From contig NZ_JAIWNA010000010.1 of NCBI RefSeq assembly GCF_020216065.1, forward strand, positions 124,001 through 188,000: a stretch of 64,000 nucleotides of DNA, given 5' to 3'. The DNA is from Nocardia rosealba. GTDB lineage: Bacteria; Actinomycetota; Actinomycetes; Mycobacteriales; Mycobacteriaceae. How positions within the stretch are numbered: the first letter of the stretch is position 1; each line of letters starts with the position of its first letter. The notes beneath the pieces were generated by a model. The model did not search any database, had not been told where the DNA came from, and saw only the letters and a list, made by a program, of their open reading frames with translations. Positions 1 through 64,000 of this stretch are shown here, in pieces. A program made the position numbers and the translations under genes.

Positions 1-126
1 AGTCCGTCACCACGCGCGCCCGGTCGGCGGGCGCTACACCCACAGCGGCAGCCGACCGGCCGAGCTCAGGCAGTGCCGAGCGGGTGCAGGGGCGTTCGCG
101 GGCCTGCCGCTCGAGCGGACCGTCGC

Positions 127-282
127 GCGGGACCCGGCTGTTCGGGTCGGCTGTCGGTGTCGCAGCCGCGTGGCTGTCACGCGGGACCCTGTTGTTCGGT
201 CAGTTGTCGGGTGTCGCGGCCGCGTGGCTGTCGTGCGACACCTGGCTGTTCGGCAACTGTCGGTGTCACACCGCGTGTTCGA
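127..282. repeat. 54-bp imperfect tandem repeat, three copies
   Basis: Three units start at 127, 181 and 235, so the period is exactly 54 bp. The first two are nearly identical, sharing the core GTCGCGGCCGCGTGGCTGTC with one change, and the third decays at its end. The period is a multiple of three, so one frame reads as an 18-residue repeat, but no start, codon pattern or homology supports a protein. It resembles the intergenic minisatellites (MIRU/VNTR type) of mycolic-acid bacteria. The rest of bases 1-374 shows no gene. Confidence 0.6.
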
Positions 283-374
283 ACGCCGGGGTCCCGGGGT
301 GGCTTGGCCGCTCGCGCTTCATGATCGCGGGGCGGCCCGGTGGCGGCGGTGATCCGGGATGACAGACTGGGCGT

Positions 375-1130
375 ATGGGTAAGCAGCAGGCGAACCAGGG
401 GCCGGTTCTGGTCTTGGGTGGGCGCAGTGAGATCGGGCTGGAAGTGGCGCGCAGGCTGGCGCCGGGTCGGGTGGTGATCCTCGCCGCCCGCCGCTCCGAC
501 GCGCTGGCCGCCGAGGTCGAGCAGGTACGCGCGGCCGGGGCGACCGCGGTGCACACGGTCGAATTCGACGCCGACGACACCGCGACGCACGCCACGCTGC
601 TCGAGAAGATCGCCGCCGAACACGGTGGCATCGGCACGGCCGTCCTGGCATTCGGCGTTCTCGGCGACCAAGCCCGCGCCGAACGCGACCCCGACCACGC
701 CGTCGCCGTCGTACACACCGACTACGTCGCCCAGGTAAGCGTTCTCACCACACTCGCGAATCTGATGCGCGCACAGGGCAGTGGCCAGATCGTCGTCTTC
801 AGCTCCATCGCGGGCGTTCGGGTCCGGCGGGCGAACTACGTCTACGGTTCGGCGAAAGCGGGCCTGGACGGGTTCGCCAGCGGCCTCGGTGACGCCCTGC
901 ACGGAACTGGTGTCCAGTTGCTGCTGGTCCGATCGGGTTTCGTCATCGGCCGCATGACCGAGGGCATGGACCCCGCGCCCATGTCCAGCACCCCCGATCA
1001 GGTCGCCGACGCCGTCGTCCGCGCCTTGAACAAGGGCGCCACCCGAGTCGCCGTCCCCGGGCGCCTAGCGCTGGCCTTCTTCGTCATGCGCCTTCTGCCG
1101 CAGTCCATCTGGCGCCGGATGCCACGGTGA
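375..1130 (+). CDS. SDR oxidoreductase, DprE2-like (Rv2073c-type)
   Basis: A 251-residue short-chain dehydrogenase. It has the Rossmann motif GGRSEIG near residues 15-21, an AFGVLGD segment, and the catalytic pair in YGSAK near residue 155. The pattern GGxSEIG...VYGSxKAGLDGF...IWRRMP follows DprE2, the NADH reductase that makes decaprenylphosphoryl-arabinose for the cell wall. The true dprE2 normally sits beside dprE1, whereas this copy lies next to cobL. That matches the M. tuberculosis Rv2073c-cobL order, so I call it a DprE2 paralogue, not dprE2 itself. The ATG follows a run of GGGATGACAGACTGGGCGT without a strong ribosome site. The substrate is unknown. Confidence 0.8.
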   Translation: MGKQQANQGPVLVLGGRSEIGLEVARRLAPGRVVILAARRSDALAAEVEQVRAAGATAVHTVEFDADDTATHATLLEKIAAEHGGIGTAVLAFGVLGDQARAERDPDHAVAVVHTDYVAQVSVLTTLANLMRAQGSGQIVVFSSIAGVRVRRANYVYGSAKAGLDGFASGLGDALHGTGVQLLLVRSGFVIGRMTEGMDPAPMSSTPDQVADAVVRALNKGATRVAVPGRLALAFFVMRLLPQSIWRRMPR

Positions 1131-1332
1131 TTGCCGCCCCGATGGTCCGCTGCGCGCGTGTCGCTTCGGCGCCGGACGCTGCGATGACCTCGGCTTCGAT
1201 GACGCGGCGTGCGCGCCCCGGTTCGGCGTCGTATGTCGCGGTGGCTGCCGTCCCGACGGCCCGGCGTGAGCGCATCGACACTGCTCTGCGTGCGACAACA
1301 ACAGTCCGCTCGCAGGCGGGTGGGGTACCCCG

Positions 1333-2568
1333 ATGACTAGTGCGGCGTGGTCGGGTGTCCCGATCCGCGTGGTGGGTATCGGCGCGGACGGGTGGGGTGG
1401 CCTGGGGGAGCGGGCCAAAGCGGCAGTCGAGGACAGCGAAGTGGTGTTCGGGTCGCCGCGACAGCTGGCGCTGGTACCGGACGGGAAGTTCGAGCGAATC
1501 CCGTGGCCGACACCCCTGCTGCCCGCTCTCCCGGAACTGCTTGCGCACCACAGCGGTCGGCGGCTCACCGTGCTCGCCAGCGGCGATCCCATGTTCTACG
1601 GCATCGGTGCCACCCTGGCCCGCATCGTCGGACCCGGCGCGCTCGACGTGTACCCGCAACCGTCGTCGGCGTCGCTGGCGTGCGCCCGGCTCGGCTGGCC
1701 GCTGGCCGAGACCCCGGTGGTGAGTGTGGTCGCCCGACCGCTCACCACGGTGCTGCCGGAACTGGCCGACCGCCGTCGAATTCTCGTCCTGAGCGAGAAC
1801 GAATCGACCCCGGCCGCGCTGGCGAAACTACTGCGCGACAACGGTTTCGGTGCCTCCACGCTCACCGTGCTCGAACAGCTCGGCGGCGAGAACGAATGCC
1901 TGCGTACCGGCACGGCCGACGGCTGGCAGCACCCGCCTGGCGACCCGCTCAACCTCTGCGCCGTCGACTGCGTGGCCGACCCCGACCACCCCCGCCGCAC
2001 GAGAATGCCTGGCCTGCGCGACGATTCGTTCACCGGCGACGGCCAGCTCACCAAAGCCGAGGTCCGCGCACTCACCGTCAGCGCCCTCGCCCCGGCACCC
2101 GGCGAACTGCTGTGGGATGTCGGCGGCGGTTCGGGCACCATCGCGATCGAATGGTGCCGTACCCACCCGGCGTGCCGCGCGGTCACCTATGAACGCCTGC
2201 CCGCCCGTCGCGATCAGATCGCCACCAACGCGCACGCGCTCGGTGTGCCCGGCATCGCGGTGTGCGGCACGTTCCCCGACACCCGCACCGACTCCCCGGC
2301 GCCCGACGCGATCTTCCTGGGCGGCGGACTCACCCAGGACGGCGTTTTCGACGCCTGCTGGCAACGCCTGCGGCCCGGCGGCCGCCTGGTGGCCAATGCG
2401 GTGACCGCGGAGTCGGAAACGCTGCTGCTGGCCTGGTGCGCGCGCCACGGTGGCACCCTGCGCAAATTCCAGATCTACCGAGGTGAACCGCTCGGCGGGT
2501 TCACGGCGTGGCGGCCGCAGCTTCCCGTCGCGCAGTGGATCGTCGTCAAACCGCGCGCAAATTCCTGA
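1333..2568 (+). CDS. cobL: Precorrin-6Y C5,15-methyltransferase (decarboxylating)
   Basis: CobL (411 residues) methylates precorrin-6B at C5 and C15 and removes the C12 acetate carboxyl in the aerobic cobalamin pathway. The N-terminal half is a tetrapyrrole methylase (CbiE type) with GIGADGW near residue 14 and LASGDPMFYGIG near residue 80. The C-terminal half is a CbiT-type methyltransferase with the SAM loop DVGGGSGTIAIEW near residue 255. Length is normal for the two-domain fusion. The ATG directly follows a GGGGTACCCC palindrome (1322-1331). The 200 bp upstream hold no supported gene. In M. tuberculosis cobM and cobK follow cobL. Here cobM is absent. Confidence 0.93.
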   Translation: MTSAAWSGVPIRVVGIGADGWGGLGERAKAAVEDSEVVFGSPRQLALVPDGKFERIPWPTPLLPALPELLAHHSGRRLTVLASGDPMFYGIGATLARIVGPGALDVYPQPSSASLACARLGWPLAETPVVSVVARPLTTVLPELADRRRILVLSENESTPAALAKLLRDNGFGASTLTVLEQLGGENECLRTGTADGWQHPPGDPLNLCAVDCVADPDHPRRTRMPGLRDDSFTGDGQLTKAEVRALTVSALAPAPGELLWDVGGGSGTIAIEWCRTHPACRAVTYERLPARRDQIATNAHALGVPGIAVCGTFPDTRTDSPAPDAIFLGGGLTQDGVFDACWQRLRPGGRLVANAVTAESETLLLAWCARHGGTLRKFQIYRGEPLGGFTAWRPQLPVAQWIVVKPRANS

Positions 2569-3071
2569 CGAGTCACCCGTCGTCTCGCATAACGATGTGC
2601 CGGGGTGTGCGCCCCGAATTTGCTCCTTTTCGGGTAGCAGGCCGATGCGACTGTTCAGTCCACACGTGGTCTCGCGCGCCACCGGCCGAACATCGCTCGC
2701 ACGCGGCGTATGTCTTCGATGGCATCGAGATGCTGGGCAATCGCCCAGTGTGGCTACCGGACTCGAAACCGATGTCGGGCTCGCCGGTGCGCCCGCACCA
2801 CCGACCCGGGCGTGGGCGGCGAACGTGCTGGTCAACCGTCCATGTCGACACTGTGCCGATCACGGTCAGATCACGGTCAGATCACGGCCGAACGGTGAGT
2901 GCATCTGCAAGCTCATCCAGAAAGTTATGCGCCGAAGGTGTAACACTTCCTCAACGGGGGTATGGTCGGGCGCGGCCCGGGCAAAACTCGGAGCCTCGAT
3001 TTCGATGGACGGAGTTGTATGCGGTGCACCAGGTCGACCACCCCTGACCGGGACGACGTCAGCGGGCAGTC
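2569..3071. other. Intergenic region between cobL and cobK; no gene seen
   Basis: This 503-bp stretch occupies the place where cobM would be expected. All three forward frames were read and none resembles a tetrapyrrole methylase. It contains three tandem copies of GATCACGGYC(A) with an 11-bp period (2858-2868, 2869-2879, 2880-2889). Base composition is less GC-rich than the flanking genes. It may carry the cobK promoter, but I could not assign one confidently. Confidence 0.6.
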
Positions 3072-3824
3072 CTGAGAGTTCTGATCCTCGGCGGTACGGG
3101 TGAGGCTCGTGAGCTGGCGAACCTGGCGTCCGGTGAGCGTGGAGTCGACATCGTCTCCTCGCTGGCGGGACGTGTCGCCAACCCGCGATTGCCGGTCGGT
3201 CCGGTGCGCATCGGCGGATTCGGTGGTGTCGAGGGCCTCCGAACCTGGCTACGCGAGAACCGTATCGATGCCGTCGTGGATGCCACCCACCCCTTCGCGG
3301 CCCAGGTCAGTACCCATGCGGCGACCGCGGCCGCCGACCTCGGCTTGCCCGCGCTGCACCTGCGCCGCCCCGAATGGGTGCCGCGCCGGGGCGACTTGTG
3401 GACGCGGGTACCCGATCTCGCCGGGGCAGCCTCCGCCCTGGCCGACCGGGGCGAGAATGTGCTGCTCACCATCGGCCGCCAAGGTGTCGGCGCCTTCGAG
3501 GGCTGTCGCAGGCAGCGTTTCGTCATCCGATCGATCGACGCGCCGACCGCCCCGCTGCCACCGCGCTACGAATTGCTGCTCGCGCGTGGGCCGTTCACCT
3601 TCGACGAGGAACTGGTGCTGATGTCGCGTCATCGCATCGACGTCCTGGTCACCAAGAACAGTGGCGGTGCGCAGACCGAGGCGAAGATCGCCGCGGCGCG
3701 CACGGCCGGCGTGCCGGTCGTCATGATCGAACGCCCACCCCTGCCCGCGGGCGCGAACGTCGTCGACGAGGTCGGCGCCGCCCTCGACTGGTTGCGGCTC
3801 GCGACCGCGCACAGCGTTTCCTGA
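3072..3824 (+). CDS. cobK: Precorrin-6A reductase
   Basis: CobK (250 residues) reduces precorrin-6A to dihydro-precorrin-6B with NADPH. The N-terminal nucleotide motif LILGGTGEARELA and later VDATHPFAAQVS, PEWVPR and VTKNSGGAQTEAK are family landmarks. The frame is closed by a stop at 3045-3047, and the only usable codons before the essential GGTGEA motif are non-ATG. I place the start at CTG (3072), giving MRVLILGG. The next standard start is a TTG at 3189, after the nucleotide site, which would destroy the enzyme. A CTG start is rare and should be checked. It converges on the padR gene two bases downstream. Confidence 0.88.
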   Translation: MRVLILGGTGEARELANLASGERGVDIVSSLAGRVANPRLPVGPVRIGGFGGVEGLRTWLRENRIDAVVDATHPFAAQVSTHAATAAADLGLPALHLRRPEWVPRRGDLWTRVPDLAGAASALADRGENVLLTIGRQGVGAFEGCRRQRFVIRSIDAPTAPLPPRYELLLARGPFTFDEELVLMSRHRIDVLVTKNSGGAQTEAKIAAARTAGVPVVMIERPPLPAGANVVDEVGAALDWLRLATAHSVS

Positions 3825-3826
3825 GC

Positions 3827-4369
3827 TCAGCGCGGCGGTTGCCCGGCAAAGACGGCGGGCAGCTGGTCGAACCACTGCAGCACCGCGCGCTCGTAGGCGA
3901 TCCCGAATTCGAGAGTGGCGCGCTGATGTGGCGCCAGAGCGGTCGCGTCCTCGTCGAGATAGCGGTCGAGCCGGTCCTGGTGGATGTTGCGGTTGGCGGT
4001 GATGATCCGGTCGCGGTGCGTGGGATCGAGATGCTCGCCGAACGACAGTGTGAGCAGCAACGGCACCCGGATCGTCTCGGCACCGGGATCGCGGGCGATC
4101 CATTCGGCGAACGCCTCCCGCCCGGTGTCGGTGATCCGGTAGGGAATGCGCTCTCGCGCACCTCGTTCACCCTTGGTCACCAGGCCCGCGGTGTCCATCG
4201 TGGCGAGTTCGCGGTAGACCTGGCTCTGGGTGATGGTCCAGAAGTCGCCGATGCGTTGCTGGGCGAGAGTCGCCAGGTCCCAGCCCGACATCGGACCCTC
4301 GTGCAGGAACCCCAGCAGCGAAGCCGCGGTGGAGTTCAGTGGGCGGCGGCGGGTCGCGGTGTCGGTCAA
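3827..4369 (-). CDS. PadR-family transcriptional regulator
   Basis: A 180-residue PadR protein. The N-terminal winged helix contains GFLHEGPMSGWDLA, the SQVYRELATMDTAGLV recognition region and an ITDTGREAF wing. The C-terminal helical dimerisation arm runs from about residue 100 to 180. PadR repressors usually control their own gene or a neighbouring detoxification gene. A symmetric site lies about 20 bp upstream of the start (4390-4408), fitting autoregulation. The gene lies between convergent cobK and the 3' end of cobIJ, so a role in cob control is possible but unsupported. Its ligand is unknown. Confidence 0.85.
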   Translation of the reverse strand: MTDTATRRRPLNSTAASLLGFLHEGPMSGWDLATLAQQRIGDFWTITQSQVYRELATMDTAGLVTKGERGARERIPYRITDTGREAFAEWIARDPGAETIRVPLLLTLSFGEHLDPTHRDRIITANRNIHQDRLDRYLDEDATALAPHQRATLEFGIAYERAVLQWFDQLPAVFAGQPPR

Positions 4370-4389
4370 CGGTCAACTCCCTTCGAACT

Positions 4390-4408
4390 ACATTCCTATG
4401 TGGAATGT
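4390..4408. promoter_or_regulatory. Candidate PadR operator
   Basis: A perfect inverted repeat ACATTCC-tatgt-GGAATGT lies 21 bp upstream of the padR start codon. Its outer ACAT/ATGT ends match the half-sites commonly seen in PadR operators. Placement fits autorepression. This is inference from symmetry and position. Confidence 0.55.
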
Positions 4409-4462
4409 TAGGCCAGTGTGGGGGTCGCGCCAAGGTTGCCCGTGTCGCGGCGTGTCGTGGGT

Positions 4463-6031
4463 CTAGGCGTTCTCGTAGCGGCGCGCCGTGAAAACGCGGG
4501 TCCCCTCGGGCGTGTCGAAGGCCGTCGTGGTGGAGGCGCCGATGATGAGCAGCGTGCGCATGTCGACCTCGTCGGGGTTCAGGTCGGCGAGGGTCACCAC
4601 CCGCACCGATTCCGTCGGGCCACCGACATCGCGACCGAGCACCACCGGCGTCTCCGGGTCGCGGTGGGTCAGCAGGATCTCGCGCATCGCGCCCACTTGC
4701 CAGCGTCTCTGCGAGGAGGCCGGGTTGTAGATCGCGATCGCCATATCCGCCGCCGCGACAGCCGAAAGCCGTTGCGCCACAACCTCCCACGGCTTGAGCC
4801 GATCGGAGAGCGAGATCATCGCGTAGTCGTGGCCCAGCGGCGCGCCCACCCGGCTCGCCACCGCGTTGGCCGCCGTCAGCCCCGGCAACACCCGCACCGG
4901 CACATCCTTGAACTGCGGTTCGGCCGATACCTCGAGCACCGCCGAGGCCATCGCGAACACCCCCGGATCACCGGAGGACACCACGGCAACCCGCGCACCG
5001 CGCTTGGCCAGATCGAGTGCCATCGCGGCGCGCTCCGACTCGACCTTGTTGTCGCTGGCGTGCCTGCGCTGGCCGGCCCGCTCGGGGACACGGTTGATGT
5101 AGGTGGTGTAGCCGACGAGATCGGTCGCCTCGTCCAAGGCGGCAGTGACCTCCGGGGTGGTCCAGTCCGCAGCGCCGGGCCCGAGGCCGACGACCACGAC
5201 TTCGCCTGCGGCACCTGCCGATTCACCGTCCGCAGCATTGCTGGTCGTCGGCTCCGACGTGTTCGTCGGTGCCCCGCGGTGCTGTCCGCCGACGAGGGCC
5301 GCGACCCCGGTGGTCGGGGTGGGTCCGGGAACCAGCGTGATCGAGAAGTAGGGCACATCGGCCTCGTCGACATCGGCGGCCGCGAGTACCCGCTGGCGGG
5401 TGCTGCTCGCGCGTTCGACGTAGTAGGCGTCGTCGAGGCGACCGGCGTCGGCGAGCGCCCGGCGCACACCGGGGAAGGTGCGGCCCAGCTTCATGATCGC
5501 GGCGGCGTCGGTCTCGCGCAGCCGCTCGGTGAGTTCGTCGACGGGCATGGTGCCGGGCAGCACCGTGAGAACCTGCTCGCCTTCCACCAGGGGCGTGCCG
5601 AGTGCCGCCGAGGCCGCGCTCACCGAGGTGATGCCGGGGACGATCTCGGCGTTGAACCGGTCGGCCAGGCGGCGGTGCATGTGCATGTACGAGGAGTAGA
5701 ACAGCGGGTCACCGGCCGCGAGCAGGGCGACATCGCGTCCGGCGGCGAGGTGGGCGGCCAGCCGGGTCGCGGCCTGCTCGTAGAATTCGTCGATCGCGCC
5801 CTGGTACCCGCCGGGGTGGTCGGTGGTCTCGGTGGTCACGGGGTAGACGAGGTGCTCTTCGATCTGACCCGGACGCATGTACGGCTCGGCGATGCCCCGG
5901 GAGATGCTGCGCCCGTGCCTGGCGCTGTGGAAGGCCACCACGTCGGCGGCGCCGATGAGCCGGGCCGCTTTCACCGTCACCAGTTCGGGATCGCCGGGGC
6001 CGAGGCCGATGCCCCAGAGTGTGCCGCTCAT
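4463..6031 (-). CDS. cobIJ: Precorrin-2 C20- / precorrin-3B C17-methyltransferase fusion
   Basis: A 522-residue bifunctional enzyme. Residues 1-235 are CobI, which methylates precorrin-2 at C20: [16 protein letters not shown] at the start, [11 protein letters not shown], and [15 protein letters not shown]. Residues about 270-522 are CobJ, which contracts the ring and methylates C17: [48 protein letters not shown] Ser/Thr/Ala-rich linker of about 35 residues joins them. The fusion is the arrangement of M. tuberculosis cobIJ (Rv2066). The ATG overlaps the cobH stop as ATGA, so translation is probably coupled. The reading frame stays open upstream, but conservation begins at [14 protein letters not shown]. 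Confidence 0.94.
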
Positions 6032-6669
6032 TCCTGTTCGCTCGCAATCGCGTTCAGCGCCGACGCGGTGATGGCGCTGCCGCCCCGCCTGCCGCGCACG
6101 GTCAGATATTCGACGCCACCGAAGTCGATCAGCGCCTGCTTGGATTCGGCCGCGCCGATGAAACCGACGGGGATGCCGATGATCGCGGCGGGTCGCGGTG
6201 CGCCTGCGTCGAGCATGTCGAGCAGGTGGAACAGCGCGGTCGGGGCGTTGCCGATGGCGACCACCGCGCCGTCGAGTTCGGCGCGCAGCAGGTCGAGCGC
6301 GGCGACCGAACGGGTGTTGCCCATGCTCGCGGCCAGCTCGGGCACGCGCGGATCGGTGAGGTTGCACAGCACCGGGTTGTCGGCGGGCAGCCGCTTACGG
6401 GTGACACCCGAGGCGACCATATTGGCGTCGCAGATGATCGGTTTGCCCGCCCGCAACGCGGCGCGCGCGGCCGCGACCACACCGGGGGTGTAGGCGATGT
6501 CGCCCGCCAGGTCGACCTGTCCGCACCCGTGGATCATCCGCACCACCACGCGCTCGACATCGGCGGGAAAACCGGCGAGGTCGGCTTCGGCGCGGATGGT
6601 CGCGAACGAGCGCCGATAGATCTCGGCCCCGTCGGTGAGGTAGCTGGTGCGCACGTCGGACATGCGCAC
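6028..6669 (-). CDS. cobH: Precorrin-8X methylmutase
   Basis: CobH (213 residues) moves the C11 methyl to C12, converting precorrin-8X to hydrogenobyrinate. The catalytic histidine is visible in [10 protein letters not shown] (His47), and [15 protein letters not shown] and [13 protein letters not shown] follow as in the family. It is the first gene of a two-gene cobH-cobIJ unit on the minus strand, with a four-base overlap. An alternative start at the second Met (6663) gives MSDVRTSYL and cannot be excluded. No riboswitch was seen upstream. cobG, which usually precedes cobH, is 3 kb away here. Confidence 0.93.
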
Positions 6670-6712
6670 AACCCTAGAACCTGGCCGCGACGTGGTGTTC
6701 GGCGCGGTCGGC

Positions 6713-7150
6713 TCAGGTGCGCGGGCGCTCGAGGATGCGCGACATCACCAGCGAACTCCTGGTGCGCCCGACGCGCGCGTTCTCCCTGATCCGCTCCACG
6801 GTCACCTCGATCTCGGCCATGTCGGTGGCCATCACGTGCACCAGCGCGTCGGCTTCGCCCGCGATGGTGCACACTCCGACGACCTGCGGGATCGGTTCCA
6901 GTGTCCGGCGCAGTTCGGCGGGGGAGATGTTGTCGCGGTAGTACACCTCCACGTACGCCTCGGTGGTCCAGCCGAGGGCGACCGGATTGACCAGGGCGGT
7001 GAATCCGGTGATCTGCCCACCCGCCACCATCTTGTCCACCCGCCGCTTCACCGCGGGCGCCGACAATCCGACGATCGAGCCGATCTCGCCGAAGGTGGCA
7101 CGTGCGTTCTTCAGCAGGGCGGCGAGAATGCGGCGGTCGATGTCGTCCAT
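6713..7150 (-). CDS. Lrp/AsnC-family transcriptional regulator
   Basis: A 145-residue Lrp/AsnC protein. It has an N-terminal HTH ([20 protein letters not shown], then [17 protein letters not shown]) and a C-terminal RAM/ActR ligand domain ([25 protein letters not shown]). The start was chosen at the ATG that begins the canonical 'DDIDRRIL' helix, although the frame is open further upstream. It is divergent from the dimethylargininase-like gene. M. tuberculosis has a similar AsnC/DDAH pair (Rv2324/Rv2323c), so it probably senses arginine, ornithine or a related amino acid. Confidence 0.88.
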
Positions 7151-7163
7151 GGGGATCCTCTCA

Positions 7164-7205
7164 CGCAATGGATCACCATTTTCCCATCGATACGCGCAAT
7201 GGATC
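7164..7205. promoter_or_regulatory. Paired direct repeats, candidate AsnC binding sites
   Basis: The 11-bp sequence CGCAATGGATC occurs at 7164-7174 and again at 7195-7205, exactly 31 bp apart (about three helical turns). They lie between the divergent asnC-type and DDAH-type genes. A weaker third element (CGCGCAACG) follows. Helically phased repeats suit the octameric Lrp family. Confidence 0.5.
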
Positions 7206-7279
7206 GGTGTTCCCCGCGCAACGTGGCGACATTTACCGTCGAGACGTCGATTCGCGCCGCGCAGCCACCGGGAGTCCTG

Positions 7280-8140
7280 ATGACCGCCGTCCTTCCCCTT
7301 CCCTCCTCGACTCCGGCGCGGATGGCCACCCCGCGCCGCTTCGTGATGTGCCGACCCGACCATTTCGAGGTCACCTACGCGATCAATCCGTGGATGGATC
7401 CGGCAGCGCCGGTGGACCGCGCGCGGGCGCTGTCGCAGTGGGAGATCCTGCGCGCACTGCTCGAACAGCACGGACATTCGGTGGAGACCGTGCCGGGTGA
7501 GCCGGGCCTGCCCGACATGGTGTTCGCCGCCAACAGTGCGATCGTGATCGGCGGGCGTGCGTTGTCGGCCCGCTTCGCCCATCCCGAGCGGCAACCGGAG
7601 GGCCCGGCGTTTCACCGCTGGTTCGCGGCGCGGGAGCTACGCGAGCTGGCGGTGGCGGCCGAAACCAACGAGGGGGAGGGCGATTTCGCGTTCGCGGGCG
7701 ATCGGATCCTGGCCGGCACGGGATTCCGCTGCACGGCGGCCGCCCACGCCGAGGCCGAACGGTTCTTCGGCCTGCCCGTGCTGTCGCTCGAGCTGATCGA
7801 TCCGCGCTTCTATCACCTCGACACCGCGCTGACGTGCCTCGACGAGACCACCATCGCCTATTACCCAGGGGCCTTCAGTCCGCAGGCCCGCGAGGCCCTG
7901 GCCGTCCATTACCCGGATGCGATCCTGGCCACCGAGGCCGATGCCATGTCCTTCGGCCTCAACGGGGTGAGCGACGGCCGCCACGTCTTCCTCGACCCGG
8001 GCGCGACCGGGCTGATCGCCGCCCTGCGCGAGCGGGGTTTCGAACCGGTCCCGGTCGACATGTCCGAGCTGCGCAAAGGTGGTGGCGGCGTGAAGTGCTG
8101 CGTCCTCGAACTGCACACACCCCGCGAACCCCGACCCTGA
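7280..8140 (+). CDS. Dimethylarginine dimethylaminohydrolase / amidinotransferase-fold hydrolase
   Basis: A 286-residue protein of the pentein (guanidino-modifying) fold. The motif order is diagnostic: MCRPDHFEVTYAINPWM, MVFAANSAIV, EGEGDFAFAG (acidic substrate residues near 131-135), FYHLDTAL (catalytic His179) and GGGGVKCCVLEL (catalytic Cys273). Such enzymes hydrolyse methylated arginine, arginine or ornithine-related guanidines to citrulline. The ATG at 7280 follows GGGAG. The AsnC gene is divergent. The usual partner ornithine aminotransferase (rocD) is not next door, as it would be in M. tuberculosis. DDAH versus arginase-like activity cannot be decided by eye. Confidence 0.85.
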   Translation: MTAVLPLPSSTPARMATPRRFVMCRPDHFEVTYAINPWMDPAAPVDRARALSQWEILRALLEQHGHSVETVPGEPGLPDMVFAANSAIVIGGRALSARFAHPERQPEGPAFHRWFAARELRELAVAAETNEGEGDFAFAGDRILAGTGFRCTAAAHAEAERFFGLPVLSLELIDPRFYHLDTALTCLDETTIAYYPGAFSPQAREALAVHYPDAILATEADAMSFGLNGVSDGRHVFLDPGATGLIAALRERGFEPVPVDMSELRKGGGGVKCCVLELHTPREPRP

Positions 8141-8175
8141 GCCGGCCGGGGAGGCTGGGTTCCCGGCCGACCCGG

Positions 8176-9267
8176 TCATTCGAACTCGGTGCCGCCATCG
8201 CGCAGCAGGTACGCGTCGGAGACGATCTTGCCGATGGCACGGCCGCCGAGCACGGGCGAGTACCGCTCGCTCGCGGCACGAACTACCAGCCCCTCGCGGA
8301 TATTGCCGCCCGTCCCGCTGACGGTCTCGGTGCCCTCGGCCAGCTTCAGCAACAACTCCGCGTCGTAGGGGCCTTCGTACAGGACCGGTACGCGCGGTAT
8401 CTCGAGGCCGAGTTCGCCGAGCAGCGAGCCGATCTCGTGGTGGTCGAGCCAGCGCACCGGCGCCCCCGCCTGCTCGACCGCGAGGTCGAACAGGGCGAAA
8501 CCGAGCGTGTCGTCCTGCGCGGCCGACGCACCGTAGTGCAGGTCCTGCACCCCGGCCCCGAACACCTCACCGAAGAGTCCGACCCGGTCGGCGTCGAGGG
8601 CATGGGCGAGCTTGCGGGCGGCCTCGTCGAGCCGATGGCTGTGCACCGCCCGCCAGTACAGGTTGCCCTCGGTGCGGATCAGTGCCTGCGACCGGCCACC
8701 GATGCCCTTGGACGACACCAGGACCCGATCCTCGGCACGCAGATGGGTGAGCAGAAAAGCGGTGCCGTGGATCTTCTCCGTCGCCACCACCGGCTCGCCC
8801 TCGGTGAAGATATCGGGGAACCGCTTGATGTTCTCCACATCGATCCAGCGCAGCAGGTCCGGTGCGGGTTCCACTTGTCCCGACATCGAAACCGGCACCG
8901 GCGGCACCCATTTGGTCACGCCGAGCTCGGCGGCGAAGTCGGTGCGCGCCTCGGCCGCCGCCGCGAGATCCGTGCCCGACAGCGCGCGCGGCGTGCAGAC
9001 GATGCCCTGGGACACCTCACCGCGCAACCGCACCGCCTTCACCCGATTGCGTTGCGCCCCGGCCAATTTGCCGGTGAGACCCAGCTCGACGATCAGCGGG
9101 TCCGGAACGACCGCCTGTTCCGGGATGTAGACGGCGTGGTCGCCGGTGACGAACTGTCCCTTGGCAACGACGGCCCGGTACAGCCCGACCTGGGCCAGCT
9201 CCAGCCGGTCGGCGTTCGGGTGTGGGACGACGACGAGCCGCTCGGCCGTTACTCGCAGTGTGGACAT
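8176..9267 (-). CDS. RNA ligase, DRB0094 (Deinococcus Rnl5) family
   Basis: A 363-residue ATP-dependent RNA ligase. An OB-fold-like N-terminal module (MSTLRVTAERLVVVPHPNAD, GDHAVYIPE) precedes the nucleotidyltransferase domain. The adenylated lysine lies in ATEKIHGT (Lys165), followed by LFGEVFGAG (motif III), LGFALFD (IIIa), EGLVVRA (IV) and GRAIGKIVS (V). The N-terminal module defines the Deinococcus radiodurans RNA ligase clade, which seals nicked duplex RNA-containing ends. It probably acts in RNA repair. The gene is single, with no RtcB or Pnkp nearby. Its leader carries a CCTCG-TTT-CGAGG hairpin (9276-9288) just before the start. Confidence 0.87.
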   Translation of the reverse strand: MSTLRVTAERLVVVPHPNADRLELAQVGLYRAVVAKGQFVTGDHAVYIPEQAVVPDPLIVELGLTGKLAGAQRNRVKAVRLRGEVSQGIVCTPRALSGTDLAAAAEARTDFAAELGVTKWVPPVPVSMSGQVEPAPDLLRWIDVENIKRFPDIFTEGEPVVATEKIHGTAFLLTHLRAEDRVLVSSKGIGGRSQALIRTEGNLYWRAVHSHRLDEAARKLAHALDADRVGLFGEVFGAGVQDLHYGASAAQDDTLGFALFDLAVEQAGAPVRWLDHHEIGSLLGELGLEIPRVPVLYEGPYDAELLLKLAEGTETVSGTGGNIREGLVVRAASERYSPVLGGRAIGKIVSDAYLLRDGGTEFE

Positions 9268-9375
9268 GGGAACCCCCTCGTTTCGAGGAGGTCAGCGTAG
9301 GGCCGTCCCGATCACGGAGTCGAGCGGTTTTCGTGCGGGATGCACCTGCGCGGACCGCGTTCTAAGCTCGCCTGC

Positions 9376-9816
9376 ATGACCGAATCGAACACTCTCGCAG
9401 ACACTCTGGCGATCACCGAGACGATCACCCGGATGTTCGTGTACTGCGATCAGAAGCGCTGGGACGATCTGGTCACCGAGGTCTTCACCGACGAGGTCGA
9501 CTTCGACGGTGGCTTCGGCGGCGGTGTCTCGATCCGGCCGGCCAAAGACATCGCCGCCGACTGGAAGGCGGGCCTGGACTCCCTCGACGCCGTCCACCAC
9601 CAGTCGGGCAACCACCTCATCGACATCCACGGCGACGAGGCCACCGCCCACGCCGACTCCATCGCCGTCCACGTGAACAACTCCGCCGCCAACGGCAAGA
9701 CCCGCACTTTCATCGGCAGCTACGCCCTGGCCGCCCGCCGCACCGCCGCAGGCTGGCGGATCAGCAAGTTCCACTACCTGCTGAAGGTGATCGAGGGCAA
9801 CGCCGACCTGACCTAG
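9376..9816 (+). CDS. SnoaL-like / NTF2-fold protein
   Basis: A 146-residue NTF2-like protein: ITETITRMFVYCDQKRWDDLVTEVF, then the strand-rich core (DEATAHADSIAVHV, GWRISKFHYLLKVIEG). These cone-shaped barrels act as small isomerases, cyclases or ligand binders, and the substrate cannot be told from sequence. A TAAGCT hexamer ends seven bases before the ATG, so the message is probably leaderless. The last codons overlap the 3' end of convergent cobG by four bases. Confidence 0.75.
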   Translation: MTESNTLADTLAITETITRMFVYCDQKRWDDLVTEVFTDEVDFDGGFGGGVSIRPAKDIAADWKAGLDSLDAVHHQSGNHLIDIHGDEATAHADSIAVHVNNSAANGKTRTFIGSYALAARRTAAGWRISKFHYLLKVIEGNADLT

Positions 9817-11075
9817 TCCGGTCTGTTGATCCGGTACCCGCCTTCGGTTGCGACGACATCGGTGACAGGTCCGGTCGGGCGGCCACAGCGGCGTTCGCAG
9901 CCGGACCAGTGTTGACGGCCGGTCGCCACCACGTCGGCGGCATCGAGGCCGGACTCGGCACGGTCCGTCGCGTCGGCGGGAAGGGTGCGCTCGGCATCGC
10001 GGCCAGGCTCGACTGTCGCGGGAAGCCCCTCGGTCGGGCCGGATGGTTCGTCGCCGAGCACGCGCCCGGTTTCGATGGCTTCGGTGAGGTCGGTGCGGAC
10101 GTCGGTGTGGGACTTGGCGCAGCCGGGGCGGCCCGCGCAGGCGCTCACCTGCAACCACGGGGAGCCGGCGTCGAAGATCAAGCCCATCGGCGCCAGCACC
10201 CGCACCACCGTTTCCGCGGGGCCCTCCTCCAGGTCGGGTAGCACCACACTGCGCCACGGCGTGAGGAACACGGGGCGTTCGACGGCGGCCAGGAATTCGG
10301 CGACCCGCGCGGGCAGTGTGCCGAGCGGAACACCCGCGCCGAGGGCGATCAGGCCGTTGTCCTGTTCGAGCCAGCCGATCGGAATGTCATGTGTCGCACC
10401 GAGTTCCAGGCGCGTACCGGCGGGGGAGCGGTCCAGGGTCTCGGTGACCTTCTCGACACCGCCGGGGATCTCGTGCAACCGCCACTGCCCGGATTCCGCA
10501 CGCAGGTCGAGGAATCCGCGGGCGGCGTCGAGCATGACCGTGACGGCCTCGTCGGGAGTGACGCGGATGCCGGTGTCGGTCCCGGCGAGCAGCAACGCGA
10601 ACTCGTCGCCGACGGCCTGGATCCCGATATCGCCGCGCAGAGTGCTCACGTCACCGCGACCGTTGTCAAGGGTGAACAGAACCCGGCCGGGCAGGTCCGC
10701 CAGCGCGGCATCGGCCTGCAAGCCCACATCCAGGTCGGTGGCCAGCCCGTGTACATCGGCAAATCCACCCACCCGCCCGGACAACGGTGAGGCGACGATA
10801 TTGCGGACTCGCTCGTGCGTGCGGCTCGGCAGCAGGCCCGCTGTGGCCAGCCGGGCGGCCAGTTCGTTCGCGTCCCGTACCCGGCGCAACTGCACATTGC
10901 CGCGGGAGGTCAGCTCGAGGCTCCCGTTGCCCAGGTCGCGCGCGGCCTCCGCGAGTACCTGCACCTGCCCGGATTCCAGTCGTCCGCCGGGCACCCGGAT
11001 CCGCGCCAACGGCCCGTCCGCGGCCTCGTGCAGCCGCAGAACCCCTGGGCAAGAATCGGGAGCGCTCCTGGTCAT
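9813..11075 (-). CDS. cobG: Precorrin-3B synthase (cobG-type sulfite/nitrite reductase fold)
   Basis: CobG is an oxygen-using iron-sulfur enzyme that hydroxylates precorrin-3A and forms the gamma-lactone. The protein (420 residues) has two ferredoxin-like halves: CPGVLRLHEAADGPLARIR and LTSRGNVQLRRV, later PWRSVVLPDL. The [4Fe-4S] ligands are CAGRPGCAKSH (Cys313, Cys319) and HWSGCERRCG (Cys393, Cys397). About 40 acidic, low-complexity residues separate the two Cys pairs. The start is the internal Met in MTRSAPDS, since the upstream seven residues look non-conserved. It stands apart from cobH, unlike the M. tuberculosis cobG-cobH-cobIJ order. Confidence 0.88.
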   Translation of the reverse strand: MTRSAPDSCPGVLRLHEAADGPLARIRVPGGRLESGQVQVLAEAARDLGNGSLELTSRGNVQLRRVRDANELAARLATAGLLPSRTHERVRNIVASPLSGRVGGFADVHGLATDLDVGLQADAALADLPGRVLFTLDNGRGDVSTLRGDIGIQAVGDEFALLLAGTDTGIRVTPDEAVTVMLDAARGFLDLRAESGQWRLHEIPGGVEKVTETLDRSPAGTRLELGATHDIPIGWLEQDNGLIALGAGVPLGTLPARVAEFLAAVERPVFLTPWRSVVLPDLEEGPAETVVRVLAPMGLIFDAGSPWLQVSACAGRPGCAKSHTDVRTDLTEAIETGRVLGDEPSGPTEGLPATVEPGRDAERTLPADATDRAESGLDAADVVATGRQHWSGCERRCGRPTGPVTDVVATEGGYRINRPD

Positions 11076-11115
11076 GATTCCCCAGCCTACGACCACCGCC
11101 GGGAGCGATCCGGCG

Positions 11116-11730
11116 TCAGGGCCGGGTGTAGTGCACCGACACGGCGCCCGAGTCGGGGAGGGTGGTCGCGGCGGCGAGGCGCCAGGTCGACGCGTAGTTG
11201 TCGGGGAGCAGGCGCAGGCCGCCGCCGAGGGTGGTGGGGACGATGGTGAGGTAGAGGTCGTCGACCAGGTCGGCGCGCAGTAGACACTGAATGATGCTGG
11301 CGCTGTTGGTGATCAGGATGTCGCGTCCGGGGGCCGCTTTGAGCGCGCGCATGTCGGCTTCCGGGTCGCGACCGATTCTTGCGTTGGACCACGCGGCCTT
11401 GTCCAGGTCGGACTGGTCGAGGGTGGTGGTGAAGACGACCTTCTCGACCTTCGCGAGCCATTCGCCCAGCTCACGGGTGCGGGCGGAGCTGGCGGGGTCG
11501 GCGGTGATGCCCGGCCAGACCGCGGTGAACCCTTCCCAGTTGGTGCGTCCGAGGACGACGGTGTCGGCGCCGCGCCAGATCCCCTCGTAGTAGATCTCGG
11601 TCTGCGGGCTGGTGATGTAGTCCATGCACCAGCTCATATCGTCGTCGGGACCGGTGCCGCTGTATCCGTCCAGCTATACGGTGACCTCCGCCACGACTCT
11701 GCGGCCGGTGCTCTGCGAGTTGTTCGACAT
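11116..11730 (-). pseudogene. RibD C-terminal/DHFR-family protein, interrupted by an amber codon
   Basis: The reading frame from ATG 11730 gives MSNNSQSTGRRVVAEVTV, then TAG (11676-11674), then LDGYSGTGPDDDMSWCMDY and the rest of a dihydrofolate-reductase-like protein (GADTVVLGRTNWEGF, ILITNSASIIQCLL, LGGGLRLLPD). Related proteins have VSLDGY at this place, so one change TCG to TAG explains the stop. The intact start keeps an AGAAGGA ribosome site. An internal ATG at 11637 could give a 173-residue product lacking the first strand and loop, which is unlikely to bind NADPH well. A recent pseudogene or a sequencing error are both possible. Confidence 0.72.
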
Positions 11731-11907
11731 GGGCGACATCCTTCTGCGGTGAGCTGCTGTTTCAGAGGAAGAGACGGGACGTCGCCGCCGAACTCATCGG
11801 TGGTCCCTCGCGACGTGCTCGTGTTTGCGCACCGGAAGGAAACGGTATCCGCCTAGTGTGAGTGGCGGATCGCCGCCGGAGCAGTGCCGACAGGAGAGGT
11901 CAACCGC

Positions 11908-12582
11908 ATGCTGCGTGAATTCGTGGACAAGCGTGTAGTTCCCGCGCTCGACAAGGTCGCCCATGCGCAAGCACCGGTGGTGCAGCGTTATGTCGACTGG
12001 CTGGGGAGCAGGCACCCCGACGATTCACCGGTGGAACTCGTGCAGCGGCTGTCGCGCCAGTACCTCGTTGTCGTCACGGCCAGCGGCGTGACGGTGGGGC
12101 TCACCGCCGCCGTACCCGGCATCGGCACCTTGATCGGCCTGGCTGCCACCGGTGTGGACACCGCGGTCTTCGTGGAGGCGTCCTCGGTGTTCTCGGTGGG
12201 CGCCGCCGCGGCGTACGGCATCGCGCCCGAGGATCCGCGCCAGCAGCGGCTGGTGTCGAAGGTGGTGCTCGGCGAGTCGGGCACGAAGGTCCTCGAACAG
12301 ACGGCAGGTCATACGAAGGGGCAGTGGCTCGGTGTCGTCACCGACCACATCCCGGGTCTGTCGAGCATGCCCGACGGGCCTGCCAAACGGTTCATCGTCA
12401 ACTACCTGGTCAAACGCGGGCTGCTGCTGTTCGGCACCCTCATCCCCGCAGGGATCGGCGCGGTGATCGGCGGCTACGGCAACAACGCCCTCGGCCAGTT
12501 GGTCATCGCCAACGTCTACCGCCACCTGGGCACGGGTTCGCCCGAGATGGTCGCCGCGGGCACGCGCAACGGTTCGTCTTGA
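11908..12582 (+). CDS. Conserved hypothetical, glycine-rich membrane-associated protein
   Basis: A 224-residue protein without a family I can name firmly. It has a long hydrophobic, Gly/Ala-rich stretch around residues 60-112 (VVVTASGVTVGLTAAVPGIG, then a VFSVGAAAAYGI run) and a second one around residues 175-210 (LLLFGTLIPAGIGAVIGGYG). The pattern somewhat resembles EcsC-type proteins. An AGGAG ribosome site sits 8-12 bases before the ATG. An upstream in-frame GTG (11884) is less likely because it would contain that site. Function unknown. Confidence 0.6.
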   Translation: MLREFVDKRVVPALDKVAHAQAPVVQRYVDWLGSRHPDDSPVELVQRLSRQYLVVVTASGVTVGLTAAVPGIGTLIGLAATGVDTAVFVEASSVFSVGAAAAYGIAPEDPRQQRLVSKVVLGESGTKVLEQTAGHTKGQWLGVVTDHIPGLSSMPDGPAKRFIVNYLVKRGLLLFGTLIPAGIGAVIGGYGNNALGQLVIANVYRHLGTGSPEMVAAGTRNGSS

Positions 12583-12615
12583 CCTTCGAGTCGCTGCAAC
12601 CCCGATCATGAGCCG

Positions 12616-13773
12616 GTGCCTGACACCGAACTGATCACCATCGGAGCGTTCGCCCGCACCTGCGGCCTGAACGCCAGCGCCCTGCGCTTCTACGCCGACG
12701 CCGCAGTCCTCGTTCCCGCCCTGGTGGACGAGGACACCGGCTACCGCTACTACACCGCCGACCAGGCCGGCCCCGCCTGCCTGATCCGCCACCTGCGCGC
12801 CGTCGACATGCCGTTGCCGACGGTCGCGGCGGTGCTCGCCGAATCCGACGCCGCCAGGGCCGCCGACCTCCTCGACGCGCACCTCGCCGAAATGCACTGC
12901 CGCCGCAGGGAGTTCGACGCGGCAGCCGCTGCCGCTTACCGCGCGCTCGGCGTGGACCCCCGATCGTTGCCGGACCGAAGCGGCCACGGTGCGGCGCCCG
13001 GGACCGAACCCGATCAGGCCGTGCGCATCGGCGGACCGGCGCTCGCGGCAGCCATCGACCAGGTCTCCACGGCGACCCTCACCGATCCGGCCCTGCCCGT
13101 GCTCGACACCATCCTGTTCGAAGCCCGGCCCGACGAACTGATCCTCACCGCCACCGACCGCTACCGGTTGGCCTCGCGAACCCTGCGCCCGATGTCCTCG
13201 GTGACGGCGGAGTGGTCCGCGACCATCGATGCCGCCGAACTGCGTGCCACCACCTCCTGGCTGCGCCGTCGACACAGCGTGGTCTTGCGTCCCACGCCCG
13301 ATTCCATCGAATTCCGCACTGCCACCGAGGATTCAGCGGCGAGCCGGCGCTGCCGCCGCTCGCCCGAGGAATTCCCCGACTACCGCCGCATGCTGGCAGC
13401 CCTGCCCTCGACCACGACCAGAGCTGTCCTCGACCGCGCGCACCTCCTGGAAACGCTGGAACGCGCGGACTCTCCGATCGTGACTCTGCGATTCGGTTCC
13501 CCGGACACGGTCACGATCTCGGTACCGAGCCGGGACGCGTCGACCCAGCACAGCACGCCGCAGCAGAACCCACATACCGAGCTGCGTGCAACGGTCTCCG
13601 GCCCCCCGATGACCATCCACTTCGCCGTGACCACCCTCTACCCGGCGATCGCGGGCGCGATCGGTCCCGACATCATGCTCGACCTGTCGGCTCCCGACCT
13701 CCCCGCCCACATCCGCTCCGCCGACGACGGCGACCTCCGCACCCTCGCCATGCCTTGCGAACCGGCCCCTTGA
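12616..13773 (+). CDS. MerR-family regulator fused to DNA sliding-clamp (DnaN-like) domains
   Basis: A 385-residue fusion. Residues 7-75 are a MerR winged helix (ITIGAFARTCGLNASALRFY, DTGYRYYTADQ), followed by a helical linker to about residue 130. Residues 138-250 match domain II of the DNA polymerase III beta clamp: LAAAIDQVSTATLTDPALPV, then ELILTATDRYRLASRTL. Residues 251-385 match domain III: EFPDYRRMLAALP, LDRAHLLETLERA, and the tail IRSADDGDLRTLAMP, like the clamp end 'IRPADDxDYLYLVMP'. Clamp domain I is missing, replaced by the HTH. The clamp part probably serves ligand binding or oligomerisation. The start is GTG at 12616. No target is apparent. Confidence 0.82.
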   Translation: MPDTELITIGAFARTCGLNASALRFYADAAVLVPALVDEDTGYRYYTADQAGPACLIRHLRAVDMPLPTVAAVLAESDAARAADLLDAHLAEMHCRRREFDAAAAAAYRALGVDPRSLPDRSGHGAAPGTEPDQAVRIGGPALAAAIDQVSTATLTDPALPVLDTILFEARPDELILTATDRYRLASRTLRPMSSVTAEWSATIDAAELRATTSWLRRRHSVVLRPTPDSIEFRTATEDSAASRRCRRSPEEFPDYRRMLAALPSTTTRAVLDRAHLLETLERADSPIVTLRFGSPDTVTISVPSRDASTQHSTPQQNPHTELRATVSGPPMTIHFAVTTLYPAIAGAIGPDIMLDLSAPDLPAHIRSADDGDLRTLAMPCEPAP

Positions 13774-13825
13774 TCGCTCGACCTGCCGGGTTGTGGCCCG
13801 GCAGGTTCACTGCTAGGTTAAGTGC

Positions 13826-14281
13826 ATGCACAAGCATGGACTTACGGAACAGGGAGCCGACCCGGTCGACGACTGGTTTCGTGCTTCCGCTCTCGTCGCG
13901 ACCGTCGACTCGGGCCTCGGTAAATGGCTCACGCTGCACCACGGCATCGGGCTCACCGAGTACCACGCGCTCCGGCAGCTCGCCGCCGCACCGGACAAGG
14001 AGATCCGGGTCAGCGAGCTGGCCCATCGGATCGGATTGAATCAGAGTTCGGTGACCCGATTGCTGGGGCGGCTCGAGGCAAGAGGGTTCACGCGGCGGGA
14101 CTTGTGTTCGGAGGACGGACGCGGTGTGTACGCCGTGATCACCGAGGAGGGGGAGGCGCTCGTCAGGGACGCGCGCGAACCCTTCCAACTCCAGCTGGAA
14201 CGTCTGCTCGACGACGCCGAAGAGCTGTCGCCGATGTTCGGTGCGCTGCTCGCGCGTCGAGCGGGACGCGAACGCTCCTGA
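13826..14281 (+). CDS. MarR-family transcriptional regulator
   Basis: A 151-residue MarR protein. The DNA-binding core reads LTEYHALRQLA, then VSELAHRIGLNQSSVTRLLG and RLEARGFTRRDLCSEDGRGV (wing). The C-terminal helices form the dimer interface. A TAGGTT hexamer (13814-13819) ends six bases before the ATG, which suggests leaderless transcription. It is immediately upstream of, and in the same direction as, two SMR transporter genes, so it likely represses drug or cation efflux. AT-rich palindromes in the gap are candidate operators. Confidence 0.87.
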   Translation: MHKHGLTEQGADPVDDWFRASALVATVDSGLGKWLTLHHGIGLTEYHALRQLAAAPDKEIRVSELAHRIGLNQSSVTRLLGRLEARGFTRRDLCSEDGRGVYAVITEEGEALVRDAREPFQLQLERLLDDAEELSPMFGALLARRAGRERS

Positions 14282-14316
14282 CCTGACCTGGCATGCCGGG
14301 AGGGTCTTCCGCTCGG

Positions 14317-14334
14317 CATATATATGTATGTACA
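14317..14334. promoter_or_regulatory. Overlapping AT-rich palindromes, candidate MarR operator
   Basis: CATATATATG (14317-14326) and TGTA-TG-TACA (14325-14334) are both perfect palindromes and overlap by two bases. They are a conspicuous AT-rich island in GC-rich DNA, 20-37 bp before the first SMR start codon and downstream of marR. They could be operator, promoter or both. Confidence 0.5.
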
Positions 14335-14353
14335 ACCATAGAAGGGCAATATC

Positions 14354-14674
14354 GTGAACTGGCTCTACCTCGCCATCGCCGTCGTCTTCGAGATCGCCGT
14401 CGCCCTGGCGGCCGGAAAAGCGAAGGGTTTCACCGACATTCGATGGACCGTCGCCACGCTGGCCAGCGGCGCAATCGCGACCTACTTCCTGAGCCTGGCG
14501 CTGCTCACCTTCGACATCGGCGCCGGATACGCGATCTGGACCTCCCTGGCCGGCGTCGGGATCGTTGTCCTCGGAGCGGTGCTCTTCGGCCAACGAGTCG
14601 ACTGGCGAAAGGCGATCGGCATCGTGATCGTCATCGGCGGTGTCGTCGGCCTGCAGCTCAGCAGTGGCGCCTGA
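14354..14674 (+). CDS. SMR-family efflux subunit (first of a pair)
   Basis: A 106-residue, four-helix small multidrug resistance protein. The essential membrane glutamate is Glu13 in LAIAVVFEIAVALAAGKAKGF, and GAGYAIWTSLAGVGIVVLGA marks helix 3. SMR proteins exchange protons for cationic compounds. The start is GTG behind GAAGGG. It lies after marR and 41 bp before a second SMR gene, the arrangement of obligate heterodimers such as EbrAB, YkkCD or NepAB. Substrate could be quaternary ammonium, guanidinium or amines. Confidence 0.85.
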   Translation: MNWLYLAIAVVFEIAVALAAGKAKGFTDIRWTVATLASGAIATYFLSLALLTFDIGAGYAIWTSLAGVGIVVLGAVLFGQRVDWRKAIGIVIVIGGVVGLQLSSGA

Positions 14675-14715
14675 GCAACCTCGTCCGCATCCATTTCTCA
14701 CCGAAAGGCCGAACA

Positions 14716-15066
14716 ATGATCAACCGCACTCCCGCCACCGCCTGGCTCGTCCTGCTGCTCGCAGGCGCCTTCGAAGTCGGCTATGCCCTCGCCGTCGGCG
14801 GCAGCCACGGTTTCACCGTGCTCACCTGGTCGCTGGTGGCGATCGTCTTCTTCCTCCTCACCCTCTTCGCCCTCAGCGTCGCGCTGAAAACGATCGACGT
14901 GGGGATCGGCTACGCCGTCTGGGCGGGTATCGGGGCGGTCGGCGCCGCTCTGCTCGGACCGGTGTTCTTCGAGGAAACGCTCACCCCGCTCAAAGCGTTC
15001 TGGCTCGCCGTGGTGATCGCGGGCGTGGTCTGGCTCAAACTCGCGGACCGCGCCGAAGCCGCCTGA
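14716..15066 (+). CDS. SMR-family efflux subunit (second of a pair)
   Basis: A 116-residue SMR protein with a short N-terminal extension. The key glutamate is Glu20 in WLVLLLAGAFEVGYALAVGG, and helix 3 contains GIGYAVWAGIGAVGAALLGP. The 'W-x-x-L-L-A-G-x-x-E' start recalls the SugE/Gdx branch. Paired with the preceding gene, it probably forms an antiparallel heterodimer under MarR control. The cobalamin riboswitch of cobN begins soon after its stop. Confidence 0.85.
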   Translation: MINRTPATAWLVLLLAGAFEVGYALAVGGSHGFTVLTWSLVAIVFFLLTLFALSVALKTIDVGIGYAVWAGIGAVGAALLGPVFFEETLTPLKAFWLAVVIAGVVWLKLADRAEAA

Positions 15067-15104
15067 GCGACCCCCGGACGCGGGCTGGAAAGTTGCGGGC
15101 GCGT

Positions 15105-15245
15105 CCGGGCCAGTACCATCGACTTGCTCGGCGGGCGTCGAGGAAACCGGTGGAAATCCGGTGCGGTCGCGCCACTGTGAACAGCCAGACCCTCTCCGGC
15201 GAGCACCGCAACCCGATGGGCGCGTCAACCCGAGGAAGGTCTCAC
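15105..15245 (+). promoter_or_regulatory. Cobalamin (AdoCbl) riboswitch upstream of cobN
   Basis: Core riboswitch elements are present in order: GGTGGAAATCCGGTGC (15149-15164), CGGTCGCGCCACTGTGA containing the B12 box (15164-15180), then an AGCCAGA loop and a downstream arm ending near the ribosome site GAGGAAGG (15232-15239). The cobN GTG is at 15249. With the aptamer so close to the start, ligand probably hides the ribosome site and shuts off translation when cobalamin is sufficient. Outer boundaries are approximate. Confidence 0.9.
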
Positions 15246-15248
15246 CCT

Positions 15249-18911
<3,663 letters not shown>

Positions 18912-19561
18912 TCCGCCTGCGCGGCCTGCAGCAGAACCCGGTCGCGGTAGATCCGCAGTGCCGCGATGACGGCCAAGACCGCGGTGAGCAGGCCGCAGGC
19001 GATGCGCACCGCATGCGCGACCTCGATCTCGGCGACCGTGCGGTGCAATTCGTCGACCGTGTACAGGGCGCGATCCTCGAACAGGATCGGCCAGCGCGGC
19101 CACAGGTACAGCATCGACAGCAGGAACATCCCCGAGACGAACGGCACCAGCGACGTGAGCAGCCAGCCGCGGGCGCGCCCCGACCACACACCGGCAGCCA
19201 CGGCGAGCACAGCGCTCAGGGTCAGGAACATCCCCAGCGGGCGCATCACATCGCCGACCGAGACCACGGCGGTGAATGCCTCGCCCACCTCCAGCGATGC
19301 CGGAATGTCGTGGAAGTAGTTCGGGTACAGGAAGATCGTTTCGGCGATCGTGGTGCACACCACCAGGGTCGCCAGCACGGCGTAGACGGTCGCGGCCGTG
19401 AGTGCGACAGTGAGTTTTCGCATGGTGTTCTCCTCGTGGGTGTGCTGTCGACGCTAGGCCGACGTCGTATCGGAGACATCCGGTGCCGACCCTGAACTCG
19501 GGTCGGGGAACTCACCCAGGTCTCGTGATCGACGGCGAACGCGAGTGGGTTGCCGTAAAAC

Positions 19562-19575
19562 TGCAACGCGTTCTA
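19562..19575. promoter_or_regulatory. KstR-like palindrome TGCAACGCGTTCTA
   Basis: The site fits TnnAACnnGTTnnA, the published core of the cholesterol regulator KstR, with a symmetric AACGCGTT centre. It lies about 50 bp upstream of the thioesterase start. Overlap with a -10-like TTCTAATCT is possible. No other KstR-like box was noticed in the window. Confidence 0.45.
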
Positions 19576-19622
19576 ATCTTGGCGGGTGAGCCCGGGAAAC
19601 ACCCTGGCCGGAAAGGGTCGCC

Positions 19623-20474
19623 ATGACCACCTCACCGGCGTACTTCACCCGCACGGGCGCGGTGTTCGAGCCGACCAGGTTCTCGCTGAGCCTGTGGGGG
19701 CCCAAGACGCTGTCGGGGCCGCCGGTGTGCGGGTTGATGGCGCGGGAGGTGGAGGCGCGGTACTGCACCGAGGAGTTCGTGCCCGCCCGGTTCACCGTCG
19801 ACCTGCACCGCGCGGTGCCCGCGGTGCCCGTGACCGTCGAGAGCGAGCTGGTGCGTGACGGCAAACGCGTGCGCGCGGTCGCCGTCAGCCTGCGCTCGGA
19901 CGACGCGGTGGTGGCCAGGGGTAGCGCGTTGCTGCTGAAGCGCTCGGCGCAGCCGCCCGGTGCGGTGTGGCGGCCCGACCGGGAGCGGCCGCTGCCGCCG
20001 CCGGACGCGCGCGCGGCGATCGAGGAGGGCCTGCACCTGTTCGGTAGCGACGGCCATGCCGACGGCTGGTCGATCCGGATGACCGAGCACCAGAACGACA
20101 CCCGTAAACGCAAGTGGGTGCGCAACATCCCGGTCGTCGCCGGTGAGGAGTCCTCCCCGTTCTGCTACGCCGCGATGACGGGCGAGCAGACCAGTCTGGT
20201 CACCAACTGGGGCACCGACGGCATCGGCTTCATCAATACCGATGTCTCGATCACGTTCTCGCGCATGCCGATCGGCGTCGAGATGGGTATCGAGGCGGAA
20301 GGCCACCTCAGCGACGACGGGATCGCGGCGGGCGCGGCCGTGCTCTACGACGCCGAGGGCGCGTTCGGGATGTGCACCACCACGGCGCTGGCCAACGAGA
20401 GCCACCAGATCCGCGGTGCCGTCATCGACAAGCTCACCGACAGGGTGATGGCGGAACTGGCGTCGGGGCACTGA
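19623..20474 (+). CDS. Acyl-CoA thioesterase-like (double hot-dog) protein
   Basis: A 283-residue protein with two hot-dog-like halves: residues 10-110 (SLWGPKTLSGPPVCGLMAREVE, then FTVDLHRAVPAVPVTVESELV) and 160-280 (GEESSPFCYAAMTGEQTSLV, NTDVSITFSRMPIGVEMGIEA, GAFGMCTTTALANESHQI). This is the pattern of actinobacterial acyl-CoA thioesterase-superfamily proteins, which hydrolyse acyl-CoA in the cytosol. A GGAAAGGG ribosome site precedes the ATG, and a KstR-like box lies upstream. A role in sterol or fatty acid catabolism is an inference from that box. Confidence 0.7.
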   Translation: MTTSPAYFTRTGAVFEPTRFSLSLWGPKTLSGPPVCGLMAREVEARYCTEEFVPARFTVDLHRAVPAVPVTVESELVRDGKRVRAVAVSLRSDDAVVARGSALLLKRSAQPPGAVWRPDRERPLPPPDARAAIEEGLHLFGSDGHADGWSIRMTEHQNDTRKRKWVRNIPVVAGEESSPFCYAAMTGEQTSLVTNWGTDGIGFINTDVSITFSRMPIGVEMGIEAEGHLSDDGIAAGAAVLYDAEGAFGMCTTTALANESHQIRGAVIDKLTDRVMAELASGH

Positions 20475-20483
20475 GCCCGCCGA

Positions 20484-21026
20484 TCACGGTTCCTGCGAAC
20501 GCATTTCGAGAGGCAGGTCGCCGGCTTCGATGCCCTGGGCACGCAAGGCGAACGGAACCTGCCGGGTGAAGCGTCGCGGGGGTCGGTAGTGGGTGCTGTG
20601 ATCCGACACCAGTAACACCCGGCCCTGCCGCGCCACGATCTCCCCGGCGGCGGCCACCGGTTCACCGGCCAGGAAACTCGAATGGTGGAACCGGCCGAGC
20701 AGGTGCTGGGGCGAGGAGTACAGCGTGCCCGCGGCGTCCATGACGAAGATCGCCCGGCCGCCCTCCGGTGACCACAGGGTACTGGCCGCCGTGGTGTCGA
20801 ACAGGGCGCCGTCGGCGGTGTGGAGCAGCCCGTCGCGAGCGTGGAGCCGGAACCGCAGGCGCGCTCGCTCGTCGAGATAGGCGACGTGTGTGCCGTCCCA
20901 TACCCGGTTCCCCGGCAGGTGCTCGCCGGCGAACTCCGGCCGCAACGGCGTCGTCTCGAACACGGTCGGCGCGGAATCCGTTCCGGTGCCGAACAATCGG
21001 CGCATGCGGTGGGCGAAGCCCATCAT
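20484..21026 (-). CDS. Conserved hypothetical with HHSSFLAG motif
   Basis: A 180-residue soluble protein. Residues 40-105 look like short beta repeats (VWDGTHVAYLDERARLRFRL, TLWSPEGGRAIFVMDAAG). Residues 114-149 hold HHSSFLAGEPVAAAGE and SDHSTHYRP, a motif I have seen in scattered uncharacterised and multidomain bacterial proteins, often near their ends. I cannot assign a function. Its ATG overlaps the stop of the upstream gene by four bases, so the two are co-translated. Confidence 0.6.
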   Translation of the reverse strand: MMGFAHRMRRLFGTGTDSAPTVFETTPLRPEFAGEHLPGNRVWDGTHVAYLDERARLRFRLHARDGLLHTADGALFDTTAASTLWSPEGGRAIFVMDAAGTLYSSPQHLLGRFHHSSFLAGEPVAAAGEIVARQGRVLLVSDHSTHYRPPRRFTRQVPFALRAQGIEAGDLPLEMRSQEP

Positions 21027-21478
21027 GCGGGAACCAGGGTGACGATCACCTCGTCGGCCACCGTTTCCGCTTTCACCACGGCCTCACCGAGGTACAGGGT
21101 CGCGGCGCGGGGGCGGCCGTCGGGCAGGGGTACGACCGAGACGGCGTCGACGCGGCGGCCGGTGAAGGCGCTGTAAGGTTCCTCGTCGGTGACATCGAAT
21201 GCGGTGTATTTGCCCGATTCGGCGACGTATTCGATATTGACCGGGTCGACGAGCGGTTCGAACGGGTCACGCCACGGCGCCGACCGGATCCGCAGTTCCG
21301 AGCCGTCCACCCCGGAATCGAGCAACAGGGTGGCACCGTTGTGGAAGGTGAACTCGATCGGGCCCTCGGAGCGGTCGACCTCGTCACCGAGGACATAGAA
21401 CATGCGGCGGACGGCGACAATGGTCCCGTCGACCGCGCCGTTGAGCGCGCTTCGGCCGTGTTCGTCGTTGTCGGACAC
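21023..21478 (-). CDS. Conserved hypothetical, beta-rich
   Basis: A 151-residue protein starting at GTG 21478 behind a GAGGAAAC ribosome site. A longer frame upstream lacks a ribosome site. Visible segments include VDGTIVAVRRMFYVLGDEVD, IEFTFHNGATLLLDSGVDGS and TLYLGEAVVKAETVADEVIV. It is predicted to be mostly beta strand. It is translationally coupled to the HHSSFLAG gene, so the two products probably act together. No family recognised. Confidence 0.6.
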   Translation of the reverse strand: MSDNDEHGRSALNGAVDGTIVAVRRMFYVLGDEVDRSEGPIEFTFHNGATLLLDSGVDGSELRIRSAPWRDPFEPLVDPVNIEYVAESGKYTAFDVTDEEPYSAFTGRRVDAVSVVPLPDGRPRAATLYLGEAVVKAETVADEVIVTLVPA

Positions 21479-21588
21479 CAGTTTCCTCTGACATCGCCGG
21501 GCAGATGAGTCATCATGTCGCCGCACCCGCTCGCCACGCAACTCCACCGGCGTGCCGCCCCGCGCCCGCGCACTCGTACCATGACTTC

Positions 21589-22449
21589 ATGGGCGAGCCC
21601 ACCCGGGACCTGGTGGAGCGTGCGGCCGAGCTGCTGGCCGGACGCCGCGTCGTGGTGGTGTCCGGGGCGGGTTTGAGCACCGACAGCGGCATCCCCGACT
21701 ACCGCGGCCCCGACTCGCCACCCCGCAATCCGATGACCTATCAGCAGTTCGTCGGCGACGCCGCCTTCCGGCAGCGGTACTGGGCCCGCAACCACATCGG
21801 CTGGCGGCGGATGGACGCCGCCCGCCCGAATCCGGGCCACCGCGCGCTGGCCCGGCTGGAACACGCGGGCGTGGTGTCGGCTGTGATCACCCAGAACGTC
21901 GACCTGCTGCACACGAAAGCAGGCGCTCGCCGGGTCATCGACCTGCACGGCACGTACGCCCGCGTGTGCTGCCTGCGCTGCGCCGCGGTGATCTCCCGCA
22001 TGACGCTGGCCGAACAATTGGAGGCGGCCAATCCCGGTTTCGCCGACGAGGTTTCGCACGGCGGCGGTATCGAGGTCTCGCCCGACGCGGACGCGGTCGT
22101 CACCGACACCGACCGCTTCCTGATGCTCGACTGCGCCCGATGCGGCGGCATGCTCAAGCCCGACATCGTCTACTTCGGCGAAACCGTCCCCGCCGAGCGG
22201 GTGGCGGCGGCCTTCGCGCTGGTCGACGACGCCGAGGCGCTGCTGGTGGCAGGATCGTCACTGACCGTGATGTCCGGTCTGCGATTCGTCCGCCGCGCCG
22301 CGAAAAACGGTGTGCCGGTGGTGATCGTGAACCGCGGCGCCACCCGCGCCGACGACCTGGCCGCCGTGCGCATTCCGGCGGGCTGTTCGGAGATCCTGTC
22401 CACCCTCGCCGACCGGCTCACCACCGCGACCCCGGCCGTACCGCGATGA
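21589..22449 (+). CDS. Sir2-family NAD-dependent protein deacylase
   Basis: A 286-residue sirtuin. NAD-binding motifs are VVVSGAGLSTDSGIPDYRGP, TQNVDLLHTKAG and the catalytic His in IDLHGTY. Zinc ligands are two pairs, CLRC and CARC, far apart because of an insertion around residues 140-175. GSSLTV and IVNRG complete the Rossmann half. It removes acyl groups from lysines using NAD. A TACCAT hexamer ends six bases before ATG 21589, consistent with leaderless transcription. The next gene overlaps by ATGA. Confidence 0.92.
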   Translation: MGEPTRDLVERAAELLAGRRVVVVSGAGLSTDSGIPDYRGPDSPPRNPMTYQQFVGDAAFRQRYWARNHIGWRRMDAARPNPGHRALARLEHAGVVSAVITQNVDLLHTKAGARRVIDLHGTYARVCCLRCAAVISRMTLAEQLEAANPGFADEVSHGGGIEVSPDADAVVTDTDRFLMLDCARCGGMLKPDIVYFGETVPAERVAAAFALVDDAEALLVAGSSLTVMSGLRFVRRAAKNGVPVVIVNRGATRADDLAAVRIPAGCSEILSTLADRLTTATPAVPR

Positions 22450-22811
22450 GCGAATCGGTCGAGGCGTACTTTTCGGGCAAACCGTATTCGCGTGAGATCT
22501 TCGCAGTACTGCGCGAATTGATCGCGAGCAATGGTCCGGTCGAGGTGTCGGTGGCCTCGCAGATCGTTTTCGCCGTCGCACGGAAGTTCGCGTGGGTGTG
22601 GCTCTACAACGTCACCGGAAAGAATCCCGAAGGCACCGTGCAGATCATGCTCGCGCTCGACCGGGAAATGGCGCACGCACCGGTCTACCGGGTGACACAG
22701 GTGGGCCGTGCGCGCTGGAATCACCTGGTAGTGGTGCATTCTCTCGACGAAGCTCACGATCCACGACTGGCGGAGCTGATAGCCGCCGCCTACCGTTTCG
22801 GCGCGAAATGA
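22446..22811 (+). CDS. DUF5655-like small protein
   Basis: A 121-residue protein: AYFSGKPYSREIFAVLRELI, VSVASQIVFAVARKFAWVWL, RWNHLVVVHSLDEAHDPRLA and an AAYRFG end, the pattern of DUF5655. The family is uncharacterised; related domains are found near nucleic-acid or transport proteins. The ATG overlaps the sirtuin stop (ATGA), so the two are co-translated and may be functionally linked. Confidence 0.7.
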   Translation: MSESVEAYFSGKPYSREIFAVLRELIASNGPVEVSVASQIVFAVARKFAWVWLYNVTGKNPEGTVQIMLALDREMAHAPVYRVTQVGRARWNHLVVVHSLDEAHDPRLAELIAAAYRFGAK

Positions 22812-22987
22812 ACGGTAACTTGATCCCTCGGTGACGGCCGCGAATCCGACGTGGGTAAGCTCTGGCCACCAGCGCATGAAGAGTTCCACCCGCGGCGCAA
22901 AGTTTTCCTCGCAGCGGGGTTGTCGGCCCTTGTGTGGGCCGAATGATCGACACCCACCAGCCAGCCGATCAGAACCAGGGCTTTTCC

Positions 22988-25396
22988 ATGACCGATACCG
23001 TCGTCGCCGAACCACGCCTCACGCACCGCCAGACACTCACCATTCTGTCCGGCCTGCTACTCGGGGTGTTCCTGGCCGCACTCGATCAGAACATCGTCAG
23101 CGTCGCGATCGTGCGGATCGCGAACAGTCTCGACGGCTTCGACGAACAGGCCTGGGCGACAACGGCATACCTCATCACCGCGACCGTCACCACGCCCCTC
23201 TACGGCAAACTCGCCGACATCTACGGTCGTAAACCGTTCTATCTGGTGGCGATCGCGCTGTTCGTCGTCGGTTCGGCGGCCTGCTGCTTCGCCCAGACCA
23301 TGTACCAACTGGCCGGGTGCCGCGCGTTCCAGGGGCTCGGTGCCGGCGGGCTGATGTCGTTGGCGTTCACCATCGTCGGTGACATCGTGCCCGCCCGCGA
23401 ACGGGTCCGCTACCAGGGTTATTTCCTCATGGTCTTCGGCATCGCGACGGTGCTCGGCCCGGTGGTCGGCGGGTTCCTGTCCGATTACGAGAGCCTCGGT
23501 GGTATCGAGGGCTGGCGCTGGGTTTTCCTGGTGAACGTGCCGGTGGGTCTGCTCGCGTTCCTGGTGGTGTGGCGGGTGCTCAACGTCGGGCATACCAGGC
23601 AGCGCAGCCGGATCGACTGGTTCGGCGCGTTGGCGCTCGTCGTCGGGGTGGTGCCGCTGCTGATCGTCGCCGAGCAGGGCAGGCTGTGGGGCTGGACGTC
23701 CCCGAAATCGCTGCTCTGCTACGGCATCTGCGCGGGCGGGCTGCTGGTGTTCGTGATCGTCGAGTTCCTGATGAAGGACGCCGCGCTGATTCCGCTGCGG
23801 TTGTTCCGCAACTCCACCTTCAGCGTCGCCATTCTCGGCGGATTCCTCATCGGTGTCGCCATGTTCGGGGCCATCACAATGGTTCCGCAATACCTGCAGG
23901 TGGTGCGCGGTTTCTCGCCCACCGAGGCGGGGCTGCTGATGCTGCCACTGGTGCTGGGCATCATGGTCGGCGCCCAGCTGTCGGGCCTGATCACCAAGGC
24001 CAGCGGACGCTACAAGGTGCTGCCCGTGCTCGGCGCACTGATCCTGGCCATCGGCTGCGGATTGTTCGCCCGCATCACCTACGACGGTCCGCTGTGGCAG
24101 CCGCTTGCCTACAGCGCGATCATGGGTTTCGGGCTGGGCGGCTGCATGCAGACACTGGTGATCGCCGCGCAGAACGCGGTCGGGCGCACCGAGATGGGTG
24201 TGTCGACGGCGGCGGCCACGTTCTTCCGGCAGCTCGGCGGCACCCTCGGCGTCGCGGTCTTCCTCACCGTGCTGTTCGATCGCCTGCCCGGTTCCATCCT
24301 GGGCGCGTTCGGCGGCGCCCTCCCGCCCGGTTTCGACGCCGCCCGGCTCGAGGCTTTGCAGAGCGACACCAGCGGCATCGCCGCCCTGCCCGACCACCTG
24401 CGGATCCCGATCCTCGAGGGTTTCACCGACTCGATGCACACCGTGTTCCTGCTGGCCGCCGATCTGGCGATCGTCGCCTGCCTGGTCCTGGTGTTCATGA
24501 AAGAGATTCCGCTGCAAGAGGATCCGGTTCCCGACGAGGCCGACGAGGGTGCCCAGCTACGGGACGTGAGCCTCTATGACGCGCACGAGATGGCGGGCAA
24601 ACTGCGGCCGGGCGCGACGGGCCGGGTGATCGCGGGTCTGCTGCGCCGTGACGATGCCCGCCCGGTTCCCTCGGCGACGCTCACGCTGATCGATCAGCAC
24701 GGTCACCAGGTGGCGCGCGGCAACGGCGACGCCGACGGCGCCTACATGATCGAGGCACCACGACCGGGCAACTATGTCCTCATCGCGGCCGCCGCTGGGC
24801 ATCAACCCGAGGCGGTGAGCGTGTCGATCGGGGAGCGGGCCCAGCACGTCGACCTGATGCTCACCGGGGCGGGTGAGCTCACCGGCGTGGTGCGTTCGGC
24901 GCGGCGCGGAGAACCACTGTGGGGTGCGACGGTGACCCTGACCGATCCCGAGGGGGAGGTGGTCGGGGCGGCGATCACCGGCGAGGACGGTACCTACGTC
25001 TGCCGTGATGTCGTCAGCGGCACCTACACCCTGGTCGCGGTGGCCGACCATATGCGCCCCACGGCCGTCGCCCTGACCGTGCCCGAAACCGGCTCACTGC
25101 ACCGCGATATCGACTTGGAACCGATGGCGATCCTGACGGGTTCGGCCTGCGTCGACGGCGACCGCCCGGTCGCGGATGTCGAGATCACCGTCCTGGATTC
25201 CAGCGGCGACCCGGCTGCCACCACCCGCACCGACGACAAAGGCCGCTACCTCGTGCCCGACCTGCCCGAGGGGGAGTACACGGTCGTCGCGCGCGGGTAC
25301 CCACCGGTGGCGAGTCAGGTGGCAGTCACCCGCGGCGAGATCACCCACGACGTCACCCTGGGATACGACAACGAAGAATCGATGCATCGCCGGTAG
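22988..25396 (+). CDS. DHA2-type MFS efflux pump with three C-terminal beta-sandwich repeats
   Basis: About 802 residues. Residues 1-520 are a 14-helix drug:proton antiporter: FLAALDQNIVSVAI (motif D1), GKLADIYGRKPFY (motif A), GLGAGGLMSLAF, GPVVGGFLSDY (motif C). Residues about 585-800 hold three repeats of the carboxypeptidase-regulatory/CnaB type: GRVIAGLLRRDDARPVPSAT, ELTGVVRSARRGEPLWGATV, ILTGSACVDGDRPVADVEIT, each ending in a G-x-Y turn. The tail follows the last helix and is probably cytosolic or surface-exposed. The start could also be ATG 22943 or GTG 22934. A CGGCCC-N6-GGGCCG hairpin (22924-22941) lies upstream. Substrate unknown. Confidence 0.85.
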   Translation: MTDTVVAEPRLTHRQTLTILSGLLLGVFLAALDQNIVSVAIVRIANSLDGFDEQAWATTAYLITATVTTPLYGKLADIYGRKPFYLVAIALFVVGSAACCFAQTMYQLAGCRAFQGLGAGGLMSLAFTIVGDIVPARERVRYQGYFLMVFGIATVLGPVVGGFLSDYESLGGIEGWRWVFLVNVPVGLLAFLVVWRVLNVGHTRQRSRIDWFGALALVVGVVPLLIVAEQGRLWGWTSPKSLLCYGICAGGLLVFVIVEFLMKDAALIPLRLFRNSTFSVAILGGFLIGVAMFGAITMVPQYLQVVRGFSPTEAGLLMLPLVLGIMVGAQLSGLITKASGRYKVLPVLGALILAIGCGLFARITYDGPLWQPLAYSAIMGFGLGGCMQTLVIAAQNAVGRTEMGVSTAAATFFRQLGGTLGVAVFLTVLFDRLPGSILGAFGGALPPGFDAARLEALQSDTSGIAALPDHLRIPILEGFTDSMHTVFLLAADLAIVACLVLVFMKEIPLQEDPVPDEADEGAQLRDVSLYDAHEMAGKLRPGATGRVIAGLLRRDDARPVPSATLTLIDQHGHQVARGNGDADGAYMIEAPRPGNYVLIAAAAGHQPEAVSVSIGERAQHVDLMLTGAGELTGVVRSARRGEPLWGATVTLTDPEGEVVGAAITGEDGTYVCRDVVSGTYTLVAVADHMRPTAVALTVPETGSLHRDIDLEPMAILTGSACVDGDRPVADVEITVLDSSGDPAATTRTDDKGRYLVPDLPEGEYTVVARGYPPVASQVAVTRGEITHDVTLGYDNEESMHRR

Positions 25397-25451
25397 TCGG
25401 TATTTCGAGGGTTCCAGCGCCTCGCCATCAGCGAGCGCGAACCGGAACAGC

Positions 25452-25715
25452 TCAGGCGGATTCGGCGATCTGCTCGGCGCGGTAGACCTCGGCCAGCTCG
25501 GCGAGCGGGATCGTGAGTGCTTCGGCGAGGCCGACGATGGTGCCGAATGCGGGGGAGGGCATGCGCCCGGACTCGATCTTGCGCAGGGTTTCGGGAGAGA
25601 TACCTGCCCGCCCGGCGACCTCGTTGAGTTCCCGATCGCCCCGGGCCGTCCGCAACCGCCGACCCAGCCGACGCCCGGCTTCGACCTGGGCGGGACTGAG
25701 CGGAAGACGAACCAT
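25452..25715 (-). CDS. Small XRE-family HTH regulator
   Basis: An 87-residue single-domain Cro/CI-type protein: AGRRLGRRLRTARGDREL, LNEVAGRAGISPETLRKIES (helix-turn-helix), then a short helix to the end. There is no ligand or toxin domain. It lies alone between the MFS gene (convergent) and a strong hairpin. Target unknown. Confidence 0.82.
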   Translation of the reverse strand: MVRLPLSPAQVEAGRRLGRRLRTARGDRELNEVAGRAGISPETLRKIESGRMPSPAFGTIVGLAEALTIPLAELAEVYRAEQIAESA

Positions 25716-25811
25716 GCCCCCGATGGTAAGTGCTCACTCACCGAGCCGCCAAGAAGGTGCCCCTGACGGCGCTGATCCGTCCCAGGTCGTCGCGGCACAT
25801 CCTGGACGTGC

Positions 25812-25874
25812 GATCACCACGCTGTGGTGGCGGCCGCCACTCGGGAAACACCCCGCCACCACAGCGTGGTGATC
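25812..25874. repeat. 22-bp perfect inverted repeat (hairpin)
   Basis: The arms 25812-25833 and 25853-25874 are perfect reverse complements over 22 bp. They begin GATCACCACGCTGTGG, with a 19-base loop. Each arm also contains the palindrome CCAC-GCT-GTGG. It sits 14 bp past the hxlR stop and upstream of the XRE gene, so it may terminate hxlR transcription, but there is no T-run. It could instead be a regulatory or mobile hairpin. Confidence 0.75.
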
Positions 25875-25887
25875 AACTGCCCATGAC

Positions 25888-26247
25888 CTAGCGGGTGGGA
25901 CGCCAGGGGATTCGGCCGTTACCGTCGCCGGTGGGTGTCCATTGTTCGGCCCAGTCCCAGACATGCTGGAGGGACTCGGCCAGGAGGGCGCCCTCGGTGG
26001 TGAGTTCGTAGGCGCCGCGCGGTCCGTTCTTGCGGGTCAGGCCCGCTGACTGCAGTTGCTGGAGGCGGTCGGACAGCATGCTCGACGAGCAATTGCCCAT
26101 CCGGCGGCGCAGGTCGAGGAAGCCGAGGGGGCCGGGCTCGAGTTCCCAGATCACGCGCAGCATCCACCGCTGTCCGAGCAGGTCGATCGCGGCCACGATC
26201 TTCGCGGAGGGTTCTGCGGTCTCGTCACCGCCGGTTGCGCTTCTCAT
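25888..26247 (-). CDS. HxlR-family transcriptional regulator
   Basis: A 119-residue HxlR protein: AIDLLGQRWMLRVIWELEPG, FLDLRRRMGNCSSSMLSDRL, LTRKNGPRGAYELTTEGALL. HxlR regulators often repress divergent oxidoreductases in response to electrophiles or redox stress. It is divergent from an MDR-family oxidoreductase. The candidate operator covers its own start codon, and a near copy lies before the next SDR gene, so it probably controls all three. Confidence 0.88.
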   Translation of the reverse strand: MRSATGGDETAEPSAKIVAAIDLLGQRWMLRVIWELEPGPLGFLDLRRRMGNCSSSMLSDRLQQLQSAGLTRKNGPRGAYELTTEGALLAESLQHVWDWAEQWTPTGDGNGRIPWRPTR

Positions 26248-26290
26248 TCAGAAGCACGATAGCTGGTTCTGGATCAGAAGCATTCGGGCG
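26228..26290. promoter_or_regulatory. HxlR control region, copy A
   Basis: It contains GCTTCT-cattc-AGAAGC and a second TTCTGGATCAGAA half about 25 bp on, with CAGAAGCACGATAG between. It overlaps the hxlR start codon (26245-26247) and lies upstream of the oxidoreductase. A 63-bp stretch, 57 of 63 bases identical, recurs at 27396-27458. Confidence 0.65.
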
Positions 26291-26371
26291 ATCGGACGGG
26301 GTCCTGAATCCGGAATACCTCGGGGAGTTCCCCGATGTGTGCGGGTGGTCGTGACGCCTAGCGTTGTCGAG

Positions 26372-27349
26372 GTGAAGGCAATCGTGCAGCGGGTTTACGG
26401 GTCGTCGGCGATGTTGGCGGTGGCCGATGTCGGGCGCCCGGAAGCGGGGGCGGGGGAGGTGCTGGTTCGGGTTCGTGCGGCGTCGGTGAATGCGCGCGAT
26501 TGGCATGTGATGCGGGGGGATCCGAAGATCGCGCGGTGGATGGATCGGTCGGTGTTCCGTCGCAAGGGGCCGGCGAATCCGGTGCAGGGTGGGGATTTCG
26601 CGGGGACAGTCGAGGCGGTGGGCGACGGGGTCACCGATGTGGCGGTGGGCGACGAGGTGTTCGGGGAGGCGGTCAGCGGTGCGTTCGCGGAGTACCTCGC
26701 GGTGCCGCGCGCTCTCCTCGACCAAAAGCCGAAGAATCTGAGCTTCGAGGAAGCCGCGGCCGTGCCACTGGCCGCCAACACCGCCCTGACCTGCCTGCGT
26801 CACGTCGACGCCGGAAACCGGGTGTTGATCATCGGTGCCTCCGGAGGGGTCGGCACCTTCGCGGTCCAGATCGCCCGGGCCAGGGGTGCCGAGGTCACCG
26901 GGGTGTGCAGCACCCGCAATGTGGAGGCGGCACGGGCACTCGGCGCCGCACATGTCATCGACTACACCCGCGAGACCGTAACCGGCCGCTACGACACCGT
27001 TCTCGACCTGGCGGGCACGCGGGGGCTACGCGAACTCCTTCGCCTGGTCGAACCCACCGGCACCCTCGTCCTGTCCGGCGGCGGAAACTTCGACGGTGGC
27101 AGCTTGTTCGGTCCTGTCGGCTTGCTCGCGCTCGGCCAGCTGGCTCGGCCGTTCGTGAAACCGTCGATCCGCGGCCCGCTGGCTCAGCAGAGTCCCGAGT
27201 CGCTGACAGAACTCCGCGAACAGATCGAGTCGGGTCAGGTACGCCCGGCCATCGACCGGACCTACCCACTCGCCGAGACGCCCGCAGCCATCAGCTACAT
27301 GGAGTCCGAACATGCCAGGGCGAAGATCGTGATCACCGTCGCCGCGTAG
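26372..27349 (+). CDS. NAD(P)-dependent MDR-family oxidoreductase (quinone reductase-like)
   Basis: A 325-residue zinc-free medium-chain dehydrogenase: VRAASVNARDWHVMRG, NPVQGGDFAGTVEAVGDGV, EEAAAVPLAANTALTCLRHV, the NADPH loop IIGASGGVGTFAVQIARARG and GAAHVIDYTRE. Such enzymes reduce quinones or enones. No zinc-binding cysteines are present. The start is GTG 26372, eight bases after a TAGCGT hexamer, possibly leaderless. It is divergent from hxlR across the shared operator, so it is the likely target. Confidence 0.85.
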   Translation: MKAIVQRVYGSSAMLAVADVGRPEAGAGEVLVRVRAASVNARDWHVMRGDPKIARWMDRSVFRRKGPANPVQGGDFAGTVEAVGDGVTDVAVGDEVFGEAVSGAFAEYLAVPRALLDQKPKNLSFEEAAAVPLAANTALTCLRHVDAGNRVLIIGASGGVGTFAVQIARARGAEVTGVCSTRNVEAARALGAAHVIDYTRETVTGRYDTVLDLAGTRGLRELLRLVEPTGTLVLSGGGNFDGGSLFGPVGLLALGQLARPFVKPSIRGPLAQQSPESLTELREQIESGQVRPAIDRTYPLAETPAAISYMESEHARAKIVITVAA

Positions 27350-27395
27350 GTCGAATCACCAGGCGGAGCAGGGTTTTACCGGGCGTCGAGATCGT

Positions 27396-27458
27396 CCGCC
27401 GGTTGCACTTCTGATTCAGAAGCACGATAGTTGCTTCTGAATCAGAAGCATGCGGGCG
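27396..27458. promoter_or_regulatory. HxlR control region, copy B
   Basis: A second copy of the 63-bp hxlR control region. The palindromes are more perfect here: CTTCTGA-T-TCAGAAG (27408-27422) and GCTTCTGA-A-TCAGAAGC (27433-27449). The hxlR start codon is altered to GAT, so only the operator function remains. It is followed by GGAAGGAG and the SDR start. Confidence 0.65.
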
Positions 27459-27469
27459 GAAGGAGCACG

Positions 27470-28228
27470 ATGGTGGAATCGACGGCGCGGCGGGTGGTGC
27501 TGGTGACCGGGGCTTCGCGCGGAATCGGTGCGGAGACGGCGAGACAGTTCGGTGCGATCGGTGCGCACGTGCTCGTGAACTTCCGGGAGAAACGCAAGCG
27601 GGCCGAGACCGTCGTCGGAGAGATCGTGACGACCGGCGGGAGTGCTTCAGCGATCGGCGCGGATGTGTCGGAGTCCGATGAAGTCGCGGCCATGGCGGCC
27701 GAAATCCAGCGCTCTCATGGTCAGCTGGATGTGTTGGTGCTCAATGCTTCCGGCGGTCTCGAGCGTGACGCGGACCCCGGCTACGCGCTGCGCCTCAATC
27801 GGGACGCTCAGGTGGATCTCGCGAAGGCGATGCTGCCCTTGATGCCCTCGGGCGGACGCATCGTGTTCGTCACCAGCCATCAGGCGCACTTCATTCACGA
27901 GAAGCCCGATGTGCCTGCGGGTTACGCACCGATCGCGCGGAGCAAGCGCGCGGGTGAGGATGCCCTGCGCGCGCTGATGCCCGAATTCCGCTCGCGGGGA
28001 GTTGGTTTCACCGTGGTGTCCGGCGACATGATCGACGGCACGATCATCGTCCGGCTGCTGGAACGGCGTGACGCGAGCAGTGTCGCGTCACGCCGTGCGG
28101 CGGGCCCGTTGCCGACTGTCGAGGATTTCGCCGCGGCGATCGTGACCGCGGCCGAGTCCGACGACGCCGACGGGCGGACGGTATATGTCGGCGGCGCGGA
28201 CTATCTCACCTCGAGTGCCGTCGGGTAG
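27470..28228 (+). CDS. SDR-family oxidoreductase
   Basis: A 252-residue short-chain dehydrogenase: VLVTGASRGIGAETARQF (cofactor), DVLVLNASGG, IVFVTSHQAHF and YAPIARSKRAGED. The usual Tyr-x3-Lys is stretched to Tyr...Lys with six residues between, or the lysine lies elsewhere, so catalysis may differ from the textbook. The start was chosen at ATG 27470 behind GGAAGGAG. Control by HxlR through copy B is an inference. Confidence 0.8.
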   Translation: MVESTARRVVLVTGASRGIGAETARQFGAIGAHVLVNFREKRKRAETVVGEIVTTGGSASAIGADVSESDEVAAMAAEIQRSHGQLDVLVLNASGGLERDADPGYALRLNRDAQVDLAKAMLPLMPSGGRIVFVTSHQAHFIHEKPDVPAGYAPIARSKRAGEDALRALMPEFRSRGVGFTVVSGDMIDGTIIVRLLERRDASSVASRRAAGPLPTVEDFAAAIVTAAESDDADGRTVYVGGADYLTSSAVG

Positions 28229-28241
28229 TGACCGTGTGCGG

Positions 28242-29312
28242 CTACACCGTGGCTCGGCGTTGCAGTTCGAGGGCGATGTCGATGAGCTGGTCTTCCTGGC
28301 CGCCGACGAGTTTGCGTTCGCCCGCACGGACGAGCATTTCGGCGGCGGAGACGTTGTAGCGTTCGGCTTGGCGTTCTGCGTGTTTGAGGAAGCTGGAGTA
28401 GACGCCCGCGTAGCCCATCATGAGGGATTGGCGGTCCAGGAGGCATTCCTGCGGCATGGCCGGACGCACGACATCTTCGGCGGCGTCGGCGATGGCGAAG
28501 AAGTCGATGCCGGTTTTGATCCCGAGTTTGTCGCAGACGCCGACGAGGGCTTCGACGGGGGTATTGCCCGCCCCCGCACCGAAGCGGCGTGCGCTGCCGT
28601 CGATCTGGGTGGCGCCCGCGCGAATGGCGTAGATGCTGTTGGCGACAGCGAGGTCGAGGTTTTCGTGGCCGTGGAAGCCGACCCGGGCGTCGGTGCCGAG
28701 TTCGGCGACCAGGGCGGCCACACGGTCGGAGACCTGCTCGAGGACCAGGGCGCCCGCGGAGTCGACGATGTAGACGCATTCGCAGCCGGCATCGGCCATG
28801 ATGCGGGCTTGTTTCGCCAGCGCCTCCGGGGGTTGGGTGTGCGACATCATGAGAAATCCGACGGTTTCCAGGCCGAGGTCGCGGGCGTAGCCGAAATGCT
28901 GGATCGAGACGTCGGCTTCGGTGCAGTGTGTGGCGATGCGGCAGATGGAGGCACCGTTGTCTTGGGAGATCTTGATGTCTTCCTTGACGCCGACGCCGGG
29001 CAGCATGAGGAAGGCGATCTTGGCCTGCTCGGCGGTTTCGGCGGCGGCTTTGATGAGTTCTTGTTCGGGGGTTTTGGAGAATCCGTAGTTGAACGAGGAA
29101 CCGCCGAGTCCGTCGCCGTGGGTGACTTCGATGACGGGAACACCGGCACCATCGAGGGCGGCGACGATATCGCGGACCTCGGTGGTGGTGAATTGGTGAC
29201 GTTTGTGGTGTGACCCGTCGCGCAGGCAGGTGTCGGTGATACGGATGTCGAGATCAGCGGAGTACGGCATGGGAATTCCTAACGAGGCCGGGGCGGAGGG
29301 ATGCGCGCTCAC
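28242..29312 (-). CDS. hsaF: 4-hydroxy-2-oxohexanoate/valerate aldolase
   Basis: HsaF (356 residues) splits 4-hydroxy-2-oxohexanoate into pyruvate and propanal at the end of steroid ring A degradation. Metal and substrate residues are visible in [17 protein letters not shown] and [36 protein letters not shown] and the C-terminal communication domain follow. It forms a channel with the dehydrogenase HsaG, whose gene overlaps by four bases (GTGA). A later ATG at 29270 ([13 protein letters not shown]) is a possible start. It is the last gene of hsaE-hsaG-hsaF. Confidence 0.93.
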
Positions 29313-30217
29313 ACGCGGGCGGCGAGTACCTGATCGGCCATGACTTCGCCGACCTTGGTGGCGGCGGCGGTCATGATGTCGAGATTGCCGGCGTACGGCG
29401 GCAGGAAATCGCCCGCGCCTTCGACTTCCACGAACACCGATACTTTCGCCAGGCCTCCGGAGATCACCGAGGGTTCGTCGAATTGGGGTTCGTTCAGCAG
29501 CCGGTAGCCGGGTACGTACTGCTGGATGTCGGCGACCATGCGGTGGATCGAGTCGGTGATCGCGGTGTGGTCGGCGTCGTCGGGGATCGCGCAGAAAATG
29601 GTGTCGCGCATGATCATCGGCGGTTCGGCCGGGTTGAGGATGATGATCGCCTTGCCGCGCTGGGCGCCACCGATGGTTTCGACACCACGGCTGGTCGTCT
29701 TGGTGAATTCATCGATATTGGCGCGGGTTCCGGGTCCGGCCGACACCGACGACACCGAGGCCACGATTTCGGCATAGGGCACCGGAACGATTCGCGAGAC
29801 AGCGGCCACGATCGGAATCGTCGCCTGCCCACCACAGGTGATCATATTGACGTTCGGCGCATCGACCAGCGACGCGAGATTGACCGGTGGCACAACGGCC
29901 GGCCCGACCGCAGCCGGAGTCAAATCGACTGCCCGAATACCCAATTCGGCATAACGAGGTGCGGCGGCGCGATGTACATATGCCGAGGTGGCCTCGAAAA
30001 CGAGGTCGGGTTTCTCCGGTTGAGCGAGCAACCAGTCGACACCCTCGGCCGAGGTCTCCAAGCCGAGCCCACGAGCCCGCTTCAACCCTTCACTGGCCGG
30101 GTCGATCCCGATCATCCACCGGGGTTCGATGGACTCCGACCTCAACAGTTTGTAGAGCAGATCGGTGCTGATATTGCCGGATCCGACGATCGCGGCTGTG
30201 ACTTTCCCGTTGGCCAC
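29309..30217 (-). CDS. hsaG: Propanal/acetaldehyde dehydrogenase (CoA-acylating)
   Basis: HsaG (302 residues) converts the aldehyde from HsaF to propionyl-CoA or acetyl-CoA with NAD and CoA. The Rossmann motif is [17 protein letters not shown], and the catalytic cysteine is Cys128 in [32 protein letters not shown] and [15 protein letters not shown] are family signatures. Tight overlap with hsaF fits the channelling complex. An 83-bp gap with a GCCGGC-gaa-CCGGC repeat separates it from hsaE. Confidence 0.94.
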
Positions 30218-30300
30218 GGTAAGCCTCCTCGAGTTTGGGCCGGCGAACCGGCGAAGTACTGGATTGCCGCGTCGACTCAGCGGCGGAGAGGTAGCGCGGC

Positions 30301-31086
30301 CTAGGCGAAACGCAAACGGACCGAACCGAGTCCGGTGAATTCGGCGTGGAAGTCGTCGCCGGGGCGGGCGTCGATGGCGCGGGTGCAGGAGCCGGGTAGC
30401 ACGATGTCACCGGCTTTGAGGCGCACTCCGAAGGTCGCGACCTTGCGTGCCAGCCAGGCGACCGCGATCAGCGGGTCACCGAGGACGGCGTCGCTGCGGC
30501 CTTCGGCGACGACCTCACCGTTGCGGGTCAGGACCGCGTCGATGGCGGTGATGTCGATATCGGCCGGGGCGACGCGTTGTTTGCCGAGGACGAATCCGGC
30601 CGAGGAGGCGTTGTCGGAGATGGTGTCGGCCAACCCGATCTTCCAGTCGGTGATCCGTGAGTCGATCAACTCGATCGCGGGTGCGTAGGCGACGGTCGCG
30701 GCCAGCACGTCGGCTTCGGTGCAGTCCTCGCCGGGCAGGTCCTTGCCCAGGACGAACCCGACCTCAACCTCGACGCGGGGCAGCAGGTACTGGGCGGTGT
30801 CGACGGGGACGTCTTCGAAGACTTCCATCTCGGCGAGCAGGTGTCCGTAGTCGGGTTCGTCGACGCCCATCATCTGCTGCATCGCCTTGGACGACAGCCC
30901 GACCTTGTGCCCGACGACCTGGGCGCCGTCGCGCAGCCTGCGCTGGATGTTGAGCAATTGGATCTCGTAGGCGTCGACGACGTCGATGCCGGGGTACCGG
31001 TCGACCAGCGGCGGCACGGCCACCCGATCCTGTTCAGCGCGGGCCAACTCGTCCGCGACCTCGCTGCGCACGGTGGGGCTCAGCAT
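30301..31086 (-). CDS. hsaE: 2-hydroxyhexa-2,4-dienoate hydratase
   Basis: HsaE (261 residues) hydrates the dienoate released by HsaD to 4-hydroxy-2-oxohexanoate. It belongs to the MhpD family: [40 protein letters not shown] (metal-binding glutamates), [22 protein letters not shown] and [10 protein letters not shown]. The ATG follows GGAGG. It leads the hsaEGF unit, whose promoter carries two copies of the 17-bp palindrome. Confidence 0.93.
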
Positions 31087-31122
31087 GCTGCCTCCGTCCT
31101 TGTCGTGGTGATCATGCAGCCC

Positions 31123-31205
31123 ATGCTCCTCGGCAGGAGGGCAGCCGAACGGTCCGCTTCCCGCTGGCCGGAAAGAAATTCGGTGGTCTTCCCGGATCCT
31201 GGGAA
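31123..31205 (-). promoter_or_regulatory. hsaE promoter with two 17-bp palindromes
   Basis: TTCCCGCTGGCCGGAAA (31158-31174) and TTCCCGGATCCTGGGAA (31189-31205) have centres 31 bp apart. On the minus strand, 38 bp from the nearer centre, lies GAGCAT (31128-31123), a weak -10. The hsaE ATG follows about 37 bases later. The layout matches the other steroid promoters in this window. Confidence 0.6.
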
Positions 31206-31213
31206 AGCTGTGC

Positions 31214-32623
31214 TCACAGCTGGGCGGTGTCGGCCCGGCGAGGCATGAATGCGCAGGCAACGACCATGACCACCGTCATCGCGGCGATAGCGACGAACAC
31301 GAGATGTATTGCCCCGGCGAGCTTTTCCGGAGCCGGGGTCCCCGCGATCCGAGCATTGACGATCGCGCCGAACACGGCGACGCCGACGGCGCTACCGAGC
31401 GAGCGGGCGAACAGCGCGGCCGAGGTGACCACACCCCGCTCCGACCAGGCGGCGCCGGTCTGCGCCGCGATGAGCGTGGGCGTGGCGACCAGCCCCATTC
31501 CCGCACCGACGACGAAACACGATGCGGCCACCTGCCACAGCGCCGAGTTCTCATCGATGAGCAAGGTCGAGGCGGCCCCGATCGTCGCGACACAAGCGCC
31601 CGACACCGCACAGGCCCGGAAACCGAAGCGCAGGTACACCTTTCCCGCCTGCGCGGCCGACAGCGGCCAACCCAGCGTGAGCGCACCGGTGACGAGCCCG
31701 GCAACCAGCGCGCCGGTCCCCAGCACCCCCTGGTTGAACATCGGCACATAGGTGGTGAACCCGAACAGCAGCGCACCACCGAGCATCGCTGCCACCGTGC
31801 TCGCCAGCACCACCGGCCGGGTGAAGATCCACAGCGGCAGAATCGGCTGTGCGGCACGGGTTTCGACCACGGCGAAGACCGTCAGCAGCAGTGCGGCTCC
31901 GGCGAACACGCCGATGCCTGTCGGCGAATCCCACGCCCAGGCGCGACCACCTTCGAGCAGGCCGAGGACCAGCGCACTCGCACCGGCGGTGAGCAGGAAC
32001 GCCCCGGCATAGTCGATGCGGGACTGCCGCCGAGGCACCGTTTCGTGGAAGCCGCGCACCAGCATCCACCCGGCGAGCACGGCCAGCGGCAGGTTGATCA
32101 GGAAGATCCAGCGCCAGCCGAGGTAGTCGGCGAAGATGCCGCCGAGCAGCGGACCGGTCACCGATGCCACCGCCCACACCCCGGCGAGATAACCCTGGAT
32201 CGTGGCACGTTCGGCCAGGGTGTAGAGATCGCTCGCGATCACCATGGTCGTCGGCTGGATCGCGCCCGCACCTAGCCCTTGCACCGCGCGGAACACGATC
32301 AGCGCGAGCATGCTGCTCGCCAGCCCGCACAGCAGCGAGCCGAGCGCGAAGACCGCGATCCCGAACAGCATGACCGGTTTTCGGCCGAACGTGTCGGCCA
32401 GCGCGCCGTAGACGGGAACGGTGACGGCTTGGGCGAGCAAGTAGCTGGAGAACAACCAGGGGAACAGCGCGAAGTCGCCGAGACTGTCGGTGATCGCGAG
32501 CACCGCGGTGGCCAGGATCGTCGAATCGAGGGCGACGAGCCCGGTCGCGAGCATCAGCGAGACGAGCACCGGCCCACGCTCGGATCCGAACCCGACCGAT
32601 TCCCGCGCGGTATCAATAGCCAC
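31214..32623 (-). CDS. DHA2-type MFS transporter in the kshB unit
   Basis: A 469-residue, probably 14-helix transporter: LVALDSTILATAVLAI, YGALADTFGRKPVMLFG (motif A), GLGAGAIQPTTMVIA, GPLLGGIFADYLGWRWIF (motif C). The start is GTG 32623 behind GGAGGG. It lies 16 bp after kshB on the same strand, so it is probably co-transcribed and may export or import a steroid or its intermediate. Substrate is an inference from position. Confidence 0.87.
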   Translation of the reverse strand: MAIDTARESVGFGSERGPVLVSLMLATGLVALDSTILATAVLAITDSLGDFALFPWLFSSYLLAQAVTVPVYGALADTFGRKPVMLFGIAVFALGSLLCGLASSMLALIVFRAVQGLGAGAIQPTTMVIASDLYTLAERATIQGYLAGVWAVASVTGPLLGGIFADYLGWRWIFLINLPLAVLAGWMLVRGFHETVPRRQSRIDYAGAFLLTAGASALVLGLLEGGRAWAWDSPTGIGVFAGAALLLTVFAVVETRAAQPILPLWIFTRPVVLASTVAAMLGGALLFGFTTYVPMFNQGVLGTGALVAGLVTGALTLGWPLSAAQAGKVYLRFGFRACAVSGACVATIGAASTLLIDENSALWQVAASCFVVGAGMGLVATPTLIAAQTGAAWSERGVVTSAALFARSLGSAVGVAVFGAIVNARIAGTPAPEKLAGAIHLVFVAIAAMTVVMVVACAFMPRRADTAQL

Positions 32624-32639
32624 AGCGCACCCTCCGGGA

Positions 32640-33677
32640 TCAGAAGCGGATGCGGACAGTGCCGGTGCGCGGGCGCGCCTGACACGCGAGGATGTAGCCG
32701 GCGGCGATGTCGTCGTCGTCCAGCACGCCGGTCCTGCCCATCTCGACCTCGCCGTCGAGCACCGTGCAGGCACACGACCCGCATTCACCTTCCCGGCACG
32801 AGTACGGGACATCGAGTCCGCGGGCGAGCATCACGTCGACGAGCGTGCGGTCGCGGGGCCAGCGCAGTGCGTGGACGGTGCCGTCGAGCTCCACGTCCAC
32901 GTCGGCGGCTGTGTCGTCGGAGGCGACGGGTACCGGCTCGGCAAACGGGTCACCCGACAGGGAGACGAACACCTCGCTGGTCACCCGCTCTCGTGGACGA
33001 TCGGCCAGCGCCTCGGTCACCGCGGCCATGAACGGGGCGGGACCGCACAGGTACGAGTGGTAGGTGGCATACGGCGCGGCGAAGTCGGCCAGCGAACCGG
33101 CATCCGGCAGACCGCGTTCGGACTGCAGCCAATGGGTCACCGTGAGCCGCTCCGGGTATCGCCGCACGAGTTCGGCAAGCGCCCGATCGAAGATCACCGA
33201 CTCCCGATCACGGTTGGCGTAGAACAACACCACCTTGCCCCGGCCGCCGACCAGCGCCGAGACCAAGATCGACAACACCGGCGTGATCCCGCTGCCCCCG
33301 GCCCACAGCAGCAGATCCTCGTCGAGGGACGCCGGCGTGAAGGTGCCGGTCGGCGGCAACACGTCGATGCTGTCGCCCGCGGATACGTTGTCGCACAACC
33401 AGTTCGAGCCATACCCACCATCGGTGCGCTTGACCGTCACCTTGAGCGGTTCCCCCGTGAACGGCGAACTCGCCAACGAATAACACCGCGCCACCGGCCG
33501 CTCCCCGGGTATCCGCAGCGTGAGGAACTGACCGGGCCGATACCCGAACCGCTCCTTCACATCCTCAGGAACCTCGAACACGAACGAACGCGCCTCAGCA
33601 GTCTCCTCGACCACCGCCGCAACCCGCAGCGTCACCACCCGCGCACCAAGCGCCACGCCGACACTCGCCCTCGTCAC
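32640..33677 (-). CDS. kshB: 3-ketosteroid 9-alpha-monooxygenase, reductase component
   Basis: KshB (345 residues) passes electrons from NADH to the Rieske oxygenase KshA. Domains in order: FAD-binding barrel (PGQFLTLRIPG, RCYSLASSP), NAD-binding domain (LLLWAGGSGITPVLSIL, YLCGPAPFM), then a C-terminal plant-type [2Fe-2S] ferredoxin with CREGECGSCAC and a last cysteine in YILACQARP. That order (reductase then ferredoxin) is typical of KshB/HmpF-like proteins. Assignment is supported by kshA and hsa genes in the window. Its promoter carries two 17-bp palindromes. Confidence 0.88.
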   Translation of the reverse strand: MTRASVGVALGARVVTLRVAAVVEETAEARSFVFEVPEDVKERFGYRPGQFLTLRIPGERPVARCYSLASSPFTGEPLKVTVKRTDGGYGSNWLCDNVSAGDSIDVLPPTGTFTPASLDEDLLLWAGGSGITPVLSILVSALVGGRGKVVLFYANRDRESVIFDRALAELVRRYPERLTVTHWLQSERGLPDAGSLADFAAPYATYHSYLCGPAPFMAAVTEALADRPRERVTSEVFVSLSGDPFAEPVPVASDDTAADVDVELDGTVHALRWPRDRTLVDVMLARGLDVPYSCREGECGSCACTVLDGEVEMGRTGVLDDDDIAAGYILACQARPRTGTVRIRF

Positions 33678-33712
33678 CGATGACCTCCTACGCTCGCGAA
33701 CACGTCGCCACG

Positions 33713-33793
33713 ACCGTCCCAGCCCCGCGCCGCCCTGACAGCCCCGGCTCCCGGTGGTCGGGAGATCGCGTCACGGTGCCCGCTCACCGGGAG
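33713..33793 (-). promoter_or_regulatory. kshB promoter with two 17-bp palindromes
   Basis: CTCCCGGTGGTCGGGAG (33748-33764, perfect arms) and TGCCCGCTCACCGGGAG (33777-33793) have centres 29 bp apart. Exactly 38 bp from the nearer centre is GACGGT on the minus strand (33718-33713). The kshB ATG follows 36 bases later. Confidence 0.65.
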
Positions 33794-34353
33794 ATCGGGC
33801 GTTGGCCGGGAGCCGACCGTGAGGAGATGACGGGCTACTAGGTGGGCCAGCCGGATGGCCACGAATGTGAAAAGCGCGATCGGCGAGATACTCACGCTCG
33901 TCGGTAGGACAGTCCGACGGGGACGACCGCATCCACCACATCCGCGGAATGGTTGCGACTGGCCTGCGCAAGCCGAACGTAGTGGGTGACACCGACCCCA
34001 GCGAGTCGCACGATCTCCACACTCCATGTGGCAGGAGCTGCGGACAATGCGCTGGCATGACGAGTTCACGGCGAGCGGCGACACGCAAGGGAGGGGTCGA
34101 AGATCTGATTGGCGCGCCGCTGCCCACTTGCTTTGTCAGAGGGGGAGGCCGGGTGGGAGTTGCAGGGTCACGGAGGTCAGTCGATGCCAGCGAAGGCGAA
34201 AACCCGTCGCAGCCAGGTAGATCCCGCCCATCAACATGGCGAGGCGTCAGTACTTGCGGCTGATCCGAGCTTCGTACTCCGGCCTGATGGACTGCGGTAT
34301 TGCAGTACTACGGTCGAATGTGTTTGCTGGCCGTGGGTTTCTACCGTCGGATC
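33794..34353. other. 560-bp region without a recognised gene
   Basis: Between the kshB promoter and the lipoprotein esterase. It is less GC-rich than the steroid genes, and no frame gives a credible protein. It contains no obvious tRNA or insertion sequence end. It marks the left edge of an accessory block inside the steroid cluster. Confidence 0.5.
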
Positions 34354-35901
34354 ATGCGAATACGAGCCTTCGCTCTCCCGACCTTCACCGCCGCGGTGCT
34401 CCTGTCTGCCTGCATGACCAGCCCGCTACCCGCCGCCGCATCGACCCTCGTCGCCACCGACCACGGACAGCTCCAATGCACGGTCTCAGTCGGTGTCCGC
34501 TCTTGGCGCGGTGTCCCCTACGCCACCCCACCAGTAGGTGACTTGCGCTGGGCGGCACCGGAAGATGCCCGGCCGTGGGATGGTGTCAGGGAGGCCGTCG
34601 AATTCGGCGCCGCCTGTGCCCAGGGCGAATCCGTGATGGGCATGCCGGGTATCCCCTCCACCAGCGAGGACTGCCTGTACCTCAACGTGTACGTCCCCGA
34701 CTCGGGTGCCGTGGACCTGCCGGTCATGGTGTGGCTCCACGGCGGCGGCAACACTTATGGCGCCGCCGCGCAGTACGACCCCTCTCGCCTCGTCGCCGGG
34801 GGTGAGGTGATGGTCGTGACCGTCGGCTACCGCCAGGGCCTGTTCGGCAGTCTCGCCCACCCCGCCCTCGACGGAGCGGACGGCGAGATCCGTTCGGGGG
34901 ACTACGGTCTCCAGGACCAGCGGGCCGCCCTGCGGTGGGTCCACTCCAATGCGGCGGCGTTCGGCGGCGACGCAGGCAACGTGACCCTTTTCGGCGAAAG
35001 CGGCGGCGGCTACGACTCCTGCGCCCACCTCACCTCCGCCGACTCGGCAGGACTGTTCGACAAGGTCATCATGCAGAGCGCGAACTGCGCCACCGACTGG
35101 GCGACGAGCCGCGAAGACGGCCGGACGACCGCGACCGCTGTCGCCGACACCCTGTGCCCTGGTATCTCCGAAACGGACATGGCGGCCTGCCTGCGGAAAG
35201 CCGATGTCGCTGACCTGGTTTCCCAGGCCGACCAGCTGATGGAGGTCCAACCCGTTGTCGGCGGCTCCGTCATGCCCGTCCCGACTGGCCAGGCGCTGGC
35301 GTCTGGCGATTTCAACCGCGTCCCGATTCTGCACGGCATCAATAGCGACGAGCTCCAACCGTACGCGGCCACCCTGGGTATCGAGACCGAAGCCGACTAC
35401 TTCGCCGCGCTCGAGGAGAACTTCGGCGACCGGGCTGCTGCGATCGCCGCCGAGTACCCGGCCAGCGAGTTCGAGCTGCCCGTCAAAGCGCTGGGCCGGG
35501 TACTGACCGACGCCGAGTGGGCGAGCGGGCTCGTACGGACCCGCACGGCACTGGGCGACCGGGTACCGGCCTTCACCTACGAGCTGTCGGTGACCGACGC
35601 CCCGTACTTCACCCACGTCGAACACCCGGGCTTCGGTCTCGACGCCTACCATATGGTCGACTGCGCCTTCCTGTTCGACACCCCGTTCTTCGAATCGGTG
35701 CGCGAAGACCATGAACGGCTGGCCGACCTCATGATCGGGAGTTGGTCGACCTTCGCCCGCACCGGCGACCCCGACGCGGACGGCGGATGGGAGCCGTCTA
35801 AGGCCGGCACCGAAGTCCGCAGCCTCTCCTCCGAGGGGGCTGAGAACATCGACTTCGACGATGAGCACCGCATCGACTTCTGGGCCTCGCTGCACGCCTG
35901 A
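34354..35901 (+). CDS. Type B carboxylesterase, predicted lipoprotein
   Basis: A 515-residue carboxylesterase. The first 20 residues are a lipoprotein signal (MRIRAFALPTFTAAVLLSAC, lipobox LSAC, Cys20). The catalytic core shows RGVPYATPPVGDLRW, EDCLYLNVYVP, WLHGGG (oxyanion hole) and FGESGGG with the nucleophile serine, and the C-terminal histidine region precedes DTPFFESVREDH. It should be anchored outside the membrane and hydrolyse ester substrates. A steroid-ester role is possible but its promoter lacks the palindrome. Confidence 0.87.
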   Translation: MRIRAFALPTFTAAVLLSACMTSPLPAAASTLVATDHGQLQCTVSVGVRSWRGVPYATPPVGDLRWAAPEDARPWDGVREAVEFGAACAQGESVMGMPGIPSTSEDCLYLNVYVPDSGAVDLPVMVWLHGGGNTYGAAAQYDPSRLVAGGEVMVVTVGYRQGLFGSLAHPALDGADGEIRSGDYGLQDQRAALRWVHSNAAAFGGDAGNVTLFGESGGGYDSCAHLTSADSAGLFDKVIMQSANCATDWATSREDGRTTATAVADTLCPGISETDMAACLRKADVADLVSQADQLMEVQPVVGGSVMPVPTGQALASGDFNRVPILHGINSDELQPYAATLGIETEADYFAALEENFGDRAAAIAAEYPASEFELPVKALGRVLTDAEWASGLVRTRTALGDRVPAFTYELSVTDAPYFTHVEHPGFGLDAYHMVDCAFLFDTPFFESVREDHERLADLMIGSWSTFARTGDPDADGGWEPSKAGTEVRSLSSEGAENIDFDDEHRIDFWASLHA

Positions 35902-35981
35902 CACGGACGAACCGAATGCTTCATCCTCGGGAGGTCGTGACTGTCGATGTTCGATCAGCTCGGACAGGTTCGATGTAGTCG

Positions 35982-37010
35982 TCACCTGCTGGGCGACATC
36001 TCTCGCGGCAGGGTGGTGAGTTCCCGTTTGTATCCAGGTGTTCGGACTGCTTTTCGGACCCGGTCGAGCGTGCTTTGTTCGCCGATGGCCGGCCACAAGG
36101 CGAAAAGCTCGCTGTCACGGCCACGCATAACGGCCTTGTCGGCAGTGGGGTCGATCGCGATGAGGCGGTCCACGACGGTGTCCAGCAGGGGGTGGTTGCG
36201 TTCGGGATTGTGCGGAGTGGCTTGACGGATCGTGGCGGCAAGCAGGGCCAACTCGCCGAGCTCTGGCAGGAGGCCTTGGGCAGCACCGGTCAGCACCTCC
36301 CATAGTCCGTCGACGTCGGCGGCGTCGACGAATCCGGTAAACGCGTGGCAGACAAAACTAGGTCCGATCCGCTTGTTCGCTGCGACGGTCACCGCCGCGT
36401 TCCAGTCCTGGTGTCGAGCGACACCCGCGATCAGATGTTCTTTGAGCAGGGCCATGCCCGCACGGTCCTGCCCGGCCGCGTATCGCTTCCAGTCGGCGAA
36501 GAAGCCTTTGACATCGCCTCGGTCGGCAAGAGCGAAGCCGATGTCGCGGTACGCGCGCCAGGCGTATCCGTCGTCTATGCGTGTGGCGAGCGCACGAGCG
36601 CCGGCCAGATCGCCGGCGGCGATCCGGTTCAACACCTGCTGCCGACGAAACCCGCATGACTCGGGCAGGAGCGGGGCAATGCTGTCGACCTCGTCCGAGG
36701 TCAGTGCGTCGACCGCGATCAATGCGCAAGTCGCGTCTGCGAATTCGAAGAGACGCTGGCTGCAAGCGAGCATCTGTACCTCGAATCGGTAGTCCCGAGG
36801 CCGGCTCAGCACGCGAGTCACCGTCGGCGGCTCGTCTCCCGCACTCGGGAGACGGCTGACGAGTTCCTCGAGGACACGGTCGCGGATGGGGACCACGGCA
36901 GCCGGTATCGAGTAGGGAGGGGTGCGCGCAGCTTCTCGCTCGACGTCGCTGATCGGGAGCGTGAGACCGGCGACGAGGGTGTCTTTCAGGCTTGGGAGAT
37001 TTCCTGACAT
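35982..37010 (-). CDS. Hypothetical protein, helical repeat-like
   Basis: A 342-residue protein that I do not recognise. The central part looks like pairs of helices (IAAGDLAGARALATRIDDG, WRAYRDIGFALADRGDVKGF, GVARHQDWNAAVTVAANKRI), suggesting a TPR/HEAT-like solenoid. No signal peptide or transmembrane segment. It lies near DUF1877 and SMI1/KNR4-type genes. Function unknown. Confidence 0.6.
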   Translation of the reverse strand: MSGNLPSLKDTLVAGLTLPISDVEREAARTPPYSIPAAVVPIRDRVLEELVSRLPSAGDEPPTVTRVLSRPRDYRFEVQMLACSQRLFEFADATCALIAVDALTSDEVDSIAPLLPESCGFRRQQVLNRIAAGDLAGARALATRIDDGYAWRAYRDIGFALADRGDVKGFFADWKRYAAGQDRAGMALLKEHLIAGVARHQDWNAAVTVAANKRIGPSFVCHAFTGFVDAADVDGLWEVLTGAAQGLLPELGELALLAATIRQATPHNPERNHPLLDTVVDRLIAIDPTADKAVMRGRDSELFALWPAIGEQSTLDRVRKAVRTPGYKRELTTLPREMSPSR

Positions 37011-37159
37011 GCCGACATCGTGCCCCGGGGCGCAGACAGGTCACTTCCTCGTGTGTTGATTTTTCGTCGTGACGTGCGGGCCGGGGCTTCTGGAGGCATC
37101 CGCTCACGAGTCGAGCGCGGCACACTCATCGCTTGACGGAGTGCTGGTTCAGTCGAGTA

Positions 37160-37738
37160 CTACCAGTACGCATTCGCCCAGGTCGGCAGTAAGTCGATAC
37201 AACTCGGCATACCGGCCAACTGATCGAGAAGGTAGTCGCGGTCCCACGGTCCCTTATAGACACCGGCTGCTTCCATCGCTTCACCATCGAACAGATGTGC
37301 GGTAATCTCCAGGTTGTTCTCCACATAATCAGCTATGGTTCGCGCAGTAGTCGGGCGCACAAACCGAAGCCGATTTCCTTGCCCGGCAGTCGCACCCGAA
37401 GCGAGGGACTCCGCCCCGAAAACTGCGATCTCGGCCAACCCGACTGGATTGCGCTCCTCCTGGTTCCGGCGGTTGGGTGAAAGCAACCAGTACGCCGCAT
37501 CCCACGCTCGCGTGGAGAAAGTCCGGTCGAGAATGTCGGGCCGCTGGCTTACGATCTGACGAGCGATCGGGGCCAGCTCCACCCAGATCGGGTCATTCCA
37601 GTACCGCGAATCGGCACCATCGGTGGTAGCCAAGCGGCGGAAAAACTGGATGGCGTTCTCGGCGGCCTCACGATCACGCATCGCGCGTTCAAGCAGTGGT
37701 TCGTAGGGAAGCGCCTGGTATCGAGCATCGAGAGCCAT
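37160..37738 (-). CDS. DUF1877-like protein
   Basis: A 192-residue protein beginning MALDARYQALPYEPLLERAM, with YWNDPIWVELAPIARQIV, WDAAYWLLSP and VYKGPWDRDYLLDQLAGM; this resembles the DUF1877 (YfbM) pattern. TATGGT lies six bases before the ATG, fitting a leaderless start. Homologues often occur singly in accessory regions. Function unknown. The 290 bp between this gene and the XRE gene at 38030 hold nothing I can support. Confidence 0.65.
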   Translation of the reverse strand: MALDARYQALPYEPLLERAMRDREAAENAIQFFRRLATTDGADSRYWNDPIWVELAPIARQIVSQRPDILDRTFSTRAWDAAYWLLSPNRRNQEERNPVGLAEIAVFGAESLASGATAGQGNRLRFVRPTTARTIADYVENNLEITAHLFDGEAMEAAGVYKGPWDRDYLLDQLAGMPSCIDLLPTWANAYW

Positions 37739-38029
37739 TCCTAGACCATAGGACTCAGGTCTAGCAGGCACTATTCGTTATCGCAGCGCGCCACGGAAAA
37801 GCCCTGATCAACTCCTTGCCGAATATGAAGTGTCCGGGCCGGCACCGGAGCGGCGATTGACGGTCGTGGGTTCGGCCTAACGCCACAGGGATGGGCAAGT
37901 AGGACATCTCGATGCTGAACCGGGATGTGGTGATCGCGTTAGGGTCCGCGCCTCCCCGCACCGAGGCGCCCAGTGCGGGCGCTGATTTCAGCCTCCCGCG
38001 CGTGGCGGACTCGACCACGGTGTGAGCGT

Positions 38030-38848
38030 TCAGGGGTGGGCTGCGGGATCTGCGGTGAAGAGCGTGCGCAGCGTGTCCGCGGTGAATTCGTCCATCGGAT
38101 AGAACAATTCGATGGCCAATTCCGCGAGCGTGACATCTGAGGGTGCGCCGAAGGTGACCATGGTGCTGAACATGCGTAGCTCGCCCAGCGGGGTGGCGAT
38201 GCGTAGCGGCACCGCGAACGGGGTGGGCGCACTGGGATCCGGTTCGGTGTGCGACGGGACCGGGTACTGCGAGACCTCGTCGTACAGCGCGCGCAGGATC
38301 GGGTCGCCTGTCGCCCGTACCTGGCCGAGCAGTCGTTCGAGCAGGAGTTCCCTGACCTGACCGTGGTTGACCATGTGTGTGGCGGCATCGGGCGGGCCGG
38401 GGTGCAGGGCCAGGCGGTAGACGTTGGGTCGCTCCATCAGCTGGTCGTCGACCTCGTTCGAGAAGAGGCCCATCGCGCGGTTGGTGGCAACGACATTCCA
38501 GTACCGGTCAACCGCTACCGCCGGATAGGGTTCGTGCGCGGTCAGCATGGTGTCCAGCGCGGCCCGGGCAGCGGCGAGATGGGCGTCGTCCAGGCTGCTC
38601 TCTCGATACTCCGGAGCGAATCCGCCCGCGAGTAACACCGTATTGCGTTCGCGTAGCGGAACTTCCAGGACATCACAGAGTTTGAGCACCATGGCACGAC
38701 TCGGCTTGGCCTTCCCGGTCTCGACGCAGGACAGATGCCGTGCCGAACTGTCGGCGGCCAGCGCGAGCTCCAACTGACTCAGCCGCCGTCGCTGCCGCCA
38801 ATCCCTCAACAGTGTGCCGACGGGGGATTCCTGCATCGAACGCGTCAC
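38030..38848 (-). CDS. XRE regulator with MmyB-like ligand domain
   Basis: A 272-residue protein. The N-terminal HTH reads LLRDWRQRRRLSQLELALAA, then SARHLSCVETGKAKPSRAMV. The C-terminal two thirds are the MmyB-like PAS-type domain (YPAVAVDRYWNVVATNRAM, RLALHPGPPDAATHMVNHG, TPLGELRMFSTMVTFGAPSD), which binds small lipids in this family. It is divergent from a membrane protein and a SgcJ-type gene, with a palindrome between. It probably represses them. Confidence 0.87.
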   Translation of the reverse strand: MTRSMQESPVGTLLRDWRQRRRLSQLELALAADSSARHLSCVETGKAKPSRAMVLKLCDVLEVPLRERNTVLLAGGFAPEYRESSLDDAHLAAARAALDTMLTAHEPYPAVAVDRYWNVVATNRAMGLFSNEVDDQLMERPNVYRLALHPGPPDAATHMVNHGQVRELLLERLLGQVRATGDPILRALYDEVSQYPVPSHTEPDPSAPTPFAVPLRIATPLGELRMFSTMVTFGAPSDVTLAELAIELFYPMDEFTADTLRTLFTADPAAHP

Positions 38849-38883
38849 TCGGCCACGCTATCGGTCCGGCGCGACCGGGTGCC

Positions 38884-38900
38884 ATGACCTCGGAGGTCAT
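38884..38900. promoter_or_regulatory. Palindrome between divergent XRE and membrane-protein genes
   Basis: ATGACCT-CGG-AGGTCAT has perfect 7-bp arms. It is centred 45 bp upstream of the membrane-protein ATG and 44 bp upstream of the regulator start. It is a candidate operator for the MmyB-type regulator. Confidence 0.5.
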
Positions 38901-38935
38901 TGAGCCGATGACCGGCCGCTGGCAACGTCGACGCC

Positions 38936-39346
38936 ATGACCACAATGACCACCTTTGAAGCCGGCCCCGGCCTGCGCACCGCCTTGCGGGTAGACGGCTG
39001 GAGCACCGGGCTATTCGGCACCTTTCTGCTGGCCACCGCCCCGTTGTTGCGCGAACCGCTAGGCTTGCCGACTTCCTGGTCGGTCCCTTTCGGCGTCGGC
39101 ATGCTGGGCGGCGCCGCGGCACTGCTGCTCATCGCGCGCCACCCTCGGCTACCGTCTCGCCTGGCTGCCGTCGTTGTCGCGGTCAACGCCCTGTCGGCGG
39201 TACTCATGGTCGAGCTCGCTGTGATCGATCTGATTCCGCTGACGAATTGGGGCCGGGTCTTCATGCTCGCGGGCGCAGCATTCGTCGCGAGTTTCGCCGC
39301 CCTCGAGTCCGCGGGCCTGCATCGACGGGGACCGGTGACGCCATGA
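38936..39346 (+). CDS. Small four-helix membrane protein
   Basis: A 136-residue protein with hydrophobic segments near residues 22-40, 48-66, 75-97 and 105-122. No family recognised. It is divergent from the MmyB-type regulator and overlaps the next gene by four bases, so the pair is probably the regulator's target operon. Function unknown. Confidence 0.65.
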   Translation: MTTMTTFEAGPGLRTALRVDGWSTGLFGTFLLATAPLLREPLGLPTSWSVPFGVGMLGGAAALLLIARHPRLPSRLAAVVVAVNALSAVLMVELAVIDLIPLTNWGRVFMLAGAAFVASFAALESAGLHRRGPVTP

Positions 39347-39744
39347 CCGACGAAACCGCCGTCCTCGCCCTGCTGCGCGCGCAGATGGACGCCTGGGCCG
39401 CAGGTGACGGCGCCGCCTTCGCCGCCACATTCACCCCCGACGCCGATTTCGTCTCGGTAATCGGGGAACGCATCCAGGGCCGAACCGAACTCGCCACCGT
39501 CATGCAGGAGGGCTTCGACGGGTTCATGAGAGGCACCCGCATGGCCGAACCCGAAACCACCACGCTGCGCTTCCCTGCACCGAATATCGCGGTGTTGGTC
39601 ACCGTTGGCGATCGGCCCACGCCGCCGGGCGCGACCGCGCCGCCCGATGCCCGGTCCATCCAGACCCGAGTCGCGGTGCGCCACACTGGAACTTGGCTGT
39701 TCACCACCTTCCAGAACACCCGGATCAGCCAGTTCCCACAGTGA
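39343..39744 (+). CDS. SgcJ/EcaC-type NTF2-fold protein
   Basis: A 133-residue NTF2-like protein: ALLRAQMDAWAAGDGAAFAA, TFTPDADFVSVIGERIQGRT and WLFTTFQNTRISQ. This is the SgcJ/EcaC pattern, found in small-molecule modification and stress contexts. The start was chosen because ATG 39343 overlaps the previous stop and follows conserved spacing. Substrate unknown. Confidence 0.75.
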   Translation: MTDETAVLALLRAQMDAWAAGDGAAFAATFTPDADFVSVIGERIQGRTELATVMQEGFDGFMRGTRMAEPETTTLRFPAPNIAVLVTVGDRPTPPGATAPPDARSIQTRVAVRHTGTWLFTTFQNTRISQFPQ

Positions 39745-39901
39745 GTCGGGAAGATGACAGTGCGTTCGCGTTGTCTTCGTGGCCCGCATGCCCCAGGTCG
39801 GTCGACTATGAACGGGCGCGCCCTACTCAGCCGCCGGCGGCTCGTCGAAATCCACGCCGTCAGCACGAAGTGTGTCGGAGCCTGTCCGTAGCGTGCATGG
39901 A

Positions 39902-41188
39902 ATGAATTGGAGGCCGTGGCTGGAGCTTTGGAGTGAGGAATGGATTGCAAGTTGCGATCCCGGTGACCTGGATCCCGAGGTGGTGCAGCAGCGCTGGCTC
40001 GGCTATCCCGCGGCCACCCAGGCCGACGTCGCAGCCGTCGAGCAGCGTCTCGGCCTGAGGTTGCCACCCTCGTATCGCAGTTTCCTGCTGACCACCGATG
40101 GATGGCGCCATGCCGGGGAGTTCGTGTGGAAGATGCGTGACACCACAAACCTGGGGTGGCTGCGTGATCTCGAACCCAACTGGGAGTCCTGGGCCGACCT
40201 GATCACCGAAGCCCCAGGTGATGCGCCGGGTAACCCATTCAGTCGCGGGTTGTTGATCTCGTTGCACGCCGACGTCGGGATTCTGTTCCTCGACCCGGCC
40301 GACCGCGACGAAGACGGCGAGTGGGCCGCCTATAGCGTCTTTGCCTGGAGTGAATTTCCGCAGCGGTATCCATCGTTCACCGCACTCATGAAATCGCTGT
40401 ACCAAGGCTTCCATCGACTGCGTCAGCCTGCGGGCAGAACTCGTGACAACTGGGCTTCGGTGGCCGAAGAGGCTCGAGATCAAGCCCTTTCCGGGGACCT
40501 CGACAAAGCCATGGTGTCCCTGGAAAAGGCCCAGAATTTCGGCCAGCCGCGCGCCACCGTCCTGAGAACCCAGCTCCAGATGTTCCTCACCACTTCCTCT
40601 CCATACGACTACTCCCGGATCCTTTCGCATCTGCTACCTTCGACGCCGGTCCCGGACGGATTCTTCCGCAGTCCGCTGTTCACCGACGAGTTTCTGCCGT
40701 GCATGTTCCTCCAGCACGCGCATAAAGAACCCTGGTACGGCTCCGCCCTCGACATTGCCGAATATCTGGCAAAACGCGCACTCACCGGACACCGCCACGC
40801 CCTCGAACTCGCCCAGAAACACGCCGCTGACAAGCACTCACCTGTCTCCGCCCTCGATATCGCCCAGCTCCTGGAAAACGCGCAAAACGACCCCGGGCTC
40901 GAGATCGGACCTGCTATCGACGAGTACAGGGCACGGGTACAGCAGCCCGGTTACCGGCTTACCTACGGCAATCAAGCCTTCGACGCCGCAGTACGAAAGG
41001 CGCTCGCACAACACCACTCCGACCCAGAAGCACTGTGGGATGCGCTCGGGACCGCGATGACGCACTGGCAGCCCCGCACTCCCGATCACATCGCCCCGGT
41101 CGCCCTGCTCGCCGACCCTGCGCTGGCGTACAGCCTGACCCCGGAACGCGGTCGTGCGTTGCTGAGTCGTCCGCGTGGTGGCCGCTGA
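39902..41188 (+). CDS. SMI1/KNR4 (SUKH) domain protein
   Basis: A 428-residue protein. Residues 30-165 are a SUKH/SMI1-KNR4 domain: AATQADVAAVEQRLGLRLPP, SYRSFLLTTDGW, GILFLDPADRDEDGEWAAY. Residues 170-428 are helical and repeat-like (ALSGDLDKAMVSLEKAQNFG). SUKH proteins commonly act as immunity factors against contact-dependent or polymorphic toxins, but no toxin gene is adjacent. TAGCGT ends seven bases before ATG 39902. Immunity function here is an inference. Confidence 0.78.
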   Translation: MNWRPWLELWSEEWIASCDPGDLDPEVVQQRWLGYPAATQADVAAVEQRLGLRLPPSYRSFLLTTDGWRHAGEFVWKMRDTTNLGWLRDLEPNWESWADLITEAPGDAPGNPFSRGLLISLHADVGILFLDPADRDEDGEWAAYSVFAWSEFPQRYPSFTALMKSLYQGFHRLRQPAGRTRDNWASVAEEARDQALSGDLDKAMVSLEKAQNFGQPRATVLRTQLQMFLTTSSPYDYSRILSHLLPSTPVPDGFFRSPLFTDEFLPCMFLQHAHKEPWYGSALDIAEYLAKRALTGHRHALELAQKHAADKHSPVSALDIAQLLENAQNDPGLEIGPAIDEYRARVQQPGYRLTYGNQAFDAAVRKALAQHHSDPEALWDALGTAMTHWQPRTPDHIAPVALLADPALAYSLTPERGRALLSRPRGGR

Positions 41189-41251
41189 ACCACGAGATAG
41201 GCGAAATCAGTTCTTTCCGTGGTTGTACCGCCCGGGCGGCAACTCACTGGC

Positions 41252-41719
41252 TCAATGCTGGATCAGACCGCCGACCGGGGTGGACGTGACGTGGCCGGTC
41301 GCCGGGAGGGTTTGTGCCAGAGCCAGGCCGGAGTCGACAAGCGATGATCGGCGGAGGTAGGCGATTTCGGAGATCGGGGTCCAGGTCGGTTCGACAGTGG
41401 CCCCGCTCGATTCGGCTCTGAGGCGGCCGCCGGTGACGCGGACGAGATAGAAGATGCCGATGTTCTGGTGCTCTACCCCCGAGTGGGCCTCATGTGCCGG
41501 AATCACCCTCGAATCCACTCCGAGTAGTCGTTCGACGACGCCGTCGAGGCCGGTCTCCTCCGCAAGCTCGCGGGTCACGGTATCGAAGGGATCCTCTCCC
41601 TGCTCGACCCCACCTCCTGGAAGCGTCCAGGTGGTTTCGCCGCTTTCGGCGACATGGCGAACAAGCAGCACCCGATCATGATCAAGGCAGACGCCGTATG
41701 CCGCGATTCTCGAAGTCAC
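41252..41719 (-). CDS. NUDIX hydrolase
   Basis: A 155-residue NUDIX protein. The box reads GGGVEQGEDPFDTVTRELAE followed by ETG, matching G-x5-E-x7-R-E-x2-E-E-x-G. It is preceded by TTWTLP. Enzymes of this type hydrolyse nucleoside diphosphates linked to another group. The specific substrate is not predictable. Confidence 0.85.
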   Translation of the reverse strand: MTSRIAAYGVCLDHDRVLLVRHVAESGETTWTLPGGGVEQGEDPFDTVTRELAEETGLDGVVERLLGVDSRVIPAHEAHSGVEHQNIGIFYLVRVTGGRLRAESSGATVEPTWTPISEIAYLRRSSLVDSGLALAQTLPATGHVTSTPVGGLIQH

Positions 41720-42274
41720 CCGCTGAACTCTATCTCCGCGCCCGCGCGGCCTCCTGCCGTGGGATTCGCCGTTCGCAGTGATGGTGGCCGCGATGATCGA
41801 CTGCCGTACGCATTGCCGTTATGCCCGGTCCGGGACCGGTGTGGAAATGGGGACGCTGCCACCGGTTACCGGCATAGGACCTCAGCCTGCTGAACAGCCG
41901 CAGGATCACAGACCTTCGTTCGCCGAGGCTCATGCAACATCTGCGCTCGGCCAGGGAGACGTCGACGGCGCTCGAGCGACCAAGACCGACCAGACTGCCG
42001 CGCCGGAAACCAGCCGTCCCGCGAACACCACCTCGGCCGACGACATGAAGGCCCTTCTCGCCATGGTGATGGGCAATCACTCCGCCGCCGGTCGGCTCGT
42101 CGACTTCGAACAGCGTAAAGATCCGGCGCTGATCGGGCGGTGTCGATCAGGAGGGCAATCCAGCGTCTTCGCGAGGATCGACAACGGCAAGGCTGAGAGG
42201 AGCGAGCCGCACTCGGGCGGAAGTGCGCCCCTCCCAGTCCCGTCGCATCAGGCCGGGAACGGCCGGTCGCGTTG
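41720..42274. other. 555-bp region without a supported gene
   Basis: Open frames exist on both strands (for example 41778-42296 forward) but show low-complexity, non-homologous translations and no ribosome site. It may be decayed coding sequence. It marks the right edge of the accessory block. Confidence 0.5.
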
Positions 42275-42664
42275 CTATTGCACCGGGGTGTTCTGACCGG
42301 TGCGAATGCGCCATTCACTCGCGCGCTGTTCGAGGGTGAAGATGACCACGCCGTGCATCGGGTCCTGCGCCGGATCGGCACTGTCTCGTGTGCGTTGACG
42401 CGCAACGACTTGCACGAATGTCGGTGTCAGCTCGATCGTCTTTTCGAGGTGGTACTGCACATTGATGTTGTGGAGTGGACCGCCCACGCCGAACACGAAA
42501 CGTTGTTTGGTCAGCAGTTCGTCGCGGTCGGCGGCCACGTTGCCGCTGAAGTTCACGAAAGTGCTGTCGTCCCAGAACAATGCGTTCATCCCCTCCGCAT
42601 CGTTGGAGTTGAACGCTCCCTCGTACCGCTCCAGTACTCGCACTGCCGCATCGATCGTCATCAC
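42275..42664 (-). CDS. SgcJ/EcaC-type NTF2-fold protein
   Basis: A 129-residue NTF2-like protein: MMTIDAAVRVLERYEGAFNS, GMNALFWDDSTFVNFSGN, FTLEQRASEWRIRTGQNTP. It is divergent from the two mycofactocin-type SDR genes. A perfect 9-bp inverted repeat (42701-42724) lies between, closer to this gene. Small NTF2-fold proteins are frequent in steroid clusters, where they may bind ketosteroids. Role unproven. Confidence 0.75.
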   Translation of the reverse strand: MMTIDAAVRVLERYEGAFNSNDAEGMNALFWDDSTFVNFSGNVAADRDELLTKQRFVFGVGGPLHNINVQYHLEKTIELTPTFVQVVARQRTRDSADPAQDPMHGVVIFTLEQRASEWRIRTGQNTPVQ

Positions 42665-42700
42665 TTCTCCCAGTCGGTTTTACACGTTGCGCCCAAGCTA

Positions 42701-42724
42701 TTACCTGAACTGCGCTTCAGGTAA
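42701..42724. promoter_or_regulatory. 24-bp inverted repeat TTACCTGAA-N6-TTCAGGTAA
   Basis: Perfect 9-bp arms with six bases between (CTGCGC). It lies 37 bp upstream of the SgcJ-type start and 180 bp from the SDR gene. The size suits a TetR- or MarR-type dimer. No matching site was noticed elsewhere, and its regulator is not evident. Confidence 0.6.
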
Positions 42725-42785
42725 AGCTCGGCGAGCCGGCTCACATGGCCGACACCCGCTGGATCGGGGCAGATCGACACGGCCG

Positions 42786-42866
42786 CTCCCAGTAGGTGGG
42801 AAGTCTCGGCGCATCGCCCGCTCACCGGGAGAGCCTGGCGATTCGGGGGTCCGGCGAACCTAGCGT
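42786..42866 (+). promoter_or_regulatory. SDR promoter with two 17-bp palindromes
   Basis: CTCCCAGTAGGTGGGAA (42786-42802) and CGCCCGCTCACCGGGAG (42815-42831) have centres 29 bp apart. A TAGCGT hexamer (42861-42866) starts exactly 38 bp from the second centre. The SDR ATG follows after 36 bases. Confidence 0.65.
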
Positions 42867-42902
42867 CGGCCGGGTGGACACTCGATCTGGTAGGGGCGCC
42901 CG

Positions 42903-43700
42903 ATGAATCGCATGCAGGACAGGGTCGCGCTGGTCACCGGTGCGGCCAGGGGTATGGGTCGTGCGCACTGCGTGCGGCTTGCCGAGGAGGGCGCCGATAT
43001 CATTGCCCTCGATATAGGTACCGCCGCAACGGAATTGGCGACGACTAAGCTGGCCGTCGAGGCGCTGGGGCGGCGGTGCGTCACCGCTGCTGCCGATGTG
43101 CGTGAGGCGGACGTGCTCGATGCGGCCGTTTCCGGTGGGGTGCGTGATCTCGGCAGGCTCGACGTGATCGTGGCCAACGCGGGCATCTACACCGACCTCG
43201 CAGCGTCGTGGGAGCTCACCGACCAGGCCTGGCAGCGGACCATCGATATCAATCTGACCGGTGCTTGGCACACGGTGCGTGCCGGTGCGCCTGCGCTGGT
43301 CGACGGTGGGTCGATCGTGATCGTCAGCTCCGTCAACGGCATCGTCGGCGGTGCCATGGCGGCGCACTATTCGGCGAGCAAGCACGCCGTGGTCGGGTTG
43401 GCGCGCACGCTGGCCAACGAGCTCGGCCCGCGCGGTATCCGGGTGAACACCGTGCACCCGGGATCGGTGGCGACGCCGATGATCCTCAACGACGAGGTCT
43501 ACGCGAAACTGCGCCCGGACCTGGCGAATCCGACGCGGCAGGACGCGGCCGAGGCACTCGCCCGGCGCACCCTGCTGCCGGTCCCGTGGGTGGAACCGGT
43601 CGACGTCAGCAATGCCGTGCTCTTCCTCGCATCCGACGAGTCCCGTTATGTGACGGGAACCCAGCTCGTGGTGGATGCCGGACTGACTCAGAAGGTGTGA
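42903..43700 (+). CDS. Mycofactocin-coupled SDR oxidoreductase
   Basis: A 265-residue SDR: ALVTGAARGMGRAHCVRLAE, GADIIALDIG, VIVANAGIYTD, YSASKHAVVGLARTL (catalytic Tyr/Lys) and NTVHPGSVATPMILND. The GADIIALD start and the 'VHPGxVxTPMIxND' loop resemble SDRs that hold NAD tightly and hand electrons to the peptide cofactor mycofactocin. In this setting it probably oxidises a hydroxysteroid. It forms an operon with the next SDR (one base between). Confidence 0.83.
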   Translation: MNRMQDRVALVTGAARGMGRAHCVRLAEEGADIIALDIGTAATELATTKLAVEALGRRCVTAAADVREADVLDAAVSGGVRDLGRLDVIVANAGIYTDLAASWELTDQAWQRTIDINLTGAWHTVRAGAPALVDGGSIVIVSSVNGIVGGAMAAHYSASKHAVVGLARTLANELGPRGIRVNTVHPGSVATPMILNDEVYAKLRPDLANPTRQDAAEALARRTLLPVPWVEPVDVSNAVLFLASDESRYVTGTQLVVDAGLTQKV

Positions 43701-43701
43701 C

Positions 43702-44529
43702 ATGGGACGGGTTTCGGGCAAAGTAGCGGTGGTGACCGGCGCCGCGCGTGGTATCGGCCGCGCGCAGGCGATCCGGCTGGCCGAGGAGGGCGCCGACATC
43801 ATCGCGATCGACCTCTGCGGACCGGTCGACACCGTGGTGACGCCACCGGCGAGCCGTGACGATCTCGACGAGACTGTCCGTGCCGTCGAGGCGACGGGTG
43901 CGCGGATCGTCGCCACGGTCGTCGACGTGCGCGACGGGTCGGCATTGCGGGCCGCCGTCGACGCCGGGGTCGGTGAGCTGGGCGGGCTCGACATCGTCTG
44001 TGCCACAGCCGGAATCAGCTCGAGCGCGTTCGCCCTCGAGCTGACCGAGCAGCAGTGGCAGACCATGATCGACATCAACCTCACCGGTGTGTGGCAGACC
44101 TGCAAGGCGGCCACACCTCACCTCATCGCTCGTGACGGGGGAGCGATGATCCTGACCAGCTCTATCGCCGGCTTGCGCGGGCTGGTCGGCGTCGCCCACT
44201 ACGTCGCGGCCAAACACGGCGTCGTCGGGTTGATGCGTTCGCTGGCGAAGGAACTCGCGCCCCACCATGTCCGCGTGAACACCGTGCACCCGACCAATGT
44301 GGACACCCCGATGATCCAGAACGACATGGTGCGCAAGGTCTTCCGTCCCGACCGGGAGAATCCGACCCGCGAGGAATTCGCCGAGGCCGCCACGTCGATG
44401 AACATGCTGCCCATCCCGTGGGTCGACCCCGTCGACATCGCCAACGCCACCCTGTTCTTGGCCTCCGACGAAGCGCGCTACATCACCGCCGTCACCCTGC
44501 CGGTGGACGCGGGCAGCACCCAACGCTAG
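43702..44529 (+). CDS. Mycofactocin-coupled SDR oxidoreductase
   Basis: A 275-residue SDR with the insertion typical of the mycofactocin-coupled group (DLCGPVDTVVTPPASRDDLD, after GADIIAID). Catalytic residues are in YVAAKHGVVGLMRSLAKELA, and NTVHPTNVDTPMIQND follows. It is similar to the preceding SDR, so the pair probably arose by duplication and may act on different hydroxyl positions. No mycofactocin biosynthesis genes are in the window. Confidence 0.85.
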   Translation: MGRVSGKVAVVTGAARGIGRAQAIRLAEEGADIIAIDLCGPVDTVVTPPASRDDLDETVRAVEATGARIVATVVDVRDGSALRAAVDAGVGELGGLDIVCATAGISSSAFALELTEQQWQTMIDINLTGVWQTCKAATPHLIARDGGAMILTSSIAGLRGLVGVAHYVAAKHGVVGLMRSLAKELAPHHVRVNTVHPTNVDTPMIQNDMVRKVFRPDRENPTREEFAEAATSMNMLPIPWVDPVDIANATLFLASDEARYITAVTLPVDAGSTQR

Positions 44530-44547
44530 GTCGGTGGCCTGCGGAAC

Positions 44548-46734
44548 TCACCGGACCGGGAGGGGTTCCGGCGCCTCGGCGAGGCCGGTGAGTGCGTCCG
44601 GGAGGGGGTCGTGGTGGACGACGCCGAGGCGCTGGGTGGCGCGGGTGAGGGCGACATACAGCTCCGCCGCGCCACGCGGTCCCTCCGCGAGAATCCTTCC
44701 CGGCTCGACGACGAGCACGGCGTCGAACTCCAGGCCCTTGGTTTCCGACGCGGGCACCGTGCCCGGCATACCGACCGGGCCGATCACCACACTCGTGCCC
44801 TCCCGGTCCGCCTCGGTACGCACGAATGCCTCGATGGCCGAAGGAAATTCGGATGCATCGACCTGCTGCGACCACGGCTGCACACCACACGCGCGCACCG
44901 AATCCGGTGGCCGAACCTCCGGCGCGAACTCGGCGAGCACGGCGGCGGCGACCGCCATGATCTCGGCGGGCGTGCGGTAGTTCACCGTGAGTGAGCGGTA
45001 CACCCAGCGGCCCGGAACATACGGGTCGAGCACCGTCGCCCACGCGGTGGCACCTGCCGGTGACCGGCGCTGCGCCAGGTCGCCGACGATGGTGAACGAC
45101 CGGCTCGGGCAGCGGCGCATCAGCACCCGCCAGTCCATCTCCGAGAGCTCCTGCGCCTCGTCGACGACCACGTGCCCGTAGGTCCAATCACGGTCGGCCG
45201 CAGCGCGTTCGGCGAGCTCGCGGGTGTCGCGCTCGAGGAACCGGTCGGCGAGGTCCTCGCCGTAGAGCATGTCCTGGGCGAGCAGGTGGTCCTCGTCGTC
45301 CATCAGGTCTTCGCGGCTGACCAGGGTGTCGAGCACGCCCTCGGCATAGGCGGCCTCGGCCTTGCGGGCGCGTTCGGCGCTGTCGTCGGCGGGGGCGCCG
45401 CTTCCGAGCAGATCGACCAGTTCGTCGAGCAACGGCACGTCCGACACCGTCCACGCGGCACCGTCGGCCCGCCACAGCGACTCGTCCGCGGACGCGGCGC
45501 GAAGACGGTCCGGGGACGAATACAGTTCGGCGAGAAGCCCTTCCGGGGTGAGAACAGGCCAGCATTCGTCGAGCACAGCGACGAAATCGGTGTTCTCGGC
45601 GAGTTCGGCGGTCAGGTCCGCGCGCAGCTGCTCCCACGCCTCGCTGTCCTCGCGCGTCAACCAGCCCTTCCCGATGCGGGCGATCGCCCGTTCGGTGAGC
45701 ACATAGGTGACGATCTCGGCGAACACCGCCCGCGCCTCGTTGTGCGGGCGTCCGCTCGCCCGCGCCTCCTCGCGCGCCCACTCCGCGACGGCCGCGTCGA
45801 CGCGCACCGTCGTGTCGGCCAGCTCGATGTCCCGCGGCATCGCGGGCAGTCGTTGCCGGTCCGCGATCGCGGCACCGAGCACATCGAGAATGCGCAGCGA
45901 GCCTTTGACGCGCGCCGCTTCCGGTGCGTCCTCGGCGGTGGCGTGCAGCCCGGGCATCAGATCGGCGGTGGTGGCGAAGACGACATTCGTCTCACCGAGG
46001 GCGGGCAGCACGTGCGCGATGTGGTTCAGGAACGCCGGATTCGGGCCGACCACCAGCACACCTTGGCGTTCCATCCGCTTGCGCTGGGTGTAGAGCAGAT
46101 AGGCCACCCGGTGCAGCGCCACGACGGTCTTGCCGGTGCCGGGGCCGCCTTCGATCACGGTGACGCCCGGGTGTTCGAGGCGGATGATCTCGTCCTGCTC
46201 GGCCTGGATCGTCGCCACGATGTCGCGCATCCCGTCCCCGCGCGGTGCGTTCACCGCCGCCAGCAGCGCCGCGTCGCCGCCTTCGCCCGCGTCGGGCCTG
46301 CCGAGGATCTCGTCGGTGAAGTCGAGCACCCGGCGATCACGGGTGTGGAACTGCCGCCGCCTGCGCATGCCCTCCGGGTTGGCGGCGGTGGCCACATAGA
46401 ACGCGCGGGCGGCGGGCGCGCGCCAGTCGAGCAGCAGTGGTTCGAAGTCGTCGCCGGCATCGAACAGGCCGATGCGACCGATATAGGACGGTTCCCCCGA
46501 CACCGCATCCAGCCTGCCGAAACACAGACCGTTGTCGGCGACGTTCAGGCGCTGGATCTCCTTCCCGAGCGCGCGCACCTCGTTGTCGCGTTCCATCGGG
46601 GAGTTACCGGTGCCGCGCAGCGCGGCGCTGTAGCGGCCCTTCACCTGTGCGCGCTCGGCGTCGAGCCGCGCGTACAGGTGCGCCACGTACTCGCGCTCCG
46701 ACTGCAATTCCTCGTCGTGACCGTGTTCCGGCAC
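44548..46734 (-). CDS. helR: HelR/HelD-type RNA polymerase motor (superfamily 1 ATPase)
   Basis: A 728-residue UvrD-like ATPase. An N-terminal coiled-coil (residues 8-62) precedes GGPGTGKTVVALHRV (Walker A, residues 196-203), VVVDEAQELSEMDW (Walker B), LTVNYRTPAEI and ASETKGLEFDAVLVVEPG near the end. HelD-type proteins pull stalled RNA polymerase off DNA. The HelR branch also removes rifamycin and gives resistance. A rifampicin-associated element upstream supports HelR. The GTG start lies behind GAGGG. Confidence 0.85.
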   Translation of the reverse strand: MPEHGHDEELQSEREYVAHLYARLDAERAQVKGRYSAALRGTGNSPMERDNEVRALGKEIQRLNVADNGLCFGRLDAVSGEPSYIGRIGLFDAGDDFEPLLLDWRAPAARAFYVATAANPEGMRRRRQFHTRDRRVLDFTDEILGRPDAGEGGDAALLAAVNAPRGDGMRDIVATIQAEQDEIIRLEHPGVTVIEGGPGTGKTVVALHRVAYLLYTQRKRMERQGVLVVGPNPAFLNHIAHVLPALGETNVVFATTADLMPGLHATAEDAPEAARVKGSLRILDVLGAAIADRQRLPAMPRDIELADTTVRVDAAVAEWAREEARASGRPHNEARAVFAEIVTYVLTERAIARIGKGWLTREDSEAWEQLRADLTAELAENTDFVAVLDECWPVLTPEGLLAELYSSPDRLRAASADESLWRADGAAWTVSDVPLLDELVDLLGSGAPADDSAERARKAEAAYAEGVLDTLVSREDLMDDEDHLLAQDMLYGEDLADRFLERDTRELAERAAADRDWTYGHVVVDEAQELSEMDWRVLMRRCPSRSFTIVGDLAQRRSPAGATAWATVLDPYVPGRWVYRSLTVNYRTPAEIMAVAAAVLAEFAPEVRPPDSVRACGVQPWSQQVDASEFPSAIEAFVRTEADREGTSVVIGPVGMPGTVPASETKGLEFDAVLVVEPGRILAEGPRGAAELYVALTRATQRLGVVHHDPLPDALTGLAEAPEPLPVR

Positions 46735-46793
46735 AAGCCCTCACTTTCGGTGTTTCCGCAGGTGAAATGCTGCGGCCGACGATTATGCGCCAC

Positions 46794-46822
46794 AAAGGGG
46801 GCCTTGTGGCAAGGCCCCCTTT
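46794..46822. promoter_or_regulatory. Rifampicin-associated element (RAE)-like palindrome
   Basis: AAAGGGGGCCTTG-tgg-CAAGGCCCCCTTT has perfect 13-bp arms. The core agrees with the RAE GGGGCTTGCGGCAAGGCCCC, with one extra base. It lies about 60-90 bp upstream of helR and just before a CATAAT-like -10 on the minus strand. It could also act as a terminator for the hsaD unit ending at 46855. Confidence 0.7.
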
Positions 46823-46854
46823 ACGGTATACAGTGAAGGTGGAAAGAGACGCTG

Positions 46855-47706
46855 TCAGCGCGTGAGGAACGCCAGCACCGTCGATTCGAATTCTTCCTTC
46901 CGCTCGATCATCGCCCAGTGCCCGCAGTTCGGGAACACGTGCAGTTCGGCGCGCGGGATCGTGCGCATCGGGATCAGGGCCATGTCGAGCGGGCTCACCC
47001 GGTCGTCGCGGCCCCAGGTGACCAGCGTCGGCGCCTGTACCTTGTGCAGCATGGCCCAGGGTGGGGGAGCGTCCGAGGCTTCCATCGCCCGCACCATCGC
47101 CGTGAACGCCGCCTTGCTGTACATGCGCCGGGCGCTGTCCAGGGTCGCGGGATCGGTGGCCTGAGTCCAGCGCTCCTCGATGAGTTCCTCGGTCACCATC
47201 GCCGGATCGAACACCATCGAATGCAACCACTGCACCAGACGTTCCCGCGTCGGTTCCTCGGTGAACTCCTGCAGCAGCTTGATGCCCTCGCCGGGGCCAG
47301 GGCTGAACAGGTTGCGCCCGATCCCGCCGATGGTCACCAGCTTGCCCACCCGATCCGGTCGCGCAATGGCGTAATTCAGTGCCACGCCACCGCCCATCGA
47401 GTTGCCGATGATATCGACCCGCTCCAGGCCGAGCCCGTCGACGAAGCGCGCCACCGCGTCCAGGGCGGTCACCATCGGGTGCCCGCCGAAGTCGTCGCTC
47501 ACCCCGAAACCGGGGAACTCGAGAACCAGGCAGCGGAACCGCTCGGCGAAGGCGGCCAGATTGCCACGGAAGTTGCGCCACCCGGTCACCCCGGGGCCGG
47601 AGCCGTGCAGCAACAGCAGGGGCGGGCCGTCACCGGCCTCGTGGTAGCGCAGAATGCCTGCGTCGGTGGGCAATTCGCGCAGCGTGCCGTCATAGGTGAT
47701 GCTCAT
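46855..47706 (-). CDS. hsaD: HsaD-like meta-cleavage product hydrolase
   Basis: A 283-residue alpha/beta hydrolase of the MhpC/HsaD type. It has LLLHGSGPGVTGWRNFRGNL, the nucleophile Ser103 in IIGNSMGGGVALN, an acid in WGRDDRVSPLD and the histidine in FPNCGHWAMIERK. HsaD cleaves the C-C bond of 4,9-DSHA, the HsaC product, to release the 9,17-dioxo-disecoandrostane acid and a hydroxyhexadienoate. Assignment as HsaD itself rests on cluster context. It ends the operon 50837-46855 and shares one base with the SDR upstream. Confidence 0.82.
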   Translation of the reverse strand: MSITYDGTLRELPTDAGILRYHEAGDGPPLLLLHGSGPGVTGWRNFRGNLAAFAERFRCLVLEFPGFGVSDDFGGHPMVTALDAVARFVDGLGLERVDIIGNSMGGGVALNYAIARPDRVGKLVTIGGIGRNLFSPGPGEGIKLLQEFTEEPTRERLVQWLHSMVFDPAMVTEELIEERWTQATDPATLDSARRMYSKAAFTAMVRAMEASDAPPPWAMLHKVQAPTLVTWGRDDRVSPLDMALIPMRTIPRAELHVFPNCGHWAMIERKEEFESTVLAFLTR

Positions 47707-48497
47707 CAGGCGTGGGTTCCCCCGTCGATCCGGATCTCGGTGCCGGTGATGAACGCGCCGTCCTCGGACACCAGCATGGCGATCACGCCCGCCACCGCGT
47801 CCGGGTCGCCCATACCCGCGCCACCGGACTCCAACTCGGTCGGCAACACGGGGGACAGCTTGGCGAACAGCGACCAGTCGGCATCGGCGGGCACGTAACC
47901 ACCGGTGGCGTCGGTGATCCCGGACTTGATGCTGCCCGGCGCCACCGACACCGCACGCACACCCTTGCCGCCGTACTCGAGGGCGATGGCGTGGGTGAAG
48001 GACTGGATGCCGCCCTTGCTCGCCGCGTACGCCGCCATGTAGGGGTGCGCGAAGGCCGCCGAGGTGGAGCTGAAGTTCACGATGGTCGAGCGCGGATTGG
48101 CCAGCAGCGCGGGCAGTGCCTCACGGACCACGAGGAACGTGCCGGTGAGATTCACCCCGATGATCTGGTTCCACAACTCGAGGGAGGTCTGCTCGGTGTG
48201 CGAGGCACGCAGGATACCCGCCGCGTTCACCACCGAATCCAGACCGCCCAGGGTGGCGGTGGCCGATCGGACACCCTCGACCACCGATTCCTCGCTGCCG
48301 ATATCGAGGGTGAGGACGCTGAAACGCTCACCCGTGCCGCGTTCCTTCGCCTGCGTGGCGGTGGCCGCGAGGCCGTCGACCGATACGTCGGCGCCGACCA
48401 CGGTGGCGCCCTCGTCGAGCAGGCGCAGCGCCGTCGCGCGGCCGATACCGGATCCGGCGCCGGTGACCAGCGTCCGATGACCGTCGAGTCTGTGCAT
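47706..48497 (-). CDS. SDR-family oxidoreductase in the kstD/hsaD unit
   Basis: A 263-residue classical SDR: TLVTGAGSGIGRATALRLLD, DSVVNAAGILRAS, NFSSTSAAFAHP, YAASKGGIQSF and VAPGSIKSGI. It probably oxidises or reduces a steroid hydroxyl/ketone. The ATG follows AGGAGAAC. Its operon lies behind one 17-bp palindrome. Substrate unknown. Confidence 0.83.
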   Translation of the reverse strand: MHRLDGHRTLVTGAGSGIGRATALRLLDEGATVVGADVSVDGLAATATQAKERGTGERFSVLTLDIGSEESVVEGVRSATATLGGLDSVVNAAGILRASHTEQTSLELWNQIIGVNLTGTFLVVREALPALLANPRSTIVNFSSTSAAFAHPYMAAYAASKGGIQSFTHAIALEYGGKGVRAVSVAPGSIKSGITDATGGYVPADADWSLFAKLSPVLPTELESGGAGMGDPDAVAGVIAMLVSEDGAFITGTEIRIDGGTHA

Positions 48498-48520
48498 GAT
48501 GTTCTCCTGGTTGTGTCGCC

Positions 48521-48778
48521 TCAGCCGAGGCGGCCGGGGACCGGTTCGTTGCGGAGCTGATCGGTCGCCAATTCGCCTGCGGCGACAGCTCGTTCGATGG
48601 AATCGCGCAGCGCCGGGCAGGTCGGGATCCAGCTGCTCAGCTCGCCGAGGGCCGCCCGGCGGGCGAACTCCGGGCAGGCGGACTCGGCGTCGTCGAGCCA
48701 CTGCACGCTGGTGTGACTCGGGCTGAACTTCTCGGCGAGCACCCGGTTTCCGCAGGTGGTGCACTGGATGGGTTGCAT
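48521..48778 (-). CDS. Small CxxC protein of steroid clusters
   Basis: An 85-residue protein with a zinc-ribbon-like start, IQCTTCGNRVLAEKFSPSHT (CxxC at residues 6-9), and two further cysteines in SACPEF and PTCPALR. The second pair may complete a zinc or iron-sulfur site. It could be a ferredoxin-like or adaptor protein for the neighbouring flavin dehydrogenase. No firm family. Confidence 0.6.
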   Translation of the reverse strand: MQPIQCTTCGNRVLAEKFSPSHTSVQWLDDAESACPEFARRAALGELSSWIPTCPALRDSIERAVAAGELATDQLRNEPVPGRLG

Positions 48779-48792
48779 GATCAGACCCCGGG

Positions 48793-50454
48793 TCAGCGCG
48801 CGGTCGCGGCGTGGTCGGCGGCGACGTACCCGAACACCATGGCCGGACCGATGGTCGCGCCCGCGCCCGCGTAGTCGTTGCCCATCACCGCGGCCGAGGT
48901 GTTGCCCGCCGCGTAGAGCCCGTCGATGATGGAACCGTCGGCGCGCAGCACCTGGGCGTTCTCGTTGTAGACCAGCCCGCCTTTGGTGCCGAGATCACCG
49001 ATGCGAATCCGCAGCGCGTAGTACGGGCCACGGTCGAGCGGGTCGAGGGTCGGCTGGGGCAGGGTCGGGTCGCCGTAGTAGTTGTCGTACGCGCTGTCAC
49101 CGCGCCCGAAGTCGTCGTCGTGGCCGTTGCGGGCGAACCCGTTGAACCGCTCGACGGACTCGCGCAAGCCGAGTGCGGGCACACCGATGGCCGCCGCCAG
49201 CTCGTCCACCGTCGCGCCGGTGCGGAGAAGACCGCTCTCGAGCCAGGACGCCGGGAACTTCTGGCCCGGCACGACGCCGCCGATCGGGTAGCGGCTCTTG
49301 GCTTTCGCATCGAAGATCAGCCAAGCCGGGTCGTGCGATCCGGCCAGCTGGGCATGCACGAAGGTGACATAGGGCGCGGCCTCGTTGGTGAAGCGGGCGC
49401 CCGAGCTGTCGACGATGATCGAGCACGGGATCGACCGCTCCGACACCAGCACCTGGTTGACACCCTCCGGGCGCTGGAACGACGGCATCCACCAGGCGTC
49501 GTCCATCAGATCCACTGCGGCGCCGACCTTTTCACCGGCCACGATGCCGTCACCGGTATTGTCGGCCGAGGCCGCGCTGAAATTGTCGCGGCCACCGTCG
49601 GGCAGGTACTGCTTGCGCATGGCCTGGTTGTGCTCGAACCCGCCGGTGGCCAGCAGGACACCGTCGCGGGCGCGGATGCGGATTTCGCGGCCGTCGCGTT
49701 CGGCGAGCACACCGATCACCGCGCCGGTGTCGTCGGTGATCAGCGACCGCAGCGGGGTGTTCAGCCACAGCGGCACCCCCGCGTCGCGCAGGGCGAGGCG
49801 CAGCCGGGCGATGAGTGCGCGGCCGAGTGTGTCCATGTGCCTGCGCAACACGATCGCCTTGATCGCGCGCAACCCGGTGAGCAGCGCGGTCCAGCGCGCC
49901 TTCCAGGTGCGGGTCACCATATTGAGCTGGACGAAGTCCTTGGAGGTGATGAACAGACCAGGTGGGGTGGCGAGGGCGGCCGGGCGCAGCAGATCCTCGT
50001 CGGGGCCGAGCTGTTTGAGATCGACGGGCAGCGGTTCGATCGACCGGCCGGCCGGGCGGCCACCCGGCGCCTCGGGGTGGTAGTCGGAATAGCCTGTGCA
50101 CCATTGGAATCGCAGGTGCGGGCTGGTCTCGAGGAACTCCAGCATGCGCGGGCCCTCGTCGATGAAACGGTCGAGATTGGCGGTCGGCACCCGGTCGCCG
50201 ACCACCGCGTCGAGATAGGCGCGCACGTCGGCGCGATCGTCACGCAGACCCTCCCGCAGCAGGGTCGGATTGTTCGGTACCCAGATGCCGCCACCCGAGA
50301 GAGCCGTGCTGCCGCCGTAGTGGGCGGCCTTCTCGATGATGAGCGTGTCGAGGCCGCGGTCGGCCGCGGCGAGTGCGCCCGTGAGCCCACCCGCACCGCT
50401 GCCGACGACGAGGAAGCCGACCTCGTGGTCCCACTGTTGCTGGTTCGCAGTCAT
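48793..50454 (-). CDS. 3-ketosteroid-delta-1-dehydrogenase-like flavoprotein
   Basis: A 553-residue FAD enzyme. The dinucleotide fold is VVGSGAGGLTGALAAADRGL, followed by GGSTALSGGGIWVP, the GYSDYHPEAPGG loop with the tyrosine equivalent to KstD Tyr119, and the C-terminal GNDYAGAGATIGPAMVFGY with the tyrosine equivalent to Tyr487. KstD removes hydrogens from C1 and C2 of 3-ketosteroids. The sequence PGPGG of classical KstD reads AGAGA here, so substrate preference may differ. It sits in the SnoaL-kstD-CxxC-SDR-hsaD operon. Confidence 0.8.
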   Translation of the reverse strand: MTANQQQWDHEVGFLVVGSGAGGLTGALAAADRGLDTLIIEKAAHYGGSTALSGGGIWVPNNPTLLREGLRDDRADVRAYLDAVVGDRVPTANLDRFIDEGPRMLEFLETSPHLRFQWCTGYSDYHPEAPGGRPAGRSIEPLPVDLKQLGPDEDLLRPAALATPPGLFITSKDFVQLNMVTRTWKARWTALLTGLRAIKAIVLRRHMDTLGRALIARLRLALRDAGVPLWLNTPLRSLITDDTGAVIGVLAERDGREIRIRARDGVLLATGGFEHNQAMRKQYLPDGGRDNFSAASADNTGDGIVAGEKVGAAVDLMDDAWWMPSFQRPEGVNQVLVSERSIPCSIIVDSSGARFTNEAAPYVTFVHAQLAGSHDPAWLIFDAKAKSRYPIGGVVPGQKFPASWLESGLLRTGATVDELAAAIGVPALGLRESVERFNGFARNGHDDDFGRGDSAYDNYYGDPTLPQPTLDPLDRGPYYALRIRIGDLGTKGGLVYNENAQVLRADGSIIDGLYAAGNTSAAVMGNDYAGAGATIGPAMVFGYVAADHAATAR

Positions 50455-50465
50455 TCTCGGGCTCC

Positions 50466-50837
50466 TCAGCTCACTACCATGTCGTCCTGCGACCAGAACG
50501 CCCGCATGCTGGTGATGCGCCCGTCCTCGTCGAAGGTCATCACATCGATCGGCTCGAGCGTGAACGTCTGCTCGCCGAAGCGGGTGACCACCCGGAAGTT
50601 GAACGCGGCGCTGTTGCCCGCGACCCGGATGCTCAGCAGTTCCGTCGACGTGTCAAGGGACTCGATGGCGGCGTAGAACTCGGTGATCGCGGCGTGACCG
50701 ACTCGCACCTCGCTGCCGACCGGGTCCTCCACGGTGGCGTCCTCGCGGTAGAGCGCGACGACGTCGGCGGCCGTCCCGGTGCCGACGGTCTCCACATACC
50801 GCCGCACCGTGTCTCGAATGTGGTCCGCTGATGTCAT
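50466..50837 (-). CDS. SnoaL-like ketosteroid-isomerase-fold protein
   Basis: A 123-residue NTF2-fold protein: MTSADHIRDTVRRYVETVGT, LYREDATVEDPVGSEVRVGH, AFNFRVVTRFGEQTFTLEPI and MRAFWSQDDMVV. The EDATVEDPVGS...G pattern is that of delta-5-3-ketosteroid isomerases, which move the double bond from C5 to C4. The ATG at 50837 follows AGGAG, while a longer frame lacks that feature. It is the first gene of the operon running to hsaD, so isomerase activity fits well. Confidence 0.8.
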   Translation of the reverse strand: MTSADHIRDTVRRYVETVGTGTAADVVALYREDATVEDPVGSEVRVGHAAITEFYAAIESLDTSTELLSIRVAGNSAAFNFRVVTRFGEQTFTLEPIDVMTFDEDGRITSMRAFWSQDDMVVS

Positions 50838-50876
50838 CGTGTCGCTCCTGGAGATGGGTGATGGAGTGGTCGATGA

Positions 50877-50928
50877 ACGCAATCACGGCCGGTGGGCGGG
50901 TGGGCGGCTGCTTCCCAGCCAGCGGGAG
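50877..50928 (-). promoter_or_regulatory. Isomerase-kstD operon promoter with 17-bp palindrome
   Basis: TTCCCAGCCAGCGGGAG (50912-50928) has its centre 38 bp from TTGCGT on the minus strand (50882-50877). The isomerase-like ATG follows 39 bases later. A single site only; it abuts the stop of the tetR gene. Confidence 0.6.
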
Positions 50929-50930
50929 AT

Positions 50931-51521
50931 CTAGGTCGCGACGCCCGTCGTGATGCTGCCGATGATCAGATCGGTGAGGGCTCCGATCGCGGCGTCGAGG
51001 GAGCAGCGCCGCGCGTTCAGCTCCTCGGCGATCGTTTCGGCCGCACCGAGAATGCCGACGCACCGCAGTCGAAGAGCGTCGGCCGTGAGGTCGCTGTGCG
51101 GGATCAATGCGTCTGTCATCAACGTGAGGTAGGCATCGAGCAGGTCCCGCTGGATCGCCTCCATGTCCCGATTCCCTTTGAGCGCGGCGGAGACCGCGCC
51201 GAATTCGGGCATATCGGTGGCGCACGTGAAATAAGCGCCGCTCAGCACGCGCGCGATCTCGACCGGGGTGGGGGCGGCGCTTGCCAGTGCCGTGGCGGTC
51301 GCGGTCCGATGGCGTTCGTCGAGCCGTCGATACAGCTCGAGCAGCAGTCCGGGACGGGTGCCGAAGTGGTCGTACACGATCGGTCTGCTCACCCCCGCGG
51401 CCTCGGCGAGGCTGAGCAGAGTCAGTGCGTCGGCGCCCTCGGCGCGCACGATCGCCAGCGCGGTCTCGATCAACTGTTCGTGCCTTGCGGGTCTGGACAG
51501 GCGCGTCGGCGTGGTCGGCAA
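50931..51521 (-). CDS. TetR-family transcriptional regulator
   Basis: A 196-residue TetR protein: ARHEQLIETALAIVRAEGAD, TLLSLAEAAGVSRPIVYDHF, FGTRPGLLLELYRRL. The TTG start at 51521 is preceded by GGGAGGAAGA, and no better start exists in the frame. It is divergent from an NAD(P)-binding protein across a two-site operator, so it probably represses itself and that gene. Its ligand may be a steroid intermediate, by location only. Confidence 0.85.
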   Translation of the reverse strand: MPTTPTRLSRPARHEQLIETALAIVRAEGADALTLLSLAEAAGVSRPIVYDHFGTRPGLLLELYRRLDERHRTATATALASAAPTPVEIARVLSGAYFTCATDMPEFGAVSAALKGNRDMEAIQRDLLDAYLTLMTDALIPHSDLTADALRLRCVGILGAAETIAEELNARRCSLDAAIGALTDLIIGSITTGVAT

Positions 51522-51551
51522 TCTTCCTCCCTTGCGTAGTGGCCCCAGTTT

Positions 51552-51582
51552 AGCTACAAAGTGTAAGTTACAAAATGTAGCT
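51552..51582. promoter_or_regulatory. Double TACA-N3-TGTA operator
   Basis: TACAaagTGTA (51555-51565) and TACAaaaTGTA (51569-51579) lie 14 bp apart within an outer AGCTACA...TGTAGCT inverted repeat (51552-51582). It is between divergent tetR and the reductase-like gene, AT-rich against its surroundings. A good candidate for TetR binding. Confidence 0.7.
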
Positions 51583-51603
51583 TTACTGGACGAAGGAGAA
51601 GAC

Positions 51604-52611
51604 GTGACGCGACAGGCGACATCGGTACTGATCATGGGCGGCTCGGGGCAGGCGGGCGCGGGGACGGCGGCGCTGCTGCGCCGGTGGTATCCGGAACTCG
51701 AGCTCACGATCGCGGGCCGGGACATCGAACGCGCGCGACGAGTCGCCGAGAGCCTCGGTGGCGCGAACGCGGTCACCATCGACATCACTCGCGCCGACCT
51801 CGGTCTGCCCGCCGACGCCGCGTATTCCGCGGTGGTGGCGGCACTGTGGGACGCCCATCTGCACGGGCTCGGCTTCGCCGCGCGCCACGGCGTGCCCTAT
51901 CTGAGCCTGTCCAGCGGTCTGCTCGACATCGCTCCCGAGGTCGTCGCGGGTGGTGGGCGGGCCGCGGCGCCGATCCTGCTGGCCAGTCACTATCTCGGCG
52001 GGATCGTCGTGCTCGCCACCCTGGCGGTCGCGGCGGAGTTCGAGCGGGTCGAACGGATCGGAATCGCCGCGGCGCTGGACGATTCCGATACCGGGGGACC
52101 GGCGGGCATCGCGGACATGGAGCGCTGGTCGGCAGTCACCACCGCGGGACTGATCCGCCGCGACGGCGTGTTCACCTGGGTGAGCGGCGACGACGCCCGC
52201 GCCGACGTACGGGTCGGTGACGGGGTGGTGCTCGCCGGGCAGAGCGTTCCGATCCTGGACGTGCCGAGTCTCGCGCTGGCCACGGGCGCGCCGAACGTCC
52301 GGTTCGACCTGGCGGTCGGCGAGTCCGCGGGCAGGCGGCGCGGCGCGGGCGCTTCCCTCGAGGTCGTCGTCGACGTCGAGGGAAGCGACTTCTCGGGCGC
52401 GGCTCGGCGAGTGCGTCGCACACTCGTGCATCCGGGCGGACAGCGTCCGCTGACCGCGCTCGGGATCGCGCTCGGGGTCGAACGGTTGCTCGGGCTCCGC
52501 GGTGCTGCCGTGCCACCGGGCATCCACATGCCCGAGGCGCTGATCGACCCCGCCTACGCCCTCGAACGGATAGCGCACAGTGGCGCCACCTTCGAGGAGA
52601 CCGGGGCCTAA
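51604..52611 (+). CDS. NAD(P)-binding saccharopine dehydrogenase-like protein
   Basis: A 335-residue Rossmann protein: VLIMGGSGQAGAGTAALLRR, LTIAGRDIERARRVAESLGG, AVTIDITRADLG. The remainder resembles trans-acting enoyl-reductase/saccharopine dehydrogenase-type proteins, but without their lysine pathway context. The GTG start follows AAGGAG. Divergent tetR controls it by inference. Its last bases overlap convergent kstD by four. Substrate unknown. Confidence 0.7.
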   Translation: MTRQATSVLIMGGSGQAGAGTAALLRRWYPELELTIAGRDIERARRVAESLGGANAVTIDITRADLGLPADAAYSAVVAALWDAHLHGLGFAARHGVPYLSLSSGLLDIAPEVVAGGGRAAAPILLASHYLGGIVVLATLAVAAEFERVERIGIAAALDDSDTGGPAGIADMERWSAVTTAGLIRRDGVFTWVSGDDARADVRVGDGVVLAGQSVPILDVPSLALATGAPNVRFDLAVGESAGRRRGAGASLEVVVDVEGSDFSGAARRVRRTLVHPGGQRPLTALGIALGVERLLGLRGAAVPPGIHMPEALIDPAYALERIAHSGATFEETGA

Positions 52612-54140
52612 CTGCCCAGCATGTCCAGGACGGCGAGGTGGCTGAACAGCATCGACGCACCGATCGGGTTGCCGCCGCCGGGGTACACCTCGCCGCTCAC
52701 CGCGGCCATGGTGTTGCCCGCGGCGTACAGGCCGGGGATCGGTTGCCCGTCGCGGTCGAGGACGCGCGCGGCGCTGTCGGTGCGCAGGCCGCCCTTGGTG
52801 CCGAGATCGGAGATGCCGAAGGCGGCCGCGTGGAACGGGCCCTTGTCGATGCGAACCAGCGGTGGTTCGCCGTTGGAGAAGGCGCGGTCGTACGCCTCGT
52901 CGCCGCGCCCGAAGTCCGGGTCGACGCCGGTGGCGACCATGCTGTTGAACCGTTCGACGGTGGCCTCGAGCTTGTCGGCAGGCACTCCGATCTTCGCGGC
53001 CAGTTCGGCCAGCGTTTCGGCGGTGTGCCACAGGCCGGCGGCGACGTATTTCTCGGTCTCGACCATGGACACATTGGTGGCCTTGATCGGCGGCACCTCG
53101 CCTTCGGAGTCGTCGTAGATCATCCAGAACGGCAACGTCATCTCGCCTGCCTCGAGCCGTCGGATCACCTCGCGGCCGAGCCGGTCGTAGGGGGCGGACT
53201 CGTTGACGAACCGTTCGCCGTTCCGGTCGACGAAGATGCCGCCGGTGAACCACAGCGCGAACGCTGAACGCCCGTCGGGATGGGTCAGGCCGGGCGACCA
53301 CCAGGCCTGATCCATCAGGTCGGTGTCGGCGCCTGCGGCGATCCCCGCCTGGTGGGCCAGTCCCTGATTTCCCCAGGGCCCCATGGTGTCCCGGGCCTGG
53401 CCGGGCACAGCGTACTGCTCGCGCAACTGCTGGTTCTGTTCGAAACCGCCTGCCGCGAGCACCACGCCCCGGCGAGCGCGGATGGCGTGGCGCTGCCCGT
53501 CGCGTTCGACGATCGCACCGGTCACCACCCCGTCCTCGACCACCAGCTCGACCAACGGCGCGGACAGGTGCAACGTGACGTTGGGATAACCCGACAGCGC
53601 CCGCAGGAACCGCCCGATCAGCGCCTGCCCGCCGATCAGCAGGTCGGGCAGCGGTGCCCCGAGCCGGTCGGTGTCGAGCGGACCGCGCAGGGATTCCCGC
53701 AGATCGCCCAGCTCGGCGGCGGGCAAAGGTGTCGGCATGATGTGGCGCTGACCGTCGAGCCGCGCCTTGGGCGCCTTGCCGAAATAGTCGGGCCAGGGCA
53801 GCATCTGGAACGCGAAATGCTCGTCGGATTCCAAGTATTCGATGAGGTCGCGACCGCGCCGCACATAGGTCTGCTGCAGGTCCTCGGGCGTGCGGTCACC
53901 GACGACGGCACGGTAGTAGGTGAGCGCGTCGTCGAGGGTGTCGTCGGTGCCCGCCCGCTCGAGGACGGGGTTGCAGGGATACCAGACGCCGCCGCCACCG
54001 GAATACGCTGTCGTGCCGCCGAACTTGTCGGTCGCCTCGACCACTGCGACGGTGAGCCCCTCGCGGGCCGCGGTGTACGCACCCGCGAGACCACCGCCGG
54101 AGCCCGCGACCAGCACGTCCACCTCGTCGTTCCAGTCCAC
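52608..54140 (-). CDS. 3-ketosteroid dehydrogenase (KstD) family flavoprotein
   Basis: A 510-residue FAD enzyme of the same superfamily: VLVAGSGGGLAGAYTAAREG, FGGTTAYSGGGGVWYPC, VLAAGGFEQNQQLREQY, DLGTKGGLRTDS, YAAGNTMAAVSGEVYPGGGN and a tyrosine-containing VYPGGGNPIGASM tail as in KstD2/KstD3-type proteins. The start was placed at the GTG beginning VDWNDEVDVLVAG, seven bases after AGGAGG. It probably oxidises ring A or ring D-opened intermediates. The promoter has its own palindrome and -10. It is divergent from the BVMO gene. Confidence 0.83.
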   Translation of the reverse strand: MDWNDEVDVLVAGSGGGLAGAYTAAREGLTVAVVEATDKFGGTTAYSGGGGVWYPCNPVLERAGTDDTLDDALTYYRAVVGDRTPEDLQQTYVRRGRDLIEYLESDEHFAFQMLPWPDYFGKAPKARLDGQRHIMPTPLPAAELGDLRESLRGPLDTDRLGAPLPDLLIGGQALIGRFLRALSGYPNVTLHLSAPLVELVVEDGVVTGAIVERDGQRHAIRARRGVVLAAGGFEQNQQLREQYAVPGQARDTMGPWGNQGLAHQAGIAAGADTDLMDQAWWSPGLTHPDGRSAFALWFTGGIFVDRNGERFVNESAPYDRLGREVIRRLEAGEMTLPFWMIYDDSEGEVPPIKATNVSMVETEKYVAAGLWHTAETLAELAAKIGVPADKLEATVERFNSMVATGVDPDFGRGDEAYDRAFSNGEPPLVRIDKGPFHAAAFGISDLGTKGGLRTDSAARVLDRDGQPIPGLYAAGNTMAAVSGEVYPGGGNPIGASMLFSHLAVLDMLGS

Positions 54141-54175
54141 CACTGTTCCTCCTGATACCGCCTCGACTTGCCCCG

Positions 54176-54300
54176 ACCGTATGCGCGGACCCGCCGGTGT
54201 GACGCGGGTCATCCCGATCACCGGGAGGCGACAACGATCCGGCGAACGTGCCGGTCAGCGGGAAGGCCACCTGCTCGGATGCCGATCGGATCCCTAGCGT
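54176..54300. promoter_or_regulatory. Divergent kstD/BVMO promoters with two 17-bp palindromes
   Basis: ATCCCGATCACCGGGAG (54211-54227) has its centre 38 bp from TACGGT on the minus strand (54181-54176), serving kstD. GTGCCGGTCAGCGGGAA (54248-54264) has its centre 39 bp from TAGCGT (54295-54300), serving the BVMO gene. The centres are 37 bp apart. This is the clearest case of one site per promoter. Confidence 0.68.
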
Positions 54301-54338
54301 CGCGGCGGAGAACCGGTCTCCATCGAAAGGCAGGCACA

Positions 54339-55964
54339 GTGAAGACCCCATCGTCACCAGGGAAGGGTCCGGCCGAGGTCGACGTGGTCGTCGTCGGCGC
54401 GGGCATCGCCGGGCTCTACGCCCTGCACAAGTTCCGCGAACAAGGACTCACCGTGCGGGTGTTCGAGGCCGCCGACGGCGTGGGCGGCGTCTGGTATTGG
54501 AACCGCTATCCGGGGGCCCGCTGCGATGTCGAGAGCGTGGACTACTCGTACTCCTTCGACGAGGACCTGCAGCAGGAATGGAACTGGAGCGAGAAGTACG
54601 CCACCCAGCCCGAGATCCTGGCCTACCTCGAACACGTCGCCGACCGCTTCGACCTGCGCCGCGACATCGAATTCGGCACGCGCGTCACCGATATCGTGCT
54701 CGACGAGCCTGCCCTGCGCTGGCAGGTCGGCACCGACACCGGGCGCGCGGTGTCGGCCCGGTTCGTGGTGCTGGCCACCGGCCCGCTGTCGAACGCCAAC
54801 ACCCCGGCCATCCCGGGCCTGGACACCTTCGCGGGTCGGGTACTGCACACCTCGCACTGGCCGCACGACGGTGTCGATCTGGCCGGGCAACGGGTGGGTG
54901 TGATCGGCACGGGTTCGTCCGGGATCCAGACGATTCCGTGCCTGGCCGAGGAGGTCGCGCGCCTGCACGTCTTCCAGCGCACGCCCAATTACAGTGTCCC
55001 GGCGGGCAATACGCCGATCACCGAGGAACAGCGGCAGGCGCAGAAGGCGAACTACGCCGAGCGCAGGCGGCTGTCGATGGCCAGTGGCGGCGGCTCACCG
55101 CACCAGCCGCACCCGAAGCTCGCGGTCGAGGCGACCGACGAGGAACGCCGCGAGGCGTATCAGCGCCGGTGGGAGCTGGGTGGGGTGCTGTTCTCCAAGA
55201 CCTTCCCCGATCAGCTCCTCACCCGCGAGGCCAACGACACCGCGCGGCTGTTCTGGGAGGAGAAGGTGCGCGCGGTGATCGACGACCCGCGCGTGGCGGA
55301 CATCCTGATCCCGCGCGATCATCCGATCGGCACCAAGCGGATCTGCACCGACACGAACTACTACCAGACCTTCAACCGCGACAATGTCGACCTCGTCGAC
55401 CTGCGCGCCACCCCGATCACCGGCATCGATGCCGACGGTGTGCACACGACCGAGACGCACTACCGTCTCGACACCCTCGTACTGGCCACCGGGTTCGACG
55501 CGATGACCGGGTCGGTCTCGCGGATGAACATCGTCGGCCGCGGCGGTGTCACCCTCAACGAGACCTGGGCGGAAGGCCCGAAAACCTATCTGGGCCTGGG
55601 TATCTCAGGGTTCCCGAATCTGTTCAATCTCACCGGTCCGGGCAGTCCGTCGGTGCTGGCGAACATGGTGCTGCACTCGGAACTGCACGTCGACTGGGTG
55701 GCCGAGGCGATCCGGTTCCTCGACGACCAGGGCGCGGTGGCGCTGGAAGCCCGGCCCGACGCGGTCGAGGCGTGGGTGCGGGAATGCGCCGACCGGGCAG
55801 CGGGAACGCTGATGCTCGAGGCGAATTCGTGGTACCTGGGCGCCAATATCGAGGGCAAGCCGAGGGTGTTCATGCCGTTCGTCGGTGGGTTCGGCGTCTA
55901 CGGGCAGATCATCGCCGAGGTGGCGGCCGCGGGCTACAAGGGCTTCGACGTTCTCGAGGCGTGA
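54339..55964 (+). CDS. Baeyer-Villiger monooxygenase (steroid-type)
   Basis: A 541-residue flavin monooxygenase. FAD motif VVVVGAGIAGLYALHKFREQ, NADPH motif VGVIGTGSSGIQTIP, and the BVMO fingerprint FAGRVLHTSHWP (residues 164-175, F-x-G-x3-H-x3-W-P). It inserts oxygen beside a ketone to make an ester or lactone. In this cluster the ketone may be C17, C20 or another steroid carbonyl. The start is GTG 54339 behind AAAGGCAGG. A hairpin terminator follows the stop. Confidence 0.88.
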   Translation: MKTPSSPGKGPAEVDVVVVGAGIAGLYALHKFREQGLTVRVFEAADGVGGVWYWNRYPGARCDVESVDYSYSFDEDLQQEWNWSEKYATQPEILAYLEHVADRFDLRRDIEFGTRVTDIVLDEPALRWQVGTDTGRAVSARFVVLATGPLSNANTPAIPGLDTFAGRVLHTSHWPHDGVDLAGQRVGVIGTGSSGIQTIPCLAEEVARLHVFQRTPNYSVPAGNTPITEEQRQAQKANYAERRRLSMASGGGSPHQPHPKLAVEATDEERREAYQRRWELGGVLFSKTFPDQLLTREANDTARLFWEEKVRAVIDDPRVADILIPRDHPIGTKRICTDTNYYQTFNRDNVDLVDLRATPITGIDADGVHTTETHYRLDTLVLATGFDAMTGSVSRMNIVGRGGVTLNETWAEGPKTYLGLGISGFPNLFNLTGPGSPSVLANMVLHSELHVDWVAEAIRFLDDQGAVALEARPDAVEAWVRECADRAAGTLMLEANSWYLGANIEGKPRVFMPFVGGFGVYGQIIAEVAAAGYKGFDVLEA

Positions 55965-55974
55965 TCCACGGGCA

Positions 55975-56006
55975 ACGGGGTGGTCGTCTTCGGACGACCA
56001 CCCCGT
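55975..56006. terminator. Bidirectional hairpin terminator with TTCG loop
   Basis: A perfect 14-bp stem (ACGGGGTGGTCGTC and its complement) closes a TTCG tetraloop. It lies between the convergent BVMO and hsaB genes, 10 bp after the BVMO stop and 7 bp after the hsaB stop. There is no T-run, as often in actinobacteria. Confidence 0.82.
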
Positions 56007-56013
56007 CGCTGTG

Positions 56014-56520
56014 TCAGCCGGCGAACCCGCCGAACCCACCCCGGTAGTACAGCAGCGGTCGCGCGCCCTCGGTGGCCCGCAGACCGCTGATCCGGGCCAG
56101 CACAACGGTGTGGTCGCCCGCGTCGTGCTCGAGCTCCACCGACGCCTCGATATGGGCGAGCGCCCCGTGCAGGGCGGGCGCGCCGTTGCCCGCCGGACTC
56201 CACTCCACACCGGCGAACTTGTCGCCGCCGCTCACCGCGAACCGGCCGCACACCGCGCGCTGATCCTCGGCCAGGATGTTGATGCACAGCGTTCCCGTGC
56301 GGCGCAGCAGTGGCCAGCTCGTCGAACTCTTGGCCGGACAGAACGACACATACGGCGGATCCAGCGACACCGACACCACCGACTGGCAGGTGAAACCGAT
56401 CGGCCGGGTGCCGTCGTGCGCGGCGATCACCGCCACCCCGGTCGCGAAATGCCCGAGCACCGCGCGCAGCTCAGCCGGGCTGGGAACACCTGCGTCGACG
56501 ACGACATTGTCTGCATTCAT
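56014..56520 (-). CDS. hsaB: Flavin reductase component of 3-HSA hydroxylase
   Basis: HsaB (168 residues) supplies reduced FMN to HsaA for 4-hydroxylation of 3-HSA. Family landmarks are LGHFATGVAVIAAHDG, GFTCQSVVSVSLDPPYVSFC, GTLCINILAEDQ, FAVSGGDKFAGVEW and RPLLYYRGGFGG. A GATTCT hexamer ends six bases before the ATG, so the mRNA may be leaderless. It is separated from hsaA by several genes. It could also serve another monooxygenase, but a full hsaA is present. Confidence 0.86.
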   Translation of the reverse strand: MNADNVVVDAGVPSPAELRAVLGHFATGVAVIAAHDGTRPIGFTCQSVVSVSLDPPYVSFCPAKSSTSWPLLRRTGTLCINILAEDQRAVCGRFAVSGGDKFAGVEWSPAGNGAPALHGALAHIEASVELEHDAGDHTVVLARISGLRATEGARPLLYYRGGFGGFAG

Positions 56521-56526
56521 ACCCCC

Positions 56527-56579
56527 AGAATCGGTGGCGGGCGGTGCGGCTCTCAAGATGTCCTCCCGGTGAGCGGTTG
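56527..56579 (-). promoter_or_regulatory. hsaB promoter with 17-bp palindrome
   Basis: CTCCCGGTGAGCGGTTG (56563-56579) has a good left arm and a weaker right arm. Its centre is 39 bp from GATTCT on the minus strand (56532-56527). The hsaB ATG follows directly. It is the weakest palindrome of the set. Confidence 0.5.
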
Positions 56580-56622
56580 CCGACACAGCCGAGGTGACCG
56601 GGCCGGTTGCTACCATGCACCG

Positions 56623-57315
56623 GTGCCGAACACCGACCCCGACCCCGGCGTGCCCAACCTGCCGCCGACCAGTTGGGCGGTCCTGGCGATGCTCTCCTTC
56701 GAAGAGGAGATCTCCGGCTACGACCTGAAGAAGTGGGCCGACTGGAGCCTGCGCTACTTCTACTGGACCCCGTCCTACAGCCAGATCTACGCGGAACTGA
56801 AGAAGCTCGAACAGCACGGTTTCGCCTCCTCCCGGCTCGACAGCGACAACGCCATGCGCGGGCGCAGGCTGTACCAGATCACCGACGCGGGCCGTGCCGC
56901 CGTCACCACCTGGTGGAACGAGGCGCCCGTCGATCCCTCGGTCCTCAAACACCATGTGCTGCTGCGCGTGATGTTCGGCCACCTCGGCTCACCCGAGCGG
57001 CTCAAGCAGATTCTGCGCGACCACATCGCCGACGTCGTCCAGCTCGAGCAGCGCGCCGCCGTCGACGCCGAAGCCGCCAAATCCGAACCGGGCTGGGCCT
57101 ATTCGCAGATCGTGCTGCAGTGGGCCCAGCGCCACTACGCCGCCGAACGCGAACTCGCCCAGCAGCTGATCGACGAGATCGATCAGGCCGCGACGATCCT
57201 GGCAGGCGCCGAACACGACGACCGCGCCGAGTACCCGCACCCCACGCCCGGACGCTGGCGTGAGATCGAGCAGCGCGTGCAGGCGGCGGGCGGGCACCCG
57301 GACGCGCCCGAGTAG
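56623..57315 (+). CDS. PadR/VirR-family transcriptional regulator
   Basis: A 230-residue PadR protein with a long C-terminal arm: LPPTSWAVLAMLSFEEEISG, DLKKWADWSLRYFY, SQIYAELKKLEQHGFASSRL, YQITDAGRAAVTTWWNE. It is divergent from hsaB. The GTG start at 56623 lies six bases after TACCAT, so leaderless transcription is likely. It may control hsaB or the adjacent esterase. Ligand unknown. Confidence 0.85.
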   Translation: MPNTDPDPGVPNLPPTSWAVLAMLSFEEEISGYDLKKWADWSLRYFYWTPSYSQIYAELKKLEQHGFASSRLDSDNAMRGRRLYQITDAGRAAVTTWWNEAPVDPSVLKHHVLLRVMFGHLGSPERLKQILRDHIADVVQLEQRAAVDAEAAKSEPGWAYSQIVLQWAQRHYAAERELAQQLIDEIDQAATILAGAEHDDRAEYPHPTPGRWREIEQRVQAAGGHPDAPE

Positions 57316-57337
57316 GCGTCGCCGAGGAGCCTGGGGT

Positions 57338-58300
57338 TCAGCCGAGACCGAGGGTTTCGCGGATCATCGCCCAGATCTCGGTGCGCGCCGACTGGGTCGC
57401 GGCCAGGGACGGGATGGTCAGGAAGCCGTGGAACAAGCCGTCGTAGCGGCGGTGATGCACCGGCACGCCGTCGGCTTTCAGGCGTGCGGCGTAGGCGTCG
57501 CCTGCCGAGCACGGTGGGTCGAGTTCGGCGGTCACCACGACGGCGGGGGCTACGCCCGCGAGGGTTTCGGCGCGGGTGGGGACCAGGCGCACGTCGTCGG
57601 TGCCGTGCGGGGCGTACTGCTGCCAGTACCAGCGCATCGCCCGGGTGGTGTTGTAGTGGCCGGTGCCGAAGCGGCGGTAGGACTCGGTGTCGAAGTCGTC
57701 GTCGATCACGGGGTAGAGCAGGATCTGCGCGGCCACCGGCGGGCCGTTCCCGTCACGCACCGCGAGCGCGACCGTGGCGGCGAGGTTGCCGCCCGCGCTG
57801 TCACCAGCCAGCGCGATGCGGGCGGGGTCGCCGCCGTATGTAGCGATGTGTTCGGCTGCCCACCGGACTGTGGCGAGCATGTCGTCGTGGGCGGCGGGCC
57901 CGGGATGTTCCGGGGCGAGGCGGTAGTCGACCGCGACGACCACCGCTCCGACACCCACTGCCATGGAGCGGCAGAACTCGTCGTGACTGTCGAGATCGCA
58001 GAAGACGAAACCGCCGCCGTGTGCGAACACGATCACCGGCCGGGGCGGCCCGTCGTCGTGGGGCCGGTACACCCGCACCGTCAACGCACCGCCCGGTCCG
58101 TCGACGACCACGTCGCGGACCGAGAGAAGATCGGGAAGCCGCTGTGGCGCACCACGTCTCGCGAGGATCGCGGCCCGCGCGTCGGCGGCCGACATCGCGG
58201 CCACATCGGGAAATCCCGCGTCGAGCGCGGTGAGCATCGCCGCCACCTCGGGATCCGGCACGGCACCCGGCCCCGTGGTCGGGTAGTCACGGATTGTCAC
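57338..58300 (-). CDS. Alpha/beta hydrolase, hormone-sensitive-lipase-like esterase
   Basis: A 320-residue esterase: VIVFAHGGGFVFCDLDSHDE (HGGG oxyanion motif), VAVDYRLAPEHPGPAAHDDM, IALAGDSAGGNLAATVALAV (GDSAG nucleophile), TAELDPPCSAGDAYA and the histidine in YDGLFHGF. It could hydrolyse the ester made by the BVMO, a known pairing in steroid and ketone degradation. Its promoter contains one palindrome. The natural substrate is not predictable. Confidence 0.85.
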   Translation of the reverse strand: MTIRDYPTTGPGAVPDPEVAAMLTALDAGFPDVAAMSAADARAAILARRGAPQRLPDLLSVRDVVVDGPGGALTVRVYRPHDDGPPRPVIVFAHGGGFVFCDLDSHDEFCRSMAVGVGAVVVAVDYRLAPEHPGPAAHDDMLATVRWAAEHIATYGGDPARIALAGDSAGGNLAATVALAVRDGNGPPVAAQILLYPVIDDDFDTESYRRFGTGHYNTTRAMRWYWQQYAPHGTDDVRLVPTRAETLAGVAPAVVVTAELDPPCSAGDAYAARLKADGVPVHHRRYDGLFHGFLTIPSLAATQSARTEIWAMIRETLGLG

Positions 58301-58313
58301 TGAACCTCCTGTG

Positions 58314-58439
58314 AATGTGCCGACACGGTCGGTCAGCGCGTCGTGCGCCTCACCGTAGGGCGGGAGCCCGGTGCACCGGACCGGGTTCTCCCGCTGGGCG
58401 GAAACAACCCGCCGACCTGCCGCGACGGCTGCCTATCGT
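58314..58439. promoter_or_regulatory. Divergent esterase/Dabb promoters with two 17-bp palindromes
   Basis: TCACCGTAGGGCGGGAG (58350-58366) lies 39 bp from CACATT on the minus strand (58319-58314). CTCCCGCTGGGCGGAAA (58388-58404) lies 38 bp from TATCGT (58434-58439), which is six bases before the ATG of the forward gene. The centres are 38 bp apart, close to the 37 bp of the kstD/BVMO pair. Confidence 0.62.
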
Positions 58440-58445
58440 CGGCGA

Positions 58446-58793
58446 ATGGACACCACGAACGTCTATGTCATCGACACCGTCGTCACGAGACCCGGCCGGG
58501 CGAAGGAGTTCGTCGACACCTATCTGAGCGGGTACGCGCCGGGTGCCCGGGCCCGCGGCATGACACTGGAACGGCTGGTCGTGAGCCCGCCCGTCTGGTT
58601 CCCGGACGAGTCCAACACGGTGACCGCCACCTGGGTCCTCGACGGTGCGGCCGGCTGGTGGGCGATGACCTGGCAGGGCCGCCTCGACGAATCCGTGCGG
58701 CACTGGTGGGACGACGTCGATCATCTCGTCCTCGAACGCACCAGGACCACCGGCGCCGCACCCGCCGACATCGAGAGGCTCGGCAATGTTTGA
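58446..58793 (+). CDS. Small dimeric alpha/beta-barrel-like protein
   Basis: A 115-residue protein: NVYVIDTVVTRPGRAKEFVD, GARARGMTLERLVVSPPVWF, ESNTVTATWVLDGAAGWWAM. The strand pattern and size suggest a ferredoxin-like dimeric barrel. The ATG starts six bases after TATCGT, so leaderless. Its stop overlaps the next start by eight bases, forming a two-gene unit. Function unknown, but steroid context suggests an accessory or ligand-binding role. Confidence 0.65.
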   Translation: MDTTNVYVIDTVVTRPGRAKEFVDTYLSGYAPGARARGMTLERLVVSPPVWFPDESNTVTATWVLDGAAGWWAMTWQGRLDESVRHWWDDVDHLVLERTRTTGAAPADIERLGNV

Positions 58794-59409
58794 CGTCATC
58801 CGGCTCATTCATCTGGCCCCTACGGCCGACGCCGATCGAGTGCTCGCGGACCTGCAGGCCGGCGCGCTCGCATCACCGGCCCGCCGAGTCCTCGTCCAGC
58901 CGACCCTGCACGGTGTGCGCAACGGCGGGGACATCCTGGTGCACCTGCGCTTCGACGACGCCTCGGCATGGGAAACCGTTGCACCACAGTGGGACCCGAT
59001 GGTAGACGGTGTCGTCCACATGGACGGCGCCGAGTACGTGGCAGGCACCGCCGGCGCCGCCGAACCACCTGCAGGGTCGGTGTATCGCGTTCTCCTGCTT
59101 CGTGTCTCGCCGGAAACCCCGCCCGCGACCGTCGACCGGTTCGAAGCCGATCTGCTCGGCATGCCGCACTACATCTCGACCATCCGGTCCTGGCGGCTGA
59201 GCCGGACCACGCGCGCGATCGGATCCGCGTCGTGGACTCATGTCTGGGAACAGCAGTTCACCGACCTCGACGGGCTGGACGGCGCGTATCTCATGCACCC
59301 CGTCCACTGGGCCCATGTGGACCGCTGGTTCGATCCCGAACATCCGGAAGTCATTGTGCGCGACCGTATCTGCCACAGCTTCTGCGTCAACGAGCCGGTG
59401 CGCGGGTAA
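58786..59409 (+). CDS. Dabb-type dimeric alpha/beta-barrel protein
   Basis: A 207-residue protein with two barrel-like halves: VIRLIHLAPTADADRVLADL with NGGDILVHLRFDDASAWETV (residues 1-80), and VYRVLLLRVSPETPPATVDR with IGSASWTHVWEQQFTDLDGL (95-190). The second half matches the Dabb (stress-responsive A/B barrel) pattern, ending in HPVHWAHVDRWFDPEHPEVI. It is co-translated with the preceding gene. Function unknown. Confidence 0.7.
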   Translation: MFDVIRLIHLAPTADADRVLADLQAGALASPARRVLVQPTLHGVRNGGDILVHLRFDDASAWETVAPQWDPMVDGVVHMDGAEYVAGTAGAAEPPAGSVYRVLLLRVSPETPPATVDRFEADLLGMPHYISTIRSWRLSRTTRAIGSASWTHVWEQQFTDLDGLDGAYLMHPVHWAHVDRWFDPEHPEVIVRDRICHSFCVNEPVRG

Positions 59410-59555
59410 CACACCGTCGACGTCGGCCGGGGCGGGCGCTGATCGCTACCTACCCCAGCCGACGCGACTGCCACCCGCACCGGAAGCGGAGTGACGGCAT
59501 ATGCGCGCTCGCGAACCGGACGCATCGTGGGGGAGCGACGGCCGCAGTACCTCGA

Positions 59556-60410
59556 TCAGGCGTAGTCGCGTGCTCGCTGGCCGGCCGGCGCAAGGGGGCG
59601 TGGGCCGATATTCAACGGGCGGGGGTGCTGTTGCAGGGTCGGGCGCACTCGTACCCGACCGTCGTCGACATGGCGCCAGATGTTGAGCGCTGTGGTGCGT
59701 ACCGGGGCGCTCAGCCGGTGGTCGAACAGCATCCGATCCACGGGGCCGCACACCGAGACCGCCGCCACGGCGGCCTGGCCGAGGTCGCCGATCGGTGCGG
59801 CGATACAGCCGAAACCGGGCAGTGATTCCTCGCGTTCCACGGCGACGCCGTGCGCCCGCACTTTAGCCAGTTCCGCGTCGAGTTGGGCCCTGGAGTTGAT
59901 CGAGTAGCGGGTCCGCGAGCCCTGGGCGGTGAGGATTTCCGCGAGGCGGCGCTCGTCGGCCGAGGCGAGGATCGCCTTGCCGACCGCCGTACAGTGCGCG
60001 GGCCGCCGGCCGCCGACGCGGGTGGGCACGGCCGCGGCCAAGTCGCCGCCGATCTTGTCCAGATACACCACGTCGGCGCCGTCGAGGACCGCCAAGTGCA
60101 CGACGAATCCGGTGGCGCGGTGCAGTTCGTGCAGGAAGGGCATGGCGGCGCGATGCAGCCGATCCTGGTGCACCGCGAGCGAACCCAGCTCCATCAGCCG
60201 GATGCCGAGCTCGTAGTCACGGCCTTCGCGGCGTAGCCAACGCAACTGCACCAATCGCTCCAGCATGCGGTGCGCCGAGGACCGGGGTAGACCGGTACGG
60301 CGCACGATCTGGGCGAGGGTGAGCCTGCCCGGCCCGTCGAAGGCGTCGAGCAGCAGGGACGCGCGATCGAGAATCGCGCTCGGGGTGGTGGCCTCGGCCT
60401 GGATGACCAT
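59556..60410 (-). CDS. IclR-family transcriptional regulator
   Basis: A 284-residue IclR protein: LTLAQIVRRTGLPRSSAHRM (HTH), ELGIRLMELGSLAVHQDRLH, then the effector domain (VVHLAVLDGADVVYLDKIGG, RRPAHCTAVGKAILASADER, GFGCIAAPIGD). It is the only regulator inside the hsaC-hsaB half of the cluster, and IclR proteins often activate catabolic promoters from near -50. It is therefore a candidate for the 17-bp palindrome, although its own upstream palindrome is different. Confidence 0.87.
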   Translation of the reverse strand: MVIQAEATTPSAILDRASLLLDAFDGPGRLTLAQIVRRTGLPRSSAHRMLERLVQLRWLRREGRDYELGIRLMELGSLAVHQDRLHRAAMPFLHELHRATGFVVHLAVLDGADVVYLDKIGGDLAAAVPTRVGGRRPAHCTAVGKAILASADERRLAEILTAQGSRTRYSINSRAQLDAELAKVRAHGVAVEREESLPGFGCIAAPIGDLGQAAVAAVSVCGPVDRMLFDHRLSAPVRTTALNIWRHVDDGRVRVRPTLQQHPRPLNIGPRPLAPAGQRARDYA

Positions 60411-60437
60411 GAGCTCTCCATTCGGATCAACGAGCTG

Positions 60438-60472
60438 ATGCCTAGCGCATATTTCGATTAGGCATATGCCTA
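60438..60472. promoter_or_regulatory. IclR upstream palindrome
   Basis: TAGGCATATGCCTA (60459-60472) is a perfect 14-bp palindrome, and a half-site ATGCCTA repeats at 60438-60444. It lies 28-62 bp upstream of the iclR start. It is probably the autoregulatory site. It differs clearly from the 17-bp TCCCG motif. Confidence 0.6.
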
Positions 60473-60537
60473 TTTATACCACTTCCTGTGGTAGCTGTCA
60501 CAGGAATACGGGGCGTCGCATAGCGAAAACACGAAAA

Positions 60538-60568
60538 CCCCCGGCCCGAGCGAGGCTCGGACCGGGGG
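60538..60568 (-). terminator. Rho-independent terminator of the kshA-hsaA-hsaC unit
   Basis: CCCCCGG-c-CCGAGC-gag-GCTCGG-a-CCGGGGG forms a 14-bp stem with one mismatch. On the minus strand it is followed by GGGTTTTCGTGTTTTC, a T-rich run. It lies 20 bp past the hsaC stop. Confidence 0.85.
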
Positions 60569-60587
60569 CCGGTCGGTGTGTGCCGGG

Positions 60588-61493
60588 TTACATCGCCGCG
60601 AGCGGCTCGCTGCCGGACCAGTCGTGGCCCCAGTAGCTGTCGGCGGTGATCTCCTCGGCGGTGTAGTACCGCTCGTCCACCCGCATGCCCTCGGTGCCGA
60701 ACTCGATGTCCCAGCCGCCGGGCGCGCGGACGTAGAACGACACCATCTTGTCGTTGGTGTGCCTGCCGAGCGTCGAGGACACCGAGAAGCCGTCCTTGCT
60801 CACCCGGTCCAGGGCCTGGCCGACCGCGTCGAGGCTGTCTACCTCGACCATGATGTGGATCAGGCCCGGCGCCCCGCCGTGCGGCGCGGGGCACAGTGCC
60901 AGGCTGTGATGGCGTTCGTTGACGCCGAGGAACCGGATCCGCACCGGCCCGTACTCCGGCGGCGCGGGGATGCGGAAGGCGCCGCGCGGCAGGAAGCCGA
61001 GCACCTCGGTGTAGAACTCGAACGCGCCGCCCAGGTCCATCGTCGGCAGCACCACATGGCCCAAACCCTGTGCGCCCGTGACGAATTTCGCGCCGAAGGG
61101 CGTGACCACGGGGCTGTGGTCGAGCAGCGCGCCGTGGAACACCTCGAGTGTGGCGCCGGTGGGGTCCTCGAAAGTGATGGCCTCCTCGACCCGCCGGGCG
61201 TCGGCCTCCTCGACCGACAGCGGCTTCACCGCGATGCCGGCCGTCGTGACCGCCTCCTGCACCCGGACCAGTGCGGCGTGGTCGCGCACCTCCCAGCCGA
61301 TGGTCACCACCGCGTCGGACTCACCGGGCACCACCACCATCCGGGCGGCGCGCTCGTCCATCCGCAGATACAGCGCGTCCTCGTCGGGGCCGCTGCCCTG
61401 GGCGAAACCGAGGACCTCGAAGGCGAACTTGCGCCAGCGGTCCATGTCGGCGGTCTGGATCTTCGCATAGCCGAGGCTCTTGATGTCTGTCAT
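60588..61493 (-). CDS. hsaC: 3,4-DHSA extradiol dioxygenase
   Basis: HsaC (301 residues) opens ring A of 3,4-DHSA between C4 and C5 using iron(II) and oxygen. The metal ligands are His146 (GLGHVVLP), His213 (LIHIMVEV) and Glu264 (GWDIEFGT). The second-sphere Tyr254 is in SFYVRAPGG. The two-domain type I extradiol fold and 301-residue length agree with M. tuberculosis HsaC. It is the last gene of kshA-hsaA-hsaC, 26 bp behind hsaA. Confidence 0.94.
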   Translation of the reverse strand: MTDIKSLGYAKIQTADMDRWRKFAFEVLGFAQGSGPDEDALYLRMDERAARMVVVPGESDAVVTIGWEVRDHAALVRVQEAVTTAGIAVKPLSVEEADARRVEEAITFEDPTGATLEVFHGALLDHSPVVTPFGAKFVTGAQGLGHVVLPTMDLGGAFEFYTEVLGFLPRGAFRIPAPPEYGPVRIRFLGVNERHHSLALCPAPHGGAPGLIHIMVEVDSLDAVGQALDRVSKDGFSVSSTLGRHTNDKMVSFYVRAPGGWDIEFGTEGMRVDERYYTAEEITADSYWGHDWSGSEPLAAM

Positions 61494-61519
61494 TGACGTT
61501 GTCCTTCTTCGGTATTCGC

Positions 61520-62698
61520 TCAGATCATCGAGCGCAGGTTCGGGGCGGGATCGATGCCGAGCGAACTCAGCGCCGAGGCGTGGTAGACCGTGCTCGGCAC
61601 GTGGATGGCGTGGTTGAGGCCGGCGTGCGCGTCGCGCCAGAAGCGCTGCATGGGCTTGTCCATGCGCAGCGCGTTGCCGCCGGATCGGGCGAAGATCTGG
61701 TCCACGGCCATCACCGCCCGCCACGCCGCACGCACCTGGGTGCGCCTGCCCGCCGCGCGATCGGCGAAGCCGACCTCCTTCCCGGCGTCGACCAGGTCCC
61801 ACACGCGATCCACGTTGGCCAGCAGCTCCTGGCGCGCGGCATTGATATCGGCCGCCGCCTCGCCGATCGCGAACAACACATACGGGTCGTCCTTGACGGC
61901 GGTGCCCTGGGCGCCGACCCGTTCGCGCTGGTAGTCCAGGTGCGCGGCGAGCGCGCCCTCGGCGATGCCGACCACCGCGGCGCTGATGCCGAGCGGGAAC
62001 ATCGTCGACCACGGCATCTTGTAGAGCGTGTCGGTGACGCCGTACTCGCGCTGCGCGGTCCCGTCGATCACGTGATCGCCGTTCATCACCCGGTAGGACG
62101 GCACGAAGGCGTCCTTGACGATGATGTCCTTGGACCCGGTGCCCTTGAGCCCCACCACATTCCAGGAGTCCTCGACGATGGTGTAGTCGGCGCGCGGCAG
62201 GATCATGTGCAGCATCGTCGGCGGCATCGCCATCTTGCCCTCGGCGTCACCGAGCATGGCGCCCAGGAAGATCCAGTCGCAGTGATCGGTGCCGGAGCTG
62301 AACTGCCAGCGGCCGTTGAAGATGTAGCCGCCCTCCACCGGGCGCGCGATGCCGGTCGGCGCGTACGGCGAGGCCATCCAGGTGTCACTGTCGGAGCCCC
62401 ACACCTCCTCCTGCACCTTCGGATCGGCGAAGGCCAGCTGCCACGGGTGCACGCCGACGATGCCGCAGATCCAGCCCGTGGCCGGGTCGAGCGAGGCGGC
62501 GGCCATCACCGTCTCGGCGAACTCGCGGGGGTGGGCCTCGAACCCGCCGTACTTCTTGGGCTGCAGCAACCGGATCGGGCCGGCCGCCTTCAGCATCTTC
62601 GCGGTCGCGTCGGGCAGCTGACCGAGGCGTTCGGCCTCGGGGCTCTGCTCACGCAGGCGGTCGGCGATCGCCATGATGTTGTCGAGCACGTTGGTCAT
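61520..62698 (-). CDS. hsaA: 3-HSA 4-hydroxylase, oxygenase component
   Basis: HsaA (392 residues) uses reduced flavin from HsaB to hydroxylate 3-HSA at C4. It has the acyl-CoA-dehydrogenase fold: RLLQPKKYGGFEAHPREFAE, DPATGWICGIVGVHPWQLAF, GGYIFNGRWQFSSGTDHCDW, WNVVGLKGTGSKDIIVKDAF and the C-terminal QIFARSGGNALRMDKPMQRF. Length and motifs match HsaA closely. It is the second gene of kshA-hsaA-hsaC, 24 bp from kshA. Confidence 0.94.
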   Translation of the reverse strand: MTNVLDNIMAIADRLREQSPEAERLGQLPDATAKMLKAAGPIRLLQPKKYGGFEAHPREFAETVMAAASLDPATGWICGIVGVHPWQLAFADPKVQEEVWGSDSDTWMASPYAPTGIARPVEGGYIFNGRWQFSSGTDHCDWIFLGAMLGDAEGKMAMPPTMLHMILPRADYTIVEDSWNVVGLKGTGSKDIIVKDAFVPSYRVMNGDHVIDGTAQREYGVTDTLYKMPWSTMFPLGISAAVVGIAEGALAAHLDYQRERVGAQGTAVKDDPYVLFAIGEAAADINAARQELLANVDRVWDLVDAGKEVGFADRAAGRRTQVRAAWRAVMAVDQIFARSGGNALRMDKPMQRFWRDAHAGLNHAIHVPSTVYHASALSSLGIDPAPNLRSMI

Positions 62699-62729
62699 GG
62701 GTGGTGCTTTCTCTGAAGGTGGATGCGGA

Positions 62730-63905
62730 TCAGGCGGTGGTGTCGACGACCCGGCCGCGGGCGATGTTGTCGGCCACCTCGGCCTCCCAGCTGGTGACGG
62801 CCCGCTCGGTGTCGATCTCGAATTCGAAGCGCTTGGTCATGTCCTCGGTGACCTCGTCGACATCGACGTAGAACTGCTTGTACCAACGGCGCAGCTGGTA
62901 GACCGGCCCGTCCTCCTCCGAGAGGAGCGGGTTGTCGATGGGGGCCTTGTTCTTCCAGATCTCGACGTCCTGCTCGAAGCCGACCTCCACACCGCGCGCG
63001 AACTGCGCGGCCATCGCCTCGGCGTCGGCATCGGACATGCCCTGCGGCTTCTTCACCATCGCGCCGTACTGCAGCACGAAGGAGTTCTCGCTGACGGGGT
63101 AGTGGCAGTTGATGAGGACCGTCTCGATCGTCATGCCGTTGGCCTCGCTCCACAGCCAATCGATCATGTAGGAGGGGCCGAAATACGAAGCGTCCGAACG
63201 CAACGTCGAGTTCGGATCGTCGTAGCTGGTGCCGACCTCGATGTCGTGGCGCGGCGTCGAGCGCATGTACTGGGTGGCGACGTGGCCCTCGAAGACGTTC
63301 TTGAAATAGCGCGGGAACGCGTAGTGCACGTAGAAGAAGTGCGCCATGTCGACGACGTTGTCGACGATCTCACGACAGTGTGAGCCTTCGATGAGCATCG
63401 AGTTCCACGTCCAGTCGGTCCATTCCGGGCTGCCGTAGCCCTCGATCTCGGGAATGGTCACCGCGTCGGTGGGCTTGCTGCCCTGCGGGTCGTGCCAGAT
63501 GTAGAGCTGGCCGTTGCGTTCCAGCGTCGGCCAGGATCGGGTCTTGGCCAGCGGGGGAACCCGGCGCGCGTACGGGATCGCCGTGCACTTGCCGTTGCCG
63601 CCCCAGCGCCAGTCGTGGAACGGGCAGGCGATCGAGTCGCCCTTGATGGTGCCGTGGGCGAGGTTGCCGCCCATGTGCCTGCAGAAACCGTCGAGCACGT
63701 GCAGGGCGCCGTCGGTCTCGGACTGGAACACCACCAGGGTGGTGCCGAAGGCCTTGACCTCGTGGGGCACACCGTCGCGGAACGACGAGAGCAGGCCGAG
63801 GCAGTGCCAGCCGCGGGCGAAGCGGGTGGGTGCGGCAGCGGCCTCGATCTCCCGGAATTCGGGTGTGGCGGACTGGGTTCGGCCGTTCGGCGGGTTCTCC
63901 GGCAT
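62730..63905 (-). CDS. kshA: 3-ketosteroid 9-alpha-monooxygenase, oxygenase component
   Basis: KshA (391 residues) hydroxylates the steroid at C9, which leads to spontaneous ring B opening once ring A is also dehydrogenated. Rieske ligands are Cys75, His77 (FCRHMGGNL) and Cys94, His97 (ACPFHDWRWG). The catalytic-domain iron ligands lie in DNVVDMAHFFYVHYAFPRYF (Asp, two His). The start ATG 63905 sits six bases after GGAGG, and an ATG at 63917 contains that site. Electrons come from KshB. First gene of the unit, with a palindrome-bearing promoter at the window edge. Confidence 0.94.
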   Translation of the reverse strand: MPENPPNGRTQSATPEFREIEAAAAPTRFARGWHCLGLLSSFRDGVPHEVKAFGTTLVVFQSETDGALHVLDGFCRHMGGNLAHGTIKGDSIACPFHDWRWGGNGKCTAIPYARRVPPLAKTRSWPTLERNGQLYIWHDPQGSKPTDAVTIPEIEGYGSPEWTDWTWNSMLIEGSHCREIVDNVVDMAHFFYVHYAFPRYFKNVFEGHVATQYMRSTPRHDIEVGTSYDDPNSTLRSDASYFGPSYMIDWLWSEANGMTIETVLINCHYPVSENSFVLQYGAMVKKPQGMSDADAEAMAAQFARGVEVGFEQDVEIWKNKAPIDNPLLSEEDGPVYQLRRWYKQFYVDVDEVTEDMTKRFEFEIDTERAVTSWEAEVADNIARGRVVDTTA

Positions 63906-63947
63906 CGAAACCTCCATGTTCGGGCGGAGTGGGGATGAGCTGCGCCG

Positions 63948-64000
63948 ATGGTGTGCCCGTCGGGGGTCGGCGGTGATGGGGTCGTCCCGGTCAGTGGACA
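63948..64000 (-). promoter_or_regulatory. kshA promoter with 17-bp palindrome
   Basis: GTCCCGGTCAGTGGACA (63984-64000) ends at the window border. Its centre is 39 bp from CACCAT on the minus strand (63953-63948). The kshA ATG is 42 bases further on. A second site may lie beyond the window. Confidence 0.48.

Follow-up and report, generated by a model that had tools for sequence, protein, structure and literature searches.

Two copies of one 63-bp segment flank a quinone-oxidoreductase-like gene (labelled QOR here) in Nocardia rosealba, the first lying over the start of a gene for an HxlR-family regulator (hxlR) and the second standing immediately upstream of a gene for an SDR oxidoreductase (SDR). 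The question raised by this arrangement is which of the two enzyme genes is the old neighbour of hxlR and which the newcomer, and hence how the segment came to be doubled. An earlier, sequence-only reading of the 64,000-nucleotide stretch of DNA analysed here (the window) took the second copy to be the recent capture of a neighbour's operator, by which the SDR had been put under HxlR. The analysis described below confirms the observation, but most likely reverses its interpretation: instead of the SDR capturing an operator, an incoming gene would have doubled the one that hxlR and the SDR had in common. The repeat, its distribution, the limits of the insertion and the changes specific to each copy are all read directly from the sequences.

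The repeat and its setting

A repeat search of the region returned the two segments as a single ungapped direct-repeat pair of 63 nt, identical at 57 positions (90%) and with a spacing of 1168, exactly as first reported, the runner-up direct repeat in the region being only 35 nt long at 66–71% identity; by blastn the two copies match with 87.8 bits and an E-value of 1.35e-17 (relative to the collected loci). Each copy (A on the hxlR side, B on the SDR side; Table 1) contains two 15-bp palindromes of the form CTTCTGA-N-TCAGAAG, with starts 26 bp apart, which depart from the ideal at 1 and 2 positions in copy A and at none in copy B. As had also been claimed, the hxlR start codon lies within copy A whereas copy B has no ATG, the equivalent place reading ATC; what copy B still carries is a dead relic of hxlR codons 1–6 and part of codon 7. 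About 22 bp separate its end from the start of the SDR.

Table 1 Features of the hxlR-QOR-SDR locus (window coordinates).
Feature	Position	Strand	Basis or remark
hxlR-family regulator gene, 119 aa	25888..26247	-	Pfam HxlR 57.4 bits, cut-off 20.8
Copy A, operator/promoter repeat, hxlR side	26228..26290	.	57/63 match with copy B
Copy A hxlR-side palindrome, 1 mismatch; includes hxlR start codon 26245-26247	26240..26254	.	
Copy A former SDR-side palindrome, 2 mismatches in 4/4 species	26266..26280	.	
hxlR -10-like hexamer TATCGT, 8 nt 5' of ATG; putative leaderless layout	26256..26261	-	
Former SDR-facing -10-like hexamer of copy A, GATAGT to GATAGC in 4/4 species	26258..26263	+	
GGGCG, likely left junction	26286..26290	.	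common to operator flank (27454-27458) and upstream of 3 free-standing QOR genes
Inserted segment	26286..27349	+	DNA 90-92% identical to the aligning free-standing QOR loci in 3 other Nocardia genomes
TCGGGGAGTTCCCCGA, inverted repeat upstream of QOR	26320..26335	.	retained, with changes, in 12 close QOR genes
TAGCGT, -10-like hexamer 7 nt 5' of QOR GTG; putative promoter, came with QOR	26359..26364	+	
QOR, zinc-binding-dehydrogenase family gene, 325 aa, newcomer	26372..27349	+	Pfam and distribution
Filler, 46 bp, QOR stop to copy B	27350..27395	.	
Copy B, operator/promoter repeat, SDR side	27396..27458	.	57/63 match with copy A
Copy B former hxlR-side palindrome, now perfect; ATG to ATC	27408..27422	.	
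Copy B SDR-side palindrome, perfect	27434..27448	.	
SDR-facing -10-like hexamer GATAGT, retained in copy B of 4/4 species	27426..27431	+	
SDR oxidoreductase, 252 aa, ancestral divergent partner of hxlR	27470..28228	+	

Elsewhere in the genome there is no palindrome of this form with 0 mismatches, the only ones being those of copy B. Sites with up to 2 mismatches number 7 genome-wide, four of them at this locus, against 5 in a reversed control, and since this is barely above the control the idea of a wider HxlR regulon was rejected. Two further features lie downstream of hxlR: a perfect 22-bp inverted repeat with a 19-nt loop (25812-25874), terminator-like and directly past the hxlR stop codon, and a helix-turn-helix (XRE-like) gene at 25452-25715, which among loci L001-L114 was matched (E≤1e-12) only in the four species that bear the insert.

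The hxlR-SDR pair in other genomes

A search of named genomes with HxlR gave 91 relatives, and the best 80 of these were taken as loci; they come from six named genera (Nocardia, Mycolicibacterium, Mycobacterium, Gordonia, Rhodococcus and Williamsia) and one unassigned MAG, with some species repeated. An SDR of the same kind is divergent from hxlR in 78 of these 80 best loci, with no QOR between the two genes in 75 and with QOR between them in three, namely those of N. coubleae (L035), N. caishijiensis (L036) and N. ignorata (L037); at the other two (N. rhizosphaerihabitans, L042, and a second N. speluncae locus, L110) no SDR was found. Within the genus, HxlR is matched at E≤1e-20 in 126 of 148 genomes, while the DNA of copy B is matched (E≤1e-3) in 13 of 60 relatives, all 13 being members of the genus and the window genome one of them. 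The SDR itself belongs to the family NCBIfam NF005868 (PRK07806), scoring 336 bits against a curated cut-off of 162.

Because hxlR and the SDR are divergent so generally, for the most part with no QOR, and because hxlR starts inside a palindrome in 72 of the 80 loci, the SDR is the old neighbour of hxlR and QOR the newcomer. On a midpoint-rooted tree of HxlR plus SDR (33 rows, comprising the window and a selection made by the author from the 80 loci, with L051 left out) the window species and its three insert-bearing sisters form one clade with support 100/100, which corresponds to a single change, and this clade is nested in a group of eight rows (99/99), four of which are without the insert. 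The presence of QOR in the clade is read as a gain.

The opposite order of events would make hxlR and QOR the original pair, the operator being copied to a place before the SDR, which would thus have joined the HxlR regulon. That would fit a doubled operator whose second copy ends so close to the SDR start, but it has to contend with the 75 loci in which hxlR and the SDR are divergent with no QOR, with the absence of an hxlR of this kind from the flanks of QOR in 8 of 12 close genomes and at 29 order-level loci (see below), and with a tree that needs only one change; we give it very little credence. Of what the sequence-only reading proposed, then, a true duplication, a plausible operator and a plausible control of the SDR all stand, whereas capture does not, given the divergent arrangement in 78 of the 80 loci. 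Nor is there support for the SDR having been newly put under HxlR: palindromes between hxlR and the SDR are already present at most loci, and the gene that arrived is QOR.

Finding the copies in genomes that lack the SDR had been named as something that would speak against capture, and N. ignorata goes half way towards this, having both copies together with an SDR truncated at its 5' end, which is a later loss. In this species (L037 / L117, G016) the SDR is without its start and first 105 residues, although both palindromes of copy B are still perfect; directly past copy B the alignment skips from window position 27471 to 27788, so that 316 bp (27472-27787) are missing, whether by deletion or through an assembly error.

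Architecture of the operator

In the 72 loci just mentioned the hxlR start lies within ATGAGAAG, which is half of one palindrome. Codon 2 of hxlR is AGA in 72/72 of these, whereas further downstream AGA makes up 2% of Arg codons, and codon 4 is GCA in 70/72, as against 7% of Ala codons downstream; codon 4 is the fairer measure, since the starts were chosen by a motif that permits AGA or CGA at codon 2. This usage at codons 2 and 4 is best explained if the operator constrains the coding sequence of hxlR.

Between the palindromes, a hexamer of the form TATNNT occurs 8 nt 5' of the hxlR ATG in 69 of the 72 loci that start in the motif, and it is overlapped by a hexamer on the opposite strand, facing the SDR, whose final T is present in 65 of those 69. 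Four loci are without it: those of the three sisters, in their A copies, and that of N. arizonensis, where this conserved -10 base is missing without any insertion. These -10-like hexamers were assigned by eye and by conservation, and the promoters are to that extent putative; a strict sigma-70 scan of 26150-27550 found no promoter.

How far the double palindrome is conserved as a whole depends on how strictly it is defined. Intergenic regions from 74 of the 78 loci (L035-L037 and L051 being dropped on account of length) were scored against a fixed 41-bp double palindrome: 24 of the 74 have 9 mismatches or fewer, the best of 7400 base shuffles having 10, while the 1% shuffle level of 12 mismatches is reached by 50 and missed by 24, it being understood that these shuffles retain base content only and that in a few of the better-scoring regions the pattern is out of register. 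When the spacing is allowed to vary, a partner palindrome with up to 3 mismatches is found 23–29 bp upstream of the start-codon palindrome in 68/72 loci (a plain count, uncontrolled by shuffling), and the best spacing within this allowed range is 25 in 43 of the 72 and 26 in 23. The end base of the SDR-side palindrome is off the ideal in 53 of 72. Among near relatives of the window species, N. sp. AG03 retains just one palindrome and N. neocaledoniensis none.

Palindromes next to hxlR are thus present and widely conserved, and their binding by HxlR is plausible, as is control of the SDR by HxlR. In the literature, the titles and abstract openings among the matches listed contained nothing on an hxlR-SDR unit of this kind; HxlR is mentioned in one Nocardia genome paper (PMC3751702). 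What emerges is a unit conserved in several genera, in which the regulator has its start codon inside the putative operator and a cysteine near the putative recognition helix (see below).

Origin of QOR and the junctions of the insert

The QOR protein matches the Pfam families ADH_N, ADH_zinc_N and ADH_zinc_N_2, but against TIGR02824 (PIG3-type NAD(P)H quinone oxidoreductase) it scores 138.8 bits, under the cut-off of 296.8, and is not a member of that family; the name QOR is therefore to be understood as a label for a quinone-oxidoreductase-like gene of the wider zinc-binding-dehydrogenase family. It is found at E≤1e-140 in 12 of 150 genomes of the genus, and at E≤1e-80 in 26 of 148 genomes of the genus and 48 of 298 of the order, where no match of more than 60% identity comes from outside the genus (298 genomes, E≤1e-80). 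Of the 12 close genomes, four, namely the window genome and its three sisters, have an hxlR of the kind described here in the retrieved flanks of QOR (1.5 kb at most), and the other eight have none there; the retrieved flanks of 29 order-level QOR loci likewise contain none, and of all the QOR loci retrieved besides those of the 12 genomes one, L132, gives a weak hxlR match (34% identity, E 6e-5).

Three free-standing QOR genes (in genomes G075, G038 and G032) have 91–94% protein identity and no common neighbours in the stretches compared. Their DNA (L119, L120 and L121) aligns to window positions 26286-27349 and no further, so defining the limits of the insert. The left edge of this similarity falls inside the pentamer GGGCG, which recurs at the corresponding place in copy B and upstream of all three free-standing genes; the right edge coincides with the QOR stop codon, after which come 46 bp of filler before copy B begins. 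The operator was most likely doubled when QOR entered, because the free-standing QOR genes align over the insert only and the left junction falls in the common GGGCG. An illegitimate mode of joining is suggested by the filler at one side and 5 bp of common sequence at the other, and we infer that the insertion was illegitimate and duplicated its target.

An insert that brought its own HxlR-type operator from a donor with hxlR, operator and QOR, entering by homologous recombination so that the copies are different alleles, would also account for a repeat on either side of it and for the 5–8 differences between A and B copies. The three closest free-standing QOR genes are, however, without any such operator and their similarity to the window ends at the operator edge, while HxlR plus SDR of the clade group with the expected near relatives; on balance this is improbable. 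Still less can be said for regarding the repeat as the footprint of a mobile element, that is, as a 63-bp target-site duplication made by a transposon. Direct repeats derived from the target do flank the insert, but target-site duplications are usually far shorter than 63 bp, no transposase or integrase was matched in Pfam by QOR or by the five overlapping ORFs between the copies, no common terminal sequences are seen at independent QOR loci in alignment, and filler on one side with 5 bp of common sequence on the other points to illegitimate joining; we regard such a footprint as highly unlikely.

As regards the filler, no clear source was found in 12 genomes. With an E-value of 6.7e-4, the best match outside the locus covers 26 bases at 92% identity (window 27383-27408 against G000:C10:701122-701147), and half of these bases belong to copy B; similar matches occur in two sister species, and it may be due to chance. 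A longer hxlR relic within 27350-27395, suspected by eye, was not borne out, the comparison with window hxlR giving p 0.06 on a strict and 0.29 on a loose test; other pairings of filler with hxlR 5' coding sequence gave uncorrected p values from 0.002 to 0.86.

In five other genomes (G114, G128, G046, G127 and G065) QOR stands beside a gene for a LON-substrate-binding-domain protein, with a glyoxalase-family gene near by. At the equivalent place QOR is lacking from the window genome and its three sisters, and also from G061, G058 and G038; this place falls on separate contigs in G032, and no LON gene was found in G075. A move of QOR within the genome from this locus was considered and set aside. 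Since QOR of the insert clade is closer to the copies at other loci (91–94%) than to those at the LON locus (75–87%), transfer from another Nocardia seems likelier.

Proposed order of events and divergence of the copies

Taking these results together, we think it probable that an ancestral hxlR-SDR operator was doubled by the insertion of QOR and that the two copies then diverged. The ancestor would have had a single operator between divergent hxlR and SDR genes, made up of two palindromes flanking overlapping, back-to-back -10-like hexamers, with the hxlR start codon inside one palindrome, a layout that suggests a leaderless hxlR mRNA; HxlR, probably a dimer, most likely represses the two genes by binding to both palindromes. 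QOR together with its own upstream region would then have been inserted by an illegitimate event, marked by GGGCG at one junction and by the filler at the other, in the ancestor that the window species had in common with N. coubleae, N. caishijiensis and N. ignorata, and the operator would have been duplicated in the process, leaving hxlR and the SDR with one copy each. Afterwards the final T of the SDR-facing hexamer would have disappeared from copy A, in which the start and the hexamer of hxlR survived; in copy B it would have been the hexamer of the SDR that survived and the ATG of hxlR that disappeared, and this copy, once freed from coding, would have become a perfect double palindrome. 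In this scheme it is HxlR binding, the promoter positions, repression, the direction of gene flow and the insertion mechanism that we infer.

For the state before insertion, N. salmonicida and N. alba, in which the operator is single (CTTCTCATTCAGAAG-CACGATAGTTG-CTTCTGAATCAGAAG), can serve as reference. By comparison with these, copy A in all four species has kept the hxlR ATG and TATCGT, has GATAGC in place of GATAGT, and has 2 mismatches in its SDR-side palindrome; copy B in all four has kept GATAGT and a perfect SDR-side palindrome, has ATC for ATG, and has gone from 1 mismatch to 0 in the hxlR-side palindrome, while in two of the four the last T of the hexamer in the hxlR direction has also been lost. 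The suggestion that both palindromes of copy B had become more perfect therefore holds in relation to copy A, but in relation to N. salmonicida and N. alba, where the SDR-side palindrome is already perfect, only the hxlR-side one has improved.

Pairwise differences over the 63 positions are 0–4 among A copies, 0–2 among B copies and 5–8 between A and B, giving a grouping by copy and not by species. Since likeness follows the copy across the four species, the duplication is older than their split, and the description of it as recent needs limiting to that extent; the copy-specific changes are common by descent and so amount to few events.

Decay of the second palindrome of copy A was largely dropped as evidence, 2 mismatches being the usual state among single operators. 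Among 72 operators of the single or A type, 2 mismatches is the most common count on the SDR side (31 cases) and a perfect palindrome there is found in just 4, for which reason copy A may yet function as a good operator, and copy B may be an unusually strong one. It can be predicted that HxlR would hold copy B more tightly than copy A and hence that the SDR would be repressed more firmly than hxlR. The value of these loci lies in their forming a before-and-after series for the way in which an inserted gene would split a bidirectional operator, single in N. salmonicida and N. alba and double in the four sister species, and in their indicating which bases are important for each direction.

Duplication, degeneration and complementation of regulatory DNA, otherwise subfunctionalisation, is a known concept. 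The present case resembles it in that a dual-use element has been doubled and each copy has lost a different part of the use, but differs in that a single bidirectional bacterial operator has been split by an inserted gene, with both copies still beside their old genes. Among the literature matches listed, the titles held no bacterial case of a bidirectional operator split in this way.

The regulator and its conserved cysteine

The regulator belongs to the HxlR family (PF01638; for scores see Table 1). Its best sequence match among solved structures is YodB (5hs7, E 1.4e-07), and like YodB and CatR of Bacillus subtilis and QsrR of Staphylococcus aureus it is a small winged-helix protein of the HxlR (MarR/DUF24) type. 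QorR of Corynebacterium glutamicum is also of HxlR/DUF24 type, and its quinone oxidoreductase gene is divergent from that of the regulator. According to PMC6798810, YodB, CatR and QsrR control quinone reductases and related enzymes and sense by means of Cys6, Cys7 and Cys5 respectively, while QorR is described as a one-cysteine regulator of quinone oxidoreductase (PMC11633110) that uses Cys17 (PMC8524982).

Against this background the position of the cysteine in the present protein is unlike that in any of the four. Its single cysteine is residue 53 (GNCSSSML), and the corresponding column has Cys in 80 of 81 HxlR rows and a gap in the other; a cysteine in the first 20 residues, as in YodB, occurs in none of the 81 rows (in 8 of which it was the tblastn match, not the start motif, that fixed the N terminus), and the one conserved cysteine is likewise not of the Cys17 type of QorR. 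No N-terminal cysteine is thus available to support the link to electrophile stress made in the sequence-only reading. Residue 53 stands, in a predicted model (mean pLDDT 73.9, and 86 for this block), directly before helix 55-67, which we take as the recognition helix. Because there is no cysteine at a place like Cys6, Cys7 or Cys17, the protein, for all that it is an HxlR protein, falls by their defining feature outside the YodB- and QorR-type thiol switches; a switch at Cys53 is possible. The comparison with YodB, CatR and QsrR concerns their cysteines; the hxlR described here also has its own start codon embedded in the operator. A further difference, from the QorR system, is that QOR is here a late arrival, the ancestral target being an SDR of the PRK07806 family. 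The fullest statement of the case, in which a bidirectional operator was split by an incoming gene, its daughters subfunctionalised within one small clade, each giving up whichever promoter direction or start codon had become superfluous, and the freed palindrome was perfected, all under an HxlR whose cysteine near the recognition helix acts as a thiol switch unlike that of YodB or QorR, is put forward as a tentative suggestion.

Control of QOR

Whether QOR has itself come under HxlR is a separate matter. A three-gene HxlR module would result if operator A repressed QOR as well as hxlR. In favour of this, the operator precedes the QOR start by about 90 bp, the two genes are divergent, the palindromes of copy A are as good as those of most single operators, and QorR of C. 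glutamicum is reported to regulate a quinone oxidoreductase (PMC11633110). We nonetheless think this doubtful, given that the QOR-facing -10-like hexamer of copy A is changed in all four species and that QOR has an upstream element found at its other loci. Since this inverted repeat and a -10-like hexamer are retained at other QOR loci, QOR is probably read from its own promoter, with at most an indirect influence of HxlR from operator A.

The inverted repeat, TCGGGGA..TCCC(C/T)GA, is found at 26320-26335 and at the same place in L116-L126, retained with changes at different genomic sites, and is followed by a TANNGT hexamer a few bases 5' of the GTG. It would appear to be QOR's own control element, perhaps the site of another regulator. 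More distant relatives of QOR, belonging to another family, have palindromes of other kinds: two GTGTACGGCGTACAC-like ones, some of them changed, stand before the start in L150, L153-L156, L158-L166 and L168-L170, and are presumably the operator of a different regulator, while in L144, L147, L151 and L157 the palindromes are of the CTTACGNCGTAAG type.
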